64,000 bases of DNA from Desulfurivibrio dismutans. GTDB taxonomy: Bacteria > Desulfobacterota > Desulfobulbia > Desulfobulbales > Desulfurivibrionaceae. The stretch is taken from positions 124,001 through 188,000 of the forward strand of contig NZ_JARGDQ010000005.1 in assembly GCF_029210385.1 (NCBI RefSeq), read 5' to 3'. The position numbers and the translations under genes were made by a program. Below the pieces are notes generated by a model that searched no databases, was not told the DNA's origin, and saw only the letters and a list, made by a program, of their open reading frames with translations. This document shows positions 1-64,000 of this stretch, in pieces (position 1 is the stretch's first letter; the number at the start of each line of letters is the position of its first letter).

Positions 1-328
1 GCGTTTTGGCAAAGCTGGCGGCCCGCATGGCCTCGGCCATGCCGGGAATTTCCCGCTCCAGCAGGGGAAGGGTGGCTTCGGGGGTAACATCGCTGGGGGT
101 CAGGCCGGTGCCGCCGGTGGTGATGATCAGGTCGATTTTGTCCTGGTCCACCCAGTTCTGCAGCACCCGGTGGATCTCTTCGATCCGGTCGGGGACCAGG
201 GTGTGGGCGGCCACTTTGAAGCCGTGGGCGACCAGCAGTTCGCGCAGGGCCGGGCCGCTGGTGTCTTCCCGCTCGCCTCTGGCTCCTTTGTCGCTGGTGG
301 TGAGTACGGCGCAGGTATAAACAGTCAT
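1..328 (-). CDS. MoaB/Mog-family molybdopterin biosynthesis protein (3' part outside window)
   Basis: The first 109 codons of a protein that runs off the left edge. The ATG is preceded by AAGGAA at good spacing. The N-terminus reads MTVYTCAVLTTSDKGARGE, and further on there is the TTGGTG segment followed by a PSDVTPEAT stretch, the MPT-binding core of the MoaB/Mog fold. Family members bind molybdopterin and, as Mog, adenylylate it before molybdenum insertion in the cytoplasm. Whether this copy is the adenylyltransferase or the less understood MoaB cannot be settled from the N-terminal part. Upstream lies a repeat-rich intergenic region and the divergent murJ. Confidence 0.88.
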   Translation of the reverse strand, partial: MTVYTCAVLTTSDKGARGEREDTSGPALRELLVAHGFKVAAHTLVPDRIEEIHRVLQNWVDQDKIDLIITTGGTGLTPSDVTPEATLPLLEREIPGMAEAMRAASFAKT

Positions 329-389
329 GTGTTTTCCTTATTATTGTGCCGGGGTTGCCGGTTCTTGGCTGCTTAATTATGACAGCCAG

Positions 390-440
390 GCCAAAAAACG
401 CCAAAAGTGTTGGCCAGTAACGCGAAAACAAACAGTTACA
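390..440 (-). repeat. 51-bp dispersed repeat, copy A
   Basis: On the minus strand this segment begins TGTAACT and ends in a GGCGTTTTTTGGC block. It aligns without gaps to 44948-44998 and 57240-57290 at roughly 80 percent identity. The centre holds GCCAA/TTGGC arms followed by a T run, so a copy could act as a weak hairpin or terminator. Here it sits just upstream of the moaB-like gene, inside a gap of about 350 bp that has no gene. Confidence 0.6.
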
Positions 441-514
441 GTGCGTGCCCGATCGGCGTAGTATAGGCGACGCATGACAAGTCATGCCGGGGTCATGTTA
501 TTCGGGAACAACCG

Positions 515-610
515 GGTAAGTCAAGCACCTTAGCCTCAGGCAGGGCCACGTTCAAGCGCGATGCGATTTTGAAGGACACTTGTCCCCGCAGTTAAGGTGC
601 TTGACTTACC
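515..610. repeat. Perfect 18-bp inverted repeat with 60-bp spacer upstream of murJ
   Basis: GGTAAGTCAAGCACCTTA at 515-532 is matched exactly by its reverse complement at 593-610. The enclosed 60 bp contain no convincing gene. A second short palindrome, GCATGAC-AA-GTCATGC, lies just before it at 472-487. The perfect arms suggest either a long transcript hairpin in the murJ leader or the ends of a small element. No target duplication was seen. Confidence 0.75.
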
Positions 611-682
611 GCCGCGGCCTGCTAATTTGTTGGTCGTTCAGCAGCACCGATCTGCCAGCCTTTTGGACCAAGGTACAACTCT

Positions 683-2278
683 ATGTCCCAACTATCCATC
701 CAAGCCGGCCAAACCGGAACCATCGCCCGTTCCGCCGCCGTGGTCAGTTTTGCGGTGCTGTGCAGCCGAATTCTGGGACTGGTGAGGGAGCAGGCCTTTG
801 CTGTCCTCTTTGGGGCCGGTTATACCTTCGACGCCTTTGTGGTGGCCTTTCGGATTCCCAACATGCTGCGGGATCTCTTTGGCGAAGGGGCCCTGAGCGC
901 TGCCTTTGTCGCCGTTTTTGCCGCCTACAACGAAAAGGGTGAAAAGGAAACCTGGCGATTGGCCAGCAATGTACTGGTTTTTTTCGGGCTGTTTTTGAGT
1001 GTTCTCACCCTGGTGGGGATTTTTGCCTCGGAACACCTTGTTCGCCTGCTGGTCCAGGATGACTACGTCCAGGTGCCGGGCAAGGTAGAGCTGACCGCCC
1101 GACTCACGGCCATCATGTTTCCCTTTTTGACCCTGGTTTCCCTGGCGGCGGTGGTGATGGGGGTGCTCAATACCAAGGGACGGTTTTTTGTGCCGGCCAT
1201 GGCCGGGAGTTTTTTCAACCTCGGGGCCCTGGTCGGAGGCGTGTCTCTTTCCCTGCTCATGCCCCGCTTTGACCAGCCGGCCATCGTCGGGATGGCCATC
1301 GGGGTGCTGATCGGCGGGGTACTGCAGTTGGTCTGCCAGTTGCCGACCCTGTACCGTACCGGTTTCCGTTTTACCCCCCACCTTGACCTGTGTGATCCGG
1401 GACTTAAGCGGATTTTGTTACTGATGATGCCGGCGGTCATCGGCCTGGCGCCGTTGCAGTTCAACATCGTAATCAATACCTATTTTGCTTCCTCCCTGGC
1501 CGAGGGCACTCTCTCCTGGCTTAATTACGCTTTTCGCCTTTTCTGGCTGCCGGTTGGGCTTTTCGGGGTGGCTCTGTCGGTGGCCACCATGCCGGTGGTT
1601 TCTCGCTTTGCCGCCCAGCGTGACATGCCCAACCTGAAAAGCACCTATGTCTCTTCGCTGACCATGGCCTTTTGTTTAAGCGTACCGGCCTCGGTGGGGC
1701 TGATTCTGCTGGCCCGGCCCATCGTCCGGGTGATCTTTCAGCATGGCCGCTTTGATGTGGCGGCAACGGTGGGTACCGCCGAGGTGCTGGCCTGCTATGC
1801 CGTGGGGTTGTTTGCCTATGCCGCGGTCAAGATCATGGTGCCGGTTTTTTATGCCCTGGACCGGCCCCGCTATCCGGTGATCGGCAGCTTTCTGACCATG
1901 CTGGTCAACCTGTTGATCATTCTGGCCGTTCTCGAGCACCTGGAACACCGGGCCCTGGCCCTGTCCATCTCGGGGGCGATGACGGTCAACTTCATCTTTT
2001 TGAGTGCCATGCTTTATCGGTTGATGGGTGGTTATCCCCTGGTCGAACTGGCCCGCGGGCTGGGCAAGATTGTGCTCGCTTCCATGTTGATGGCCGTCTG
2101 GCTTTACGGTCTGCAGCGGCTGCTGTTCCCCGGCGGGCTCACCGAGGACCGGTTGCTGCTGGATATCGCGGCGGTGGCGGTCTGCATCGGCAGCAGCGCT
2201 TTGTTGTACGGGCTGGTTTTGCACCTGTTGAAACTGGAAGAGATGAACCTGCTGGTTCGGCGCTTGCTGCGGCGTTAG
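683..2278 (+). CDS. murJ: Lipid II flippase MurJ
   Basis: A 531-residue polytopic membrane protein of the MOP/MVF superfamily, proposed to flip lipid-linked peptidoglycan precursor across the inner membrane. The N-terminus has the family signature SAAVVSFAVLCSRILGLVRE, and the protein continues through about fourteen hydrophobic segments. Its length matches MurJ proteins (about 510-530 residues). The start is an ATG with only a modest ribosome site, and the gene follows a gap of about 350 bp. It converges with rsmE, whose stop lies 29 bp past the murJ stop. Nothing is missing or broken. Confidence 0.95.
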   Translation: MSQLSIQAGQTGTIARSAAVVSFAVLCSRILGLVREQAFAVLFGAGYTFDAFVVAFRIPNMLRDLFGEGALSAAFVAVFAAYNEKGEKETWRLASNVLVFFGLFLSVLTLVGIFASEHLVRLLVQDDYVQVPGKVELTARLTAIMFPFLTLVSLAAVVMGVLNTKGRFFVPAMAGSFFNLGALVGGVSLSLLMPRFDQPAIVGMAIGVLIGGVLQLVCQLPTLYRTGFRFTPHLDLCDPGLKRILLLMMPAVIGLAPLQFNIVINTYFASSLAEGTLSWLNYAFRLFWLPVGLFGVALSVATMPVVSRFAAQRDMPNLKSTYVSSLTMAFCLSVPASVGLILLARPIVRVIFQHGRFDVAATVGTAEVLACYAVGLFAYAAVKIMVPVFYALDRPRYPVIGSFLTMLVNLLIILAVLEHLEHRALALSISGAMTVNFIFLSAMLYRLMGGYPLVELARGLGKIVLASMLMAVWLYGLQRLLFPGGLTEDRLLLDIAAVAVCIGSSALLYGLVLHLLKLEEMNLLVRRLLRR

Positions 2279-2307
2279 TCGCGCCCGATCAGATACCGGC
2301 TGAACGG

Positions 2308-3237
2308 TTACCTTGCTTCCGCCAGGGCCAGCAGCACCGGCACGGCGGTGTCCACCCGGAGGATGCGCGCCCCCCAGGAGAAAGGAATAAAACCTTGATC
2401 TTGAAAGCAGTTTATTTCAAAGTCCACCCACCCCCCTTCGGGGCCGATGGCCAGCAGTCGGCGTTGGGCCAGATCGCGTAAGCAATCACGGGGCACCTGT
2501 GAAAGCGGTGATTGCGCCGGCGCTGAAGGGGGCAGATATGAAATTTGTCCCTGGTCATCCATCGCCGTCTCGCCTGCCGTAACCTGCGGCCCCTTGTGAC
2601 CGCTTACCAGGGCTTTGGCGGTGCCGGATGGCGGCGCGCCGGCGGGTGGATTTTGCTGCCGGTTGGTGGTATGCCGGCGGGGCCCGGAGTCGGTGGCCTC
2701 GGCGGGCGCCTTTTCGGGGTGGGCCAGCAGTCGTAAAGGACCGGCAGGGTGGGGCGACGGCAGCTCATCTTCAATAAAAGGGCGAAAGCGTGTATGCACG
2801 CTGACGGTTGGCAGCCGCGTGTCGCCGGCCTGTTCCAGGCCCTGGAGCAGGGCCGTTCTGATCCCGGCGGGAGCGAGCAGCGAGGAGTTAAAGAAACTTT
2901 TTTCCACCCGCCGGGCGTTGGTCAGCATGATGCGGTCAACCCCCATGGCGGCGGCCTGGGCCAGCACCCTTTTGAGCATGATCGGCCGGGGCAGGGCCAG
3001 GATAAGGGCGGTGGCGGCTTTGGTCGGCGGGTCTTGGTGGCAGTCAAGCTGGAGCGTGACTTCTCGGCGGCTGGTGGCCAGCACCCGGGCCGAGCCCATG
3101 GGGCCGTCGATAATGCCGGCCCGCAGCAGATCTCCGGGCCGGCTTTTGAGTACCCGGCCGATGTGCTCGGCACGGCGGTCCCGGAGATTAACGGTGTTGG
3201 CAACTATCTCGTCGTGTTCCAGCAGGATGATGTTCAT
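2308..3237 (-). CDS. rsmE: 16S rRNA m3U1498 methyltransferase RsmE with an unusual internal insertion
   Basis: RsmE is a SPOUT-fold enzyme that methylates N3 of U1498 in 16S rRNA using S-adenosylmethionine. The C-terminal IGPEGGW and WGARILRVDTAVP segments form the SAM-binding trefoil knot, and the N-terminal part matches the PUA-like domain. The protein has 309 residues whereas typical RsmE has about 245. The excess is a Pro/Ala/Gly/Gln-rich stretch at roughly residues 160-250, placed directly before the SAM knot. Part of it (residues about 210-253) is bounded by inverted motifs that also occur in valS. The reading frame is intact, so the enzyme is probably functional with a surface loop. 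Confidence 0.93.
   Translation of the reverse strand: MNIILLEHDEIVANTVNLRDRRAEHIGRVLKSRPGDLLRAGIIDGPMGSARVLATSRREVTLQLDCHQDPPTKAATALILALPRPIMLKRVLAQAAAMGVDRIMLTNARRVEKSFFNSSLLAPAGIRTALLQGLEQAGDTRLPTVSVHTRFRPFIEDELPSPHPAGPLRLLAHPEKAPAEATDSGPRRHTTNRQQNPPAGAPPSGTAKALVSGHKGPQVTAGETAMDDQGQISYLPPSAPAQSPLSQVPRDCLRDLAQRRLLAIGPEGGWVDFEINCFQDQGFIPFSWGARILRVDTAVPVLLALAEAR
2478..2607. repeat. Palindrome-bounded in-frame insertion in rsmE
   Basis: The segment starts with GTAAGCAATCAC (2478-2489) and ends with GTGACCGCTTAC (2596-2607), which match in inverted orientation at 10 of 12 positions. An inner pair, GCAATCAC at 2482 and GTGATTGC at 2508, is a perfect inverted repeat. The terminal motif resembles the arms of the 51-bp hairpin inside valS. 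The 16 bases from 2478 to 2493 match the intergenic sequence at 12809-12824 at 15 of 16 positions when inverted. The region codes for residues absent from ordinary RsmE. Confidence 0.5.
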
Positions 3238-3267
3238 GGTAGAGGTTGGCCTGTTAAAGTCGCGGAA

Positions 3268-3288
3268 TGTTGGCCCTGGTGAACGGTT
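3268..3288 (+). repeat. 21-bp dispersed repeat, copy 1
   Basis: The segment from TGTTGGCC to GAACGGTT lies in the gene-free stretch of 281 bp between rsmE and lpxK. It matches the reverse complement of 36715-36735 at 20 of 21 positions and 63514-63534 at 19 of 21. All three copies are intergenic. The rest of the 3238-3518 gap shows no clear promoter or RNA. Confidence 0.55.
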
Positions 3289-3518
3289 CGACCGGTTTGG
3301 TTATCTGGCTTCACTTTACGGTTTTATTTGCGGCAACCGGCTCGTGGGCGGAACAGCCCGGCACAGCCGGGTCCGATTCTAATTTGTTCGGCTCTGATAG
3401 TCAAAGCGTAACCGTGCCACGGTGCTAAAGGTAAAGCCTGGCCGTCGGCGGATGTGCCCCGATTGTGAGCTTGAAGATATGTCGCCGCTGAGCGGTGACG
3501 GCAAAGCCGGAGTGACTG

Positions 3519-4661
3519 GTGACGGAGTGGACGACCTTGTTCCCGGCTCGGCGGAGGAGGATTGTGGGATCTCATCTCGATCTACTGTTTGTTTTGGGCC
3601 GTCCTTTGGCACCGCTTTATGCCGGCCTGATGCGTTTACGGGCCTGGCTTTACCGGCGTGGCTGGTGGCGGCGGGAAAAAATGAGGGTGCCGGTGATCAG
3701 TGTCGGCAACCTGACCCTGGGGGGGACCGGAAAAACCCCGCTGGTGCTTTATTTGGCCCGTCTGCTCAAGGATGTGGGGGGCCGCCCGGCCGTTTTGAGC
3801 CGGGGTTATGGGCGGCCCCGCCGGAGAGGGGGTGACCGGCACCAGCCGCTGGTGGTGGCCGATGGCCGGCAGTTGTTGCAGGGGCCGGAAGCGGCGGGGG
3901 ACGAACCGGTACTGCTGGCCCGTTCGCTGCCCGGTGTGCCGGTGTTGGTTGGGGTGCGCCGGGCGGCAAGCGGTCGTTACGCGGTGGAACGGCTGGGAGC
4001 CGATAGCCTGATCCTGGATGACGGTTTCCAGCATCTGGCTCTGGACCGGGATCTTGATCTGGCCCTTTTCAGTGCCCGGAATTTGCCCCTGCGGGTCCGG
4101 GTTTTCCCCGGCGGCCCGTTGCGGGAGCCATGGTCGGCCTTGGGGCGGGCCGACGCGGTGGTGATCACCGGGGTTACGCCGGAAAGTTTGCCGGAAGTGG
4201 CCGCCTTTCAGCGATTTTTAAAAGTCCGCTGGCCGCAGCTTCCCTGTTTTACCGGGGAGTATCGGCCGGTCTGCCTGTTGGTCGGCGGTTTCGATGCCGC
4301 CATGGCGTTGGATCAGGGGAAGGGGCAGCCCCTGTACGGCTTTGCCGGGATTGCCCAACCGCAATCATTTCGGCAGACTTTGTTGCGGGTGGGCTATCGC
4401 CTCAATGGTTTTCGGGCCTTTGCCGATCATCATCATTACACTGCGGCTGATTACCGTGGTCTGGTTCAGGCCGCCAGGCAGCAGTCAGCCGCAGCGTTAA
4501 TCACCACCGAAAAAGATCTGGTCAAGCTTGCCCCGTTGACGGATGATTTCCCCCTGCTGGCTCTGCGGGTGTCCCTGTTCATGGAAGAAGCCTTCGACCG
4601 TTTTATCCGTTTAAGATTGTCAATTCCGCATCAGGTTGCGCTACCGCCCGATGGTGTTTGA
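3519..4661 (+). CDS. lpxK: Tetraacyldisaccharide 4'-kinase LpxK
   Basis: LpxK phosphorylates the 4' position of the lipid A disaccharide precursor, at the inner membrane. The Walker A motif GGTGKTP lies near residue 69, preceded by the family motif VPVISVGNLTL. DDGFQH, also typical, lies near residue 170, and RVFPGGPLREP follows. The hydrophobic N-terminus (about residues 20-45) fits the membrane-anchoring helix. I chose the GTG at 3519, with GGAG six bases upstream, because the N-terminal helix is conserved in the family. At 380 residues it is slightly longer than E. coli LpxK (328). lpxC follows 344 bp later, so lipid A genes cluster here. Confidence 0.93.
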   Translation: MTEWTTLFPARRRRIVGSHLDLLFVLGRPLAPLYAGLMRLRAWLYRRGWWRREKMRVPVISVGNLTLGGTGKTPLVLYLARLLKDVGGRPAVLSRGYGRPRRRGGDRHQPLVVADGRQLLQGPEAAGDEPVLLARSLPGVPVLVGVRRAASGRYAVERLGADSLILDDGFQHLALDRDLDLALFSARNLPLRVRVFPGGPLREPWSALGRADAVVITGVTPESLPEVAAFQRFLKVRWPQLPCFTGEYRPVCLLVGGFDAAMALDQGKGQPLYGFAGIAQPQSFRQTLLRVGYRLNGFRAFADHHHYTAADYRGLVQAARQQSAAALITTEKDLVKLAPLTDDFPLLALRVSLFMEEAFDRFIRLRLSIPHQVALPPDGV

Positions 4662-4842
4662 TAGGTCGCTGTTTAACGTTACCGGCCGGCAAGATGGACT
4701 GGTTTGGGCGAGACGGTGAAAATTGCCGGACATAAAGTAGCGGCCGGATGAGTCCTTGCTGCTGTGGCAAGTTGGTGGGGTGCCGCGCCGTAAGTGTGTT
4801 TTTTTTGCCACACTCAATAGGTTCACAAAAGTTACCCCAATC

Positions 4843-4899
4843 TTGTTGTTGTTTGTTTTGTCGTTGTAATATGGTGTTTTATTTTTTGTATGGTGTTTT
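4843..4899 (+). promoter_or_regulatory. AT-rich candidate promoter region upstream of lpxC
   Basis: The gap 4662-5005 has no gene. It holds an AT-rich pocket that contrasts with the surrounding GC-rich DNA. TTGTTG at 4843 and TAATAT at 4867 are separated by 18 bp, and an 11-bp direct repeat TATGGTGTTTT occurs at 4870 and 4889. A weaker pair, TTGTCC (4949) and TAATCT (4973), lies closer to the gene. A short AGTGTG/CACACT inverted repeat with a T run is at 4793-4814. Which of these drives lpxC cannot be decided by reading. Confidence 0.3.
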
Positions 4900-5005
4900 G
4901 TCCAGCTGCTGGCCTGTAAATTGCATTACACTGCGTCGGTGGGATCACTTGTCCGGTCCGACAAAATTACTCTAATCTTCACCCCAATAAACGGAATCAA
5001 TAGAA

Positions 5006-5986
5006 ATGGATGTACTGCAACATACCTTGAAAAAAAGTGTCAGCTTCGCCGGTATCGGCCTGCACAGCGGCAAACCGGTGCGGATGGCGATTTACCCCGA
5101 TGAAGTCAACAGCGGCATTCGTCTGCTGCGCTCTGATCTTAATCAACTGGAGCCGACCCCGGCCTTTATGGACCGGGTGGTTGATACCCGCCTGGCAACC
5201 ACTGTTGAAACGATGGAAAACGCCTCGATTTCCACGGTGGAACATGTGCTGGCCGCCCTTTATGGGCTGGGGATTGATAATGCGGTGGTGGTGGTGGATG
5301 GCCCGGAAGTACCGATTATGGACGGTAGTGCATCTCCTTTTGTTCAGGTGCTGCGCCGGATCGGCCGCCGCCGGCAACAGGCTCAGCGCTGGATGCTCAA
5401 GTTCAACGAAGTGGTGCGTTTCAGCGACGGCCAGGGGCGGTCGGTCCGGATCGAACCCTATGACGGCTTCCAGGTCAGTTGCCGGATTGATTTTGCCCAT
5501 GCCAGGATTGGCCGTCAGCAATTTGAGATCGATCTGACGCCGCGAAATTTTGCCACTGAAATCGCCGGCGCCCGCACTTTTGGTTTTTTTCGTGAAGTGG
5601 AGCAGATGCGTCGTAACGGTCTCGCCCTTGGCGGCTCACTGGATAACGCCGTGGTTATCAATGACCAAGGTATTATGAACAGTGACGGCCTGCGCTATGC
5701 CGATGAGTTTGTCCGGCACAAGGTGCTGGACCTGGTGGGTGACCTTGCCTTGCTGGGCTTCCCCCTGCTGGGACGGGTGGTGGCGGAGAAATCTGGTCAT
5801 GGTCAGCATCTTGGGCTGATGCAGGCAGTATCAGCTCATCCCGAGGCCTGGGATATCGTAGCGCTTGAAAGCAGCGGTGAGTTCCAGGTGCTGCAGCAGC
5901 TGGCCCAAAGTACCAAAGCGATGGGCGACCGGATTCTGCCCTACCTGTTGCCGCCATCACTGGCCTTGGCTCCCACCCGTGCTTAA
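5006..5986 (+). CDS. lpxC: UDP-3-O-acyl-N-acetylglucosamine deacetylase LpxC
   Basis: LpxC is the zinc-dependent deacetylase that commits UDP-acyl-GlcNAc to lipid A synthesis. The 326 residues show the zinc ligand region EHVLAAL, the VPIMDGSA motif, the internal GSLDNAVV segment and the C-terminal HKVLDLVGDL with the second zinc His and Asp. The SGH near residue 265 is the family's general acid/base His. The following residue, usually part of an H-x-x-N pattern, varies here (GHGQHLGL). Length and start agree with the family (about 305 residues). A strong terminator follows, so it ends its transcript. Confidence 0.96.
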   Translation: MDVLQHTLKKSVSFAGIGLHSGKPVRMAIYPDEVNSGIRLLRSDLNQLEPTPAFMDRVVDTRLATTVETMENASISTVEHVLAALYGLGIDNAVVVVDGPEVPIMDGSASPFVQVLRRIGRRRQQAQRWMLKFNEVVRFSDGQGRSVRIEPYDGFQVSCRIDFAHARIGRQQFEIDLTPRNFATEIAGARTFGFFREVEQMRRNGLALGGSLDNAVVINDQGIMNSDGLRYADEFVRHKVLDLVGDLALLGFPLLGRVVAEKSGHGQHLGLMQAVSAHPEAWDIVALESSGEFQVLQQLAQSTKAMGDRILPYLLPPSLALAPTRA

Positions 5987-6053
5987 ACACCCTCAGTTTA
6001 CAGCTTCGCAGCCGTAATTGGTTGGCGAGCCGGTTTGCCGGTTCCAGGCATAC

Positions 6054-6087
6054 AACCCGCAGGGAGATTTCTCTGCGGGTTTTTTTG
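6054..6087 (+). terminator. Rho-independent terminator after lpxC
   Basis: AACCCGCAG and CTGCGGGTT form a nine-base-pair stem with a short loop, followed at once by a run of T. It lies 68 bp after the lpxC stop. The rest of the 356-bp gap up to proC has no gene and no clear signal. Confidence 0.9.
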
Positions 6088-6342
6088 TTGTTTATTAAAA
6101 GAGTTCATCAATCCCCGTAACTTGTTGCTGAACGTTTACGACGGATCCCCTGTATTTTTTGGGACTTGGGCTGGACCTGGTGTTTTTAATCGGCTATTCT
6201 TGCCTCATTCCTGGAAAATTTCGCGTTGTATGGTTGTGCGGTTGGTTGCGCTGAGTATTGATGCCGATCGTTCAGCCGTACCTAACGTGCTGGTGTGTGG
6301 TGTCAGTCTCGACTGTCTGGAGTAATCAATGAGGCAAAAATA

Positions 6343-7167
6343 ATGATAGCAGAACGAAATAAATTTGGGTTCATCGGTGGCGGTCAGATGGGTGAGGCCC
6401 TGATCAAGGGGGTGCTGGCCGCAGGTTTGTATCAAGCTGCCGAACTGACAGTGGCGGAACCCAGTGCCCCGCGCCGGGAAGTGCTGGCTGAGCGTTACGG
6501 GGTGCGGGTTCATCCGGATGCCGGCCCCTTGTGGGAAGAGTGCGGGGTACTGGTGCTGGCCGTCAAGCCCCAGATCATGGGGGCGGTGCTGGAGCAGGCC
6601 CGGCCGGTGGCGGACGAACGGAAACACCTTCTGATCTCCATTGCCGCCGGCGTTTCTACAGCTTTTATTGAAGATGTATTGGCCCCGCAGCCGGTCCGGG
6701 TTGTTCGGGTTATGCCCAATACCCCGGCCCTGGTGCTGGCCGGTGCCTCGGCTTTGAGTCCTGGCCGGCATGCCGATGAAGATGATCTTAAGCTGGCGGA
6801 AGGTATATTCGCCGCAGTGGGCAGAACCGTAACTCTGCCTGAAACAGCCATGGATGCGGTCACCGGCCTTAGTGGCAGCGGGCCGGCCTACGTCTTTACC
6901 TTTCTTGAGTCCCTGATCGATGCCGGAGTAAAGGTTGGCCTGAGTCGGGACGTGGCCGGGTTGCTGGCCCGGCAGACCATTGCCGGCTCCATGCAACTGG
7001 TCGAGGAAGGCGGGCAGTCGCCGGCCGAATTGCGGGCCATGGTGACCTCGCCAGGCGGAACCACCATCGCCGGGCTGCATGCTTTGGAGCGCGGGGCCTT
7101 CCGTTCCCTGATCATGGATGCGGTGGAGGCCGCCACTCGTCGTTCCCGAGAACTGGGCGGCAACTGA
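6343..7167 (+). CDS. proC: Pyrroline-5-carboxylate reductase ProC
   Basis: ProC catalyses the last step of proline synthesis, the NAD(P)H-dependent reduction of pyrroline-5-carboxylate, in the cytoplasm. The protein is 274 residues. The N-terminal Rossmann motif is GFIGGGQMGEA, followed by VKPQ near residue 70 and RVMPNTPALV near 120. The C-terminal dimer domain carries VTGLSGSGPAYVF and TSPGGTT. I chose the ATG at 6343 because GAGG sits eight bases upstream and the Rossmann motif then starts at the usual distance. nadK begins one base after the proC stop, so the two are cotranscribed. Confidence 0.95.
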   Translation: MIAERNKFGFIGGGQMGEALIKGVLAAGLYQAAELTVAEPSAPRREVLAERYGVRVHPDAGPLWEECGVLVLAVKPQIMGAVLEQARPVADERKHLLISIAAGVSTAFIEDVLAPQPVRVVRVMPNTPALVLAGASALSPGRHADEDDLKLAEGIFAAVGRTVTLPETAMDAVTGLSGSGPAYVFTFLESLIDAGVKVGLSRDVAGLLARQTIAGSMQLVEEGGQSPAELRAMVTSPGGTTIAGLHALERGAFRSLIMDAVEAATRRSRELGGN

Positions 7168-7168
7168 G

Positions 7169-8002
7169 ATGAAGCTCGGTAAAGTTGGGATTATTCTCAA
7201 GCGGGATTCCGCCGAACCCCGGCGTATCGGCGGTGAAATGGCGGACTGGTTCGCCGCCCGCGGGATAGACGTGAGCGTTGACCGCATTGAAGCCGACCAG
7301 GACCTGCTCATCATCCTGGGAGGAGACGGCACCTTGCTCCATGTGGCGGCAGAGGCCGGCGGTTACGAGATTCCGGTGCTGGGGATAAATATGGGTGGCC
7401 TGGGGTTCCTTACCGAGGTGGCGGTGGAGGATCGGTGGGCTATTCTGGAAAGACTGTTGAGCGAAGAGTTGCCCGTCGAAGAGCGGATGATGCTGAAGAT
7501 TCGCCTCCGTAGTGAGGCGGCGGAGGGATGGCACCAGGCCCTAAACGACGTAGTGATCAGTAAAGGCGCGGTGGACCGGATGGTTGAACTGGAGGCCTGG
7601 GCCGATGGTGAATACCTGGCCACTTACCGGGCCGACGGCCTGATTATTGCCAGTTCCACCGGTTCCACCGCCTACAATCTCTCCGCCGGGGGGCCGGTGG
7701 TACATCCCCGCCTCGACGCCATCGTGGTTACCCCAATCTGTCCCTTCATGCTGGAAAGCCGGCCGGTGTTGCTGACCGGTTCCTGTCGGCTAGAGGTCCG
7801 GATCGCCGAGAGCAGCACGGGGACTGCCAAGGTGGCTGCCAATCTCCAGGTTATCGCCGATGGCCATCGCTGCGGCGAGCTGCGACCGGGAGACATTCTG
7901 GAGATTGCGGCAGCGGACCGGAAGCTGCGGCTGGTGACCTCCCCTTGGAAAGGCTATTTCGAAATTCTCCGGGGCAAGCTCAACTGGAGCGGCGGTCGCT
8001 GA
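7169..8002 (+). CDS. nadK: NAD kinase
   Basis: NAD kinase makes NADP from NAD and ATP or polyphosphate. The 277-residue protein contains the diacylglycerol-kinase-like signature GGDGTLLHVA near residue 52, the NMGGLGFLTEV motif after it and the second family signature STGSTAYNLSAGGPVV near 167. The ATG at 7169 overlaps the end of the proC region with a one-base spacer, which indicates translational coupling. The pairing with proC makes sense because ProC uses NADPH. A downstream convergent gene begins 12 bp after the stop. Confidence 0.95.
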   Translation: MKLGKVGIILKRDSAEPRRIGGEMADWFAARGIDVSVDRIEADQDLLIILGGDGTLLHVAAEAGGYEIPVLGINMGGLGFLTEVAVEDRWAILERLLSEELPVEERMMLKIRLRSEAAEGWHQALNDVVISKGAVDRMVELEAWADGEYLATYRADGLIIASSTGSTAYNLSAGGPVVHPRLDAIVVTPICPFMLESRPVLLTGSCRLEVRIAESSTGTAKVAANLQVIADGHRCGELRPGDILEIAAADRKLRLVTSPWKGYFEILRGKLNWSGGR

Positions 8003-8013
8003 GCAGGCCGCAC

Positions 8014-8406
8014 CTAATCCTTTTCTTCCATAGCCTGGTCCAGGACTTCCTTTTCCTGGGCCATGGCCTGGCGGCCGGCTTCGATGGCGGCGCTCAGGCT
8101 TTTCCTCTTGTGGTCGAGATAGTCCTTGCCCTGGCCGGCCAGCTTGTTGCCGCGCTCAATGAGCTCCCGTCCCTGGTCGATCATGGCTTTGCCGTGCTCC
8201 ACCGCACTGCCGGCATGTTCCTTGACGTCATCGGGAAAATGACGACACCTTTCGCGCAACTCCTCACTGTAGCCGGCCAGTTGTTCGCGGGTTTCGCGGC
8301 CGGACTGGGGGGCGAGCAGCAGAGCCACGGCGGCGCCGGTGACTGCCCCGGCCAAAAATGAAATAACGGTTAACCCGGCGTTACAGTTCTCATTGTGATG
8401 ACTCAT
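8014..8406 (-). CDS. YtxH-domain membrane-associated protein
   Basis: A 130-residue protein with one N-terminal hydrophobic helix (about residues 12-32, VISFLAGAVTGAAVALLLAP) followed by the SGRETREQL motif typical of YtxH/gas-vesicle-like stress proteins. The remaining 90 residues are charged and predicted helical or coiled. YtxH proteins are widespread and often stress-induced, but their biochemical role is unknown. A strong AAGGAGG ribosome site precedes the ATG. The next gene upstream on the same strand also encodes a one-helix protein, and the two look like an operon. Confidence 0.82.
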   Translation of the reverse strand: MSHHNENCNAGLTVISFLAGAVTGAAVALLLAPQSGRETREQLAGYSEELRERCRHFPDDVKEHAGSAVEHGKAMIDQGRELIERGNKLAGQGKDYLDHKRKSLSAAIEAGRQAMAQEKEVLDQAMEEKD

Positions 8407-8440
8407 GGTGTTTCCTCCTTGCTTTGTCTGGCTGGTGTTA

Positions 8441-8821
8441 TCATTTTTTGCCGCCCCAAAGCACCCGGGCGAACATTTGCAGACCGGCGGTAACGCCGCC
8501 GACCCCGCTGATGACCGGGCGGACCGAATCTCTCAGGGCCTGGGAAGTCAGCAGTAAAGTGTCCCCGGCCCGGCGGACGGCCCGGATTGCCTCATCGGTT
8601 TCTTCCAGTTTGGCTGTGCAGGAGGCCGCCAGCAGTTCCACCTCGGCAGCGCCAGCGGTGATTTTTCTGCTCATCGGAACCCATTCCCGTTCCAGTACCT
8701 GCAGGGTTTCTTCCGCTTTTTTATAGGTCCGCTTTAGTTGGAGCAGGGTGGGCACCAAAACGGCGGTCAGAATCAGGATGCTACCGGCGGTGAAAATCAG
8801 GAAAATATCCAGCGGTGTCAC
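8441..8821 (-). CDS. Single-pass membrane protein with coiled-coil tail (DUF948-like)
   Basis: A 126-residue protein with a transmembrane helix at about residues 6-28 and a long helical region containing ALRDSVRPVISG, which resembles the DUF948/YtxG-like proteins often encoded beside YtxH genes. I chose the GTG at 8821 because GGAGGAG sits directly upstream at proper distance, whereas the longer reading frame has no ribosome site. It is separated from the YtxH gene by 34 bp and probably cotranscribed with it. Function is not known. The family assignment is moderate, based on length, topology and neighbour. Confidence 0.68.
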   Translation of the reverse strand: MTPLDIFLIFTAGSILILTAVLVPTLLQLKRTYKKAEETLQVLEREWVPMSRKITAGAAEVELLAASCTAKLEETDEAIRAVRRAGDTLLLTSQALRDSVRPVISGVGGVTAGLQMFARVLWGGKK

Positions 8822-8997
8822 AACTTCTCCTCCCGGCGGCTTGTTTGAGTAAGTGCCGGTGACGGTACCGGCGGGCAGCATGCAAGCAGTTTGTTGTGGC
8901 CGTTCACCGGCCCTGACATCTGCTGCTCAACGCTTGCAGTTTATCACACCCGGATGGCAATCAGGAAGCGCTGTAAGCGAAATTTTTGGCGAATTTA

Positions 8998-10383
8998 TTA
9001 TTTTTTTTGCAGGCCGTATTTTTTTATTTTGTACTGCAGTAGGCTTTTGGTAATACCGAGGTTGTCGGCGGCCCGGGTTTGCACATAATCGGCTTTGGCT
9101 AAGGCCTCGGCCACCATTTTTTTCTCGATGGTGTTCAGGATCTCGGGTAGTGGGGTGTCGGGGGGAATGCACTGCTCAAGTTGCAGGTTGTCACCCCAGC
9201 CGTCGCCGGGCTGGTCGCTGGTGTTTTCCGGTTGCACGTCCTCCGGGGTGATTACTTCGTTGCTGCAAAGTACGGCGGCGCGTTCGATGGCGTTCTCAAG
9301 TTCGCGAATATTGCCCTCCCAGGGCAGCGTGCCGAGCAGGCTGATGGTTTCCGGCTGAATCTGCAGGCCGGGACGATGCAACTCCCGGGCAAATTTGGCC
9401 ACGAAGTGTTTTGCCAGCATGGGGATGTCGTCGGTTCTTTCCCGCAACGGCGGCAGGTGGATATGAACCACGTTGAGCCGGTAGTAGAGATCTTCACGGA
9501 ATTTTCCCGTCTCCACCTCTTCCTTGAGGTCCTTGTTGGTGGCGGCTATGATACGTACGTCGACCTTGATGGTGCGACTGCCGCCCACCCGCTCAAAGGT
9601 GCGTTCCTGAATGACCCGCAGCAGTTTGACCTGCAGGCTGAGCGGCATTTCGCCCACTTCATCCAGGAACAGGGTGCCACCGTCGGCCAGCTCGAAGCGG
9701 CCTTTACGCAGGGCAACGGCGCCGGTGAAAGCCCCTTTTTCGTGGCCGAACAACTCGCTTTCCAGCAGGCTTTCCGGTAACCCGGCACAGTTTAACGAAA
9801 TAAACGGGGCTTCGCAGCGGCGGCTGTTGCTGTGCACCGCTCGGGCCACCAGTTCTTTGCCGGTGCCGGACTCGCCGGTGATCAGGACCGAGGTAGGGGT
9901 GGGGGCCACTTTTTCGATCAGGCCGTAAATCTCCCGCATACGCGGGTTTTTGCCCACCATTCTGGCGTATGAGGTGCGCTCACTGATTTCGGCCCGCAGC
10001 CGGGTGTTTTCGCGGACCACCTCATAATGTTCGACCGCCTTGCGGATGCTCACCAGCAACTCGTCGTTGTCAAAAGGCTTGGTCAGATAGTTGAAGGCTC
10101 CCGTCCGCATGGCGGCCACCGCCTTTTCCACCTCGCCGAAGGCGGTGATCATGATCACCGGTAGGGACGGATTGATGCTTTTGACGGTTTTTAACAGCTC
10201 CAGGCCGTCCATCCCGGGCATCCGCATATCAGTGATGATCAGGTCAAGATCGGTCTGTCGGGCGATCTTGAGAGCTTCTTCGGCGCTGGCGGCTGTAAAG
10301 GTTTCGTAGCCTTCATCCCGCAACAGCTCGGAGAGGATCACCAGATAGTTCGGCTCGTCATCGACGACCAGAATGGTTTGCAT
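8998..10383 (-). CDS. Sigma-54-dependent NtrC-family response regulator
   Basis: The 461-residue protein has three domains. The receiver domain (1-120) has DD near residue 8-9, the phospho-acceptor Asp in IITDMRMPG near residue 53, and a conserved K in YLTKPFDN. The AAA+ domain (about 140-380) carries Walker A GESGTGKE, the sigma-54 contact loop GAFTGA, Walker B and the R-finger region. A Fis-type helix-turn-helix ends the protein. It activates transcription from -24/-12 promoters when phosphorylated. No histidine kinase is adjacent, so its partner is elsewhere. It follows a gene-free stretch with four hairpins. Confidence 0.93.
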   Translation of the reverse strand: MQTILVVDDEPNYLVILSELLRDEGYETFTAASAEEALKIARQTDLDLIITDMRMPGMDGLELLKTVKSINPSLPVIMITAFGEVEKAVAAMRTGAFNYLTKPFDNDELLVSIRKAVEHYEVVRENTRLRAEISERTSYARMVGKNPRMREIYGLIEKVAPTPTSVLITGESGTGKELVARAVHSNSRRCEAPFISLNCAGLPESLLESELFGHEKGAFTGAVALRKGRFELADGGTLFLDEVGEMPLSLQVKLLRVIQERTFERVGGSRTIKVDVRIIAATNKDLKEEVETGKFREDLYYRLNVVHIHLPPLRERTDDIPMLAKHFVAKFARELHRPGLQIQPETISLLGTLPWEGNIRELENAIERAAVLCSNEVITPEDVQPENTSDQPGDGWGDNLQLEQCIPPDTPLPEILNTIEKKMVAEALAKADYVQTRAADNLGITKSLLQYKIKKYGLQKK

Positions 10384-10421
10384 GGTCTTTTCCCGGACTT
10401 GATTTGACTTAATGAATCCGC

Positions 10422-10581
10422 AAAAAGTCCGTCCATGGACTTTTTGCTACCCGGAAAGCGAAAACGCGGCTTCTGCTTTCCTTGCAAATCAATAGCTTAC
10501 AAGCAATCTATTGATTTGCGCGCCCATCTATGGGGACGCGGAGGGCACTTTCGATGACTTCTTGCGAAGTCATCGAAAGTG
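10422..10581. repeat. Cluster of four hairpins between the NtrC-like gene and the PHP gene
   Basis: Four inverted repeats follow each other. They are AAAAAGTCC/GGACTTTTT (10422-10445), GGAAAGC/GCTTTCC (10453-10481), GCAAATCAATAG/CTATTGATTTGC (10484-10519), and a perfect 16-bp stem with a four-base TTGC loop (10546-10581). The last one contains the stop codon of the PHP gene. The first and last carry motifs found again at 36639-36690. The first could terminate transcription in both directions. Confidence 0.8.
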
Positions 10582-11463
10582 GTTGAGGGGGGCCGCCTGG
10601 CCGAACTTCCCTTGGCCTGTTTGCAGGGCAATAAAATCGCACAACTCTTGGTAACAGGCAAAAGGGGTGCGCCCACTGCGACAGTTGCCGCCCAGCGGGG
10701 CGCCATTGGGCAGCGTTTCGTGAAAATCGGTTCCCCCGGTGACCAGCAAACGGTGTTCGGCTGCCAGTCGCAACAACTGCTGGTGTTGTTTGTGGCTGTG
10801 GGCTGGATAATGGATTTCCAGCCCGGCCAGTCCGGCCTGGCATAACTCCGGCAGCAGTTCCGGCAGGTTGTTGAGGTCGGCATCGTTGACCGCCGGGTGG
10901 GCCAAGACTGCGGCGCCGCCGGCCCTGCTGATCATCCGGATGGCATCCAGGGCGTGAATGCGGGAACTGTTTACGTAGGCGGCTGCACCCCGGCGCAGGT
11001 AACGATAGAAAGCTTCCTGGAAGGAGCTAACTACCCCCATGCGCACCAGGGCCCGGGCGATATGGGGGCGCCCCACCTGACCATCCTGCTGAAATTTCAG
11101 GTCGAAGTAATTGATGTCAATCCCCATTTCGTTGAGCCTGGTTAAAATGTCCAGATTGCGCTGATGGCGGGCTCGCTGTAGTTCTTTCAGGCTCCGATTG
11201 AGATTGGTGTCGGTATGGTCCAGGCCGTAACCAAGAATATGCATGGAACTCAGTTGGTGCCAGGCGCTGATTTCAATCCCCCCCAGCACCTGGAGCGGTT
11301 TGTCGGCGGCGTAGGCAAAAAAGGAGGGCAGGCCGGCCACGGTGTCGTGGTCGGTGAGGGCCAGGACTTGCAGGCCGCGCTGCAGGGCGAGATCGATAAG
11401 CTCCTCGGGGGTCAGGGCTCCATCGGAGAAAGTCGAGTGAGTATGTAAATCTATCCAGCTCAT
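10570..11463 (-). CDS. PHP-domain phosphoesterase (RNase AM/YciV-like)
   Basis: A 297-residue metal-dependent phosphoesterase. The N-terminal DLHTHSTFSDG motif and the later TDHDTVAG provide PHP metal ligands. AHPAVND and the TDFHE motif near the C-terminus complete the site. Family members such as E. coli YciV (RnmAM) hydrolyse 3',5'-nucleotide bisphosphates and trim RNA 5' ends. Start: the ATG at 11463 puts the first metal motif at residue 5, as in the family, and the longer in-frame version adds an uncharacteristic N-terminus. The stop codon lies inside a 16-bp hairpin that may terminate the message. Confidence 0.87.
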   Translation of the reverse strand: MSWIDLHTHSTFSDGALTPEELIDLALQRGLQVLALTDHDTVAGLPSFFAYAADKPLQVLGGIEISAWHQLSSMHILGYGLDHTDTNLNRSLKELQRARHQRNLDILTRLNEMGIDINYFDLKFQQDGQVGRPHIARALVRMGVVSSFQEAFYRYLRRGAAAYVNSSRIHALDAIRMISRAGGAAVLAHPAVNDADLNNLPELLPELCQAGLAGLEIHYPAHSHKQHQQLLRLAAEHRLLVTGGTDFHETLPNGAPLGGNCRSGRTPFACYQELCDFIALQTGQGKFGQAAPLNHFR

Positions 11464-11591
11464 GGAGTGGTAGTTCCGTCGTTCGGGTCGCTGGCAGCAA
11501 GAAAAACGCTTGCCGAGGTGGCGATATTTTGTGATATTGATCGTGGATTGTACCACATTAGCCGGGCAAATTTGACAACTTTAATGGTCTT

Positions 11592-11642
11592 GCAAAAAAC
11601 CATCAAACGTTTTGTTCGGTAACGTGTTAACCGCAAGCTGTC
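11592..11642 (-). repeat. 51-bp dispersed repeat, degenerate copy D
   Basis: On the minus strand, the right-hand 32 bases match copy B at about 25 of 32 positions and end in the same GGTTTTTTGC block. The left part is diverged. The following bases resemble those after copy C (GCAAGRCCA). The copy sits in the divergent gap between the PHP gene and pilT, which shows no clear promoter. Confidence 0.4.
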
Positions 11643-11708
11643 ACGCGCGCTCCAGTGCCGCCACCGATGCGGTCGCCGACAAATTTAATTACAAAGGAAC
11701 TCTTTGCC

Positions 11709-12791
11709 ATGGCTCAGATCGATGCGTTTTTTAAATTGATGCACGACCAGGGTGCTTCCGACCTCCATATGGTTTCCGGGCAGCAGCCGGTTTTGCGGAT
11801 CCGCGGCGACATGGAAAAGGTTAAATATAACGTCATGGAAAATGACACCCTTAAATCCATGCTCTACGAAATCGTTTCCGAGGAAAAAATCAAGGTCTTC
11901 GAGGAAACCGGCGATATCGATTTCGGTTATGAGATCCCCGGGCTGGCTCGATACCGTGGCAATCTTTTCATGCAGAAAAACGGGATCGGGGCGGTTTTTC
12001 GTGAAATTCCCAGTGAGATCCTGGGCTGTGATCAGTTGGGGCTACCGGCGGTGGTCTCCCGCCTGGCCACCCTTCCCAAAGGAATGGTGCTGGTTACCGG
12101 TCCCACCGGCAGCGGCAAATCCACCACCCTGGCGGCCATTATCGATCAGGCCAACAAAACCCGCAAGGACCATATTCTCACCATTGAGGATCCCATTGAA
12201 TTCGTCCATAAAAGCCATAACTGTATTGTCAACCACCGGGAGGTTGGGCTGCATACCCAAAGTTTTTCCTCTGCCCTGCGCGGGGCTTTGCGTGAAGACC
12301 CGGACATCATTCTGGTGGGCGAAATGCGGGACCTGGAAACCATCAGCCTGGCCATGGAAGCGGCCATGACCGGGCATCTGGTTTTTGGCACCCTGCACAC
12401 CCTGAACGCCAACAAGACCGTGGACCGGATCATTGAGATTTTCCCTTCCAACCAGCAGGCCCAGGTGCGCTCAACTTTGGCTGACGCTTTGAAGGCGGTG
12501 GTGTCCCAGAACCTCTTTAAACGCATCGACAAAAAAGGCCGCTGTGCCGCCCTGGAAATTCTCATCTGCACCCCGGCGGTGCGCAACCTGATCCGGGAGG
12601 GCAAGACCTACCAGATCCCCTCTGCCATGCAGACTGGCAAAAAATTCGGCATGCAGACCCTGGATGACGCTATCATGGATGTGCTGCAGAAAGGCTGGAT
12701 TTCCGGTGAGGACGCCTACATCAACGCCATTGAAAAAAGCAAATTCGTACAGTATCTGAAAACCCCGCCGGCGGACTTTACCGACGCCTGA
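11709..12791 (+). CDS. pilT: Type IV pilus retraction ATPase PilT
   Basis: A 360-residue hexameric ATPase that powers pilus depolymerisation and so twitching motility or DNA uptake. The N-terminal ASDLHMVSGQQP motif is the PAS-like PilT signature. The Walker A is GPTGSGKSTT near residue 135, followed by the Asp-box and the Walker B-like REDPDIILVGEMRD near 205. The His box GHLVFGTLHT follows. I chose the ATG at 11709, with AAAGGAA upstream. The neighbouring comEC gene encodes the DNA-uptake channel, and both could act in natural transformation. No other pilus gene lies nearby, and PilU is the main alternative assignment. Confidence 0.92.
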   Translation: MAQIDAFFKLMHDQGASDLHMVSGQQPVLRIRGDMEKVKYNVMENDTLKSMLYEIVSEEKIKVFEETGDIDFGYEIPGLARYRGNLFMQKNGIGAVFREIPSEILGCDQLGLPAVVSRLATLPKGMVLVTGPTGSGKSTTLAAIIDQANKTRKDHILTIEDPIEFVHKSHNCIVNHREVGLHTQSFSSALRGALREDPDIILVGEMRDLETISLAMEAAMTGHLVFGTLHTLNANKTVDRIIEIFPSNQQAQVRSTLADALKAVVSQNLFKRIDKKGRCAALEILICTPAVRNLIREGKTYQIPSAMQTGKKFGMQTLDDAIMDVLQKGWISGEDAYINAIEKSKFVQYLKTPPADFTDA

Positions 12792-12793
12792 GC

Positions 12794-12824
12794 AATTGCC
12801 TGGCAATTCCCCGTGATCGCTTAC
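12794..12824. repeat. Short palindrome plus motif shared with the rsmE insertion
   Basis: AATTGCC-T-GGCAATT (12794-12808) is a perfect 7-bp stem. The following 16 bases (12809-12824, CCCCGTGATCGCTTAC) match the inverted sequence at 2478-2493 in rsmE at 15 of 16 positions and resemble the valS hairpin arm. It lies in the 79-bp gap where pilT and comEC converge. Confidence 0.5.
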
Positions 12825-12870
12825 CTCCTGCCCCTCCCCCGTGAGTTAGTTGCGTCCCCGTTGATGCTAC

Positions 12871-15480
12871 TCAATGGCGGCTGGGGCGGCACTGCAGTTT
12901 TGTTCCGTCGGTGGTGCAGATTACGGTGCCATAGCGGCCGGTGGTCATTACCGCATACCCCTGCTGTTGCCAGGAATTGAGTCGTTGTTGATCCACCCGC
13001 TGTTCGTTGTCGGAAACGATGATATAATCCGGATCGGTGATGCGGATGAACTCCGGGGCCATGGAGGAGCGGCGCCCGTGGTGGGAGGCTGCCAGCACCC
13101 GGAACCGGAATCGGTCGCCGTGTTCTGCCGCCAGTCGCCGCTCCTGTTCCATCCCGATATCGCCGGGCAGCAGAAAAGAAATCTCTCCGTGCCGATAGCT
13201 GATGATCAGACTCTGATCGTTGACTGGGTCTGCCAGGGGTGGGTTGAAATCGGTTGGCCCTTGCAGGTGAAAATCGGCCACATTTTTCATGATGACCGGT
13301 TGGGTGGCGTTATTGGTCGCCTGGCCGGCCAGGACCTGGCCGCTTTCTTCCGGTATTCTGACCTCAATCCCCAGCTCTTCGGCCAGGGCCAGCAGGGCCC
13401 GGTACTCTCGACTGCCGTCCGGGCGGCCGTTAATCCACAGAACTTGCGGCCGGAAGTGCTGCAGCAGAAAGGGGATGCCGTTGAAATGATCGGCGTGTGG
13501 GTGGCTGATCACCACCGCCTCCAGGCGTTTGATCCGCCGTTGCCGGAGAAAGGGGGCGATCAGCTGTTCGCCCACGTCGGTACTCAGGGTGGCCGGCCCG
13601 CCGCCGTCCACCAGGAAGTTCCGGTTGCCGGGCATCTCCACCACGGTGGCCTTGCCGTGGCCCACCTCAATGAAGCTGACTCGGCTGTTGGGTTCCTGTT
13701 GCCTTTGCCACTGGTGATAAACGGGCAGCAGGACCAGCAGCAGCGCCATCATGGCGGCGGCAACCGGGAAGGCGGCATGACGGCGCGCCAGGGCCAGAGT
13801 CATCAGCAAAATTCCCCAGCATAGAAACTCCGCTGTTGACGGCGGGGCCAGGTAAAAAAAACTGCCCGGCAATTCCGCCAGCCAAACGGTCAGGCTGACG
13901 GTGAGGTCCAGGCCACGGCTGGCGGCGGTTAGCAATAGTTCGGCCAGCCCGGTGAGCAGGGCGCTTTCGCTGACGGCGGCCAGGAACAGCCCAACCAACG
14001 CCAGCGGCAGGGTCCAGAAGAAGATCAGCGGGGTGGCCAGTAGGGTGGTCAGCGGACTGAGCAGCGAAACCCGATGAAAGTGATACATGGCCAGCGGGGC
14101 GGTGACCAGGGTGGCCACGGTTGAAACCAGCAAACTGGTGATGACCCAGAAGAGCAGTTGTCGGCCGGCGGTGGTGGTTGCCTGGTAGCGGTCCTGCAGG
14201 GCCGGCGCCAGCATGATTATGCCGGCGGTGGCGGCAAAGGAAAGCTGAAACGAGGCCCCGAACAGGGCCGTCGGGTCCAGCGCCAGGATAATTATCGCCG
14301 CCAGGGCCAGATTGTTGAGGCTGCACCACTGGCGGTCACTCAGCACCGCCGCCATGAAAACCAGGGTCATGATCAGGGCCCGCAGGGCAGGTGGTTGCAG
14401 GCCGGTAATCAGGGCATAGCCGATAATGGGGACCAGGGCCAGCAGCAGAGCGGCTTTGCGAACATGAATGGTTTGTAGCAGGTAAGAGGAGCGTTTGAGC
14501 AGCCATTCCGCCGCGGCCATGCTGAGCAGGGCGATCAATCCCAGGTGCATGCCGGAAATGGCCAGCAAGTGCATGGCGCCGCCGGCCTTGAAAGCCTCCA
14601 GGGTGGCGGCTTCAATGCCACTGCGATCACCGATGAGCAAGGCTCGGAGTACCGGCAGGTTTTCTTCTGCCGCCAGGTGCCGGTTCAACAATTCACTGGC
14701 CCTGGTACGCAGCCGTTCCGGCAGATACGTCAGTCGGTGGCGGAAGCTTTCCGGGGCAGGTTCATTTATTTGGGCCAGTTGCAAAGGATTGGCCAGCCAG
14801 CCGCTCAGGTGAATGCCGCGATGGGCCAGAAACTGCCGGTAGTCGAAAGCGCCCGGGACTGCGAAAGCACGCACCGGGCCTATTTGGGCCCGCACCATCA
14901 GGCGGTCGCCGGGTTTTATCTCCTGCTCGAGTGGGCCGTTGACGGTCAACTGAACCAGGCCATGGGTAGCGGTGGCGCCCGCCGATCGGTGCAATTCCTC
15001 GGCCGCCAGCACCAGCCTGGTGCGTTCTCCGTTTTGGCGGGGCAATTCCTGTGCAACACCAACCAGCACCACATCATGAGAATCCTGGCCCGTTGCCTTG
15101 AGCTGCTGGTGGGACGTCAGCTGGTTGTAAAGATGGCTCGGGGTGGGGGGCAGGGTCAGCTGGGGGCGGGCCAGGTTGTAGCCGGCGCTAAAGAAGATCA
15201 GCAGCAGCAGAGTGAACAGGTACGGCGATCTGGGCAGGGCGGGGGGCCAGGTTGGCCACCGGCGGAAATTCACCCAAGTGAGCGAAGCCGGGATCAGCCG
15301 CAGCAGGAGCGGTCGCAGAATGATAACCAGGAGCCACAAGAGGACGGCTAGCGGGGGGATGATTGTTGTGGCCGGTGGCAACTCCAGCCAACCGGCGGTG
15401 GCGATGCCGGCGGTTAAGGACAGGACTGGTAATACCAGGCGGCCGGGCAGGGGGCTGGCGGGGGCGATCGGGGGGGCCAT
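12871..15480 (-). CDS. comEC: DNA internalization channel protein ComEC/Rec2
   Basis: An 869-residue polytopic inner-membrane protein. The N-terminus has two or three helices and a DUF4131-type OB domain. The centre is the ComEC/Rec2 membrane domain, including LLIGDRSGIE and GAMHLLAISGMHLGL. The C-terminal third is a metallo-beta-lactamase-like domain with DGGG and HPHADHFNG. In competent bacteria ComEC carries single-stranded DNA into the cytoplasm, and the C-terminal domain is thought to degrade the second strand. The gene starts 13 bp after the sigma-factor stop, which suggests cotranscription. The pairing with pilT across the convergent border supports a possible uptake system. Confidence 0.94.
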   Translation of the reverse strand: MAPPIAPASPLPGRLVLPVLSLTAGIATAGWLELPPATTIIPPLAVLLWLLVIILRPLLLRLIPASLTWVNFRRWPTWPPALPRSPYLFTLLLLIFFSAGYNLARPQLTLPPTPSHLYNQLTSHQQLKATGQDSHDVVLVGVAQELPRQNGERTRLVLAAEELHRSAGATATHGLVQLTVNGPLEQEIKPGDRLMVRAQIGPVRAFAVPGAFDYRQFLAHRGIHLSGWLANPLQLAQINEPAPESFRHRLTYLPERLRTRASELLNRHLAAEENLPVLRALLIGDRSGIEAATLEAFKAGGAMHLLAISGMHLGLIALLSMAAAEWLLKRSSYLLQTIHVRKAALLLALVPIIGYALITGLQPPALRALIMTLVFMAAVLSDRQWCSLNNLALAAIIILALDPTALFGASFQLSFAATAGIIMLAPALQDRYQATTTAGRQLLFWVITSLLVSTVATLVTAPLAMYHFHRVSLLSPLTTLLATPLIFFWTLPLALVGLFLAAVSESALLTGLAELLLTAASRGLDLTVSLTVWLAELPGSFFYLAPPSTAEFLCWGILLMTLALARRHAAFPVAAAMMALLLVLLPVYHQWQRQQEPNSRVSFIEVGHGKATVVEMPGNRNFLVDGGGPATLSTDVGEQLIAPFLRQRRIKRLEAVVISHPHADHFNGIPFLLQHFRPQVLWINGRPDGSREYRALLALAEELGIEVRIPEESGQVLAGQATNNATQPVIMKNVADFHLQGPTDFNPPLADPVNDQSLIISYRHGEISFLLPGDIGMEQERRLAAEHGDRFRFRVLAASHHGRRSSMAPEFIRITDPDYIIVSDNEQRVDQQRLNSWQQQGYAVMTTGRYGTVICTTDGTKLQCRPSRH

Positions 15481-15493
15481 GGGCAGCCCCGAT

Positions 15494-16831
15494 CTAGTCG
15501 AGAAAGTTTTTCAGTTTTTCCCGGCGACTGGAATGGCGTAGACGGTTTAATGCCTTTTTTTCGATCTGGCGGATGCGTTCGCGGGAGACGTTGAAGCGTT
15601 TGCCGATTTCTTCCAGGGTGTATTCGGCGTCTTCGCCGATGCCGAAGCGCAGCCGGATGATTTTTTCCTCTCGCGGGCTGAGGGTGGAGAGAATAGTGGT
15701 GACCCGCTCCGCTAACTGATTACCCTTGACCGCTTCGTAAGGCGAAACCGATTCCTGGTTTTCGAGAAAATCGCCCAGGGTGGAGTCATCATCACCCACC
15801 GGGGTTTCCAGGGAGATGGGTTCCCGGGATGCCTCAAAAATAGCCAGGATCTTTTCCATCGGCAGGCCGGTTTTTTCGGAGATTTCCGCCGGGGTCGGCT
15901 CCCGTCCCAGCTCTTTGAGCAGAGAATAAAAGGCTTTGAAAAACTGGCTGCGCAGTTCCAGAAAATGGACCGGCAGGCGGATGGTCCGGGTCTTGTCGAG
16001 AATGGCCCGGGTGATGGCCTGGCGGATCCACCAGCTGGCATAGGTGCTGAATTTGTTGCCTTTGGTGTAGTCGAAGCGAAACACCGCTCGCATCAGGCCC
16101 AGGTTGCCTTCCTGGATCAGGTCGGCCAGGGTCAGGCCCTGGTGCATGTAACGCTTGGCAATGCTTACCACCAGCCGCAGGTTGGCCTTGATCATGGCAT
16201 CCTTGGCCACCTCGATGGAGCGGGCGTAAAGCTCGATCCGGCAGTAGCATTGGCGCAGCCGCTTTTTGTCCGGATACTTGCGGCAGATGGCGGTCATGCT
16301 GCGCACCATGTTGTTTAGGTGCCGTTTTTTGGGCTTTAAGGTGGGATCTCTTTTTTCCCACATTTCAATGCGCTCTGCCAGCTCTTTCATTTCCGCCAGG
16401 CCGGAGCGGTCTTTACGGATGGCGTTGATGATGGCGTTGAAGCCTTCTCGAATGGTTTTGGAATATTTTTCTTCCTCTTCCGGGGTCAGCAGGTCAAACT
16501 GCCCCATTTCCCTGAGGTAGGTGGTGGTGGTTTCTTCTGGTTCGGCCAGATCCTCCCGCCCGGCAATCTTGGCGGCCAGCGGCTCTTCATCATCCATGTC
16601 GGATGCATCATCCTGGTCCTTGTCGTCCAGGCGCTTGCCGTCCAGGTTTTTCTTGCCGCCGTGCTTATCGTGGGTGATGACTTCGATGTTGTGTTCCTGC
16701 AGAAAATCAAAAATGCCGTCGATGGCATCAGGATCATTGTCGTCGGGAATCAGGTCGTTGAGAAAGGAAAGGGTGATGCAGCCGTCGTCCTTGCCGGCTT
16801 CAAGCAACTTGTTTTTGATGTTGGCGGACAC
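15494..16831 (-). CDS. rpoD: Primary-type RNA polymerase sigma-70 factor
   Basis: The 445-residue protein has region 1.1 (LNDLIPDD to about residue 50), an acidic linker, region 1.2 (TTTYLREMG), region 2 with the -10 recognition stretch GNKFSTYASWWIRQAI, region 3 and region 4 ending in RERIRQIEKKALNRLRHSSR. The ending is like that of housekeeping RpoD. It is much shorter than E. coli RpoD (613) because the non-conserved insert between regions 1.2 and 2.1 is small. I chose the GTG at 16831, with AGGAG nine bases upstream. Primary RpoD genes often neighbour dnaG, which is absent here, so a group 2 paralogue is also possible. Confidence 0.85.
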   Translation of the reverse strand: MSANIKNKLLEAGKDDGCITLSFLNDLIPDDNDPDAIDGIFDFLQEHNIEVITHDKHGGKKNLDGKRLDDKDQDDASDMDDEEPLAAKIAGREDLAEPEETTTTYLREMGQFDLLTPEEEEKYSKTIREGFNAIINAIRKDRSGLAEMKELAERIEMWEKRDPTLKPKKRHLNNMVRSMTAICRKYPDKKRLRQCYCRIELYARSIEVAKDAMIKANLRLVVSIAKRYMHQGLTLADLIQEGNLGLMRAVFRFDYTKGNKFSTYASWWIRQAITRAILDKTRTIRLPVHFLELRSQFFKAFYSLLKELGREPTPAEISEKTGLPMEKILAIFEASREPISLETPVGDDDSTLGDFLENQESVSPYEAVKGNQLAERVTTILSTLSPREEKIIRLRFGIGEDAEYTLEEIGKRFNVSRERIRQIEKKALNRLRHSSRREKLKNFLD

Positions 16832-17101
16832 GTGGCGTTTCTCCTGGTTTCTGGCGGTGTTATCAAGCGCTTGCCGGGGTGGGGCCAGCTGATAATTGGC
16901 AAGGGGATGGTTCCCGCTTGGCTTAAGTATCGTCAAACACTATACACTAATAATAGATTGTCCAAAGGGCAAGGAGAAAAAGAAAAAACAACGATTGTGT
17001 GGAACATTGTAGACATTCATCTTGGACTGATATCTTTTTCGATGGTATGCTGGTCAAGCTATTAGCTGTAATTTTTCAACCATTTTTTGGGGAGCGGTGA
17101 A

Positions 17102-18667
17102 TTGACTGATCTTGAACGAGGCAGTGGGGTACTGTTGCACATAACCTCCCTGCCGAGTCCTTTCGGCATCGGTGATCTGGGGCCCGAAGCCCATGCCTTT
17201 GTGGAATTTCTGGCCGCAGCCGGGCAGCGCTACTGGCAGTTTTTGCCGTTGTGCCCCACCAGTGCCGGGTTGGACAACTCACCCTACATGGGCCTCAGCG
17301 CCTTCGCCGGTAATCACTTGCTGATCAGTCCCGAGTTGTTGCAGGAAGATGGGCTGGCAAGCGATGAACTGCTGTCGTCGGGGCCGGAATTTTCCGATTA
17401 CCTGGTGGATTTTGCCCCGGTCAGAGCCTTCAAGGAGCAAGTTCTGGCCGCCGCTTTTAAAACCTTTCGGCAACTGCCGGAGAGGGGTGAGTTCCGTCGG
17501 CAATTGGCGGAATTCAAGGCCGATCAGCCCTGGCTGGCGGATTACGCCCTGTTTATCTGTCTTCATGAAGATCAGCAGGGGCGCCCCTGGCATGACTGGC
17601 CCGAACCTCTGGCCCGGCGCGAACCGGCTGCCCTGCAGGAAGAGCGGCGGCGGCTGGCGGCCCGGATTAGCTATCATGAATTTGTCCAATTTATTTTCTA
17701 CCGCCAGTGGCAGCGTTTGCGGGTGCGGGCGGCGGCTCGGGGAGTGCGGCTGGTCGGCGATCTGCCCATCTACGTCGCCCAGGACAGCGCCGAAGTTTGG
17801 GCCTGGCCGGACTGCTTCCTGCTGGACCCGGAAACTCATCAACCCACCCATGTGGCCGGGGTGCCGCCGGATTATTTCAGCGCCACCGGCCAGCGTTGGG
17901 GCAATCCGCTGTTTCGCTGGCATGATGGCGGCCCGACGGTGCAAAAACGGCTTTATCAGTGGTGGGCCCGGCGTTTTGCCCACCAGCTTGAGCAGGCCGA
18001 TATCGTTCGGATCGATCACTTCCGGGGGTTTGAGTCTTTTTGGCAGGTCCCTGCCGAGGAGCCCGATGCCGTGCGGGGAGAATGGGTGCCCGGCCCGGGG
18101 CTGGAATTCTTCCACAAAATGGGAAAAAAACTGGGCAAGTTGCCGATTATTGCCGAGGACCTGGGGCTGATCACGTCGGAAGTGGAAAAACTGCGTGACC
18201 GGCTTGGGTTTCCCGGCATGAAGGTGCTGCAGTTCGCCTTTGATTCCGATGAAACCAATACCTACCTGCCACATAACTATGCCCAGCCCAACTGCGTAGT
18301 ATATACCGGGACCCACGATAACGATACTTCACTGGGATGGTATTTAAGCAATCAAGTCAACCCCGACGCCAAAGAGCGTTTTTTGCGCTATGCCAACGGC
18401 CGCGACGGTAATCCGGTACATTGGGACTTCATTCGCCTGGCTCTGGCTTCGGTGGGCAAAGTGGTGATTGTTCCTCTCCAGGATGTGCTGGGCTTTGGTA
18501 GCGATTGCCGGATGAACGTTCCCGGTACCGCCGAGGGCAACTGGCGCTGGCGGGTGGCGGGGCGTTTTCTTACCGACGAGGTGGCGGCCCAACTGCGGGA
18601 TGAGACCAAATTTTATAACCGGCTCATGCAACCGGAGCAAAAGGGAGAAGATAATGAACAAACTTAA
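17102..18667 (+). CDS. malQ: 4-alpha-glucanotransferase MalQ (amylomaltase)
   Basis: A 521-residue GH77 enzyme that transfers glucan segments between maltodextrins, used in glycogen and maltose metabolism in the cytoplasm. The N-terminus GVLLHITSLPSPFGIGDLG is a family hallmark. VGDLPIYVAQDSAEVWA, RIDHFRGFESFW and AEDLGLIT cover the sugar-binding and catalytic Asp/Glu region, and GTHDND follows near residue 400. I chose the TTG at 17102 because GGGGAG precedes it at good spacing. The last 14 bases overlap the next gene, which indicates translational coupling. glgB and glgP lie elsewhere in this window. Confidence 0.93.
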   Translation: MTDLERGSGVLLHITSLPSPFGIGDLGPEAHAFVEFLAAAGQRYWQFLPLCPTSAGLDNSPYMGLSAFAGNHLLISPELLQEDGLASDELLSSGPEFSDYLVDFAPVRAFKEQVLAAAFKTFRQLPERGEFRRQLAEFKADQPWLADYALFICLHEDQQGRPWHDWPEPLARREPAALQEERRRLAARISYHEFVQFIFYRQWQRLRVRAAARGVRLVGDLPIYVAQDSAEVWAWPDCFLLDPETHQPTHVAGVPPDYFSATGQRWGNPLFRWHDGGPTVQKRLYQWWARRFAHQLEQADIVRIDHFRGFESFWQVPAEEPDAVRGEWVPGPGLEFFHKMGKKLGKLPIIAEDLGLITSEVEKLRDRLGFPGMKVLQFAFDSDETNTYLPHNYAQPNCVVYTGTHDNDTSLGWYLSNQVNPDAKERFLRYANGRDGNPVHWDFIRLALASVGKVVIVPLQDVLGFGSDCRMNVPGTAEGNWRWRVAGRFLTDEVAAQLRDETKFYNRLMQPEQKGEDNEQT

Positions 18668-19232
18668 AGTTCTGGCTTTCAACGGCAGCCCCCGGGCCGG
18701 AGGCAACACCTCCACCCTGCTGGCCGCCCTTGAAGAAGGAGTGGCTGGTGCCGGGGGCGAAATGGTTACCATCCGGGTTTGTGATTTGGATATTCAGCCC
18801 TGCACAGCTTGTGGGGCCTGTGACGAGACCGGGGAGTGTATCATTGAAGACGATATGGCCGCCCTTTACCCCCAAATTATGGCGGCCGACCGGCTGGTGC
18901 TGGCCTCGCCCATCTATTTTTACGGCCTTACCGCCCAGGTCAAGGCCCTGGTGGATCGCAGCCAGGCGTTGTGGAACCGTGGGCGTCTAGGACTGGAGCG
19001 GGGTCGGCGGACTCCGCAGCGTCGGGGCCTGTTGCTGGCGGTGGCGGCCACCAAAGGACCGAAGGTTTTTGACGGCGCTATTCTCACCGCTAAATACGCT
19101 TTCGATGCCATGGGGTTTGCCCACGGAGGAGAACTGTTGGTGCGGGGACTGGACGTTCCCGGCGATGCTGCGCAACAGCCGGAAAGCCTGCAACGTGCTA
19201 CCAGGTTTGGTTGCGCTCTGGTGCAAGAATAA
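18654..19232 (+). CDS. NADPH-dependent FMN reductase / flavodoxin-fold protein
   Basis: A 192-residue flavodoxin-fold protein. The N-terminal FNGSPRAGGNTSTLL is the FMN phosphate-binding loop of NADPH-dependent FMN reductases. Four cysteines within residues 42-60 (PCTACGACDETGEC) resemble the cluster motif of archaeal iron-sulfur flavoproteins, so it may carry a 4Fe-4S centre as well as FMN. The ATG has GGGAG nearby and overlaps malQ by 14 bases. Substrate and partner are unknown, and the link to malQ may only be transcriptional. Confidence 0.82.
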   Translation: MNKLKVLAFNGSPRAGGNTSTLLAALEEGVAGAGGEMVTIRVCDLDIQPCTACGACDETGECIIEDDMAALYPQIMAADRLVLASPIYFYGLTAQVKALVDRSQALWNRGRLGLERGRRTPQRRGLLLAVAATKGPKVFDGAILTAKYAFDAMGFAHGGELLVRGLDVPGDAAQQPESLQRATRFGCALVQE

Positions 19233-19235
19233 ACC

Positions 19236-19265
19236 TTGACATTACTTAAGCCGATCAGGTAAAAG
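19236..19265 (+). promoter_or_regulatory. Candidate sigma-70 promoter for tRNA-Glu
   Basis: TTGACA at 19236-19241 is a consensus -35 box. With 18 bp spacing it faces TAAAAG at 19260-19265 as a -10 box, and the tRNA begins 17 bp further on. It starts four bases after the stop of the preceding gene, so the tRNA can be read independently. Confidence 0.55.
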
Positions 19266-19282
19266 AACGGCTTCCATTTGCT

Positions 19283-19358
19283 GGCCCCTTCGTCTAGCGG
19301 TCTAGGACGCCGGCCTCTCACGCCGGTAACACGGGTTCGAGTCCCGTAGGGGTCACCA
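19283..19358 (+). tRNA. tRNA-Glu (CTC)
   Basis: A 76-base cloverleaf that includes the encoded CCA. The acceptor stem pairs GGCCCCT with AGGGGTC, with one G-U pair. The anticodon arm CCGGC/GCCGG encloses the loop CTCTCAC, giving anticodon CTC at 19317-19319. The T arm ACGGG/CCCGT holds the GTTCGAG loop. A terminator follows directly, so it forms a single-gene transcript. Confidence 0.96.
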
Positions 19359-19368
19359 CGAGCTCACC

Positions 19369-19407
19369 AAAGAGAATCAGAGGCCAGCCTTTTGATTCTC
19401 TTTTTTT
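19369..19407 (+). terminator. Rho-independent terminator after tRNA-Glu
   Basis: AAAGAGAATCA and TGATTCTCTTT form an 11-bp stem with a 13-base loop, and the stem runs into a T run ending at 19407. It starts 11 bp after the tRNA 3' end. Confidence 0.88.
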
Positions 19408-19456
19408 ATTTGGAGCCTTTCGGCTTTTACTTCAGCTTCCTCGCCAAGCAATATAT

Positions 19457-20200
19457 TTACCCCGATTCGGTTGTTTCTTGTGTCTGTTCATTCATCCGGG
19501 CAACAGTCCTTTTGGCGACCCACAGCAGCCCGGTGGCGGATATAATGGCCAGCAGCAGGGGGATAAGCTGCTGAAAGTCTTCCAGGGTGGGGTCTCGGAC
19601 GAAGGCCCAGATTTCCGGGGCGTCCCTGCCGAGGAGGAAGAAAATGAAGGTCCGCGGCAACATGCCGATCATCGTCGCGAGCATAAAGGAGATAAGGCCG
19701 AGCTTCAGAACGGAAAGTGCCATGTTGGTCATGGCAAAGGGCAGCACCGGCGAAAGACGGGCAAAAACGATCATGGTAAATTCATCCTGGCCGATTTGCT
19801 CGAGGAAGCGACGGATTTTGGGATTGTGGTAGAAATTTTTACTCAACACCAGTTTTTGGGCTGTCCGGCCGAATTTGAGGCCCAGCAAAGCGGCCAGGGG
19901 GTAGGAGAGGAGTAAGCCTGCCAGTCCGTACCAGGCGAAAAAATAGCCGCTGATAACGGCGATGAAGGTGGTGGGGGTCAAGGCCAGGGCCATGGCCGGA
20001 ATGGCGGCCAGATGAAAAAGAACCAGCATGGAAATGGTCCTTTCCGCCAGCAGATGTTGATTGGCTTGCGCTGCATAAATGAACAAGGAAGATGCCACCA
20101 AGGGGAGCAGTGCAAAAAAGAGCAGCATCAGCAGGAAGTTGCGGTTTTCCTGCAGGTGGGAAAAGGCCGGGTGGGCAGTGAGCCTGGCGAAAAAACTCAT
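19457..20200 (-). CDS. TVP38/TMEM64 (VTT-domain, DedA-related) membrane protein
   Basis: A 247-residue protein with about five to six hydrophobic segments. The middle carries the VTT-domain pattern SGYFFAWYGLAG and the re-entrant-loop stretch FARLSPVLPFAMTNMAL. DedA/VTT proteins act in lipid scrambling and membrane homeostasis, but the individual function of this copy is not known. It is the last gene of a same-strand run ftsY - DnaJ-domain gene - this gene, with a 53-bp gap before it. Confidence 0.82.
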   Translation of the reverse strand: MSFFARLTAHPAFSHLQENRNFLLMLLFFALLPLVASSLFIYAAQANQHLLAERTISMLVLFHLAAIPAMALALTPTTFIAVISGYFFAWYGLAGLLLSYPLAALLGLKFGRTAQKLVLSKNFYHNPKIRRFLEQIGQDEFTMIVFARLSPVLPFAMTNMALSVLKLGLISFMLATMIGMLPRTFIFFLLGRDAPEIWAFVRDPTLEDFQQLIPLLLAIISATGLLWVAKRTVARMNEQTQETTESG

Positions 20201-20253
20201 GGGAGCAGTACCGTTGCCCGGTCTGCCCCAAGCCTTGGCTGACCAGTCACAAC

Positions 20254-21111
20254 TCAGCCCTGTTCCTGGCGTTTCTTGAGGTACTGGTAGGCCTCATTGA
20301 TTTCTTTCATCTTTTCTTCCGCCACTTTTTTGAACTCCTCACCCAGATGGTTGACCTTGTCCGGGTGGTACTGCTTGCTCAAGTTGCGGTAGGCGCTTTT
20401 GACCTGTTCAAAATCGGCGCCTGGTTCCAAGCCCAGGGCTTGGTAATAGCGGGCTTCCTGGTCGGCATAGCGGAAGCTGCCGGGGGTGCTGCCGGGGCGG
20501 CCGCCGGCCTGATAGCGGGCCCGGATCGCCTGGTGGTCGTAGGGGCTGATCTCCAGGAAGTCGGCGATTTGCTGCAGAGTCTGTAACTCCCGCGGGGAGA
20601 CCTCCTTGACGTACATCACCCGGTAGATCAGCTCCAGCAGGATCAGGCGGGGTTCGTAGCCGAAGCGGCGGCGGAACTCGTTCAGCAGGTCGTTCAGAGT
20701 CAGTTGCGAGGCCATGGCCTCCTTGATCAGCCCCTTGACCCAGAGCATCTGCTGGTGGTTGTAGCGCAACTGAGTACGGAAAAAATCGCTGATAGCGGCG
20801 GTTTCTGCCCGGCTTACCTCACCGTCCAACTGAGCGATCCGAATCAGGATATGGACCAGCAGGTAAACAAAAAGGTTGTGGCTTTCGGTTTGGGACTGTT
20901 CGTAGAGCCGGATCTTGCGGCGGACGTACCAGGTGAAGGACCACAGGGCACCGATGGCGCCCAGCAACACGATACCCAGGCCCAGCAGCAGAGCACCAAC
21001 CAAGTTGAACAACAGCGGAGCGCCGCCCAGCAGCAGCACCGTCAGGGCCAGCAGCAGCAGACAGCCGCCGCAACCAGGCCCGCCGGGAGGGCGGCGTTGA
21101 TAGATAATCAT
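20254..21111 (-). CDS. Membrane-anchored DnaJ-domain protein (DjlA-like, TerB plus J domain)
   Basis: A 285-residue protein. Two hydrophobic helices occupy about residues 15-60, a TerB-like all-helical domain about 75-190, and a C-terminal J domain about 220-280 with the HPD motif in SKQYHPDKV. DjlA proteins are inner-membrane co-chaperones that stimulate DnaK. Compared with E. coli DjlA the order is the same, but the membrane part has two helices instead of one. Its start overlaps the ftsY stop by four bases (ATGA), which indicates coupling. Confidence 0.85.
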   Translation of the reverse strand: MIIYQRRPPGGPGCGGCLLLLALTVLLLGGAPLLFNLVGALLLGLGIVLLGAIGALWSFTWYVRRKIRLYEQSQTESHNLFVYLLVHILIRIAQLDGEVSRAETAAISDFFRTQLRYNHQQMLWVKGLIKEAMASQLTLNDLLNEFRRRFGYEPRLILLELIYRVMYVKEVSPRELQTLQQIADFLEISPYDHQAIRARYQAGGRPGSTPGSFRYADQEARYYQALGLEPGADFEQVKSAYRNLSKQYHPDKVNHLGEEFKKVAEEKMKEINEAYQYLKKRQEQG

Positions 21112-22316
21112 GATTGTTCGGGCCTGTTGCCGTTCTCCCCGGCAGCAGCCTTGATCGGCCCGTTTTTCGCCTGATCCCGGGCAAAGAGCGCCTTGACGAA
21201 CTCGCGGGGGTCGAAATCGCGCAGGTCTTCCATCTGTTCGCCGATACCGACAAAGCGGATGGGAATATTGAACTCCCGGCAGATATTGACCACGATTCCG
21301 CCCCGGGAAGTGCCGTCCAGTTTGGTCAAAGCAATACCGCTGACCTCCACCGCCTCATGAAACAGCCTGGCCTGGGAGATCCCGTTCTGGCCGGTGGTGG
21401 CGTCGATGACCAGCATCACCTCGTGGGGGGCCCCGGGGATCTTCTGGTTCATCACCCGTTTGATCTTGCGTAGCTCTTCCATCAAGTTGACTTTGGTGTG
21501 CAGCCGGCCGGCGGTGTCGACGATGATCACATCGAAATCCCGGGGGCGGGCGTAGTCGAAGGCGTCGTAGATCACTGAAGATGGATCGGCTCCCTGCTGC
21601 TGGGCGATCACCTCGGCATCCACCCGCTTGCCCCAGGCCTGGAGCTGTTCAATGGCGGCGGCCCGAAAGGTGTCTGCGGCTACCATTAGTACCTTCTGGC
21701 CGGACTTTTTAAACTTGTGGGCCAGTTTGCCGATGGTGGTGGTCTTGCCCACCCCGTTGACCCCCAAAACCATAATCACAAACGGGCCGCTGGCCGGCAT
21801 TACCAGTTCAGCCGGCCGGTCGACCCGAACCAGGTGCTCCTGCAGCAGTTGCTCAAGAATTGCTTCAAGCGCCCTGGGATCGCTCAACTCGTCCCGTTTA
21901 ACCCGTTCCCTGGCCTTTTCCAGCAGTTCGTTGGTGGTGGCGGCGCCGAGATCGGCGGTGATCAGAATCTCTTCCAGGTCATCAAACAGTTCGGCGTCGA
22001 TAGCCTTTTTGCCCAGGAAGAGTTCGTCCATACGATTGACCAGGCTTTCCCGGGTTCGGCTCAGGCCCTGGCGCAGACGGTCGAAAAAGCCGGTGGCGGT
22101 GGTGGCCGGCCGGGATTCTGGTGGGGGAGCTGCCGCATCGGGAGCCTGTTCAACGGGGCCAGGGGGGTGACCGTTTTCACTCGCCGCCGCCGGGGGGGCG
22201 ATGGCGGTTTGCTCTTCAGAGCGATATTGGCCTTCCTGTTCGGTTGGTCGGGGCGTGGCTTCCGTATCCGGCCTGTCGGTCTCCCGCCGCAATTTTTTCT
22301 TAAACCAGCTCAGCAT
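21108..22316 (-). CDS. ftsY: Signal recognition particle receptor FtsY
   Basis: FtsY is the SRP receptor GTPase that delivers ribosome-nascent chain complexes to the translocon. The 402 residues consist of an acidic, Pro/Glu-rich N-terminal A region (about 1-95), an N domain helical bundle (about 100-190) and the G domain with GVNGVGKTTTIGKL (Walker A), DTFRAAAIEQL, DTAGRLHTK and TKLDGTSRGG. Length is in the normal range. It is the first gene of a run with the DjlA-like and TVP38 genes. Confidence 0.96.
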   Translation of the reverse strand: MLSWFKKKLRRETDRPDTEATPRPTEQEGQYRSEEQTAIAPPAAASENGHPPGPVEQAPDAAAPPPESRPATTATGFFDRLRQGLSRTRESLVNRMDELFLGKKAIDAELFDDLEEILITADLGAATTNELLEKARERVKRDELSDPRALEAILEQLLQEHLVRVDRPAELVMPASGPFVIMVLGVNGVGKTTTIGKLAHKFKKSGQKVLMVAADTFRAAAIEQLQAWGKRVDAEVIAQQQGADPSSVIYDAFDYARPRDFDVIIVDTAGRLHTKVNLMEELRKIKRVMNQKIPGAPHEVMLVIDATTGQNGISQARLFHEAVEVSGIALTKLDGTSRGGIVVNICREFNIPIRFVGIGEQMEDLRDFDPREFVKALFARDQAKNGPIKAAAGENGNRPEQS

Positions 22317-22383
22317 TGCCGTTGTTTCCTTGTCGCTAATACGATCCGCATAATTTGATGAAGTCGCAAAAAGTTCATCCAGT

Positions 22384-23217
22384 TTAGATTGACTCCAGAG
22401 CCGTTACCACCTGGCGGATGATCCAGGCCGGGGTCGAGGCCCCGGCGGTCACCCCTGCGCACTGGAATTTTTTCAGCTTCTCGGGTTCCAGTTCATCTTC
22501 GGTTTCCACCAGGAAGACCGGGCAGTTAAGGCCGTGGGCGATTTCAGCCAGTCGCTTGGTGTTGGCGCTGTTGCGCCCCCCCACCACCACCAGGGTATCG
22601 ATCTCCTGGCACATCTTCCTCACTTCGTCCTGACGCTTGTGGGTTGAGTCACAAATGGTATTGAATACCTTGCCTCCGGGAAAGCGTTCCAGAATGGCCT
22701 CGGTGATTTCCCGGAAGACCTTCTCGTCCTGGGTGGTCTGGCTGACGACGATGTAGGGATGATCGAGCTTCAGTTCATCGAGATCGGTCAGCCGGCTGAC
22801 CACAATCCCCGCCGCCCCGGCGTGTCCCATCAGGCCTTCAACTTCGGCGTGATCGCGGTCGCCGACAATCACCGTAGTATAGCCTTCCTTCTGGTACTTG
22901 TCGATAATTGCCTGCACCTTGACCACCCGGGGGCAGGTGGCGTCTTCCACCACCACCCCGCCTTCTTCCAAACGGCGTTTGCGTTCCGGTGGCACCCCGT
23001 GGGCCCTGATCACCACCGTACCTTTGGTGTCGGCCGGGACTTCTTCCATTACTTTAACCCCCTTTTCTTCCAGCATCTCCAGAACCTGCGGGTTGTGAAT
23101 CAGGGGGCCGAAAGTGCTGATGGGGCCTTGTCGGCTGTCCACCAGTTTCAGGGTGGTTTCAACCGCCCGCCGGACCCCCATGCAGAAGCCGGCGTGTCGG
23201 GCCAGAACAACTTTCAT
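22384..23217 (-). CDS. ispH: 4-hydroxy-3-methylbut-2-enyl diphosphate reductase IspH
   Basis: IspH carries out the last step of the MEP isoprenoid pathway and gives IPP and DMAPP with a 4Fe-4S cluster. The 277-residue protein has the three cluster cysteines in GFCMGVRRA (near residue 12), EDATCPRV (near 96) and ICDSTHKRQ (near 195), and the catalytic Glu in the TEDEL region. I chose the ATG at 23217 because GGAGGAACC precedes it and the first Cys falls at position 12 as in the family. ispA and dxs of the same pathway lie near 60 kb. The 67-bp gap before ftsY contains a short sequence related to the 10422 and 36663 repeats. Confidence 0.95.
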   Translation of the reverse strand: MKVVLARHAGFCMGVRRAVETTLKLVDSRQGPISTFGPLIHNPQVLEMLEEKGVKVMEEVPADTKGTVVIRAHGVPPERKRRLEEGGVVVEDATCPRVVKVQAIIDKYQKEGYTTVIVGDRDHAEVEGLMGHAGAAGIVVSRLTDLDELKLDHPYIVVSQTTQDEKVFREITEAILERFPGGKVFNTICDSTHKRQDEVRKMCQEIDTLVVVGGRNSANTKRLAEIAHGLNCPVFLVETEDELEPEKLKKFQCAGVTAGASTPAWIIRQVVTALESI

Positions 23218-23334
23218 TCTGGTTCCTCCATTTGGATTTAGGGACAGAACGGCAATCTGTCTCGCAGTAGTAAAAAACAAAGGTCGGCGGCATGGTTGCA
23301 TGCTCGGCCGACAGGGTTTACGGCGGGGGATGGT

Positions 23335-23541
23335 TTATCCGTGGTGTTGGTTGCAGCGGCGACAGTCGAAGTTATGGTCCAGAAACTCACATTCCGCCGG
23401 CGACAGGTCGAAGCGGATTTCCGCCTCCCGCAGCAAGGTCAGGCGATTACGATCCGGCTCGGCGGCCAGGCACTCACCAACCCAGGCCAGGGCCCGGCGC
23501 ATTTTTTCGCCGGGGGGCTGAATATTTCGGCCGTCGCTCAT
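23335..23541 (-). CDS. Small conserved-looking protein downstream of glgB
   Basis: A 68-residue protein whose ATG overlaps the glgB stop by four bases (ATGA) and is served by an AGGAGG site inside the glgB end. The C-terminus is DCRRCNQHH, a CxxC plus histidines that might bind a metal, and another Cys lies near residue 24. I do not recognise the family. The tight coupling to glgB and the good ribosome site make it a likely real gene, perhaps translated with the branching enzyme. Confidence 0.6.
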   Translation of the reverse strand: MSDGRNIQPPGEKMRRALAWVGECLAAEPDRNRLTLLREAEIRFDLSPAECEFLDHNFDCRRCNQHHG

Positions 23542-25742
23542 GGTTCCTCCTTCAGCTTGAAGATAACGCCCCCCAAAGGTGGAACCTTGACCAGCAGGTG
23601 TTCCGGGGCCTGACCGCAGGGCTGGTTGATGCTGTTCAGCGGTTCAGGGTTGTTCACTCCGCTGCCGCCCGCTCCGGCCAGATCCGAGTTCAAGACTTCC
23701 CGGTAGCGGCCGCCCCGGGGTACGCCTAGTTTATAGTTGTAGTGCACCTGCGGGGTGAAATTCAGCAGGCAAACCACGAACTCTTTACGGTCTTCGGTGA
23801 AACGGGCAAAGCTGATGATGGAGTTGTCGACATCGTTGAAGTCCAGCCACTGAAAACCCGCCGGAGAGAAATCGTCGTCCCACAGGGCCGGGGTTTGGCG
23901 GTAAAAATGGTTCAACTCCCGGACAAACTGCTGCAGCTGCCGGTGTTTTTCGCCCTCTTCCACCAGGTGCCAGTCCAGGCTCACCTTGCAGTACCATTCG
24001 GACAGTTGGCCGAACTCACCGCCCATGAAGAGCAGCTTCTTGCCGGGATGGGTCCAGTGGAAAAACAGCAACAGGCGCAGGTTGGCAAAACGCTGCCAGT
24101 TGTCGCCGGGCATTTTGTTGAGCAGCGAACGCTTGCCGTGGACCACCTCATCGTGGGAAAGAGGCAGAATGAAATTTTCACTGAAGGCATACAGCAGGGA
24201 AAAGGTCAGGGCGCCGTGGTGATATTTGCGAAACAGGGGGTCATGCTGGAAGTAGCTTAAGGTATCGTTCATCCAGCCCATGTTCCACTTGTAGCCGAAC
24301 CCCAGCCCCCCCCAGTTGGCCGGCTTGGAAACCCCGAAGTAGCTGGTGGATTCCTCGGCGATCATCATGATGTCCGGGTGACGGTCATAGACGATGCTGT
24401 TGAGATGTTTGAGAAACTCGATGGCCTCAATGTTTTCTCGGCCGCCATACTCGTTGGTCAGCCATTCCCCGTCCTGGCGGCCGTAGTCCATGTACAGCAT
24501 GGAGGCCACCGCATCCACCCGCAGGCCGTCGATATGATAGCGCTCGAACCAGAACAGGGCGTTGGCGATCAGGAAGTTGGCCACCTCGGCCCGGCTGTAG
24601 TTGAACACCAGGGTGCCCCATTCCTGGTGGGCGCCTTTGCGGGGGTCTTCATGTTCGTAAAGGCAGGTGCCGTCAAAACGGCTCAGCCCGTGGCCGTCGG
24701 TGGGAAAGTGCGAGGGAACCCAGTCCAGAATCACCCCGATGCCGTGGCGGTGACATTCGTTGACCAGGTAGGAGAAATCATCGGGGGTGCCAAAGCGGCT
24801 GGTTACCGCGTAAAAACCGATCACCTGGTATCCCCAGGACTCATCCAGCGGATGCTCGGCAACCGGCAAAAACTCCACGTGGGTAAAACCCATCTCCAGC
24901 AGATATGGAATCAGGGCGTCGGCGATTTCCCGGTATGAGAGAAAGCGGGAGGGGTCTGACGGATCCCGCCGCCAGGAGCCCAGATGCATTTCATAAATGG
25001 ACATGGGCTGGCGGTAGGTTGAAATTTTACGCCGCCGGGCCAGCCACTCATCATCGCTCCACGAGAAATTGCCGGTGTCCCAGACCACCGAAGCACTTTT
25101 GGGGCGCACTTCGCTGAGAAACTGGCAAGGATCGGTCTTTTCCAGAATGTCGCCGCCAGCAGTGCGGATCTCGAACTTGTATGGTTCGCCTACCCCCACG
25201 TGGGGAAGGAACAGCTCCCAGATGCCGGAACCTGCCAGCACCCGCATCTGGTGCAGGCGCCCGTCCCAGAAATTGAAATTGCCCAGCACACTGATCCGCC
25301 TGGCGTTGGGGGCCCAGACCCGAAAGATGGTGCCTGGTACTCCGTCGATGGTGACCGGGTGCGCGCCCAGCTTGTCGTAAAGCTGATAGTGGGTGCCGTT
25401 GTTGATCAGGTAGCGGTCAAAATCGCTCAACTGTGGCCAGAAGCGGTAGGGGTCTTCAAACTGGTGGCTGGCACCGTCGGAATAATGGGCCTCCAACTGG
25501 TAGGGAAAAAACTCCCGGCAGCCGGGCAGGGTGAATTCAAAGATACCTTCCTCGCGGACCTTGTACATCTCCCGGCGTTCCCCTTGGATCAGCAGAAAAA
25601 CCTGGTTGGCGGCGGGCTGGAAGCAGCGCACCACCGCCGCCGGCGTTTCGTCGTAGAGCAGGTGAAACCCCAGAACCTGAAACGGGTCGTGGTGGTCTGA
25701 GTTGATGATCCGGGTAAAATCAGCGTGCAAGGGGTGGGTCAT
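23538..25742 (-). CDS. glgB: 1,4-alpha-glucan branching enzyme GlgB
   Basis: GlgB (GH13) makes alpha-1,6 branches in glycogen. The 734-residue protein has an N-terminal carbohydrate-binding module 48 region (about 100-230) and the catalytic barrel with ILDWVPSHFP, DGLRVDAVASMLYMDY (nucleophile Asp), MIAEEST (acid Glu) and LSHDEVVHGK. I chose the ATG at 25742 because the preceding in-frame residues look non-coding and the family N-terminus starts at this point. The C-terminal region has a short Gly/Asn-rich insert (VNNPEPLNSINQ). The next gene overlaps by four bases. Confidence 0.95.
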   Translation of the reverse strand: MTHPLHADFTRIINSDHHDPFQVLGFHLLYDETPAAVVRCFQPAANQVFLLIQGERREMYKVREEGIFEFTLPGCREFFPYQLEAHYSDGASHQFEDPYRFWPQLSDFDRYLINNGTHYQLYDKLGAHPVTIDGVPGTIFRVWAPNARRISVLGNFNFWDGRLHQMRVLAGSGIWELFLPHVGVGEPYKFEIRTAGGDILEKTDPCQFLSEVRPKSASVVWDTGNFSWSDDEWLARRRKISTYRQPMSIYEMHLGSWRRDPSDPSRFLSYREIADALIPYLLEMGFTHVEFLPVAEHPLDESWGYQVIGFYAVTSRFGTPDDFSYLVNECHRHGIGVILDWVPSHFPTDGHGLSRFDGTCLYEHEDPRKGAHQEWGTLVFNYSRAEVANFLIANALFWFERYHIDGLRVDAVASMLYMDYGRQDGEWLTNEYGGRENIEAIEFLKHLNSIVYDRHPDIMMIAEESTSYFGVSKPANWGGLGFGYKWNMGWMNDTLSYFQHDPLFRKYHHGALTFSLLYAFSENFILPLSHDEVVHGKRSLLNKMPGDNWQRFANLRLLLFFHWTHPGKKLLFMGGEFGQLSEWYCKVSLDWHLVEEGEKHRQLQQFVRELNHFYRQTPALWDDDFSPAGFQWLDFNDVDNSIISFARFTEDRKEFVVCLLNFTPQVHYNYKLGVPRGGRYREVLNSDLAGAGGSGVNNPEPLNSINQPCGQAPEHLLVKVPPLGGVIFKLKEEP

Positions 25743-25798
25743 GATTGGCTTAACTCGGTTGGAAAGTTTATGGCGGTAGGGCCGGCAATTTAGTGAAT

Positions 25799-25927
25799 TT
25801 ACGGTTGTGGTGCTTGTTCGTTGTAGCACAGGTTGGTCATGGCTGACAAGCAAAGATCTTGTTCCTCGCAGCGCCGACAAGAGCCTTTTTTACAATTGAT
25901 TTTGCCATATCCATCAGGTAGGCTCAT
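25799..25927 (-). CDS. Possible cysteine-rich small protein upstream of glgB
   Basis: A 42-residue reading frame starting MSLPDGYGKINCKKGSCRRC, with five cysteines spaced C-x4-C-x2-C-x5-C-x7-C. It lies 56 bp upstream of the glgB start on the same strand. The regular cysteine spacing is not expected of random sequence, but I do not recognise the family. The ribosome site is weak, and a longer in-frame start exists at 25999. It could bind zinc or iron-sulfur, or be non-coding. Confidence 0.35.
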   Translation of the reverse strand: MSLPDGYGKINCKKGSCRRCEEQDLCLSAMTNLCYNEQAPQP

Positions 25928-26000
25928 GTTCAGCGGTAGCTTCAGTTGTCGGCCGGTAACCGGCTTAATTGCTGTATCTTTGCCAAGGGTCATTGCCATC

Positions 26001-26552
26001 GTGGACAGCCTGCAAGGTCAGTTTTTGATCGCCACTCCCCAGATGTCCGACCCCCGTTTCATGGAAACGGTCATTTTTCTCTGTGCCCACAACGATGAAG
26101 GGGCCATGGGGCTGATCGTCAATCAGCCGCTCAAAGATGTGCAACTGGAAGATATTTTCCGGAATGCGGAGATTCCTTTGCCGGAGCGTCCGCTGGGGCC
26201 CGTTTACCTGGGTGGTCCGGTGGAGACCAGTCATGTGTTTGTGATCTATTCGACTGATTATCAGCTCGACAATCAACTCCAGGTAAGCCCCTCCGTCTCG
26301 TTAACCCGTGACCCGCGCCTTTTTTATGATCTGGCCGGCGGTTTCGGGCCGGGAAACTACCTGGTGACCCTGGGGTACTCCGGCTGGGGGCCCGGGCAAC
26401 TGGAGGCCGAGTTGAGCGTTGACGGCTGGCTGGTACTGCCGGCCCGTGATGAAATCATCTTTGCCACCGCCGATCATCGCAAATGGCGACAGGCCGCTCT
26501 GGTGCATGGAGTCGATATCGGCCTGTTCGGCGGGGTCAGCGGTTCGGCCTGA
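26001..26552 (+). CDS. yqgE: YqgE/AlgH family protein
   Basis: A 183-residue DUF179 protein. It opens with QGQFLIATPQMSDPRF, then NDEGAMGLIVNQPL and the YLGGPV motif, all typical. The family role is unclear; AlgH in Pseudomonas affects alginate regulation. I chose the GTG at 26001 because it places the conserved motif at the usual distance from the start and gives the family's length of about 187. A longer ATG start at 25926 would add residues without similarity and would overlap the possible Cys-rich gene on the other strand. It diverges from glgB. Confidence 0.88.
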   Translation: MDSLQGQFLIATPQMSDPRFMETVIFLCAHNDEGAMGLIVNQPLKDVQLEDIFRNAEIPLPERPLGPVYLGGPVETSHVFVIYSTDYQLDNQLQVSPSVSLTRDPRLFYDLAGGFGPGNYLVTLGYSGWGPGQLEAELSVDGWLVLPARDEIIFATADHRKWRQAALVHGVDIGLFGGVSGSA

Positions 26553-26600
26553 TCGCCGTTTTTCCTGCACCTTCTCCTGTCCTTTCTTGTGCCATCTTTT

Positions 26601-26737
26601 GGTAGCTGTCCGGTAAGCACCCCGTCTTGCGGCGATCAGGTCGGCTTGAGTACCTGATGTTAAGCTACGCCGACTTAGCTTACCGCAACCTGGGGCGCTG
26701 CTGGATGGTTACGTGCCGGAATGAGCTGGATAGTTAC
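26601..26737 (+). mobile_element. 137-bp transposase-less element, copy 1
   Basis: The copy runs from GGTAGCTGTCC to GCTGGATAGTTAC. It is flanked on both sides by the 7-bp duplication ATCTTTT (26594-26600 and 26738-26744). The internal part has the inverted core GGTCGGC/GCCGAC. A coding frame of about 60 residues across it is not preserved as a gene. It lies in the 330-bp gap before the BCCT transporter, whose remainder holds no other clear signal. Confidence 0.9.
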
Positions 26738-26882
26738 ATCTTTTTTACCTTGCAACGCTTGTGGTTTGTTGCCGAAAAAAAACTTGCTGACCATGCCGAT
26801 CATGTTTACGGTGGCTCCCGAAAATCTGTTGGCAAATAACACGATTTCTTAAACCAACCCTAGAACAGCGGGAGGAAATAGC

Positions 26883-28877
26883 GTGGAAGAACAAAGCATC
26901 GCCCAGCGCCGATCCTGGATCCAGATAAACCCCCCGGTCTTTATTCTGTCCGCCGTGCTAACGGTGGCTTTTGTCACTTTTGCCATGGTTGCCACCGAAA
27001 CCGCAGGCGCCCTCTTTGATGCCACCCAGAGCTGGATAACCGAGTCCGCCGGCTGGTTTTACGTGCTGGCGGTGGCCGGTTTCCTGGTTTTTGTGATCGG
27101 CCTGGCGGTTTCCGGACATGGCCGGGTCAAGCTGGGCAGCGACCACAGCGAGCCCGACTACAGCTACTGGTCCTGGTTCGCCATGCTCTTTTCCGCCGGG
27201 ATGGGGATTGGGCTGATGTTTTTCGGGGTGGCCGAGCCGGTGATGCACTATGTCAGTCCGCCGGTGGGTGATGCCGAAACCGCTGAGGCGGCCAAACAGG
27301 CCATGCGGATCACTTTTTTCCACTGGGGGGTGCATGCCTGGGCCATTTACGCGGTGGTGGCCTTGTCGCTGGCCTACTTTTCCTTCCGTCAGGGCCTGCC
27401 CTTGACCATTCGCTCCTCCTTCTACCCTTTGATCGGCGACCGGATTTACGGCCCCATCGGCCACGCGGTCGATGTCTTCGCAGTGCTGGGCACCATCTTC
27501 GGGGTGGCGACCTCGCTGGGGTTCGGGGTAATCCAGATCAACTCCGGTCTGAACTATCTTTTTTCGGTGCCCACCACGGTGGGGGTGCAGGTGCTCCTGA
27601 TCGCGGTGATCACCGCCATTGCCACCCTGTCGGTGGCCCTGGGGCTGGATGCCGGCATCCGCCGACTGTCTCTGCTCAACATGATTCTGGCCGCCGCTCT
27701 GCTGGCTTTTGTACTGATAGCCGGCCCTACGGTTTTTCTGCTGCAAACTCTGGTGCAGAACACCGGCATGTATATCTCCTCCCTGTTTGAGATGACTTTC
27801 AACCTCTATGCCTATGAACCCACCGACTGGATCGGCGGCTGGACCCTGTTCTACTGGGGCTGGTGGATCGCCTGGGCTCCCTTTGTGGGGATGTTTATCG
27901 CCCGGGTCTCCAAGGGGCGCACCATCCGCGAGTTCGTGGTGGGGGTGTTGCTGGTGCCGGTTGGCTTCACCTTCATGTGGATGACCTTTTTCGGCGACAC
28001 TGCCCTGCATATGATCATGATCCAGGGCATCGGCGCCCTGGCCGAGGCGGTGGCGGCGGATACCTCGGTGGCCCTGTTCCAGTTTTTCGAGCACCTGCCG
28101 CTTTCTTCCCTTACCGCCCTGATCGCCACTCTGCTGGTTATCACTTTTTTTGTTACCTCTTCGGACTCCGGTTCCCTGGTAGTGGATATCCTGACCTCCG
28201 GCGGGGCCAAAGAAGAATCGCCGGTCTGGCAGCGGATTTTTTGGGCCCTGGTGGAAGGGGTGGTGGCCGCAGCTTTGTTGCTGGCTGGCGGCCTGGCGGC
28301 CCTGCAGACCGCCACCATCGCCAGTGCCTTGCCCTTCACCGCGATCATGATCCTTATGGCCTGGGGCCTGTTGCGCGCCCTGCGCATTGAAGAGATCAAG
28401 CGGGTCAGCCTGCGGGATGCCCGGGTCATGCCCCGCGGCCCCCATGCCGCCTTGAGTTGGAAACAGCGTTTGCGTACCCTGATTCACCAGCCCCGCAAGC
28501 GGGAGGTGCTGGAGTTCCTGACTTCGGTGGTCAAACCGGCCCTGCATGAAGTGGCCGAGGAGTTGCGCAAACAGAAGCTTGACGCCCGGGTGGAGGAAGG
28601 CGAGGACGGCCGGGTTTGGGTCGAGGTCCGGCATGCCGCCGAAGATGATGTGGATTTCTTTTATTCGGTACGGCCCCGGCCCTATGAAGCGCCGACCCTG
28701 GTCATGCGTGATACCCGCGCCAGTCGGGCGGAAGCCTTGAAATACTACCGGGCCGAGGTGCATCTGCTGGAAGGGGGGCAGGATTACGACATCATGGGCT
28801 GGAGCAAAGAGTACGTTATCAGTGACGTGCTGGAGCAGTATGAACGGCATGTCCATTTCCTGCAGGCCGTACGGTAA
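26883..28877 (+). CDS. BCCT-family osmolyte transporter (betaine/choline/carnitine type)
   Basis: A 664-residue sodium- or proton-coupled importer with twelve transmembrane helices. GMGIGLMFFGVAEPVMHY near helix 3 and the tryptophan-rich FYWGWWIAWAPFVGMFIARVSKG segment in helix 8 are the BCCT signatures that contact the ammonium group of betaine. A cytosolic C-terminal tail of about 150 residues follows, as in E. coli BetT (677), and such tails sense osmotic stress. The GTG start has GGAGGAAA upstream. A porin gene follows 74 bp later. It fits osmoprotectant import in a saline habitat; the exact substrate is not determined. Confidence 0.93.
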   Translation: MEEQSIAQRRSWIQINPPVFILSAVLTVAFVTFAMVATETAGALFDATQSWITESAGWFYVLAVAGFLVFVIGLAVSGHGRVKLGSDHSEPDYSYWSWFAMLFSAGMGIGLMFFGVAEPVMHYVSPPVGDAETAEAAKQAMRITFFHWGVHAWAIYAVVALSLAYFSFRQGLPLTIRSSFYPLIGDRIYGPIGHAVDVFAVLGTIFGVATSLGFGVIQINSGLNYLFSVPTTVGVQVLLIAVITAIATLSVALGLDAGIRRLSLLNMILAAALLAFVLIAGPTVFLLQTLVQNTGMYISSLFEMTFNLYAYEPTDWIGGWTLFYWGWWIAWAPFVGMFIARVSKGRTIREFVVGVLLVPVGFTFMWMTFFGDTALHMIMIQGIGALAEAVAADTSVALFQFFEHLPLSSLTALIATLLVITFFVTSSDSGSLVVDILTSGGAKEESPVWQRIFWALVEGVVAAALLLAGGLAALQTATIASALPFTAIMILMAWGLLRALRIEEIKRVSLRDARVMPRGPHAALSWKQRLRTLIHQPRKREVLEFLTSVVKPALHEVAEELRKQKLDARVEEGEDGRVWVEVRHAAEDDVDFFYSVRPRPYEAPTLVMRDTRASRAEALKYYRAEVHLLEGGQDYDIMGWSKEYVISDVLEQYERHVHFLQAVR

Positions 28878-28951
28878 ATGAATAAATAAAGGCCGGCGGT
28901 CGCCGCCACGGCGCGGCGTCATGGCCACGATCAACAGAGGAGATGATAACA

Positions 28952-30139
28952 ATGTGGAAAAATCCGGTTAAACGAAGCGGCGGCCTGCTGGTCGCCGGCA
29001 TCATGACGGCGGGGATGCTGGTCCCGGCCTCGGCCGCCGGCTCCATTGAATTCGGGCCGCTGACCCTGGGCGGCGCCATGCGGGTTAACTATACCATCGG
29101 CGACTATGAGCCGGAGATCGGATCCCCCTCCCGGGCCGAGGGTGATGGCGGCAACTTCGTGCTTGATACCTTCCGGCTCAACCTGGATTATACCCGGGAT
29201 GAGTGGAGGGGCAAGGTCGAGTACCGTTTCTACGACGGTTATCATTTCCTGCACACCGGCTGGCTGGGTTACAACTTTGCCGATGAAAGCCAGTTGCAGG
29301 TGGGGGTCAATCGGGTACCCTTTGGCCCCGGACCTTATGGGGTGTCCCAGAGCTGGATGTTCGATCAGCACTACTATGTGGGCCTGGCTGATGACATGGA
29401 TATGGGTATCAAATATACCCGTACCTACCCGGACTGGACCGTGGATGTTGCCTATTACTACGGTGATGAAGGGTCTTATGCCGGCAGCAACACCAAGGCC
29501 GCCCGCTACTCTTATGACGTGGTCAACGGTGATGGTGACGGTTATGAAGAGCGCAATCAGTTCAACGCCCGGACCATTTACAGTCTGACCACCGCCGCCG
29601 GGATCGGGATGGACATTGGCGCCTCATTGCAATACGGCGAGTTGAAGAGCAAGGGCCCCCAGAGCGACGGCGATCACTACGCCGGTTCGCTGCATGCCGT
29701 GACCAAGTGGCAAAACTGGACTCTGGCGACCCAGTTGACCTACTACAAATATGACGTGGACGAGGATCAGCCCTTGGGCACCGACACTTTAGTGCAGATG
29801 GGAGCCCACGATTATTACACTTTGGTGGCGGCCGAGGCCTGGATTCCGGCGGTATCGTTAAGATATTACCTGGAAACGCCGCAACTGGACTGGCTGGATT
29901 ACCTGGTGCCCTACATCGAATACAGCTCACTGATGAAAACCGAGAGCGGCTTCAATGACAGTGAAATGCTGGTTGTGGGGGCGGCATGGGCCCGTGGTAA
30001 CTGGTACAGCTACACCGATCTGGCCTACTCCAACGGCAACGATTTTGTCGGCAACACTTCCGGGTGGGAGCGTTTCGGGGGAAATCCCGATGACAAATGG
30101 GAGTATCGCTTCAATATCAACTTCGGCTACTACTTTTAA
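28952..30139 (+). CDS. Outer-membrane porin-like beta-barrel protein
   Basis: A 395-residue exported protein. Residues 1-27 form a signal peptide ending ASA. The rest has alternating aromatic and polar residues typical of beta strands and ends in the terminal pattern FNINFGYYF, the aromatic end needed for BAM insertion. I chose the ATG at 28952 because GAGGAG lies nine bases upstream, while the in-frame ATG nine bases earlier sits too close. I do not recognise the porin subfamily. Its place behind a BCCT transporter suggests passage of small osmolytes across the outer membrane, but this is an inference. Confidence 0.82.
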   Translation: MWKNPVKRSGGLLVAGIMTAGMLVPASAAGSIEFGPLTLGGAMRVNYTIGDYEPEIGSPSRAEGDGGNFVLDTFRLNLDYTRDEWRGKVEYRFYDGYHFLHTGWLGYNFADESQLQVGVNRVPFGPGPYGVSQSWMFDQHYYVGLADDMDMGIKYTRTYPDWTVDVAYYYGDEGSYAGSNTKAARYSYDVVNGDGDGYEERNQFNARTIYSLTTAAGIGMDIGASLQYGELKSKGPQSDGDHYAGSLHAVTKWQNWTLATQLTYYKYDVDEDQPLGTDTLVQMGAHDYYTLVAAEAWIPAVSLRYYLETPQLDWLDYLVPYIEYSSLMKTESGFNDSEMLVVGAAWARGNWYSYTDLAYSNGNDFVGNTSGWERFGGNPDDKWEYRFNINFGYYF

Positions 30140-30301
30140 GCTCCCGGCGGCAGGATGACAACGCACCAACTGCGATGGTTGTGAGCACGCCATGGGCAGG
30201 TACTCGCCGTGTTGCGGCCTGGACGGTTGCCGCAGTCCCCCCACACCCCCTGGTTCACAACCGACGGTTTTGCAGCATGCCATGAGTACCCTGTGCCCGC
30301 C

Positions 30302-30829
30302 TCAGCTCTTTGGTTCTTCGTTCTGTTGTTGCAGATGGATGGACTCCAGCAACTCCGGCGAGATCCGGGCCTTGATCTTTTTCACCGCCGCCCGGACCTG
30401 CTGGGTGGGGCAATGGGGAATGGTGCTCTCGCTCTGGTCGGCATAGCTTTCCAGCAGCAGTTTTTTACCTTTGTCGGTGAGCTGGAAACGGTGGGTCCAG
30501 TTGATTTCCAGGGTTTCGGGGGTTTCCTCGATTTCCACGCTTACGGCTTCACCTTCCCGGGCCACCTGGACGGCGTCCATTTCGGTTACTTCCAGTACCC
30601 AGGCGTCACCCGCTTCGGTGGTGAATAGTACAAAAACCCCCAGGGATTTAAACCGTATCTGCTTTTCGACGGCGGCTTCCTGCAGGGCCTTGATCTCGCC
30701 GGTCAGCGAGGGTGGCTGGCTGGCCGGCGCCGGGGTGCGTCCGGCCAGGCGTTGCTGCTCCAGGCAGCACTTCTTGAATTTTTTGCCGCTGCCGCAGGGG
30801 CAGGGGTCGTTACGGCCGATTTTGCTCAT
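30302..30829 (-). CDS. SEC-C motif (YecA-type zinc finger) protein
   Basis: A 175-residue protein whose N-terminus is the SEC-C zinc finger [16 protein letters not shown], the same type that ends SecA and ties it to SecB. The remaining 145 residues have no recognised domain and are charged. It lies 25 bp downstream of the PBP gene on the same strand and is probably cotranscribed. Whether it interacts with ribosomes or SecB, as some SEC-C proteins do, is unknown. Confidence 0.82.
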
Positions 30830-30854
30830 GATTGCAACTCTCCTTGTCTGTTGG

Positions 30855-33674
30855 TCAATCGATACGGATTATTCTTTCCTGGTCGCAGTAGTAGTGGACC
30901 AGGGCGTTGAAAATGTCGTCCCGGCCAGTGTAGATCTGATTGTTGGGGCTTAAAATCTGTTCCACCGCCTCGGCAAAACCGTCAACCCCCACCACGTATT
31001 CATGGATATAATCCCGGTTGTTGGGGCAGCGGTCGGTGAGCAGGGTGTCAAGATAGCGATTGACGTTGGCCCAGTAGACGTGGTTGTTGCGAAAATGGGC
31101 GTTGTCCCGGCGGGCCTCGTCAATCTTGCGGTCCATCATCTTTTGCAGGCGCTGGGTGAAAATATGACGGTAGATCTCGCCGGTCACCTTGACCGGACCT
31201 TCGCTGGCCATCCCTACACTTTTGAAGCCGCCGGTATTGGTGGTAAACAGCACCATCATGGTCAGGTTTTCCTCCTGGTGTCGGCTGCGGTCCCGCTGGG
31301 GGTTGAAGTGGCTGATAAACAGCGATGAGCGGCCCTGGGGCGCGGTGCCGGTCTTGCCGGAAACCAGGTTGCGGAAGTAGGGAAAATTGTCCCGCATGGC
31401 CGCGCCGGTGCCTCGGTTGACCACCTCATGCAGGATCTTAAGGCTCGCCTCCCGTTCTCGCCGGGCGTCGAAAAGCGGTAAGGGGCGTAAAGCCGGGTCT
31501 TCGGCGCGTTGGTAAATCACCCGGTCGTTGACCGTGATTCGGCTCACAAAAGCCGGCTGACGATAATATCCGTCCAGAAAGGCGCTGTAAACCGCCAGCC
31601 ACTGCTGTACCGGCAGGTCGGAAGCGCCGATGCCGAAAGGCCAGTAGCGGGCGTCCTCCCGATTGTACTCCAGCCCTACCCGGTCAAAAGCGCTAAGCAT
31701 GGCATTTTGTACCAGGCGGTTGGTGTAGAGCCGGGCAAAGATGGTGTTGACCGACAGCACCTGGGCGTCGGTAAGGCTGTATTGCCGGCCGTGATAACGG
31801 TTGTTGCCGCTGCCGCGCCGGTCGTAATCATACCAGTTGCGGGGCAGCCATATCTGGCGGCCTTCTTCTTCGACGTATTTGAATTCCACCGGTTCATCGG
31901 CAAAGGTGTGTTCCGGCCGGACATCGGCAGCCACCATGGCGTAGTAACCGACCACCGGCTTGATGGTCGAGGAAGGCGCCACGGTGGCCCGGCGGTTCAT
32001 CAGGTCGATGATCACCGGACGCGGCTGGTCGGCGGCCTGGTGGTCGGCGGCGATCAGGTTGGCGGCTCCCTCGGCGCCGGCAAATTCCTTGCCGCCCACA
32101 TAAGAGACGATTTCACCGTGCTGATTGATGGCGATAATGCCGATATTGACGTGTCGTTCAAGTTGCCGCATGAAGCCGGTAAAATCTTCAAATGGGGCCT
32201 CGCGGGGCTGATCTTCGTAGCGTTCCAGTTCCCGCCGCCACAGGTTGCGGTTGCTTCGGCGCAGGACATCGCGATATTCCTCCGAGGCCAGAAACTCGGT
32301 GATGACCTTTTTGGCGTTTTCGGTAAAATTAAGATCAATGGCCGTTTCGATTACCACATCTCCCGGTTCGTCCAGCAGCAGTTGGCTGCCGCTTACCTCC
32401 CGGCCGTTGATCCGGTAGGTGCGGGAAGTTACCTCCCGGATGACGTTCCACGAGGTCCATTCCTCTTCTCCGTACAGGGGCGAGCGAAAGTCCCGGAAAC
32501 CGATGTTGCGGATCGATTCTTCATCATGCAGACGCCACTGGCGGTATTCCCGGTCGCTGATTTCTCCCAGGCGGTGCAGGTGGCCAAGGGCCAGGTTGGT
32601 CTTGTTGACGGCGGCCCGGGCGTGGGCGGCCAGGTTGGGGTCCAGCTCGTCGAAATTCTGGCCGCCAACGATCCGGTAAAAGGCGACTTGGCGGAAATGA
32701 TTGGGAATGAAGGCGCCGATGGCCACCAGTTGCTGGTAATTAAGCTCTGCCAGCTCTTTGCGGAAATAGCTTTCGGCGGCGGCCGGCAGGCCGTAAATAT
32801 TGGCCCCCACCGGAACCGTATTGATATAGAAATCCAGGTTCTGCTCCTTGCCGAAACGGGCCACCATCATGTAGGCCAGGATAACCTCCTCCAGCTTGTT
32901 GGCCACCGTCCGCTCGGTGTTGCCCAGGATCTTTTTGGCGTTCTGCATCACCACGGTACTGGCGCCGCGAGGATTGCCGGCCAGGGTATCGCGTACCGCC
33001 CCGGCCAGGTTGAACCAGCTGACCCCGGGGTGCACCAGAAAGGCGTTGACGTACCAGGGATAAGCCTCATGGGGCAGAAAATAGTGATCCTCGCAGGCCA
33101 TGATGGCTTTTTGGGCCCGTTTTGGTACCTCCATGGTCACCTGGCGGCGGCCGTAAGATTTGATGATGTTGCCGTGGCGGTCGATAATCCGGGCCGAGTG
33201 GGCGTAACTTTCCAGGCTGGCCGGCAGGCGGGCGATGGGGGCGGTGTCGTAAACGGCGCGGGCGGCCAGAATTTCCACAATGTGCTGGGTGGGGCCGGGG
33301 ATATAATTGATGGCCAGCAGGGCCAGCAGGGTCAGCGCCACCCAGCGGACGATGCGGGGCAGCCAGAAGAAGGTGGCGAACATCAGCCGGTTGAAGGGAT
33401 TGCGCCAGGGGTAGGCAAGATTGATGGTCCCGCCCTGTTTGCGCAGTTCCTGGTAGTGGCGGTAGCGTTCCACCAGGCTGTTGCTGCGCCGCAACTTCTT
33501 GTCCATGTCCTTCTCGCTCAAACCTTGCCGGATGGCATCCTCGGAAAAGGTGTGCTTGAAGGCCTTGTATTTGACCGCCTGTTCCCGAGGGTCACGCCGT
33601 CGTGAATTCTGCCGGCCGTCGGCGGCAGGTTGCTTGGCGGTGCCGGTGGGCTTTTGTTCTTGGGGATCGCTCAC
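30855..33674 (-). CDS. Atypical class A penicillin-binding protein (GT51 plus transpeptidase)
   Basis: A 939-residue bifunctional peptidoglycan synthase. After a charged cytoplasmic N-terminus (about 1-105) there is one membrane helix (about 105-130). The GT51 region spans about 180-340, with the catalytic Glu in [11 protein letters not shown] and the [15 protein letters not shown] motif. The transpeptidase domain has the nucleophile Ser in PSSTIKP, the SVN motif and [10 protein letters not shown]. The N-terminal arm and the glycosyltransferase motif variants differ from E. coli PBP1a and PBP1b, so I give no symbol. It diverges from the pentapeptide-repeat gene over a gap of 450 bp. Confidence 0.87.
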
Positions 33675-33777
33675 GATATTATCGTACTACCAGTACGACT
33701 GCTCCATACAAGGATTACGGGTAACCGCAGCCGGAGGACGAGCCGGCACCGGTCAGATTGATTTTTGAGAACCTGGT

Positions 33778-33912
33778 TGTAACTATCAAGCCCATTCCGA
33801 CAGGTAACCATCCAGCAGCGCCCCAGGTTGCGGTAAGCTAAGTCGGCGTAGCGTACACCAGGCACTCAAGCCGACCTGATCGCCGCTTTCGGGGGCACTG
33901 ATGAACAGTTAC
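33778..33912 (-). mobile_element. 135-bp transposase-less element, copy 2 (inverted)
   Basis: The copy runs from TGTAACTATC to ACAGTTAC and lies in opposite orientation to the other two. It is flanked by the perfect 7-bp duplication ACCTGGT (33771-33777 and 33913-33919). It shares the GGCGATCAGGTCGGCTTGAG block with copies 1 and 3. It sits in the 450-bp gap 33675-34124; the rest of that gap shows no gene. Confidence 0.92.
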
Positions 33913-34124
33913 ACCTGGTTAACATATCGGCAAACGGCTGCTGGGTGTGAATATAACCGACCCGGGTTGCGCCAGGCAAAACAAAAGACGGCACAACGGC
34001 GGAAAAAGTTCTCAGGTGCCGCCGGGGAATGCCGATATACTATGACATAAGGCAACCGCCACAAATAAAACAAACTTTCAGCCGCAACCTGTGGGCAGGA
34101 ACGATAACCTTGGATTCAGGTGTA

Positions 34125-36620
34125 ATGAGCAAAGCAGCCCCCCAGCAGAACACGCAGAATGCTGCTCCGCAGGCGTCGTCGGCGGTCTTTCGCTGTCCGG
34201 CCTGTAATTTTAAACGGGAGGTGGCCGGCCGGCATGCCGGTAAAACAGTTCCGTGCCCGCGGTGCAAGACAAGGGGGCAGGTGCGGGCGGTAACGCCGGG
34301 TCTGTCGGTTAACCCGTCCCCCCCGGGAGGCCCGCAAAAATGGCGGCGTTTTCGCCCCGGGCGGGGCGCGGTGGCGGTGGGCGTGCTGCTGCTGGTGGGG
34401 GCGGCAGCCCTGGCCGGATATCTTTTGGGTGATGGGAGCAAGCAGCCCTTGGCCTCCCGGCTGCCTTTCGCCACCATGATGATTCCGGCTCCGCCCTCGG
34501 CGCCGGCGGTGCTTGACGACCTTGAAGCCCGGGAACAGATCGCCATGAGTCGCGTGCAGCAGGCCCTGGCCGGTGATCGCAACCTGCAGGGCCAAGACCT
34601 CAGTACCCTGAATCTGGCCGGGCTCGATCTGCGAGGGGTGAATTTTGCCGACAGCCGGTTACATGGAGTCAACCTGCAGGGGGCCAACCTGCGAGGGGCC
34701 AACTTCAGCGGGGCGGACTTGATGCACGCCGATCTCAGTGAGGCGGATCTGCGGGAGGCCCGGCTGGTGGACGCCAACCTGGTCCGGGCCAACCTGGCTC
34801 TGGCCGACTTGGGCGGGGCGGATCTGCGCCGGGCGGATCTTTCCCGGGCCAACTTCAGTCAGGCTCGTTTACGGCAGGCGGATCTGCGACAGGTGCTGTT
34901 CAGCGAAAGCGATTTTCGCCATGTTGATGCGCGCCGGGCCGATTTTCGCGAGGCGACTTTCCGGCAGGCCAATTTCAGCGGCGCCGATCTTTCCCGGGCC
35001 GCCTTCAACGACACCGATCTCACCGGCGGAGTTTTCCAACAGGTCAACCTGGCCGGGGCGGCTCTGGAGGGCGCCGATTTGAGTCGGCTGGCTCTGGCCG
35101 GGGTTAAAATGGTCAAAGCCAATCTCAGCAAGGCCAATCTGTACGGGGCGGATTTGCGTGGGGTGGATATGAGTGACGCCAGCCTGGTGGAGGCCGACCT
35201 CAGTGCTGCCGACCTTGCCGGCGCCCGACTGGATAAAGCGGTTTTTGCCGGCGGCACCCTGCATGGTGCTCGGTTGCTGTCTGCAGTGGCTCACAACGCC
35301 GATTTTCGGGCCGCCAATTTAACCCGGGTGGCGGCCCAGAAGGGGGATTTCAGCCAGGCTGATTTCACCGGGGCCAACCTCACCGCTGCGGTCTTCAGCG
35401 AGGCGGTAATGGCCGGAGCAAAGTTGCTGGAGGCCAACTTGACCACGGCCAATCTGGATGGGGCCGATCTCACCGCACGGACTTCCATGATCCGGGCCAA
35501 TCTTACCAACGCTTCCCTGCAAAAAGCCGACTTACAGGGGGCTGATCTGAGCAATGCGATTGTCACCGGGGCGGTGTTTCGCGAGGCCAATCTTCGCCGG
35601 GTGCGGTTGAGTCATGCTTCATTGCAGCGGACCGACTTTTCCTGGGCCACCATCGTTGATGCCGACCTGAGTAACACCGACCTGCGGGAAGCCAACCTGA
35701 CCGGGGTCAACCTCGGCGCCGGAGCCACGGTGCTGCAGAGTCTGCGGAGCGCGGTCTCCTTTGGCGGCCGGATGATCCGTTATGATCTGCGCAACGCCAA
35801 CCTGGTCAACGCCAACCTGCGCGATGCCGACCTGGCCGATGCTGACTTGAGCAACGCCGATCTGCGCCAGGCCAACCTGCAGCGAGCCAACCTCAGTCGT
35901 TCCGATCTGCGCTGGGTCAACCTGACCGACGCCGATTTGTCCGGGGCGATCTTAAGCGGCGCCAGCCTCAACGATGCCGATTTTAATCGGACTGTCTTTG
36001 CCGAGACCAACCTCACCAAGGCCAGCCTCTTTAACGTCAAAAATCTCGATAAAGCGAGAATGCTGGATCAGGCTAAGGGATATGAGCCGGGGCCGGCCGG
36101 GGAAGATTCACAGCGTGAGCAGTCGGTGGCGTTGACCGCCCTGGCGCTGGAAGAGGAAGCGACCGGCAGCGGGGATGGCCGACCGGTGAAGATATGGGGA
36201 GTGGATATTGAAGGCGCCGGGATGGTCGCCGAACAGTACCAGGGGATGAGCGAACTGGGCCGGGTGATCGGTGAGTCCAGCAACATCGAGGCGGCTCTGT
36301 TGCGCCGCCAGTTGTTCGCCACGGCGCCGGACAGCATCCCCGGCCGACCGGGGGTCACCTTCGGGGCCCTGTTCGCGGTCAATTTCATCCCCGCCGACCA
36401 GCCGCTGGAGATGGAAATCCGCTGGTTCGGGCCCGACGGCCGCCAGGTGGCCTCCCAGCAGCAGACGGTGCATAATGCCCGCCGGCAACTGATCTCGTAT
36501 ACCATCCCGCCGGAAGCCGGTAACGTCAACGGTATCTGGAAAATCCGTTTCTACTACGAAGGCCGGGCCATCGGCGAACAGGAACTGACGGTGGCCCCGC
36601 CCACCGGCCGCCGATCATAA
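34125..36620 (+). CDS. Large membrane-anchored pentapeptide-repeat protein with zinc ribbon and C-terminal Ig-like domain
   Basis: An 831-residue protein in four parts. A zinc ribbon has CxxC at residues 24-27 and 44-47. A transmembrane helix follows at about 81-102. A huge pentapeptide-repeat region of A(D/N)LxxA units runs from about 155 to 640, with one break near 540-555. A C-terminal domain of about 90 residues (from about 735) looks like a beta-sandwich. Pentapeptide repeats form a right-handed quadrilateral beta-helix. The ribbon would be cytoplasmic and the helix and tail outside it, if the helix points out. I chose the ATG at 34125, with CAGG upstream. The function is not known. Confidence 0.82.
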   Translation: MSKAAPQQNTQNAAPQASSAVFRCPACNFKREVAGRHAGKTVPCPRCKTRGQVRAVTPGLSVNPSPPGGPQKWRRFRPGRGAVAVGVLLLVGAAALAGYLLGDGSKQPLASRLPFATMMIPAPPSAPAVLDDLEAREQIAMSRVQQALAGDRNLQGQDLSTLNLAGLDLRGVNFADSRLHGVNLQGANLRGANFSGADLMHADLSEADLREARLVDANLVRANLALADLGGADLRRADLSRANFSQARLRQADLRQVLFSESDFRHVDARRADFREATFRQANFSGADLSRAAFNDTDLTGGVFQQVNLAGAALEGADLSRLALAGVKMVKANLSKANLYGADLRGVDMSDASLVEADLSAADLAGARLDKAVFAGGTLHGARLLSAVAHNADFRAANLTRVAAQKGDFSQADFTGANLTAAVFSEAVMAGAKLLEANLTTANLDGADLTARTSMIRANLTNASLQKADLQGADLSNAIVTGAVFREANLRRVRLSHASLQRTDFSWATIVDADLSNTDLREANLTGVNLGAGATVLQSLRSAVSFGGRMIRYDLRNANLVNANLRDADLADADLSNADLRQANLQRANLSRSDLRWVNLTDADLSGAILSGASLNDADFNRTVFAETNLTKASLFNVKNLDKARMLDQAKGYEPGPAGEDSQREQSVALTALALEEEATGSGDGRPVKIWGVDIEGAGMVAEQYQGMSELGRVIGESSNIEAALLRRQLFATAPDSIPGRPGVTFGALFAVNFIPADQPLEMEIRWFGPDGRQVASQQQTVHNARRQLISYTIPPEAGNVNGIWKIRFYYEGRAIGEQELTVAPPTGRRS

Positions 36621-36638
36621 ATTTGTGTCGCCGGTTAC

Positions 36639-36690
36639 GATGACTTCACATGAAGTCATCAACGTGCCCATGGACGGATTTTTTGCGACG
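36639..36690. repeat. Hairpin plus motif related to the 10422-10581 cluster
   Basis: GATGACTTC-ACAT-GAAGTCATC forms a perfect nine-bp stem at 36639-36660. On the minus strand it is preceded by a CGCAAAAAATCCGTCCATGG block whose relative is found at 10421-10440. Both loci carry the same two motifs. It lies after the pentapeptide gene in the 156-bp gap before valS. A shortened relative of the first block (GTCGCAAAAAGTTCATCC) is at about 22364. Confidence 0.65.
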
Positions 36691-36714
36691 CCGGCAATAA
36701 GCGGGGTGGTCGTA

Positions 36715-36735
36715 AACCGTTCACCAAGGCCAACA
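36715..36735 (-). repeat. 21-bp dispersed repeat, copy 2
   Basis: The reverse complement of this segment matches 3268-3288 at 20 of 21 positions. It lies between the pentapeptide-repeat gene and the valS stop. Confidence 0.55.
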
Positions 36736-36776
36736 AAATATTGATTTAACGGGCTGTCAGATCACTCGGCCGTTAA

Positions 36777-39530
<2,754 letters not shown>

Positions 39531-39533
39531 GGT

Positions 39534-40583
39534 TTACAAAACACTCCAGGGTTTGGGCAGGAAAACCCTGGCGTATAAGTCCAGGGCGTAGCGGTCGGTC
39601 ATGCCGGCGACAAAATCGCAGACCATGCGGTCGCGGGTGGTGTCGGCCGGGTAATGGATGGATTTTTCCCAGTGGTCGTCGTGGGCCAGAAAATACTGGT
39701 AGAGTTCGCGGATCACCTTCATGGCCTTGAAGAAATCGGTGTGTACCTTGTAGTTTTCGTAGACCCGGGCAAAGAGAAAGGTGCGCAACTCGTCGATCCC
39801 GGCGACGATCTCCGGGCTCATGGTCAACTGCTCACCGCCGGCGGCCAGGGTCTGTTCCACCAGGTCGCAGACCATGGTGTTGACCCGCTGGGAGGAGGTG
39901 GCGCCCAGACGCTTGATCAGGTGTTGGGGGATCTCGTCGTCCCGTAGCAGGCCGGCCCGTACGGCGTCATCCAGGTCGTGGTTGACATAAGCGATGATGT
40001 CGGACAGGCGCACCACCTGGCCCTCCAGGGTGGCGGGCGACGGGGAGTTGTCCGCCGTTACCGGCGGCAGGATGGCGCCCCGGCCCTTGGAATGTTTGGC
40101 AATACCGTCGCGCACCTCCCAGGTCAGGTTCAGGCCCCGGCCCTTGTTCTCCAGTCGGTCCACCACCCGCAGGCTCTGCTGGTAATGGTGAAACCCTTCC
40201 GGGTGCAGCTCGGCCAGCACCGCCTCGCCGGCATGGCCGAAGGGGGTGTGGCCCAGGTCGTGGCCCAGGGCGATGGCCTCGGTGAGATGGCCATTCAAGC
40301 GCAGGGCCACCGAGATGGTGCGGGCGATCTGGGAAACCTCCAGCACGTGGGTTAGCCGGGTGCGGTAATGGTCGCCGGTCGGGGCCAGAAAGACCTGGGT
40401 CTTGTGCTTGAGGCGGCGGAAGGCCTTGCAGTGGATGATCCGGTCCCGGTCCCGCTGGAAGGCCACCCGGATGGAACATTCCTCCTCCGGCCGCTCCCGC
40501 CCGCGCGACTCGCGGCTGCGAGCGGCGGCGGGAGCAAGGTTGAGGGCCTCGCGCTCCTCTATTTGTTGACGAATCAGGCTCAT
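39534..40583 (-). CDS. dgt: dGTPase-like HD-domain triphosphohydrolase
   Basis: A 349-residue HD-superfamily enzyme predicted to split dGTP or other dNTPs to nucleoside and triphosphate. The HD motif and metal ligands are in [11 protein letters not shown] and the [16 protein letters not shown] segment near residue 110. [15 protein letters not shown] contains the later conserved Asp. Length matches the short-type Dgt family (about 340-380). The end of valS overlaps its operon position. The N-terminal part (about 1-28) is charged and variable, so the start may be a few codons off. Confidence 0.88.
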
Positions 40584-40652
40584 GGCGGCGGAAGATACTG
40601 AGAAAACGGGTTGTGGTCAAGCCGTAAACCGTTTGGGGCTTAAGTGACATGT

Positions 40653-42773
40653 TCAGGCTTGGCCTTTGGTGATCTCCTCGATTTCGCTGTTGAGTTTTTC
40701 CCACTGGTCGTAGAGGCGTTCCAGGCGGTGTTCCAGGTCGGCGTATTCTTTGCTTAGTTCGGCAAATTCTTCCTGGCGGCTGTAGGTTTCCGGGTCGGCC
40801 AGCCTTTTTTCCAGTTCTTCCTTGCGCTGCTCCTGTTTCTCCACCTCGTTTTCCGCTTGGACGGCTTTCTTGCGCAGGGGGCCGAGGAGCTGGTTGAGGC
40901 GCTGGCGCTCTTGGGCCTGTTGCCGGCGGACTTCCTTGCCCCGGGGGCGGCCCTGGTCGTCGGCGGTGTTGCCGCCATTACCATTGTTTTTGCCGGTTGC
41001 CTGGTCGTTGTCGGCGGCATACTTTGGCGGTGTCGCCGCTTGGGCGGGGCCGGAGGTTTTCCCTTTGGCGCCGGTTTTTTTTCCCTTGCTGCCGGCCGGC
41101 TGACCGGTGCCGGGGCGGTCTTGGGCCTTGCCACCTGCCGGCGGGGCGCTAAGGGCGGCCTCCTGATCGCGGCGGATCTTATCGAGGTATTCGTCGATGT
41201 TGCCTTCGTAAATGGTGCCTCGGCCCTGGCGGATCTCCAGCACCTTGTCGGCAAAGGCGTTGACGAAGTGGCGGTTGTGGGAAACCACGATGATGGCCCC
41301 GTCGTAACGGCGCATGGCCTCCTGCAGCACCTCCTGGGAGGTCATGTCCAGGTGGTTGGTGGGCTCGTCGAGGATCAGCAGGTTGGCCGGTACGGCGATC
41401 ATCTTGGCCAGGGCCAGGCGGCTTTTCTCGCCGCCGGAGAGCACCGAAACCCGCTTGTCGGCGTCTTCCCCCCGGAAGAGAAAGGCCCCCAGCAGGGAGC
41501 GGACCTGGGTCACTGTCAGGTTGGGGGTGGCCTGGAAAACGGTGTCGAACACCGTCAGTTCCGGGTCCAGGTCCTGGGCCTGGTGCTGGCCGAAGTAGGA
41601 GACCTTGACGTTGTGGCCGAAACGGATCTCACCGCCATCGGCCTTGAGCAAACCGGCCATGGTCTTGACCAGGGTGGACTTGCCGGCCCCGTTGACCCCC
41701 ACCACCGCCATCTTTTCTCCCCGCTGCAGCAGCAAGTCCAGACCGTTGAAGACCTGCAGTGACCCGTAGCTCTTGGTCAGCCCCCGCACCTCCACGGTCA
41801 TCCGGCCGGAAGGCGGGGCCGGGGGAAAGCGGAAATCCACCTTGGCCTCGCTTTCCTCCAATTCCAGCTTTTCCATTTTGTCCAACTGCTTGAGCCGGCT
41901 CTGCACCTGGCTGGCCTTGGTGGATTTGGCTCGGAAGCGGTCGACAAAGCGCATGGTCTGCTGGATATTGGCCTGCTGGTTTTCCCAGGCGGCCCGTTGG
42001 ATCTCCAGCCTTTCTTCCTTCTGGCGCAAGTACTGGTCGTAGTTGCCCTTGTAAGCGTTGAGGTTGCCCAGGCTCAACTCCCATATGGAGTTGCAGATGT
42101 TGTTTAAAAAGGTCCGGTCATGGGAGATCATCACCAGCCCGCCCTGGTAGCTCTGAAGAAAATCCTCCAGCCAGGTCAGCGACTCCAGGTCCAGGTGGTT
42201 GGTGGGTTCGTCCAGCAGCAGCAGGGCGGGGCGGGCCAGCAGCAGCTTGGCCAGTTGCAGCCGCATCTGCCAGCCGCCGGAAAAGGCATGGCAGTCCTTT
42301 TCGAACTCATCTTCCTTGAACCCCAGCCCCACCAGGATCTTTTCCACCTGGGAGCGAATGCGAAACACATCCTGGCTTTCCAGGGCGTCCTGCAACTCGC
42401 CCTGGCGCTGGAGCAAGGCCTGGCAGTCGGGACCGGCTGCGGTCATGGTGGAGAGCTGCCGGTTAACTTCCTCCAGTTCCTCCTGCAGGGCCAGGGCCTC
42501 GGCAAAGGCGCTTTCCGCCTCCTGGTACAGGGTGCGGCCCGGGGCAAATCCATCCAGTTCCTGGGGCAGGTAGCCCACCGTGGCACTTTTGGCCCGGCTC
42601 AAGACCTTCTCGTCGACGCTGCGCACGCCGGCCATGATCTTTATCAGGGTGGACTTGCCGGCCCCATTGACCCCCACCAGGCCGATGCGGTCTCGGGGGC
42701 TGACCCGGGCCGAGACGTCCTTGAACAGGTGCTTGTCGCCGAACTGAATGGATAGATTCTGGATGGTTAGCAT
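40653..42773 (-). CDS. ABC-F ATPase (YheS/Uup-like) with extended coiled-coil tail
   Basis: A 706-residue soluble protein with two ABC domains. Walker A GVNGAGKST and the DEPTNHLDLE box occur near residues 35 and 185. The second pair (VGVNGAGKST and LSGGEKSRLALAK, DEPTNHLDM) lies in residues about 320-500. The linker has RFVDRFRAKSTKASQ, typical of YheS. A C-terminal 170 residues are low-complexity and coiled coil (EVEKQEQRKEELEKR). ABC-F proteins bind ribosomal E sites and relieve stalled translation. It has no membrane domain, so it is not a transporter. Confidence 0.88.
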   Translation of the reverse strand: MLTIQNLSIQFGDKHLFKDVSARVSPRDRIGLVGVNGAGKSTLIKIMAGVRSVDEKVLSRAKSATVGYLPQELDGFAPGRTLYQEAESAFAEALALQEELEEVNRQLSTMTAAGPDCQALLQRQGELQDALESQDVFRIRSQVEKILVGLGFKEDEFEKDCHAFSGGWQMRLQLAKLLLARPALLLLDEPTNHLDLESLTWLEDFLQSYQGGLVMISHDRTFLNNICNSIWELSLGNLNAYKGNYDQYLRQKEERLEIQRAAWENQQANIQQTMRFVDRFRAKSTKASQVQSRLKQLDKMEKLELEESEAKVDFRFPPAPPSGRMTVEVRGLTKSYGSLQVFNGLDLLLQRGEKMAVVGVNGAGKSTLVKTMAGLLKADGGEIRFGHNVKVSYFGQHQAQDLDPELTVFDTVFQATPNLTVTQVRSLLGAFLFRGEDADKRVSVLSGGEKSRLALAKMIAVPANLLILDEPTNHLDMTSQEVLQEAMRRYDGAIIVVSHNRHFVNAFADKVLEIRQGRGTIYEGNIDEYLDKIRRDQEAALSAPPAGGKAQDRPGTGQPAGSKGKKTGAKGKTSGPAQAATPPKYAADNDQATGKNNGNGGNTADDQGRPRGKEVRRQQAQERQRLNQLLGPLRKKAVQAENEVEKQEQRKEELEKRLADPETYSRQEEFAELSKEYADLEHRLERLYDQWEKLNSEIEEITKGQA

Positions 42774-42952
42774 AGGTTCTCAGTTCCGATGAAAAAAGCA
42801 ACTAATCTAACACATCGACTCGCATATTGCCCAGCAAAATCGGCGAAGGTTTGGTGGTGCGTCAAAGCCCTTGGCCTTGGTTCTGGTCGGGTTACACGGT
42901 ACTCTGGGGGGCAGGCAAACGTTAAGAATGGACGGAAATCGATGAGGGGCTT

Positions 42953-44734
42953 TCAGGGGCAAACCGGCGGGGTATTAATGAAAGTGTAAAAATCAGCGGC
43001 AGGCATGGGGCGGGCAAAATAAAAACCCTGAAAATTACGGCAATTGTGTTGTCGCAGAAAGGCCAGTTGCTGTTCATTTTCTACCCCTTCGGCCACCACT
43101 TCGATTTCCAGTTCGGCGGCCATGGCCAAAATGGCCCGGACAATGGCGGCGTCACTGGGATCGCTGGTGACATTGGCGATGAAGGAGCGGTCGATTTTAA
43201 GTTGGTTGACCGGCAGGATTTTCAGGTAAGAGAGGGAGGAATAGCCGGTGCCGAAGTCGTCCAGGGATATGCTGAGCCCCATTGCCACCAGCGTGTTCAT
43301 TTTGCTCACGGCATCGCGGTGGTTGGTCAGCAGGGCGCTTTCGGTGAGTTCCAGTTTCAGTCCTTGGGGGCGGACACCGCTGGTCGTCAGAGCCTCCCTG
43401 ACCTGGTCGACAAAGTAGGCCTGGTGAAACTGGTGGGCGCTGATATTGACCGCCATCACCTGATCTGCCAATTCCGGCTGCTGTTGCCATGCTCTGAGCT
43501 GTGCGCAGGCCTGTTCCAGGATCATTTGGCCGAGGGGCTGGATCAAGCCGGTTTCTTCGGCCAGGGGGATAAAATCCGCCGGTGAAACCAGGCCCCGGGT
43601 GGGATGCTGCCAGCGGATCAGTGCTTCGGCCCCGTAACTCCGGCCGGTGCCGTTGATTTGCGGTTGAAAGTAGAGCAGCAACTGCTTTTCTTTCATAGCC
43701 CGCCGCAATTCGGCTTCCTGTTGGGCCCGTTCTTCCAGGGCGCTCTGCATGGCGTCGTCAAAAAAACGGATGGTGTTGGGCCCGCTTTTTTTGGCCTGGT
43801 AGGTGGCGACGTTGGCCCGGATCAGCAGTTCGTCGAACAGTTCGTCCCGGCGTCCGAAAATACAAACCCCGATGCAGCAGGTAACGTGGCACTCATGTCC
43901 CTTGAGGGAAAAATGTCGGTTAATGGCCCGGCGCAATTTTTTGGCCACTTCTTCGGCCCTGACAGCGGCCTGATTGTAGTCGGGGCCCAGGTGGTCCAGG
44001 ATGACGGCAAATTCGTCGCTGCCCAGCCGGGCCACGGTATCGGTTTCCCGCACCCCCAAGCCCAGCCGCCGGGCGGTTTCCACCAGCAGCAGGTCTCCGA
44101 TATCATTGCCTAAAGTGTCGTTGACGGTGCGGAAATTGCCCAGGTCAATCCCCAGCAGGGCGCCGTACTGTTGGGCCCGGGCGTGGACGGCGATATCGCG
44201 TGCAAGCTGCTCCAGCAGGTAGCGGCGATTGGGCAGGCCGGTGAGGGTGTCGTAGGTGTTGAGGCTGCGCACCTCATCCAGCAGATTCTCCAGTCGCCGG
44301 TTGGACTCAAGCAGGCGGTTTTCCAGGCGGGAACGGGTGACGGCGTAACGGATGGCCCTGCTCAGGGAATGTCTGCCCAGGGTGTTTTTGGTCATATAAT
44401 CCTGGGCGCCAGCCTCCAGAGCGGCCTGGGCCAGTTCTTCGTCGTCATGGCCGGTTAATACCACGATGGGGGTTTGCGGCGCCTCCCGGCGCACACTCTC
44501 CACCGTCTTCAGGCCAGTAGAGTCGGGCAGGGCCAGATCAAGCAGCAGCACGTCGGGGGTGGTATTGATGATGGCCTGGCGGGTTTCCGCCAGGCTGGCG
44601 GCGGTCTCCACCGCATAGCGGCCCGGGCCGGCCCCAAGCAGGGTATGCTGGATCAGCAGGGCGTCGCCGAGTTCGTCCTCTACCACCAGAACTTTGATTA
44701 ATGAGTCGCTATGTGGTTGTTTTTTCTGCGACAA
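42953..44734 (-). CDS. Response regulator with REC-GGDEF-EAL domains
   Basis: A 593-residue protein. The receiver domain (about 12-130) has [10 protein letters not shown] with the acceptor Asp. A GGDEF domain (about 165-330) has GSDEF at the active site, preceded by an RETD inhibitory site at five residues' distance. An EAL domain (about 345-590) keeps [27 protein letters not shown] and AEGVE, so c-di-GMP phosphodiesterase activity is likely. I chose the TTG at 44734, with CGGAG upstream. The kinase partner is not adjacent. It is read in the same direction as the RtcB and GGDEF-EAL genes upstream. Confidence 0.9.
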
Positions 44735-44947
44735 GGTTGCTCCGAAAATTGCCTGCCATTGCCTGGCCTGGCCGTGAGTTATTCTTGAAAAGGCTGCCTG
44801 TGTGCGCCGATGGTGGTGGGGCAACAATATAAAACGGGCGGGAAAGATAAACAAGTGTTAATGATGAGGGGGTAGCCCTGTAACCCACTGCCGCGGTAGC
44901 AAAATTGTCGGCGTCAAAAAAAAACGCGCCGCCGACTGGGCAGGCTT

Positions 44948-44998
44948 TGTAACTTCTTGTTTTCGCGTTGCCGACCAACGAGTTTGGCGGTTTTTTGC
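44948..44998 (+). repeat. 51-bp dispersed repeat, copy B
   Basis: The copy begins TGTAACTT and ends GGCGGTTTTTTGC. It aligns gap-free to copy C at about 42 of 51 positions. It is placed in the 278-bp gap between the REC-GGDEF-EAL start and the rtcB stop, and ends 15 bp after the rtcB stop in genome coordinates, so on the minus strand the repeat lies directly downstream of rtcB. Confidence 0.65.
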
Positions 44999-45012
44999 GA
45001 ACTTATCAAAGA

Positions 45013-46188
45013 TCATCCCTTAATAACCGCCATGGGGTGCATTTCCACCAGCACCTCCACCAGGTCGAGCTGGTTTTCGATCACCTGGTCGATTTCCTTG
45101 TAGGCTCCGGCCGCCTCGTCAAGGTCACCCTTGGAGCGTACGGCGTGGATAATGCCCTGGCGGTCCAGTCGCCTTTTTTCCTCTTCCAGGCTGAGCTGCC
45201 GCTGGGCCTGCTTGCGGCCCATTTTGCGGCCGGCGCCGTGGGAGCAGGACCGAAAACTCTCCGGGTTGCCCAGTCCGCGCACCAGGTAGCTGGGCGTGCC
45301 CTGGGAACCGGGGATGATCCCGATTTCCCCGGCCAGTGCCCGGGTGGCTCCCTTGCGGTGGACGATTACTTTTTGCCCGTAATGCTCTTCCAGGGCGGCA
45401 TAATTGTGGGCGATGTTGATCATCGGGGCAAAGGTTACCGGCCCCAGTACCTCTTGCAGGGTTTCCTTGATCCGGGTCAGCATCAGGTCGCGGTTGGCAT
45501 AGGCGAAATCCACGCAGTACTGCATGGCCAGCAGATAATTCCGGCCGGCCGGGCTGTCGACGGGAAGGTAGGCCAGTTGCCAGTTGGCCGGTACCTTGGA
45601 TTTTTGTTCACGATTGAGTTGCGCGGCCAGGCGATTGAAATAGTTGGCCACCTTGAAGCCCAGGTTGCGGCTGCCGGAGTGGACCATCAGCCAGATGTGG
45701 CCATCGCTGCCCCGCTGGATTTCGATGAAATGGTTGCCGCCGCCCAAGGTGCCAAGCTGGTACAGAGCGTTGCGGAATTCTTCCGAGATTACAGGCAGGT
45801 CCGAGACGGGAACCGGACTTTTGGGCATTAACTTTTTATCTTGCGGCTGGCGGTGATGCTTGAAGCCCAGAGGAATTTTTTGCCGGATTAGGGCCAGCGC
45901 CTGTTTGAGTTTGTCGCTGCTGATTTCACTGAGCGAAGTTTGCACCGCCCCCATGCCGCAGCCGATATCCACCCCCACGGCGTTGGGAATCACCATCTCG
46001 GTGGTGGCGATGACCCCGCCGATGGGCATGCCGTAACCCAGGTGGGTGTCGGGCATCAGGGCTACATGGCGATGAATGAAGGGCAGGTTGGCCAGATTTT
46101 TGGCCTGCTCCAGGGCGCCTGCCTCAAGGTTGTCGAGCCAGACTTTGATGGGCTGTTTTTCGCTGGTGATCACCTTTTTGACCGGCAT
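45013..46188 (-). CDS. rtcB: RNA-splicing ligase RtcB
   Basis: A 391-residue GTP- and manganese-dependent ligase that joins 2',3'-cyclic phosphate or 3'-phosphate to 5'-OH RNA ends. The metal and GMP-site motifs are LMPDTHLGYGMPIGG, GVDIGCGM (near residue 75), GGNHFIEIQ (near 150) and MVHSGSRN (near 165), with the guanylylated His in the GAGRKMGR region near 320. It belongs to the shorter RtcB class. No archease or RtcA/RtcR is next to it. The gene lies 12 bp after a GGDEF-EAL gene on the same strand, so an unusual pairing with c-di-GMP signalling is seen. Confidence 0.93.
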   Translation of the reverse strand: MPVKKVITSEKQPIKVWLDNLEAGALEQAKNLANLPFIHRHVALMPDTHLGYGMPIGGVIATTEMVIPNAVGVDIGCGMGAVQTSLSEISSDKLKQALALIRQKIPLGFKHHRQPQDKKLMPKSPVPVSDLPVISEEFRNALYQLGTLGGGNHFIEIQRGSDGHIWLMVHSGSRNLGFKVANYFNRLAAQLNREQKSKVPANWQLAYLPVDSPAGRNYLLAMQYCVDFAYANRDLMLTRIKETLQEVLGPVTFAPMINIAHNYAALEEHYGQKVIVHRKGATRALAGEIGIIPGSQGTPSYLVRGLGNPESFRSCSHGAGRKMGRKQAQRQLSLEEEKRRLDRQGIIHAVRSKGDLDEAAGAYKEIDQVIENQLDLVEVLVEMHPMAVIKG

Positions 46189-46200
46189 GGCTGGTTGACC

Positions 46201-47823
46201 TCAGGCGGGGTGCAGGCGGTCGGGCAATCGGGTGAATTCCCGGGCCGGCAGGGGCGGGCTGAAAAGATAGCCCTGGACCTGGTCACAGCCGCGCTGCTGC
46301 AGGTAGTTGAGCTGGGAGATTGTTTCCACCCCTTCGGCCACCACGATGATCCCCATTTGGTGGGCCAAACCGATGATGGAGTCGGCGATCATGGCGGCGT
46401 CGGAGCGATGTTCAAGATCCCGGATGAACGACTGGTCGATTTTTAAGGCGCCAATGGGGAAACGGTTGAGGTAGGCGAAGCTGGAGTAGCCGGTGCCGAA
46501 ATCATCAAGAGAGATGCTGACTCCCAGTTCAGTGCATTCGGTCAGCAGCGCTACCGCCTCTTCCGGTTTTTCCATCAGAATGCTTTCGGTCAGTTCCAGT
46601 TCCAGCAGGTGAGGGGGGATTTGATGCTTACCCAAGGCCTCGGCGACCACTTCCGCCAGGTTGCCGGCCCGGAACTGGCGGGCGGAGACATTGACCGCCA
46701 CCGACCGCTCCGGGTGACCCTGGTCGCGCCAGGCCCTTATCTGGCGGCAGGCCTCGTCGATTACCCAACTGCCGATCTGTTCGATCAGTTCACTTTTTTC
46801 CGCCAGGGGGATAAAGCTGCCGGGGGGTACCAGTTTTCCTTCACGGTGCCAGCGGATCAGTGCTTCGGCGCCGCTTAACTGATAACTGCCCTGGTTGCCG
46901 TGGCCCCCGCCGCTGTCGGCCAGGCCACCGGATGCGTCACCGAGCGATGAAGAGGCAGGAACAATCATAAGCTTGGGCTGAAAGAACAGCTCCAGTTCAC
47001 GGCGGCCGATGGCCTGCCGTAAGGCGTTTTCCAGGTTCAGGCGCTCCAAAGCGTCGATGTTCATCAGGCCGGTATAGAAATTAAACTGGTTGCGGCCGTT
47101 TTCTTTGGCATGATACATGGCCGCTTCGGCATTTTTCAGCAGGTCGGAAACGGTCTGACCGTCGCTGGGGAAAACGCTGATGCCGATACTGGCGCCGATA
47201 AAAAAATCGTTTTGATCGGTCAGCCTGAATGGGGCGGCCAGGGCGGTCAGCATTTTTTGGGCTTTGGTGGCCGTCTCCCGGGGGTCGGTCAGGACTTCCT
47301 GAAGCAGGATAAACTTATCGCCGCCAAAGCGGGCCAGGGTGTCGTCCTGGCCCATAATGCCGCTTAAACGTTGAGCGGCCATGGCCAGCAACTCATCGCC
47401 GGTCTGGTGACCCAGGCTGTCGTTGACCTCCTTGAAGCGGTCCAGGTCAATGAAATGGATGCCCACCAGGGTCTGGTGCCGTTGGGCCCAGTCCAGGGCG
47501 TGTTCCAGGTGAAATTGCAACAACTGGCGGTTTGGCAGGCCGGTGAGAGGGTCGTAATAAGTCAGCCGTTCCCGTTGTGACTCCGCTTGTTGAAAAAGCT
47601 GCTCAGTAGATTGAAAGCGATATTCGGCTTTTAAAATAAGTAAAAAAATCAGGACGGCGGTGAGCAGGACGTAGAGCCAGCCTTTGTAGGTCTGTAGCAG
47701 GGTGAAGACTTCCGGTTCCAGGGCCATGGTCACCAGCAGCCGGTCGCTGAAAAATATCCACAAGGCGCCTAATATGGCGTAAATAACAGCCAGGCGCAGG
47801 GCGTATCTGGTTTGCGGTGTCAT
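46201..47823 (-). CDS. Membrane GGDEF-EAL protein with degenerate GGDEF site
   Basis: A 540-residue inner-membrane protein. Two hydrophobic helices (about 9-25 and 42-62) anchor it, then a GGDEF domain (about 80-240) and an EAL domain (about 260-530). The cyclase site reads GGDKF instead of GGDEF, and the RxxD inhibitory site is absent, so cyclase activity is doubtful. The EAL motifs [22 protein letters not shown] and KIDQSF are intact. The EAL domain contains a 25-residue Ser/Gly-rich insert just before AEAL. I chose the ATG at 47823; a TTG at 47859 is possible. Confidence 0.88.
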   Translation of the reverse strand: MTPQTRYALRLAVIYAILGALWIFFSDRLLVTMALEPEVFTLLQTYKGWLYVLLTAVLIFLLILKAEYRFQSTEQLFQQAESQRERLTYYDPLTGLPNRQLLQFHLEHALDWAQRHQTLVGIHFIDLDRFKEVNDSLGHQTGDELLAMAAQRLSGIMGQDDTLARFGGDKFILLQEVLTDPRETATKAQKMLTALAAPFRLTDQNDFFIGASIGISVFPSDGQTVSDLLKNAEAAMYHAKENGRNQFNFYTGLMNIDALERLNLENALRQAIGRRELELFFQPKLMIVPASSSLGDASGGLADSGGGHGNQGSYQLSGAEALIRWHREGKLVPPGSFIPLAEKSELIEQIGSWVIDEACRQIRAWRDQGHPERSVAVNVSARQFRAGNLAEVVAEALGKHQIPPHLLELELTESILMEKPEEAVALLTECTELGVSISLDDFGTGYSSFAYLNRFPIGALKIDQSFIRDLEHRSDAAMIADSIIGLAHQMGIIVVAEGVETISQLNYLQQRGCDQVQGYLFSPPLPAREFTRLPDRLHPA

Positions 47824-48002
47824 GTTGATGGCGGCTGTCCTTTGGTCTTTTTTCTGCAATCCGGATCGGGGTCATTAAGTGTGTTTGAAGCATACCTTAT
47901 GGATGGCCAACTTGACAACCGCGGCCCGCCATAAACCTTGACTAAGGTTCTGGGGCGGGGGAGTGTGATTTCGGCGTGATCCCGCGCTTGGTCACCGAAC
48001 TT

Positions 48003-48031
48003 TTGCCAAGCAGCCCGGCTCGTGCTACCCT
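48003..48031 (+). promoter_or_regulatory. Candidate promoter of the DUF362 gene
   Basis: TTGCCA (48003-48008) and TACCCT (48026-48031) are 17 bp apart, with TGC before the second box (extended -10). It ends 36 bp before the ATG. A palindrome AACCTT-GACT-AAGGTT lies upstream at 47934-47949. Confidence 0.35.
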
Positions 48032-48067
48032 ATACGGTTGAAAAATTATTTGGAATAAGGAGTGGGC

Positions 48068-48907
48068 ATGCAGCAGGATGGCAAAAAAGATGGCCAAAGT
48101 AAAATTTATGTCTGTCGGCATGGAGCAGATTGGCATTCAGAAGTAGAAAATTTGCTAACGCGAGCCGGACTGGCGTCGGTGGCCGGCCGCCACAAGCGGA
48201 TCGTGCTTAAGCCTAATCTGGTGGAGGCGGCGTTGCCGCCGATCACCACCCCGGTGGAACTGACGGCGGCGGTGGTGGATTTTTTGCGATCTGCGGTGCC
48301 CCAGGCCGAAATCATCATCGCCGAAGGCTGCGGTTCCAAAACCTATGACACCGATCACTGTTTTGCCCGGCTGGGGTACCATGAACTGGCGGCGGCCAAA
48401 GGGGTGGAGCTGGTCGACCTTAACCGGCAGCCCACCATTCGTCTGACCCTTCCCGACTGTCGACGCTGGCCGGAAATGCATCTGCCCGCCCTGTTGTTCG
48501 AGTCCTTTCTGGTGTCGCTGCCGGTGCTCAAGGTGCACACCCTGGCCAAGGTTACCCTGACCTTAAAAAATATGATGGGGGCGGCGCCGCCTTGTCATTA
48601 TCAGCAGGGGGGTCATTGGAAAAAAGCGGCTTTTCACCATGATATACAGGCAGCGGTGGCCGATCTCAACCGCTATCGCAGCCCGGATTTTACCCTGCTG
48701 GATGCCACCGTCGGCCTGGCCCAGTCGCACTTGGGCGGGCCGCCCTGTAAGCCGCCCCCGGGGTTGCTGGCCGCCTCGTTTGATCCGGTGGCCCTGGATG
48801 CCTACGGAGCCGATCTGCTGAACCTGGACTGGCGGGAAATCGACCATATCCGCGAGCTCCACGGTGAACTGGGTTTTGCCGAGCCGCTGACGGTGGTTGC
48901 GGTTTAG
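48068..48907 (+). CDS. DUF362 domain protein
   Basis: A 279-residue cytoplasmic protein with the DUF362 core: KPNLVEA near residue 55, a GCGSKTYDTD segment near 95, and LPVLKVHTLAKVTLTLKN near 160, a signature of the family. DUF362 proteins are often fused to or encoded near ferredoxins in anaerobes, but no 4Fe-4S motif is present here and their reaction is unknown. The ATG at 48068 has AAGGAG upstream. It is divergent from the GGDEF-EAL gene. Confidence 0.85.
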   Translation: MQQDGKKDGQSKIYVCRHGADWHSEVENLLTRAGLASVAGRHKRIVLKPNLVEAALPPITTPVELTAAVVDFLRSAVPQAEIIIAEGCGSKTYDTDHCFARLGYHELAAAKGVELVDLNRQPTIRLTLPDCRRWPEMHLPALLFESFLVSLPVLKVHTLAKVTLTLKNMMGAAPPCHYQQGGHWKKAAFHHDIQAAVADLNRYRSPDFTLLDATVGLAQSHLGGPPCKPPPGLLAASFDPVALDAYGADLLNLDWREIDHIRELHGELGFAEPLTVVAV

Positions 48908-48999
48908 TTTAACCTTTGCTTAAAGCAATCCGCACTTCCGGTGAGATCGAGGATCTTGGGGATAGTGATAGTCGTGATAAAGCCAAAACGCTGGTGAAG

Positions 49000-49347
49000 T
49001 TAGTCGGGATTGCGCTGGGGGAGGCGGTCGACAAGCATTTTCCATGCTTTTGGTCTGGCCGTAAGCAATTGCGCGGCTAAAGTCCGGGCCTGTTCCCGGT
49101 GGCCGATTCGTACGGCCTCATTGAGGTCCAGAGAGAGGCGGTAGACCAGCGGGAGACAAGGAGTGCCGGCGGAGCCGGCGATTTTGTGGGCGGCGTGGCC
49201 CAGGGCCGGCAAGTCGTCGTCGGCCAGGGCCTGGCGAATACGTTCTTCTTCCTGTTGCATCATCTCGTGATGATGCCGGAAAAATTCCTCCAGCTCAGAG
49301 GCGGACAGGCACTTTTTGAAGGTCTGCAGCAGATCTTCATTGAGCAT
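49000..49347 (-). CDS. Histidine phosphotransfer (HPt) protein
   Basis: A 115-residue protein with the HPt signature AAHKIAGSAG near residue 53, whose His is the phospho-acceptor, in a predicted four-helix bundle. HPt proteins relay phosphate between hybrid kinases and response regulators. Its start overlaps the end of the OmpR-type regulator by 11 bases, so they are translated together and may work in one relay. No hybrid kinase is in the window. Confidence 0.87.
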   Translation of the reverse strand: MLNEDLLQTFKKCLSASELEEFFRHHHEMMQQEEERIRQALADDDLPALGHAAHKIAGSAGTPCLPLVYRLSLDLNEAVRIGHREQARTLAAQLLTARPKAWKMLVDRLPQRNPD

Positions 49348-50053
49348 CGGTACTTTTTTCCAGCCGGTAGCCGGCGCCGGTTATCGTGAGGATGATCTCC
49401 GGCTGCCGGGGATTGTCTTCGATCTTTTTGCGCAGGCGAGAGACCAGCACATCCACCGTGCGAAAATGGCCGCCGCCTTCCTCCCGGGCCACCACCGTAC
49501 TCAACCGGTCGCGGCTGATCACCCGGCCATCGGCGGTGATCAGGGCGGCCAGCAGTTTGAACTCGCCGCCGGTCAACCTGGTCATTTGACCATCTTCGGC
49601 CACCAGCGCCTGCCGCTTGAGATCAAATTGCCAGCGCCCCAGCGGTACGCGTGAATTGTTTTGTTGCCGCGCCTGCTCCTCCCAGCTTGGCAGGATGCGT
49701 CTAACCCGGTGGGTAAGCTCGTGGGGCAGAAAGGGTTTGATCAGGTAGTCGGCGGCCCCGGACTCAAAGCCGAGGAGCCGTTCCGCCGGCTGGCTGCGGA
49801 CGGTCATCACCAGGAAGGGGGTTTGTCGCTGTTGCAGGCGGCGGCCGATTTCCAAGCCGTCGCCGTCGGGCAGGTTGAGATCCAGTACCACCAGGGAGTA
49901 TTCGTTCTGCTCCAGGGCCGGCAGGGCTTCGGCCTGGTTGGCAGCGTAGTCCACCTGGTAGCCCTCCTTGAGGAGCACCGTGGCGCACAGATAGAGCAGA
50001 GAAGGGTCGTCGTCGATGACCAGGATGCGATGGCTGTAGGTACCGCTGCTCAC
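49337..50053 (-). CDS. OmpR/PhoB-family response regulator
   Basis: A 238-residue regulator. The receiver domain (about 8-120) has IDDD at residue 13-16 and the acceptor Asp in VVLDLNLPDG near 59. The winged-helix domain (about 145-232) has LTGGEFKLLAAL and the wing VDVLVSRLRKKIE, ending near TITGAGYRL. Its partner kinase is not adjacent; the HPt gene overlaps its 3' end. Two direct-repeat pairs with 11-bp period lie in the intergenic region upstream and could be its own sites. Confidence 0.9.
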   Translation of the reverse strand: MSSGTYSHRILVIDDDPSLLYLCATVLLKEGYQVDYAANQAEALPALEQNEYSLVVLDLNLPDGDGLEIGRRLQQRQTPFLVMTVRSQPAERLLGFESGAADYLIKPFLPHELTHRVRRILPSWEEQARQQNNSRVPLGRWQFDLKRQALVAEDGQMTRLTGGEFKLLAALITADGRVISRDRLSTVVAREEGGGHFRTVDVLVSRLRKKIEDNPRQPEIILTITGAGYRLEKSTDAQ

Positions 50054-50221
50054 AGAGTGTTGTCCCGCCCTATTTTTTTGGCCTTGCGACCGTCTGAGAT
50101 CATCACCGTCGTATGCTACTCAATAGGATAACTGCGCTAAGAGTAACCAATGCATTGGCTGGCGGCAAGGGGAAAAAAACGTATACTCGTTTAGATGTAA
50201 GAACGGTTCGGTTGCGCTTGC

Positions 50222-50336
50222 TGTTTACAGATTGTTTACGATTCGGTGGCCGACAGTTGTTTTTGAAGCGACCTGAGGGGGTTACCCGGTTTTAACCGGA
50301 TAAGCTGAGGGGGTGGTTTGTTAACGCCATGTTAAC
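50222..50336 (+). promoter_or_regulatory. Candidate OmpR-type regulator sites in the 410-bp gap upstream of the diguanylate cyclase
   Basis: TGTTTAC occurs at 50222 and 50233, and TGTTAAC at 50319 and 50330. Both pairs have an 11-bp period, which is the spacing of tandem OmpR/PhoB-type binding half-sites. A palindrome CCGGTTTTAACCGG lies between them (50286-50299). The gap separates the divergent OmpR-type gene and the GAF-GGDEF gene, so one set could control each direction. No gene is seen in the gap. Confidence 0.5.
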
Positions 50337-50465
50337 ACCCTGCTTTTACAAAGTTTTCGGTGGCACGCGCTTGCCACTCAGGATCTTTTCGGGTAAGTTT
50401 CTTCGGCCTTGAGCAGTGGGTCAATTTTTGTTGCCAAGCAGTGTACAGTAACAAGGAGGATAATG

Positions 50466-51935
50466 ATGACAGCGCCGGACAGCACATTTTCGGGCCTGGA
50501 TGACCGCCTCTTTCTTTCCGCCCAGCGGGAGAGCGAAGCGCTGAAGGAGCGGCTGCTGGAGCTGTATCTGCTTTATACCACCAGCCGTACATGCAGTATG
50601 GCCATGCAGACCAGCACCCTGTTTATCAAGATCGTCGATCTGCTGAAAAACGCTCTTGGAGTGGAGGAGTTTTGCCTGTTCCTGAAGGATCCGGCAAGCG
50701 GTCTGTTTGAAGTGTGGAGTGCCGATGAGCGGGTGATGGCCGCGGCCGGTGACGTCAGTTTTTGCAGCGGTGAGGGGATTTCCGGGCTGGTGGCGGCCGA
50801 TGGTAAGCCGATTCTGGTGCAGGACGTCAGCCAGGACAAGCGTTTTCTCCATTACAAGGGGATGCTCCAGGGAATCGGTTCTTTTCTTTCGGTGCCGCTG
50901 CTGGGCAATGATAACCAGGTTTTCGGGGTGCTCAATATTCACAAGGCCAAGCCCCAGGCCTTCCGGGAAAAGGACAAGGAGTTTTTTTGTGCCGTCGCCC
51001 ACAACCTGGCGGTGGCTATGGAGCGTGCTCGCTTGTTTGAAAACGCCCGTCAGGAGGCGATGCATGACCAGTTGACCGGCATCTACAACCGCCGTTTTTT
51101 TCTTGAATGCGCCGAGCGTGAGTTGAGCAAGAGCCGACGGGATAACCACAGCGTTTCTTTACTGTTCCTGGATATTGATCATTTTAAGGACGTTAACGAT
51201 AATTTTGGCCATGTCTTCGGTGACCAGGTGTTGCGGCAGGTGGCTGCCATCCTGCAGAACGATATTCGGCAAAGTGACATCCCGGCCCGTTACGGTGGGG
51301 AGGAATTTGTGATTATACTGCCGGCCACCAGCGGGCAGGATGCATGTTGCCTGGCGGAAAAGTTGCGCCGGAAGGTGGCGTCGGAACTGGTGGCGTCTCC
51401 CCGGCATGAAGCGCGGAGGACTCTGACCATGACTGTTGGGGTGGCATCCTTCCCCGAGGACGGAGCTAGCATCACTGAGTTGCTGGTGGTGGCCGACCGG
51501 CGGCTTTATAAGGGTAAAGGGGAAGGGCGTAACCGGGTGGTTGGACCCGCAGCACCGACCCCGGGTACGGCGCCGGCTGACAATCGCCGGCGTAACCCGC
51601 GGCAACGGGCGGCGTTGCGGGTTATGCCGGCTCATGTTGGGGCGGATCGGATGGTGCATTCCATCGATATTATGCATGACCAGCAGTGGGAGTTCTGTGC
51701 CCTGATAGATGTGAGCCGGGAAGGGTTCAACAGCCTGGTGTCGTTCGAGCCTCGGCTGGGCGCCGATTATCTCTGCCGGGCTGTTGCCGACCCCCGCAAC
51801 GGCGGCACTCTGCAGCAATTTGCCGTCCAGGTGCGGCATGTGGAAGAGCTGGGTAACAGTCGTTACCTGATGGGGGTGGAGGTGGGCAGCCATGACGTGT
51901 CGTCCTGGCGTTGCCTCTGTTCTTCTTTGGGATAG
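50466..51935 (+). CDS. Diguanylate cyclase with GAF and PilZ-like domains
   Basis: A 489-residue protein. A GAF sensor (about 55-185) is followed by a GGDEF domain (about 195-360) with an intact GGEEF site and an RQSD inhibitory site five residues ahead. The C-terminal part (about 375-485) resembles a PilZ domain, with RRNPRQRAALRV and DVSREGF in the places of the RxxxR and DxSxxG motifs. It probably makes c-di-GMP and can sense it. The ATG at 50466 has AAGGAGGA five bases upstream; an ATG three bases earlier is too close. Regulatory repeats precede it. Confidence 0.9.
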   Translation: MTAPDSTFSGLDDRLFLSAQRESEALKERLLELYLLYTTSRTCSMAMQTSTLFIKIVDLLKNALGVEEFCLFLKDPASGLFEVWSADERVMAAAGDVSFCSGEGISGLVAADGKPILVQDVSQDKRFLHYKGMLQGIGSFLSVPLLGNDNQVFGVLNIHKAKPQAFREKDKEFFCAVAHNLAVAMERARLFENARQEAMHDQLTGIYNRRFFLECAERELSKSRRDNHSVSLLFLDIDHFKDVNDNFGHVFGDQVLRQVAAILQNDIRQSDIPARYGGEEFVIILPATSGQDACCLAEKLRRKVASELVASPRHEARRTLTMTVGVASFPEDGASITELLVVADRRLYKGKGEGRNRVVGPAAPTPGTAPADNRRRNPRQRAALRVMPAHVGADRMVHSIDIMHDQQWEFCALIDVSREGFNSLVSFEPRLGADYLCRAVADPRNGGTLQQFAVQVRHVEELGNSRYLMGVEVGSHDVSSWRCLCSSLG

Positions 51936-51953
51936 TTAACCGGCGATGGACGG

Positions 51954-52775
51954 TTAACTATCCGTGGGTTTGCGGCTGATTCCCAATTCCTGGGTAACCT
52001 GAGTGGCGATTTCTTCGATGGAGCGGCCGGCGGTGGAGATGACGGGGATATTGTAGGTCCGGAAAATCTCCTCCGCCTGCTTGATTTCTTTGCGGCAGGT
52101 GGTCAATTTGGCATAAGAGCTGTTGGGGTAGCGCTTTTCTCGCACGTTGTGCAGCAGTTCCGGGGTGGTGGTCAGCCCCACGGCCCGGCGGGCGTTGCGG
52201 CGCAGGGGTTCCGGCAGCTTGTACTCCCGCAGATATTCGGTGGTTAAAGGGAAATTGGCGGCCTTCAGGCCCGTCTGGGTGGCCAGATAAACACAGACCG
52301 GGGTTTTGCCGGTGCGGGAGACCCCCAGCAGGATAGCCTCCGCTTCGTCGACCTCGTTGGAGCGAATTCCATCGTCGTGCTCCAGGCTGAAATGAATGGC
52401 CTCCACCCGCTTGGCCATGGTGATGTTGTCAATCTGCCGGGAAAAGCCCGGCACCCTTAAAGCCTTGGTCTCCAGCGAACCCTCCAGCCGTTCAAGAAAA
52501 GCCTCAAAGACGTCAAACAACTCCACCTCGGGATGATCAAAAACCAGGCGGATTTCCCGGTCCATGATGGTGCTGAAGATAAGGGGTCGGCGACCGCCCG
52601 AGTGTTGCAGGATGTAGGCCAGGGTCTTTTCCGCTTCCTCCCGGCTGAGGATAAACGGGAAACGCTCCTCGTGAAAGCTCACCTCGGGAAACTGGCGGAT
52701 CATGGCATGTCCGAGGTTGGTGGCTAAAATCCCGGTGCTGTCGGAAACGAAGTAGATGTCTTTGGAGTTCCACAT
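51954..52775 (-). CDS. Pyruvate phosphate dikinase / PEP synthase regulatory protein
   Basis: A 273-residue DUF299 enzyme, a bifunctional ADP-dependent kinase and Pi-dependent pyrophosphorylase that switches PPDK or PEP synthase off and on through a Thr near its catalytic His. The P-loop-like GVSRTGKTPVC near residue 150 is the hallmark, together with FVSDSTGIL at the start. The exact substrate (PpsR or PDRP type) is not clear. The CheY-like gene is 10 bp upstream on the same strand, so they form an operon. Confidence 0.9.
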   Translation of the reverse strand: MWNSKDIYFVSDSTGILATNLGHAMIRQFPEVSFHEERFPFILSREEAEKTLAYILQHSGGRRPLIFSTIMDREIRLVFDHPEVELFDVFEAFLERLEGSLETKALRVPGFSRQIDNITMAKRVEAIHFSLEHDDGIRSNEVDEAEAILLGVSRTGKTPVCVYLATQTGLKAANFPLTTEYLREYKLPEPLRRNARRAVGLTTTPELLHNVREKRYPNSSYAKLTTCRKEIKQAEEIFRTYNIPVISTAGRSIEEIATQVTQELGISRKPTDS

Positions 52776-52785
52776 GGCAAAAATA

Positions 52786-53172
52786 CTATCCGGTTGGAAT
52801 TTGCTCGATCAGGCGGCGGCCAACAGCCAGGCGGGCCTTGAGCAGGGAAGGTTTGGCCGGTTTGGCCAGGTAGTCGTCGGCGCCGTGTTCCAGGGCTGCC
52901 ACCTGCTCTTCGGTGGAGGTGCGGGCGCTGAAAATAATTATGTAAACGTAAGGCTGCAGCCTTTTTTTGCGGAGTTGATGGCAGACCTGTATGCCGGTTA
53001 AATCAGGCAGGTTCCAGTCAAGGATGGCCAGCCGGATGGCAGGGTCGGCCATCAGGGTTTGCCAGGCCTCCTTGCCGTTGGTGGTCTCCACCGGTTCATA
53101 TCCCCACTTTTTCATAAAATTTTGCAGGCCGCGGCGAACCACGGGGCTGTCTTCAGCGATCAGGACTTTCAT
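52786..53172 (-). CDS. Single-domain (CheY-like) response regulator
   Basis: A 128-residue receiver domain without output domain. It has EDS at residues 7-9, the acceptor Asp in AILDWNLPD near 52, SAR near 86 and the conserved Lys in LAKPAKPSLL near 107. It lies directly upstream of the PPDK/PEP synthase regulator in the same operon and diverges from the histidine kinase gene across 264 bp, in which I see no clear promoter. The kinase is its likely partner. Confidence 0.88.
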   Translation of the reverse strand: MKVLIAEDSPVVRRGLQNFMKKWGYEPVETTNGKEAWQTLMADPAIRLAILDWNLPDLTGIQVCHQLRKKRLQPYVYIIIFSARTSTEEQVAALEHGADDYLAKPAKPSLLKARLAVGRRLIEQIPTG

Positions 53173-53436
53173 GGGGTGTCGGTTTCGGGATGGTTAACGG
53201 TAGATGAATAGTTGTTCGGTTGACTGCCGGAGTGCGAAAGATAATCAATAAGGTGCCCGTCGGCAAGGATAAAAGACAGGATAAAAAAACGCATAGTCGT
53301 TATGTTGTAGAACATCTTAAGGACTCGGCCGGATGTTTGCCGGCTTCGGAGCTGTCCGCTTGTTGCAGATCGGTACCGCCCGTGGGGGCGATGTCAGAGG
53401 GCTGGCTAAAGAAATCGAAAACAGGAAAGATGAACG

Positions 53437-54831
53437 ATGGATGAAGACAGCTATGACAGTGGCGAGAACGGCCACCGCGCACGTGACCGGGACCTTCTCC
53501 CGTCGGAGATGACCGCCAGAATAATCCGGGCCAAGCTGGATCTGGAAAGCATTGTCGACTGTGTGGGCGATCTCATTGTCCTGGTGGATAACTCCGGCCG
53601 TATCCGCCGCTGCAACCGGGCCTTTGCCGGCTACGTCGGGCTGACCTACCAGGAAATTATCGGCCGCGATTGGGAGCAGCTGCTGGTGGTCGGCGGGCTG
53701 GAGCGTGGAGCGGCCGGCTCTTGTGAGCATGGCTGCCGGGAGTATCACCATCCGGCCAGTGGACGGATTTTCTGCTGTCGGCACTACCCTTTGTTCGGTG
53801 GCAGCCGGGAGCGGGGGCCGGTGTCGGCCGCTACTCCGGCCGATTTCGCTCATCCGGGTGATGGGGGGCGGCTCTCTTCCGGCGGATCCGGGGCGGTCGG
53901 TAAGGTACCGCCGGTCGGTGAGGTGATCACCCTCCAGGATGTAACCGCCCAGACCAGGCTGGCGGAAAAATTTAAGGCCAATAACCGGGAGCTGGCCGCG
54001 GCCTACGACGAACTGAAAGCCTCCCAGGCCAAGCTGCTGCAGCAGGAAAAGCTGGCTTCCATCGGTCAACTGGCCGCCGGTGTTGCCCACGAGATCAACA
54101 ACCCGGTGGGTTTCGTCACCAGCAATCTCGGCACTTTAGGCAAATACGTCGGCCGTTTGCGGGAGTTCGCCGCCATGCTCGAAAAGTTGATCGGCCGGGG
54201 CGGCGGGCCCAAACTGCAGGCGGCGGCGGCGAAAGTGCGGCGGGGCCTCAAAATCGACAGCGTTGAGGAGGATGTCCCCGAACTGCTCAAGGAGTCCCTG
54301 GACGGGGTGGAGAGGGTCAAGGTCATCGTCCAGAATCTGAAAAATTTCGCCCGTCTGGACCAGGCCAAGTTCGGCTGGGCCGACATCAACCAGTGTCTGG
54401 AAGAAACCCTCAATATCATCTGGAACGAGTTAAAGTACAAGGCCGAGGTCCGCAAGAATTACGGCGAACTACCGCCGGTGTGGTGTCATCCCCAGCAGTT
54501 GAACCAGGTATTCATGAATCTGCTGATGAACGCCGCCCAGGCCATTGCCACCAGGGGGATTATCACCATCAAGACCCGGGCGGCCGGCGACCGGGTCCGG
54601 ATCCTGATCAGCGATACCGGCAGCGGCATTGCCCCCGAACACCTCTCCCGCCTCTTCGAACCTTTTTTCACCACCAAGGAGGTGGGCAAAGGCACCGGCC
54701 TGGGGCTGAGCATCGTCTACGACATCGTGGTCAAGCAGCACGGCGGCGAGATCATGGCCGCCAGTGCTCCGGGTGCGGGTACCACCTTCCGGGTGCTGCT
54801 GCCGGTGGGCAAGGAGAAACAAGATGAGTGA
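53437..54831 (+). CDS. Histidine kinase with PAS domain containing a Cys/His stretch
   Basis: A 464-residue cytoplasmic kinase. A PAS domain (about 30-170) holds CEHGC and FCCRHY, four cysteines and histidines that could bind a metal or cofactor, and a Ser/Gly/Pro-rich insert (about 125-155). A coiled coil precedes HisKA, whose AHEINNPVG contains the phosphorylated His near residue 224. HATPase motifs NLLMNAAQA, DTGSGIA and GTGLGLS follow. It has no transmembrane helix. The CheY-like gene is divergent from it. The ATG at 53437 has an AGGAAAG site. Confidence 0.9.
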   Translation: MDEDSYDSGENGHRARDRDLLPSEMTARIIRAKLDLESIVDCVGDLIVLVDNSGRIRRCNRAFAGYVGLTYQEIIGRDWEQLLVVGGLERGAAGSCEHGCREYHHPASGRIFCCRHYPLFGGSRERGPVSAATPADFAHPGDGGRLSSGGSGAVGKVPPVGEVITLQDVTAQTRLAEKFKANNRELAAAYDELKASQAKLLQQEKLASIGQLAAGVAHEINNPVGFVTSNLGTLGKYVGRLREFAAMLEKLIGRGGGPKLQAAAAKVRRGLKIDSVEEDVPELLKESLDGVERVKVIVQNLKNFARLDQAKFGWADINQCLEETLNIIWNELKYKAEVRKNYGELPPVWCHPQQLNQVFMNLLMNAAQAIATRGIITIKTRAAGDRVRILISDTGSGIAPEHLSRLFEPFFTTKEVGKGTGLGLSIVYDIVVKQHGGEIMAASAPGAGTTFRVLLPVGKEKQDE

Positions 54832-54855
54832 TTGGCCGGTAAACGTTTGCGGTTA

Positions 54856-54885
54856 GTAACCATCCAGCTCATGCTGGACAGTTAC
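54856..54885. repeat. 30-bp hairpin made of the two ends of the 137-bp element
   Basis: GTAACCATCCAGC and GCTGGACAGTTAC are separated by TCAT. The first 17 bases match the reverse of the element's right end at 16 of 17 positions, and the last 13 match the reverse of the left end. It looks like an element with its inside removed. Its place, 25 bp after the kinase stop, also suits a terminator stem, but no T run follows. Confidence 0.65.
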
Positions 54886-54890
54886 CGCGA

Positions 54891-57080
54891 TTATTCTATA
54901 TCGCTGCGGTAAAGTGCCCGGAATTTTGCCATTTGCTCTTCGGTGTCTTTCGGCAGGTCGAGCTGGTAGCGTTCTACGTACTCCGCTGCCATGCGGTGAG
55001 TGTTGAAGATCGGACAGTTTAAGGCCAGGTTCATCAGGCCGCGGTCCAGGAACTCTTTCGGTTCCGGTTCCTGGTAGAAGGTGGTCAGGATGTCCGGCAG
55101 GGTCTCGTAAAAGGAGGTGGCATCTTCACGGTAGAGCATTTCCGCCCGCTGCTCGCTGAGCAGATCCGGGTTGACCGGCCCTTCAAAGCCGAACTTCCAG
55201 CCGGTCTGACCTTCGTGGTAACCCTCCACCCACCAGCCGTCCATGATGCTGACGTTGGGCACCCCGTTCATGGCTGCCTTCATGCCGCTGGTGCCGCTGG
55301 CCTCCAGCGGGCGTTTGGGGCTGTTGAGCCAGGCATGGCAGCCGGCTACCATCATTTTGGCCACCGCCATGTCGTAGTCGGGGATGAACACCAGTCGGGC
55401 CAGGCCGTCGGTGCGCTGGTACAATTCTTCCTGGATGTCGATGATGGCTTTGATCAGTCCCTGCCCCGGCTTGTCGGCGGGATGGGCCTTGCCGGCATAG
55501 ATGAAGTTGATGGGCCACTGCTGGTCCACCAGGATGCGGGCCAGGTGGTCAAGATCCTCAAAAACCAGGTCGGCCCGCTTGTAGGTGGAGAAGCGGCGGG
55601 CAAAGCCGAAGGTGAAGGTGCGGTGGTCCAGCCGGCTCTCTTTTTCGTCCAGGTAAGAAAGGTAGTTGGGGGGGTCGATCCAGGTGGAGATGCGCTGATG
55701 GCGATGTTCGGCCAGCATGGCGTTGACATGATCGATAAGATATTTGCTGTCCGCCCGCCAGGCGTCGGCGAAGGCGTGGCGGAATTTTTTGTTGTGCAGC
55801 AGCTGGATGGCCTGACGGAAGACGCTGGGGTCCTGGCGCCAGCCGGTCAGTTCCGGGGCCGAGTCGTAAGCTTCGGCCTTGTTTTCACTGATCCAGGTAA
55901 GGTGGTGAACACCGTTGGTGATGGCGCTGATGCGTTCCTTAAACTGGGGGAACTGGGCGCGGGTGACCTCGCGGTGCAGTCGGCTGACACTGTTGGTGGT
56001 CCGGTTGACCCGCATGGCCAGAGCGGTAAAGTTATAGACTTCGGGGGTTTGTTCATCCACCGCCAGCAGTTGCAGGATCCGGCGGAAAAATGAGTGTTCC
56101 AGTCCGTGGTACAAAGCGCGGGGAAAACGGTCATGGCCGGCCTTGACCGGGGTGTGAATGGTGTATACGACATGCCTGCCCGCTTCCTCGGCGGCGGCCA
56201 GGATGTCCCGGTCGGTGGCCCGCTGGCGGAAATCATCCCCCAGCTGACGATGGAGAATTTCGCTGATCAGCCCCAGTACCAGTACCACTCCGTGCTGCTC
56301 ATTGAGGTGAATGGTGTTGGCGGTCAGGCCCAGGGTGCGCATCACCGGCAGCACGCCGGCGCCCAGTAGACGGCGCTGGATAGCCTTGGATGCCTCCGAA
56401 CTGCTGTCGTATAGCCGGTGGGATGACTTTCTGATCCATTCCGGCGAGGCGGGAATGTCGTAATCAAGCAGGATCTCGGGCACGAAAAAATCCAGGCCGC
56501 TGCCGATCTCCATTTTCAGCCACACCTGAGCCACGGCCTGGATTGGCTGATCGTGCTGATCATAAAAATCAACGGTGACGGTGAGAGGCTGGTCCGGGTT
56601 GCCGGGCTGATGCAGTGGATAAAGCCCCGGTACTTCCTCTGGTTCCCATCCCCGGGACCAGACCACCTGGCCGAGATTCATGTCCACCATTTGGGAAAAA
56701 TAGCCGTGGCGGTAAAGCAGGGAAACGGCCGCCACCGGAAGCCGGCAGTCGGCAAAACTCTTCAGGGTGTCACCGGCTAAAATCCCCAGGCCACCGCTGT
56801 AAGTGGGGATTTTTTCCGGACCGTGGAGAAATTTGTCGGCTAAAGGGGGCAGGTCCGGGGGGATCTCATCCCCTTTTGTCATCGCCTGCAGGAGATTCTT
56901 GATCGGGTGGTAGACGTCCCGGTCGGCACCGATTTCCATGGATACATAGGTGACGGATTGTCCTTGCGGGGCGGTCAGGGTCTGCCAGACCCGGTCAAAG
57001 CAGGTTTGGGAAATGCCCAAAAAAGTGCCGTACGGACTGATGGCCGTTACACTGTTGAGTGGTTTTTGCTCTGTTTTCAT
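54891..57080 (-). CDS. glgP: Alpha-glucan phosphorylase GlgP
   Basis: A 729-residue GT35 enzyme that releases glucose-1-phosphate from glycogen or maltodextrin. The pyridoxal phosphate site is in EASGTSGMKAAMNGV near residue 595, and SMEIG and GGLGILAGDTLKS lie near the N-terminus. It belongs to the shorter family type that lacks the N-terminal extension of E. coli GlgP (815). With malQ and glgB it completes a glycogen turnover set in the window. It converges with the kinase over a 59-bp gap. Confidence 0.93.
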   Translation of the reverse strand: MKTEQKPLNSVTAISPYGTFLGISQTCFDRVWQTLTAPQGQSVTYVSMEIGADRDVYHPIKNLLQAMTKGDEIPPDLPPLADKFLHGPEKIPTYSGGLGILAGDTLKSFADCRLPVAAVSLLYRHGYFSQMVDMNLGQVVWSRGWEPEEVPGLYPLHQPGNPDQPLTVTVDFYDQHDQPIQAVAQVWLKMEIGSGLDFFVPEILLDYDIPASPEWIRKSSHRLYDSSSEASKAIQRRLLGAGVLPVMRTLGLTANTIHLNEQHGVVLVLGLISEILHRQLGDDFRQRATDRDILAAAEEAGRHVVYTIHTPVKAGHDRFPRALYHGLEHSFFRRILQLLAVDEQTPEVYNFTALAMRVNRTTNSVSRLHREVTRAQFPQFKERISAITNGVHHLTWISENKAEAYDSAPELTGWRQDPSVFRQAIQLLHNKKFRHAFADAWRADSKYLIDHVNAMLAEHRHQRISTWIDPPNYLSYLDEKESRLDHRTFTFGFARRFSTYKRADLVFEDLDHLARILVDQQWPINFIYAGKAHPADKPGQGLIKAIIDIQEELYQRTDGLARLVFIPDYDMAVAKMMVAGCHAWLNSPKRPLEASGTSGMKAAMNGVPNVSIMDGWWVEGYHEGQTGWKFGFEGPVNPDLLSEQRAEMLYREDATSFYETLPDILTTFYQEPEPKEFLDRGLMNLALNCPIFNTHRMAAEYVERYQLDLPKDTEEQMAKFRALYRSDIE

Positions 57081-57239
57081 TGCTTCTCTGCCTTGACGGA
57101 TGATTGGCTGTCATCTCCGTGATTGAGTTTGCCTTGCGCGTATAATCGTGTTCTGGAGTCGAAGCCGTCGGATAGGCAACTTCAACATGGCCTTTGCGAC
57201 CAGTCGTCACCGTTGCTGTGTCGCCGGCTGGGCTCACAC

Positions 57240-57290
57240 TGTAAGTCATTGCTTTTGCGTTGCCGGCCAACATTTTTGGCGGTTTTTTGC
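57240..57290 (+). repeat. 51-bp dispersed repeat, copy C
   Basis: The copy begins TGTAAGTC and ends GGCGGTTTTTTGC. It matches copy B at about 42 and copy A at about 41 of 51 positions, without gaps. It is in the 533-bp gap 57081-57613, where I see no gene. A second GGTTTTTTGC block with similar following bases is at 57565-57596. A weak promoter-like pair, TTGAAA/TATACA at about 57386-57412, has poor spacing. Confidence 0.65.
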
Positions 57291-57613
57291 AAGGCCAACA
57301 AACTTACCGGTTTTGGTCGCTTTTGTAAAAGGGAAAAGTGTGCGTCGGCAAGGAACTACAAGACCCCGGCAGAAGGAAAAAGCGCTTGAAATTTCAGACT
57401 CTTTTCTATACATTGCTTCGCTGCTACCCATTTGGTGGCGCTAGCCGTTAGTGTGTAAAGAATTGTTGAATAAATTGTAGCTTGCTCAAATGTGACTGCT
57501 TCGCAGAGGGCGAATGGTCCGGCCGCCGACGGGCAAAGGCCAGTGCGCCGAGGTGTTCGGGTGACGGTTTTTTGCGGAGTCGACAACTTACCACTTTTAG
57601 AGGAGATGGCCCG

Positions 57614-58201
57614 ATGAAGAAGGAAATGAAACGGATTTTCACTGCGGTGGCAATTGTTTGTGCGGTTTTCCTGTTTGCTGTCGGTTGCGGTAAGCGGGTG
57701 GCGGTGGATCCGGGTGATGAGCAGCCGGCGGTTGAGCCGACGGTGACGGAAACCGAGCCGGCCCACACCCCGTGGGAACCTGCCCGCACCTGGCCCGGTG
57801 AAGCTGAGGACGAGTCACTGGATGACACCGCCGGGGCCGATCTGGCCATTAAGGAAGGGCGGACCTCGGCCCCGCTGCTGCCGGTCTACTATGATTTTGA
57901 CCGTTCCAGTATCCGTGCCGACCAGGAAGAGCGGATGGTTCACAACGGCGAATATATGCTTGACAACCCCCGGGTGCGGGTGCGCATTGAAGGCAACACC
58001 GACGAACGCGGCACTCGTGAGTACAACATGGCCTTGGGTGAACGGCGGGCGATGAGTACCAAAAAGTATCTGATTGACCTGGGGGTTGCCGCTGAGCGCC
58101 TTGAAACCCTCAGCTACGGCGAGGAAAAGCCGATCAGTTTCGGTCGGGACGAGCTTTCCTGGTCGCTTAATCGTCGATCTGACTTTGTCATCATCCAATA
58201 A
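57614..58201 (+). CDS. pal: Peptidoglycan-associated lipoprotein Pal
   Basis: A 195-residue lipoprotein of the Tol-Pal system. The signal peptide ends in the lipobox FAVGC, so Cys23 is lipidated. After a Pro/Glu-rich linker the OmpA-C domain starts near residue 95 with YYDFDRSSI, and EGNTDERGTREYN near 135 contains the diaminopimelate-binding Asp and Arg. I chose the ATG at 57614, with GAGGAG upstream. No tol genes are nearby; an OmpH-type gene follows, with a terminator between. Confidence 0.92.
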   Translation: MKKEMKRIFTAVAIVCAVFLFAVGCGKRVAVDPGDEQPAVEPTVTETEPAHTPWEPARTWPGEAEDESLDDTAGADLAIKEGRTSAPLLPVYYDFDRSSIRADQEERMVHNGEYMLDNPRVRVRIEGNTDERGTREYNMALGERRAMSTKKYLIDLGVAAERLETLSYGEEKPISFGRDELSWSLNRRSDFVIIQ

Positions 58202-58270
58202 CTGCCGTAATGGTTGCCGGTTGTTACCAGATTGGCGACTGGGATGCTGTGATCGGCAGTGCTGAAGATG

Positions 58271-58308
58271 AAAAAACCGGGACGGGTTGACTCGTCCCGG
58301 TTTTTTTT
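58271..58308. terminator. Rho-independent terminator between pal and skp
   Basis: CCGGGACG and CGTCCCGG form an 8-bp stem, extended by A and T runs on both sides, so it can end transcription in both directions. It lies about 70 bp after the pal stop. Confidence 0.88.
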
Positions 58309-58363
58309 ACCGCACGGCAAGTTAACCAGAAATGACTGTAACCAGAAAAAGGAGTTAAAAATC

Positions 58364-58915
58364 ATGAAAAACAGGTTTGCCGCATCGTTGCTGGCCGTTT
58401 TTTTGTTGCTGGCGTTTTGGGCCGTGCCTGCCGCGGCGGCGGAAGGGCGGATCGCTACCATGAGTGTCCAGAAAGTGTTGGATAATTCTGCAGTCGCCGG
58501 TGAGGCCCGCAGGAAGATTGAGGCCGAATTTGAAAAACACCGGACTTCTCTGCAGCGGGAGCAACGTGAGCTGGAGGAGTTGCACCAGGAAATTGAACAG
58601 AAAAGCGCGGTCTGGAGTGAGCAGGTGCGCACCCAGAAGGAACGCGAATTGCAGCGTCGCTACCGGGAGTTTGAAGCCCGCAACGAGGATGCCCAGCTTG
58701 CCGTCCAGGAACTGGAACAGGAGTTGATGGAACCGGTGCTGGGGGCCTTAAATGAGATTATCGATGAAGTTGGCCGGGAAAATGGTTACGACCTGATATT
58801 GGAATACACCATGAAGGGCCTGCGCACCCGTACCGGTTTGCTGTATGCCACTGATTCTCTGGATATCAGTATTAAGGTGCAGGAAAAACTTGATGCCCGG
58901 CTGGGTGATGAGTAA
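58364..58915 (+). CDS. skp: OmpH/Skp-family periplasmic chaperone
   Basis: A 183-residue secreted protein. A signal peptide of about 27 residues ends in AAAA. The rest is mostly alpha-helical coiled coil (about 55-125), the tentacles that hold unfolded outer-membrane proteins, followed by a beta segment. The ATG at 58364 has AAGGAG upstream. Skp genes often follow bamA; here bamA is absent. A copy of the 137-bp element begins just six bases past the stop, with its target duplication overlapping the end of the gene's last codons region. Confidence 0.88.
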   Translation: MKNRFAASLLAVFLLLAFWAVPAAAAEGRIATMSVQKVLDNSAVAGEARRKIEAEFEKHRTSLQREQRELEELHQEIEQKSAVWSEQVRTQKERELQRRYREFEARNEDAQLAVQELEQELMEPVLGALNEIIDEVGRENGYDLILEYTMKGLRTRTGLLYATDSLDISIKVQEKLDARLGDE

Positions 58916-58921
58916 ATAAGT

Positions 58922-59058
58922 TGTAACTGTCCAGCAGCACCCCCGTATTGCGGCGATCAGGTCGGCTTGAGTACCTGATGTGCGCTATGCCGACTCGGCT
59001 TACCGCAACTTGGGGCACGTCTGTTCAGTTACGTGCCCCGAATGAGCTGGATAGTTAC
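58922..59058 (+). mobile_element. 137-bp transposase-less element, copy 3
   Basis: The copy runs from TGTAACTGTCC to GCTGGATAGTTAC. It is flanked by the perfect 7-bp duplication AATAAGT (58915-58921 and 59059-59065). The two ends are inverted repeats with 13 of 14 matches. The orientation is that of copy 1. It lies between skp and the dxs stop. Confidence 0.93.
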
Positions 59059-59140
59059 AATAAGTTAAGCTTAAGGTGATCCGGCAACCGTTCTGTGGCT
59101 AATTATCAAGGGGCAATTCCCCGCATAACGGTAGCGGTTG

Positions 59141-61036
59141 CTAATTCTCGAGGACGGCGGCGCTGATGGCCGCCGCGTCGATCCTGGCCAGTTGCCAGAG
59201 CTGCGGCTGGCTGCCATGCTCCAGGAAGCGATCCGGCAGACCCAGGGTTTTTACCCGCACCTGGGCCAGGCCGCGGCGCTGGAGCAGTTCCATGACCGCC
59301 GAGCCAAACCCGCCGGCCCGGACGTTGTCTTCCACCGTTACTACCCGGCCGGTTTTGCCGGCCCACTCGCTGATCAACTCCCCGTCCAGCGGTTTGACGA
59401 AACGAGGGTTGATCACCGCCGCCGAGATTCCAGTCTTGGCCAATTCGGCCGCCGCTTCCATGGCCGGCGCCACCCGGTTGCCCACCGGCAGCAGCAGTAC
59501 ATCTGATCCTTCCCGCAGTAGTTCCCCTTTGCCGAAAGGGATTTTTTGCAGTTCCTGGTCCAGGGGCAGCCCTAGTCCTGCCCCCCGCGGATAGCGGATG
59601 GCCACCGGTTCCGGGCATTGCAGGGCGGTGAACAGCATATGGCGCAGTTCATTTTCATCCTTGGGGGCCAACATCACCAGGTTGGGGATGATGCGCAAAA
59701 AGGAGAGGTCGAAGACCCCGTGGTGGGTGGGGCCGTCATCGCCCACCACGCCGCCCCGGTCGATGGCGAAAATCACCGGCAGTTCCGGCAGGCAGATGTC
59801 GTGGATCACCTGGTCAAAGGCCCGCTGCAAAAAGGTGGAGTAAACCGCCACCACCGGCCGCAGTCCTTCGCTGGCCAGGCCGGCGGCAAAGGTAGCGGCG
59901 TGCTGTTCGGCAATGCCCACATCAAAAAAACGGTCGGGGAACTCGGCGGCAAAGCGGCTTAACCCGGTGCCCGACGGCATGGCGGCGGTGATGGCGCAGA
60001 TTCTGGGGTCTTGCGTTGCCAGCTCCACCAGTGTATCGCCGAAAATCTTGGTATAGCTGGGCGGCCCCGCAGTGGCGGCCAGTTTGCCGGTGGCTACCTC
60101 GAAGGGACCGACGCCGTGGAAGTCGCCGGGGCGTTCTTCGGCCGGGGTATACCCCTTGCCCTTGGTGGTGATTACATGGATCAGCACCGGGCCCTGGCTG
60201 AAATCTCTTACGTTGCGGAAGGTTTCCAGCAGGGACTCCAGGTGGTGGCCGGGAATGGGGCCGATGTATTCAAACTTCAGGGCCTCAAAGAGCATGCCGG
60301 GGGTAAAAAAGCCTTTCAGACTTTCTTCGCTGCGTTTCAGCAGGTGCAGCACATTCTCCCCCATCTGAAAATTTTTCAGCAGGTGTTCCAGCTCCTTTTT
60401 GATCCGTACCATGGTGCGGCCGGTGAGCTTACGACTCAAAAAACTTGACAAGGCGCCGACATTGGGCGAGATAGACATCTCGTTGTCGTTTAAAACGACA
60501 ATCAGGTTTTTTCCCAGGTGGCCGGCCTGGTTCAGTCCTTCGAAGGCCAGGCCACCGGTCATGGAGCCGTCGCCGATCACCGCGATGGTCTTGTTGTTTT
60601 CCCCCTTCAGTTCAGTGCCCACCGCCATGCCCAAAGCGGCGGAGATGGAGGTACTGCTGTGGCCGGTGTCGAAATGGTCGTATTCGCTCTCCTCCCGCTT
60701 GGGGAAACCGCTGATTCCCCCTAATTGGCGCAGAGTGCCGAAGCGCTCTTGGCGGCCGGTGATCAGCTTGTGGGTGTAACACTGGTGCCCCACATCCCAG
60801 ATGATCTTGTCGCTGGGGGTGTTGAAGACGTAATGCAGGGCCAGGGTAAGTTCCACCACCCCCAGGCAGGGGGCCAGGTGCCCACCGGTGTGGGCCACGG
60901 TGTTGATGATGGTGTCCCGCAGTTCGGCGGCCAGGGCCGGCAGTTGTTCGCTTTTCAGGCGGCGCAGGTCGTGGGGTGATTCGATGGCCGGTAACAGACA
61001 ACCGTCGGCCGGCTTATGATCGTTTTGGTCGTTCAT
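59141..61036 (-). CDS. dxs: 1-deoxy-D-xylulose-5-phosphate synthase Dxs
   Basis: Dxs is the thiamin-dependent first enzyme of the MEP pathway; it condenses pyruvate and glyceraldehyde 3-phosphate. The 631-residue protein has WDVGHQ near residue 80, the TPP-binding motif GDGSMTGG near 155 with [12 protein letters not shown] after it, and the transketolase central domain with DGPTHHGV near 425. Length is normal. ispA ends 20 bp upstream, so the order is xseB-ispA-dxs, the usual pathway cluster. Confidence 0.96.
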
Positions 61037-61056
61037 GATAACCTGTTGGTGCTTGG

Positions 61057-61950
61057 TTAATTTTTGCGGGCGGATATGTAACGGGCCAGCTCCCGTAAGG
61101 GGTCGGCATGTCCATCGAAAGTGGCCAGCGCGGCAATGGCGCCGGCCACCGCCTCGTCGGCTTTGCGCCTGGTTGCTTCCAGGCCCAGCAGGGCCGGATA
61201 AGTGGCCTTGCCCCGGGCGGCATCACTGCCGGCGGCCTTGCCCAAAGTAGCGGTGTCACCGGTAACGTTAAGCAGATCGTCGACGATCTGGAAGGCCAGC
61301 CCGATTTGTTCGCCGTAGGTGGTCAGGGCTTCGTACTGCCGGCGGTTGGCGCCGCCGCCGATGGCGCCGCTTTGTACGGCGGCGGTGATCAGGGCGCCGG
61401 TCTTGCACCGATGAATCCGTTGCAGTTGGGCCAGGTCGACCTGGGGTTGCCCCTCGGCCTCGATATCCAGTACCTGGCCACCCACCATGCCTCCCGGGCC
61501 GACAGCTTTAGCGATATTGCCGAGCAGTTGCAATTGCTCCTCGGCGCTGATCCTGCCCCGGTCCAATGGCCGGGCCAGCAGTTCAAAGGCAAAGCTGAGC
61601 AGGCTATCCCCGGCCAGGATCGCGGCTGCTTCGCCGAATTTTTTATGACAGGTGGGCATCCCCCGGCGCAGATCGTCATCGTCCATGGCCGGCAGATCGT
61701 CGTGGATCAGAGAGTAGGTGTGGATGCACTCTAAAGCGGTGGCCACCGGCAGCAGCGGTTTGGAATCCGCCGGCAGAGCCTCGGCGGCCGCCAGGCAAAG
61801 AATCGGCCGGATGCGTTTGCCCCCGGCCAGCAGGCTGTAGCGCATGGCCTCAACATGACCGGCCAGTGCCCCGGTTGTTGGGGGTAGAAGCCGGTCCAGG
61901 GTCTGCTCTACTTCCTGGCGCCGCTGGTTGAGATATTGTTTGATGTCCAT
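61057..61950 (-). CDS. ispA: Farnesyl/geranylgeranyl diphosphate synthase IspA
   Basis: A 297-residue polyprenyl synthase. The first Asp-rich motif is [10 protein letters not shown] near residue 83, with chain-length residues before it, and the second is [13 protein letters not shown] near 225. GGKRIRP and HTYSLIHDD also fit. The product is probably C15, but a C20 product cannot be excluded. xseB lies upstream (80-bp gap) and dxs downstream. Confidence 0.93.
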
Positions 61951-62030
61951 GGGGTGAAATGGTTGCCCGGTTTCAATTGATTGCTAACTAATGGTTGCTA
62001 ACGAAAATATCATCCGCAGTGGGAGCCTGG

Positions 62031-62261
62031 TCAGGTTTGGTCGTCTTCGCTGAAGGGTTCGGCGATCACCTCGCCGTTTTTTTGCAGCAGGATTTCCACT
62101 TTTTTTTCCGCTTCATCCAAGGTGTTACGGCAAAAGGCAGCCAGTCGGATGCCCTCGTCGAACCTTTTCAATGACTGCTCCAGGCTCAACTCGCCTTCCT
62201 CCAGTTCCCTGGTAATCTTTTCCAGTCTGGCCATGGCGTCTTCGAAGTTCTGTTTGGCCAT
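62031..62261 (-). CDS. xseB: Exodeoxyribonuclease VII small subunit XseB
   Basis: A 76-residue helical protein with the family pattern [24 protein letters not shown], then [12 protein letters not shown]. Several small subunits bind one XseA to form the single-strand exonuclease VII. The large-subunit gene xseA, often next to it, is not in the window; the next gene in the other direction is xerC. Its position with ispA and dxs is the common arrangement. Confidence 0.92.
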
Positions 62262-62499
62262 TGTTGTGTCTCCTTGGGTTAACCATGTACGTCCAGCAGC
62301 ACCGCCGAAAATGGCGATTGGCCCGGCATGCTTACAGGGGGGTGCGCGGTGAGCGGAACGGCGATGCGTGCTTCAGCACCGGAGCCACTCCAATCTTGGC
62401 AAGATTGTGGTGTGCCGTCACTGTTTTCCAACATACAATGAAGCACCGTCGAGGGGCAATCTCTTTCCAAAAAAACCGGCCTGTGGTAGGTTATCGGTG

Positions 62500-63483
62500 A
62501 TGAGAAGTGACAGGGTGGCTGAGCATATCGAAGGTTTTCTGCGGTGGCTCCAGGTGGAAAAGGGGTATTCCCCCCACACGGTCAGCAGCTACCGTCGGGA
62601 CCTCCATGAATTTGCGTCGCTTGATCGGGGTTTTGGCCCGGTGGAAAGCATTGCCCAACTTGATGTCCAGCGGGTCCGGGCCTTCGTCTACAGCCTGCAT
62701 GGCCGTAACCGCAGTTCTTCGGTGGCCCGTAAGCTTTCCTCCCTGCGCAGTTTTTTTCGCTATTTGCAGAAAAACGGGGTAATTGCCGGTGACCCTGCGG
62801 CCGCAGTGGCCGCCCCCAAGGCGGAAGGTTACCTGCCCACGGTTTTGAGCGTGGATGAGGTTTTTTCCCTGCTGGAAATGCCGGGCCTGGCCGACACCTA
62901 CGCCGCCCGGGACCGTGCCATGCTGGAGTTGCTTTACTCTACCGGGATGCGGGTGGCGGAACTGGCCGCCCTGAACCTGGAGCAGGTGGACCTGGTTGAA
63001 GGTATGGTCCGGGTACGGGGCAAGGGCAACAAGGAACGCCTGGTGCCCATGGGTACTCCCGCCTGCGAGGCGGTGAAGGCATATCTGCCCCAGCGGGAAG
63101 TGCTGCTGCGGGCCGGCAACCGGGAAACACCGGACTCCGTTGAGGCGGGCGGCGGCAAAAATGGCAGGCGCGGTGGGGCCGTCAACAATGAAGAGCGCGC
63201 GCAACCGCTGCTGGTCAACGCCCGAGGCGGGCGGCTGACCACCCGCAGCATTGAGCGGCAGGTGAAAATGTACGCCGAGCGGGCCGGTATTGCCGCCCGG
63301 GTCAGCCCCCATGCCCTACGCCACTCTTTTGCCACCCATCTGCTGGAGATGGGGGCGGATCTGCGCACCGTGCAGGAACTGCTGGGCCATGCCAGCCTGT
63401 CCACCACCCAGAGATACACCCATCTCAACCTGGATCATCTCACGGCGGTTTATGACCAGGCCCACCCGCGGGCACGGGGTTGA
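62500..63483 (+). CDS. xerC: Site-specific tyrosine recombinase XerC
   Basis: A 327-residue recombinase that resolves chromosome dimers at dif with XerD. The N-terminal SAM-like domain contains QVEKGYSPHTVSSYRRDL. The catalytic Arg is in TGMRVAELAAL, the Lys in the GKGNKERLVP strand, then HALRHSFATHLLEMG, the GHASLSTTQRYTH segment with His and Tyr. About 20-25 extra residues, rich in Gly and Asn, sit before LLVNARGG. ATG at 62500. Pairing with hslV is common for xerC. The gap 62262-62499 holds a weak, decayed relative of the 137-bp element's left end near 62286. Confidence 0.9.
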   Translation: MRSDRVAEHIEGFLRWLQVEKGYSPHTVSSYRRDLHEFASLDRGFGPVESIAQLDVQRVRAFVYSLHGRNRSSSVARKLSSLRSFFRYLQKNGVIAGDPAAAVAAPKAEGYLPTVLSVDEVFSLLEMPGLADTYAARDRAMLELLYSTGMRVAELAALNLEQVDLVEGMVRVRGKGNKERLVPMGTPACEAVKAYLPQREVLLRAGNRETPDSVEAGGGKNGRRGGAVNNEERAQPLLVNARGGRLTTRSIERQVKMYAERAGIAARVSPHALRHSFATHLLEMGADLRTVQELLGHASLSTTQRYTHLNLDHLTAVYDQAHPRARG

Positions 63484-63513
63484 GATCTAGCACCAGCCGT
63501 TAAAACAGCAGAT

Positions 63514-63534
63514 TATTGGCCGTGGTGAACGGTT
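63514..63534 (+). repeat. 21-bp dispersed repeat, copy 3
   Basis: It matches 3268-3288 at 19 of 21 positions. It lies between xerC and hslV, 30 bp upstream of the hslV ATG, so it is in the leader of that gene. Confidence 0.5.
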
Positions 63535-63564
63535 GCAGGATAAATTTTTAAGGAGTAAAAAGTC

Positions 63565-64000
63565 ATGAAAGTACGTTCTACCACCGTGGTGGCGGTCAGG
63601 CACCGGGATATGGTGGCCATGGCCGGGGATGGCCAGGTCACCATGGGCAACGTGGTGGTCAAGCACCAGGCTCGCAAGATTCGTCGCCTCTACCATGGCC
63701 GGGTGATCACCGGTTTTGCCGGGGCCACCGCCGACGCCTTCACCCTGTTCGACAAGCTGGAGCTGCAACTTGAAAAATACAGCGGCAACCTGCTGCGGGC
63801 GGCGGTGGAACTGGCCAAGGAATGGCGTACCGATCGCATGTTGCGTCGCCTGGAAGCCATGATGGTGGCGGTGGATGCTGAACGTTCCCTGTTACTCTCC
63901 GGCAACGGTGATGTGATCGAGCCCGATGACGGAATCCTGGCCATCGGCTCCGGCGGGCCCTACGCCCACGCCGCCGCCAAGGCCCTGGTAGCCCACAGCG
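63565..64000 (+). CDS. hslV: ATP-dependent protease subunit HslV (C-terminus outside window)
   Basis: HslV is the proteasome-like peptidase that works with the HslU ATPase. The visible 145 residues start [13 protein letters not shown]; the N-terminal Thr after a short propeptide is the nucleophile. [20 protein letters not shown] and IGSGGPYA are family motifs. The ATG has AAGGAG upstream. The end of the gene, and hslU, lie outside the window. xerC precedes it, the common order. Confidence 0.95.

Follow-up and report, generated by a model that had tools for sequence, protein, structure and literature searches.

The insertion at positions 2478-2607 in rsmE is a member of a dispersed family of palindromic elements, which has at least 149 covariance-model (CM) matches in the 2.84-Mb genome that contains the window (the whole stretch of 64,000 nucleotides analysed here) and at least 90 in each of three relatives (G001, G002, and G013), of which G002 is a closed genome in one contig of 3,097,763 bp. 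Very probably, this insertion represents an old copy of a non-autonomous transposable element (MITE) that is mobilised in trans and generates an 8-bp target duplication. The relevant genes and family members in the window are as follows:

2308..3237, minus strand: rsmE, 16S rRNA methyltransferase, 309 aa (ORF; Pfam PF04452 in two stretches; relatives)
2478..2607, plus strand: type-A composite element in rsmE (CM 85.1 bits, E 3.6e-26, the copy being part of the model; alignment; translation)
12809..12824, minus strand: isolated type-A end between pilT and comEC, with GTAAGCGATCACGGGG on the minus strand (sequence match)
26602..26737, plus strand: type-B element, target duplication 7/8 (atcttttg/atcttttt)
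33779..33912, minus strand: type-B element, target duplication aaccaggt, 8/8
36777..39530, minus strand: valS, valyl-tRNA synthetase (ORF; Pfam)
37670..37718, minus strand: short 49-nt deletion form of type A, in frame in valS (sequence; CM 38.7 bits, E 3.4e-10 at 37655-37718)
58923..59058, plus strand: type-B element, target duplication aataagtt, 8/8
62351..62395, minus strand: shared-core fragment, model positions 33-77 (CM 26.3 bits, E 6.6e-6)

The element within rsmE

The original prediction had described the rsmE insertion as bounded by short arms resembling those of an insertion in valS, and these arms were found as claimed: GTAAGCAATCAC (2478-2489) and GTGACCGCTTAC (2596-2607) lie inside the minus-strand rsmE ORF, and valS bears ATAAGCGATCAC...GCGACCGCTTAT at 37670-37718 on the minus strand. 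The proposed match between positions 2478-2493 and the reverse complement of 12809-12824 is likewise present, with 15 of 16 bases identical. As to the intergenic relative suggested for the pilT-comEC gap, a type-A end of about 16 bp does exist there, but it is a solo end for which no full element was recovered.

The rsmE copy is 130 nt long and composite, containing a nested CAGATTTGAAATCTG-type palindrome (also found in the ileS and cbiA copies) and missing the outer 24 nt of a full element; in the sense of the gene it encodes LVSGHKGPQVTAGETAMDDQGQISYLPPSAPAQSPLSQVPRDCLR. No target duplication is recognisable around this copy (2/8 at the outer edge of the model, and none clear by eye at the inner edge). 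A comparison of RsmE lengths, which had been put forward as a check, gave 309 aa here versus about 245-260 aa in most relatives, and the insert is absent from G001, G002, G004, and ten further relatives. In the AlphaFold prediction of RsmE (mean pLDDT 72.9, 11 sequences), both sides of the insert are confident and residues 178-243, which hold most of it, have pLDDT values below 50; the insert is thus modelled as disordered within a confident fold. The linker in which it is located varies among the other genomes of the genus as well. The second, short palindrome around CAGATTTGAAATCTG occurs at about 10-20 genome sites (e.g., C1:19091, C10:1997, C29:20498, and C31:172058) and, where nested in several coding copies, reads DRGQISNLS or similar. 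In addition, the same linker in the rsmE gene of G001 (L055) contains GGGCGATCAGCCAGGCTTGAGTACCCTGTGTACGC, which looks like a type-B core by eye; insertions may have landed in this linker more than once.

Architecture and copy number of the element family

Three element types (A, B, and C) with a common core were distinguished. Full type-A copies have 133 or 136 nt (GTAAGCGATCACGGGG...CCCCGTGATCAGTTAC) and, as seen from extracted pairs, combine two parts, a near-perfect palindrome of 109 nt and, behind it, a 24-nt stretch ending in GTGATCAGTTAC that holds a second terminal repeat, the outer end. The terminal inverted repeats are GTAAGCGATCACGGGG and inverted GTAACTGATCACGGGG, and the folding z-score of one full copy is -8.5. 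As in other MITEs, the element is short (133-136 nt), bounded by such repeats, present in many copies (at least 149 matches), and without a transposase gene. Searching the window and eight loci against Rfam at gathering score returned tRNA only and no family for the element.

The covariance model was built from 18 sequences, which include the rsmE copy and not the valS copy, and the genome search proposed beforehand recovered both (rsmE at 85 bits, E 3.6e-26; valS at 38.7 bits, E 3.4e-10). The outcome named in advance as refuting a family, namely that the 12- to 16-bp matches are to be expected by chance in this GC-rich genome, finds some room in the modest excess over shuffled sequence within the window alone, where two motif matches were found versus 0.23 expected and 1 of 100 shuffles reaches two. 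Genome-wide, however, the exact GTAAGCRNTCAC pattern has 52 sites versus 0 for the reversed pattern used as control, and CM E-values in the same genome reach 6e-52; together with the 8-bp duplications described below, these results refute a chance origin of the short matches and hairpins, to which we assign practically no probability. The GTAAGCRNTCAC sites are often paired and inverted, with a start-to-start spacing of 97 bp.

Target site duplications and mobility

Identical 8-bp words flank several type-A copies (e.g., GTTTTAAT, CCTGTAAC, CGGAAAAA, and GTCAGTTG). For type-A copies scoring at least 40 bits, the flanks match at 7 or 8 of 8 bases in 12 of 29 (0.011 expected), and for type B the same degree of matching was observed in 18 of 32 (about 0.01 expected). 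The target site duplication is of fixed length (8 bp), as in MITEs, and, since it has been kept by several full copies, the elements are considered to be mobile MITEs.

Uninterrupted sites in relatives could also be identified. The rlmN copy keeps a perfect CGGAAAAA duplication, and removal of 133 nt and one CGGAAAAA from rlmN would leave ...RPGAIPEKSRISNLVFMGMGEP; G002, where rlmN carries no insert, reads ...RPGATGEKTRINNLVFMGMGEP. E. coli RlmN (3rf9) can be aligned to both flanks of the rlmN insert, which in that protein are separated by just a short linker. The valS copy, whose element segment encodes ISDHQEPHLAAPGDRLS, is present as the same segment in G002 and absent in G001 and G004, implying that it is older than the split of the two species. 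The cbiD copy also occupies the same site in G002 and in the genome of the window, and the sharing of these two copies with G002 indicates persistence through speciation. The 8-bp duplications, the uninterrupted sites, and ten internal in-frame copies (see below) support the earlier proposal of a single mobile family able to occupy in-frame positions within genes.

In-frame copies in conserved genes

Coding copies were surveyed in 491 kb of stretches around model matches on the basis of ORFs, codon bias, and Pfam. Analysis of ORFs and codon bias revealed ten internal in-frame copies in the genome, which are of type A or composite; the Pfam check covered nine hosts and found domains on both sides of the inserts. 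Beside the copies in rsmE and valS, in-frame copies were located at the following positions:

C30:132357: rlmN
C29:20533: ileS
C30:48828: rarA/mgsA
C23:81507: nspC
C1:14759: cbiE
C1:16175: cbiD
C28:100977: hypF
C23:71070: PEP-synthase-like gene (named from reading its sequence only)

Copies at gene ends were found for cobQ, rsmB, korA, cbiA, a NifB-like gene, an ABC ATPase gene, and rimI, and murF of G002 contains an in-frame copy with a perfect TTGCCGAT duplication, whose predicted insert reads VTDYGGHGVSGHRVPQ... (all of these genes were named from reading their sequences). For the copies at N-terminal ends, the true start codon may be downstream of the element. Out-of-frame type-A copies flanked on both sides by coding sequence were also detected (e.g., C23:141257 and C12:56073), and these may correspond to gene boundaries or broken genes. 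An unusual density of copies was noted in the cobalamin locus L235 (C1:7800-20800), with copies in or at cobQ/cbiP, cbiF, cbiE, cbiD, and cbiA.

Preservation of the host reading frame

The lengths of element and duplication add up to 141 (133+8) or 144 (136+8) nt, both multiples of three, and only two of the six frames of the type-A consensus (+0 and -0, one per orientation) lack stop codons. Because of this divisibility and the one open frame per orientation, an insertion in the right phase keeps the frame of the host. Among 25 full type-A copies, frame +0 is open in 17 and frame -0 in 18, and any other frame in at most two. In type B, which resembles type A in size and likewise duplicates 8 bp, the corresponding two frames are open in 10/32 and 9/32 copies, and no copy among the 34 was found to lie within a gene. 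Internal coding copies account for 8 of 52 type-A copies versus 1 of 123 copies of types B and C (Fisher P 2.8e-4); this count leaves out valS, whose short copy was missed by the sequence profile, and the test is supportive rather than blind because the list of coding copies was curated by the author. The lengths of variant copies are split about evenly with regard to multiples of three and, for this reason, no selection for multiples of three is claimed.

The simplest reading of these data is that copies enter genes freely and that the survivors are those that keep the frame and lie in a tolerant loop. Under such a scenario, a transposase acting in trans would recognise the GTAA-type ends and insert the 133- or 136-nt element, duplicating 8 bp of the target. 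In the right codon phase, and in either orientation, the insertion would add 47 or 48 codons and leave the host protein in frame, whereas selection would presumably remove insertions in other phases or in rigid protein parts. Surviving copies would then occupy flexible loops, as in the RsmE model, and might later decay by deletion (as the valS, rarA, and nspC copies suggest) or by loss of the outer end (rsmE). Host proteins carrying the insert are presumably produced and functional.

It is conceivable, though we consider it rather doubtful, that type A has itself been shaped by selection for tolerance in genes (a multiple-of-three length and stop-free frames) and spreads through coding sequence, some copies (valS and cbiD) having become fixed protein segments. 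A stronger version would see the inserts in genes as domesticated protein segments, retained for a function that increases the fitness of the host and not just tolerated. It could draw on the valS and cbiD copies, both of which have been maintained with an open frame in two species. However, the RsmE insert is modelled as disordered, the rlmN and rsmE copies are missing from close relatives, and inserted segments decay by deletion, which makes domestication quite unlikely.

Candidate transposases

The IS66 signature consists of a terminal repeat of 20-30 bp starting with GTAAGCG and of 8-bp direct repeats (PMC11946415), the latter also described elsewhere for this family (PMC3281130). The element has 8-bp direct repeats, and GTAAGCG is present at its left end and at the inner end of the palindrome, both of which fit this signature, but its outer right end is GTAACTG. 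The single IS66 of the genome and that of G002 have the ends GTAAGCGCTCAATGAACCCC and GTAAGCGCTCAGCAAACCCC, which have only GTAAGCGNTCA in common with the element and diverge from it after 11 nt. IS66 was also undetected in G001 (79% complete) and G013, both of which are rich in copies. On balance, we slightly favour a transposase of the IS66 family over one of some other family as the mobilising enzyme; with resident ends that match in part and two copy-rich genomes in which IS66 was undetected, IS66 is not regarded as a proven partner. No autonomous element with the ends of the family was found. The only IS66 in the genome (L052, C3:89957) is flanked by a direct repeat of about 115 bp (CAACCATCTGTTGACC...GAGCTGATCG), with no clean 8-bp duplication.

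The abundance of palindromes with paired arms, together with three Y1 transposases in the genome, might also recall REP/REPIN sequences, that is, palindromes moved by RAYT (a Y1 single-strand transposase) without target duplication. However, 8-bp duplications are present here, the three Y1 genes have no family ends around them, and the element ends begin with GTAA rather than GTAG or GTRG. A RAYT/REPIN origin is therefore disfavoured and appears highly improbable, and a MITE mobilised in trans remains our preferred explanation.

Comparison with known systems

Rickettsia palindromic elements (RPEs), reportedly described by Ogata et al. in 2000 and 2002, are the closest known case. RPEs are palindromes of 105-146 bp that occur between genes and also form in-frame fusions with conserved protein-coding genes (PMC2229807; PMC10969869), and their target duplication is listed as '?' (PMC2229807). 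Like RPEs and their Wolbachia counterparts, the present elements are palindromes with terminal inverted repeats that lie both in intergenic regions and in frame in genes, and palindromes of about 105-150 bp are inserted in frame in conserved ORFs, as is typical of RPEs. However, the hosts of RPEs are obligate intracellular bacteria, whereas the element described here belongs to a free-living, GC-rich bacterium of the Desulfobulbales type and has visible 8-bp duplications; the likeness drawn here is one of kind rather than of descent.

The same element resembles IS66 insertion sequences in having one GTAAGCG end and 8-bp direct repeats, but differs from them in its length of 133-136 nt, the lack of transposase genes, the other end (GTAACTG), and the limited stretch (11 nt) common to resident ends. 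ERIC, YPAL, and other bacterial MITEs are also small non-autonomous palindromes that yield hairpin transcripts, some with open frames (PMC2229807); here, in contrast, ten internal in-frame copies reside in conserved genes of one genome, and the element plus its duplication is a multiple of three. REP/REPIN sequences moved by RAYT have in common with the element a high copy number of palindromes and inverted paired arms, and are set apart from it by its 8-bp target duplication, GTAA ends, and lack of RAYT association. In a collection that lacks most subscription journals, our literature search found nothing relevant about repeats of Desulfurivibrio or about IS66 MITEs located within coding sequence.

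New aspects are the bacterial group in which the elements occur, the 8-bp duplications that can be seen directly, the sites without insertion in relatives, and an arithmetic explanation of how the frame is preserved. A mobile palindrome has repeatedly entered conserved genes of a sulfur bacterium, including those for tRNA synthetases and rRNA methyltransferases, and adds amino acids in frame. Protein-coding palindromes previously came from Rickettsia and Wolbachia, and they are now seen in free-living bacteria with intact duplications and a closed genome (G002). The system offers a way to test how mobile DNA can lengthen essential enzymes by dozens of residues and leave them intact, which transposase is responsible, and whether the inserts serve a use or are neutral.

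Sister types and other repeats

Type-B elements, of which three copies are within the window, have the ends GTAACTGTCCAGC...GCTGGATAGTTAC and an 8-bp duplication as in type A. Type C comprises 89 hairpins of about 109 nt in the genome (e.g., L175:1533-1633, L140:3690-3817, and L146:1568-1699), which have neither the outer 24 nt nor a target duplication and gave no Rfam match in the loci tested. Type C is an oriented element of gene 3' ends: the stop codon of a coding ORF is found within 40 nt of the left edge in 70 of the 89 and of the right edge in five, and the TAA stop is provided by the element's own GTAA in 26. The T content behind type C is slightly raised (0.27 versus 0.20). Its basal 12-bp arms are highly diverse (67 distinct arms in 82), yet 93% of positions pair, versus 70% with shuffled partners.

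Another dispersed repeat, about 70 nt long and unrelated to the family (TTGCAAAAAACCGCCAAA...CAACGCGAAAACAA type), is present at 390-458, 44930-44998, and 57222-57290 of the window and also in L006, where it adjoins a GTAAGCGATCAC end. Finally, positions 515-611 of the window are an intergenic segment between long inverted arms (GGTAAGTCAAGCACCTTA / TAAGGTGCTTGACTTACC), which is possibly another GTAA-ended element.
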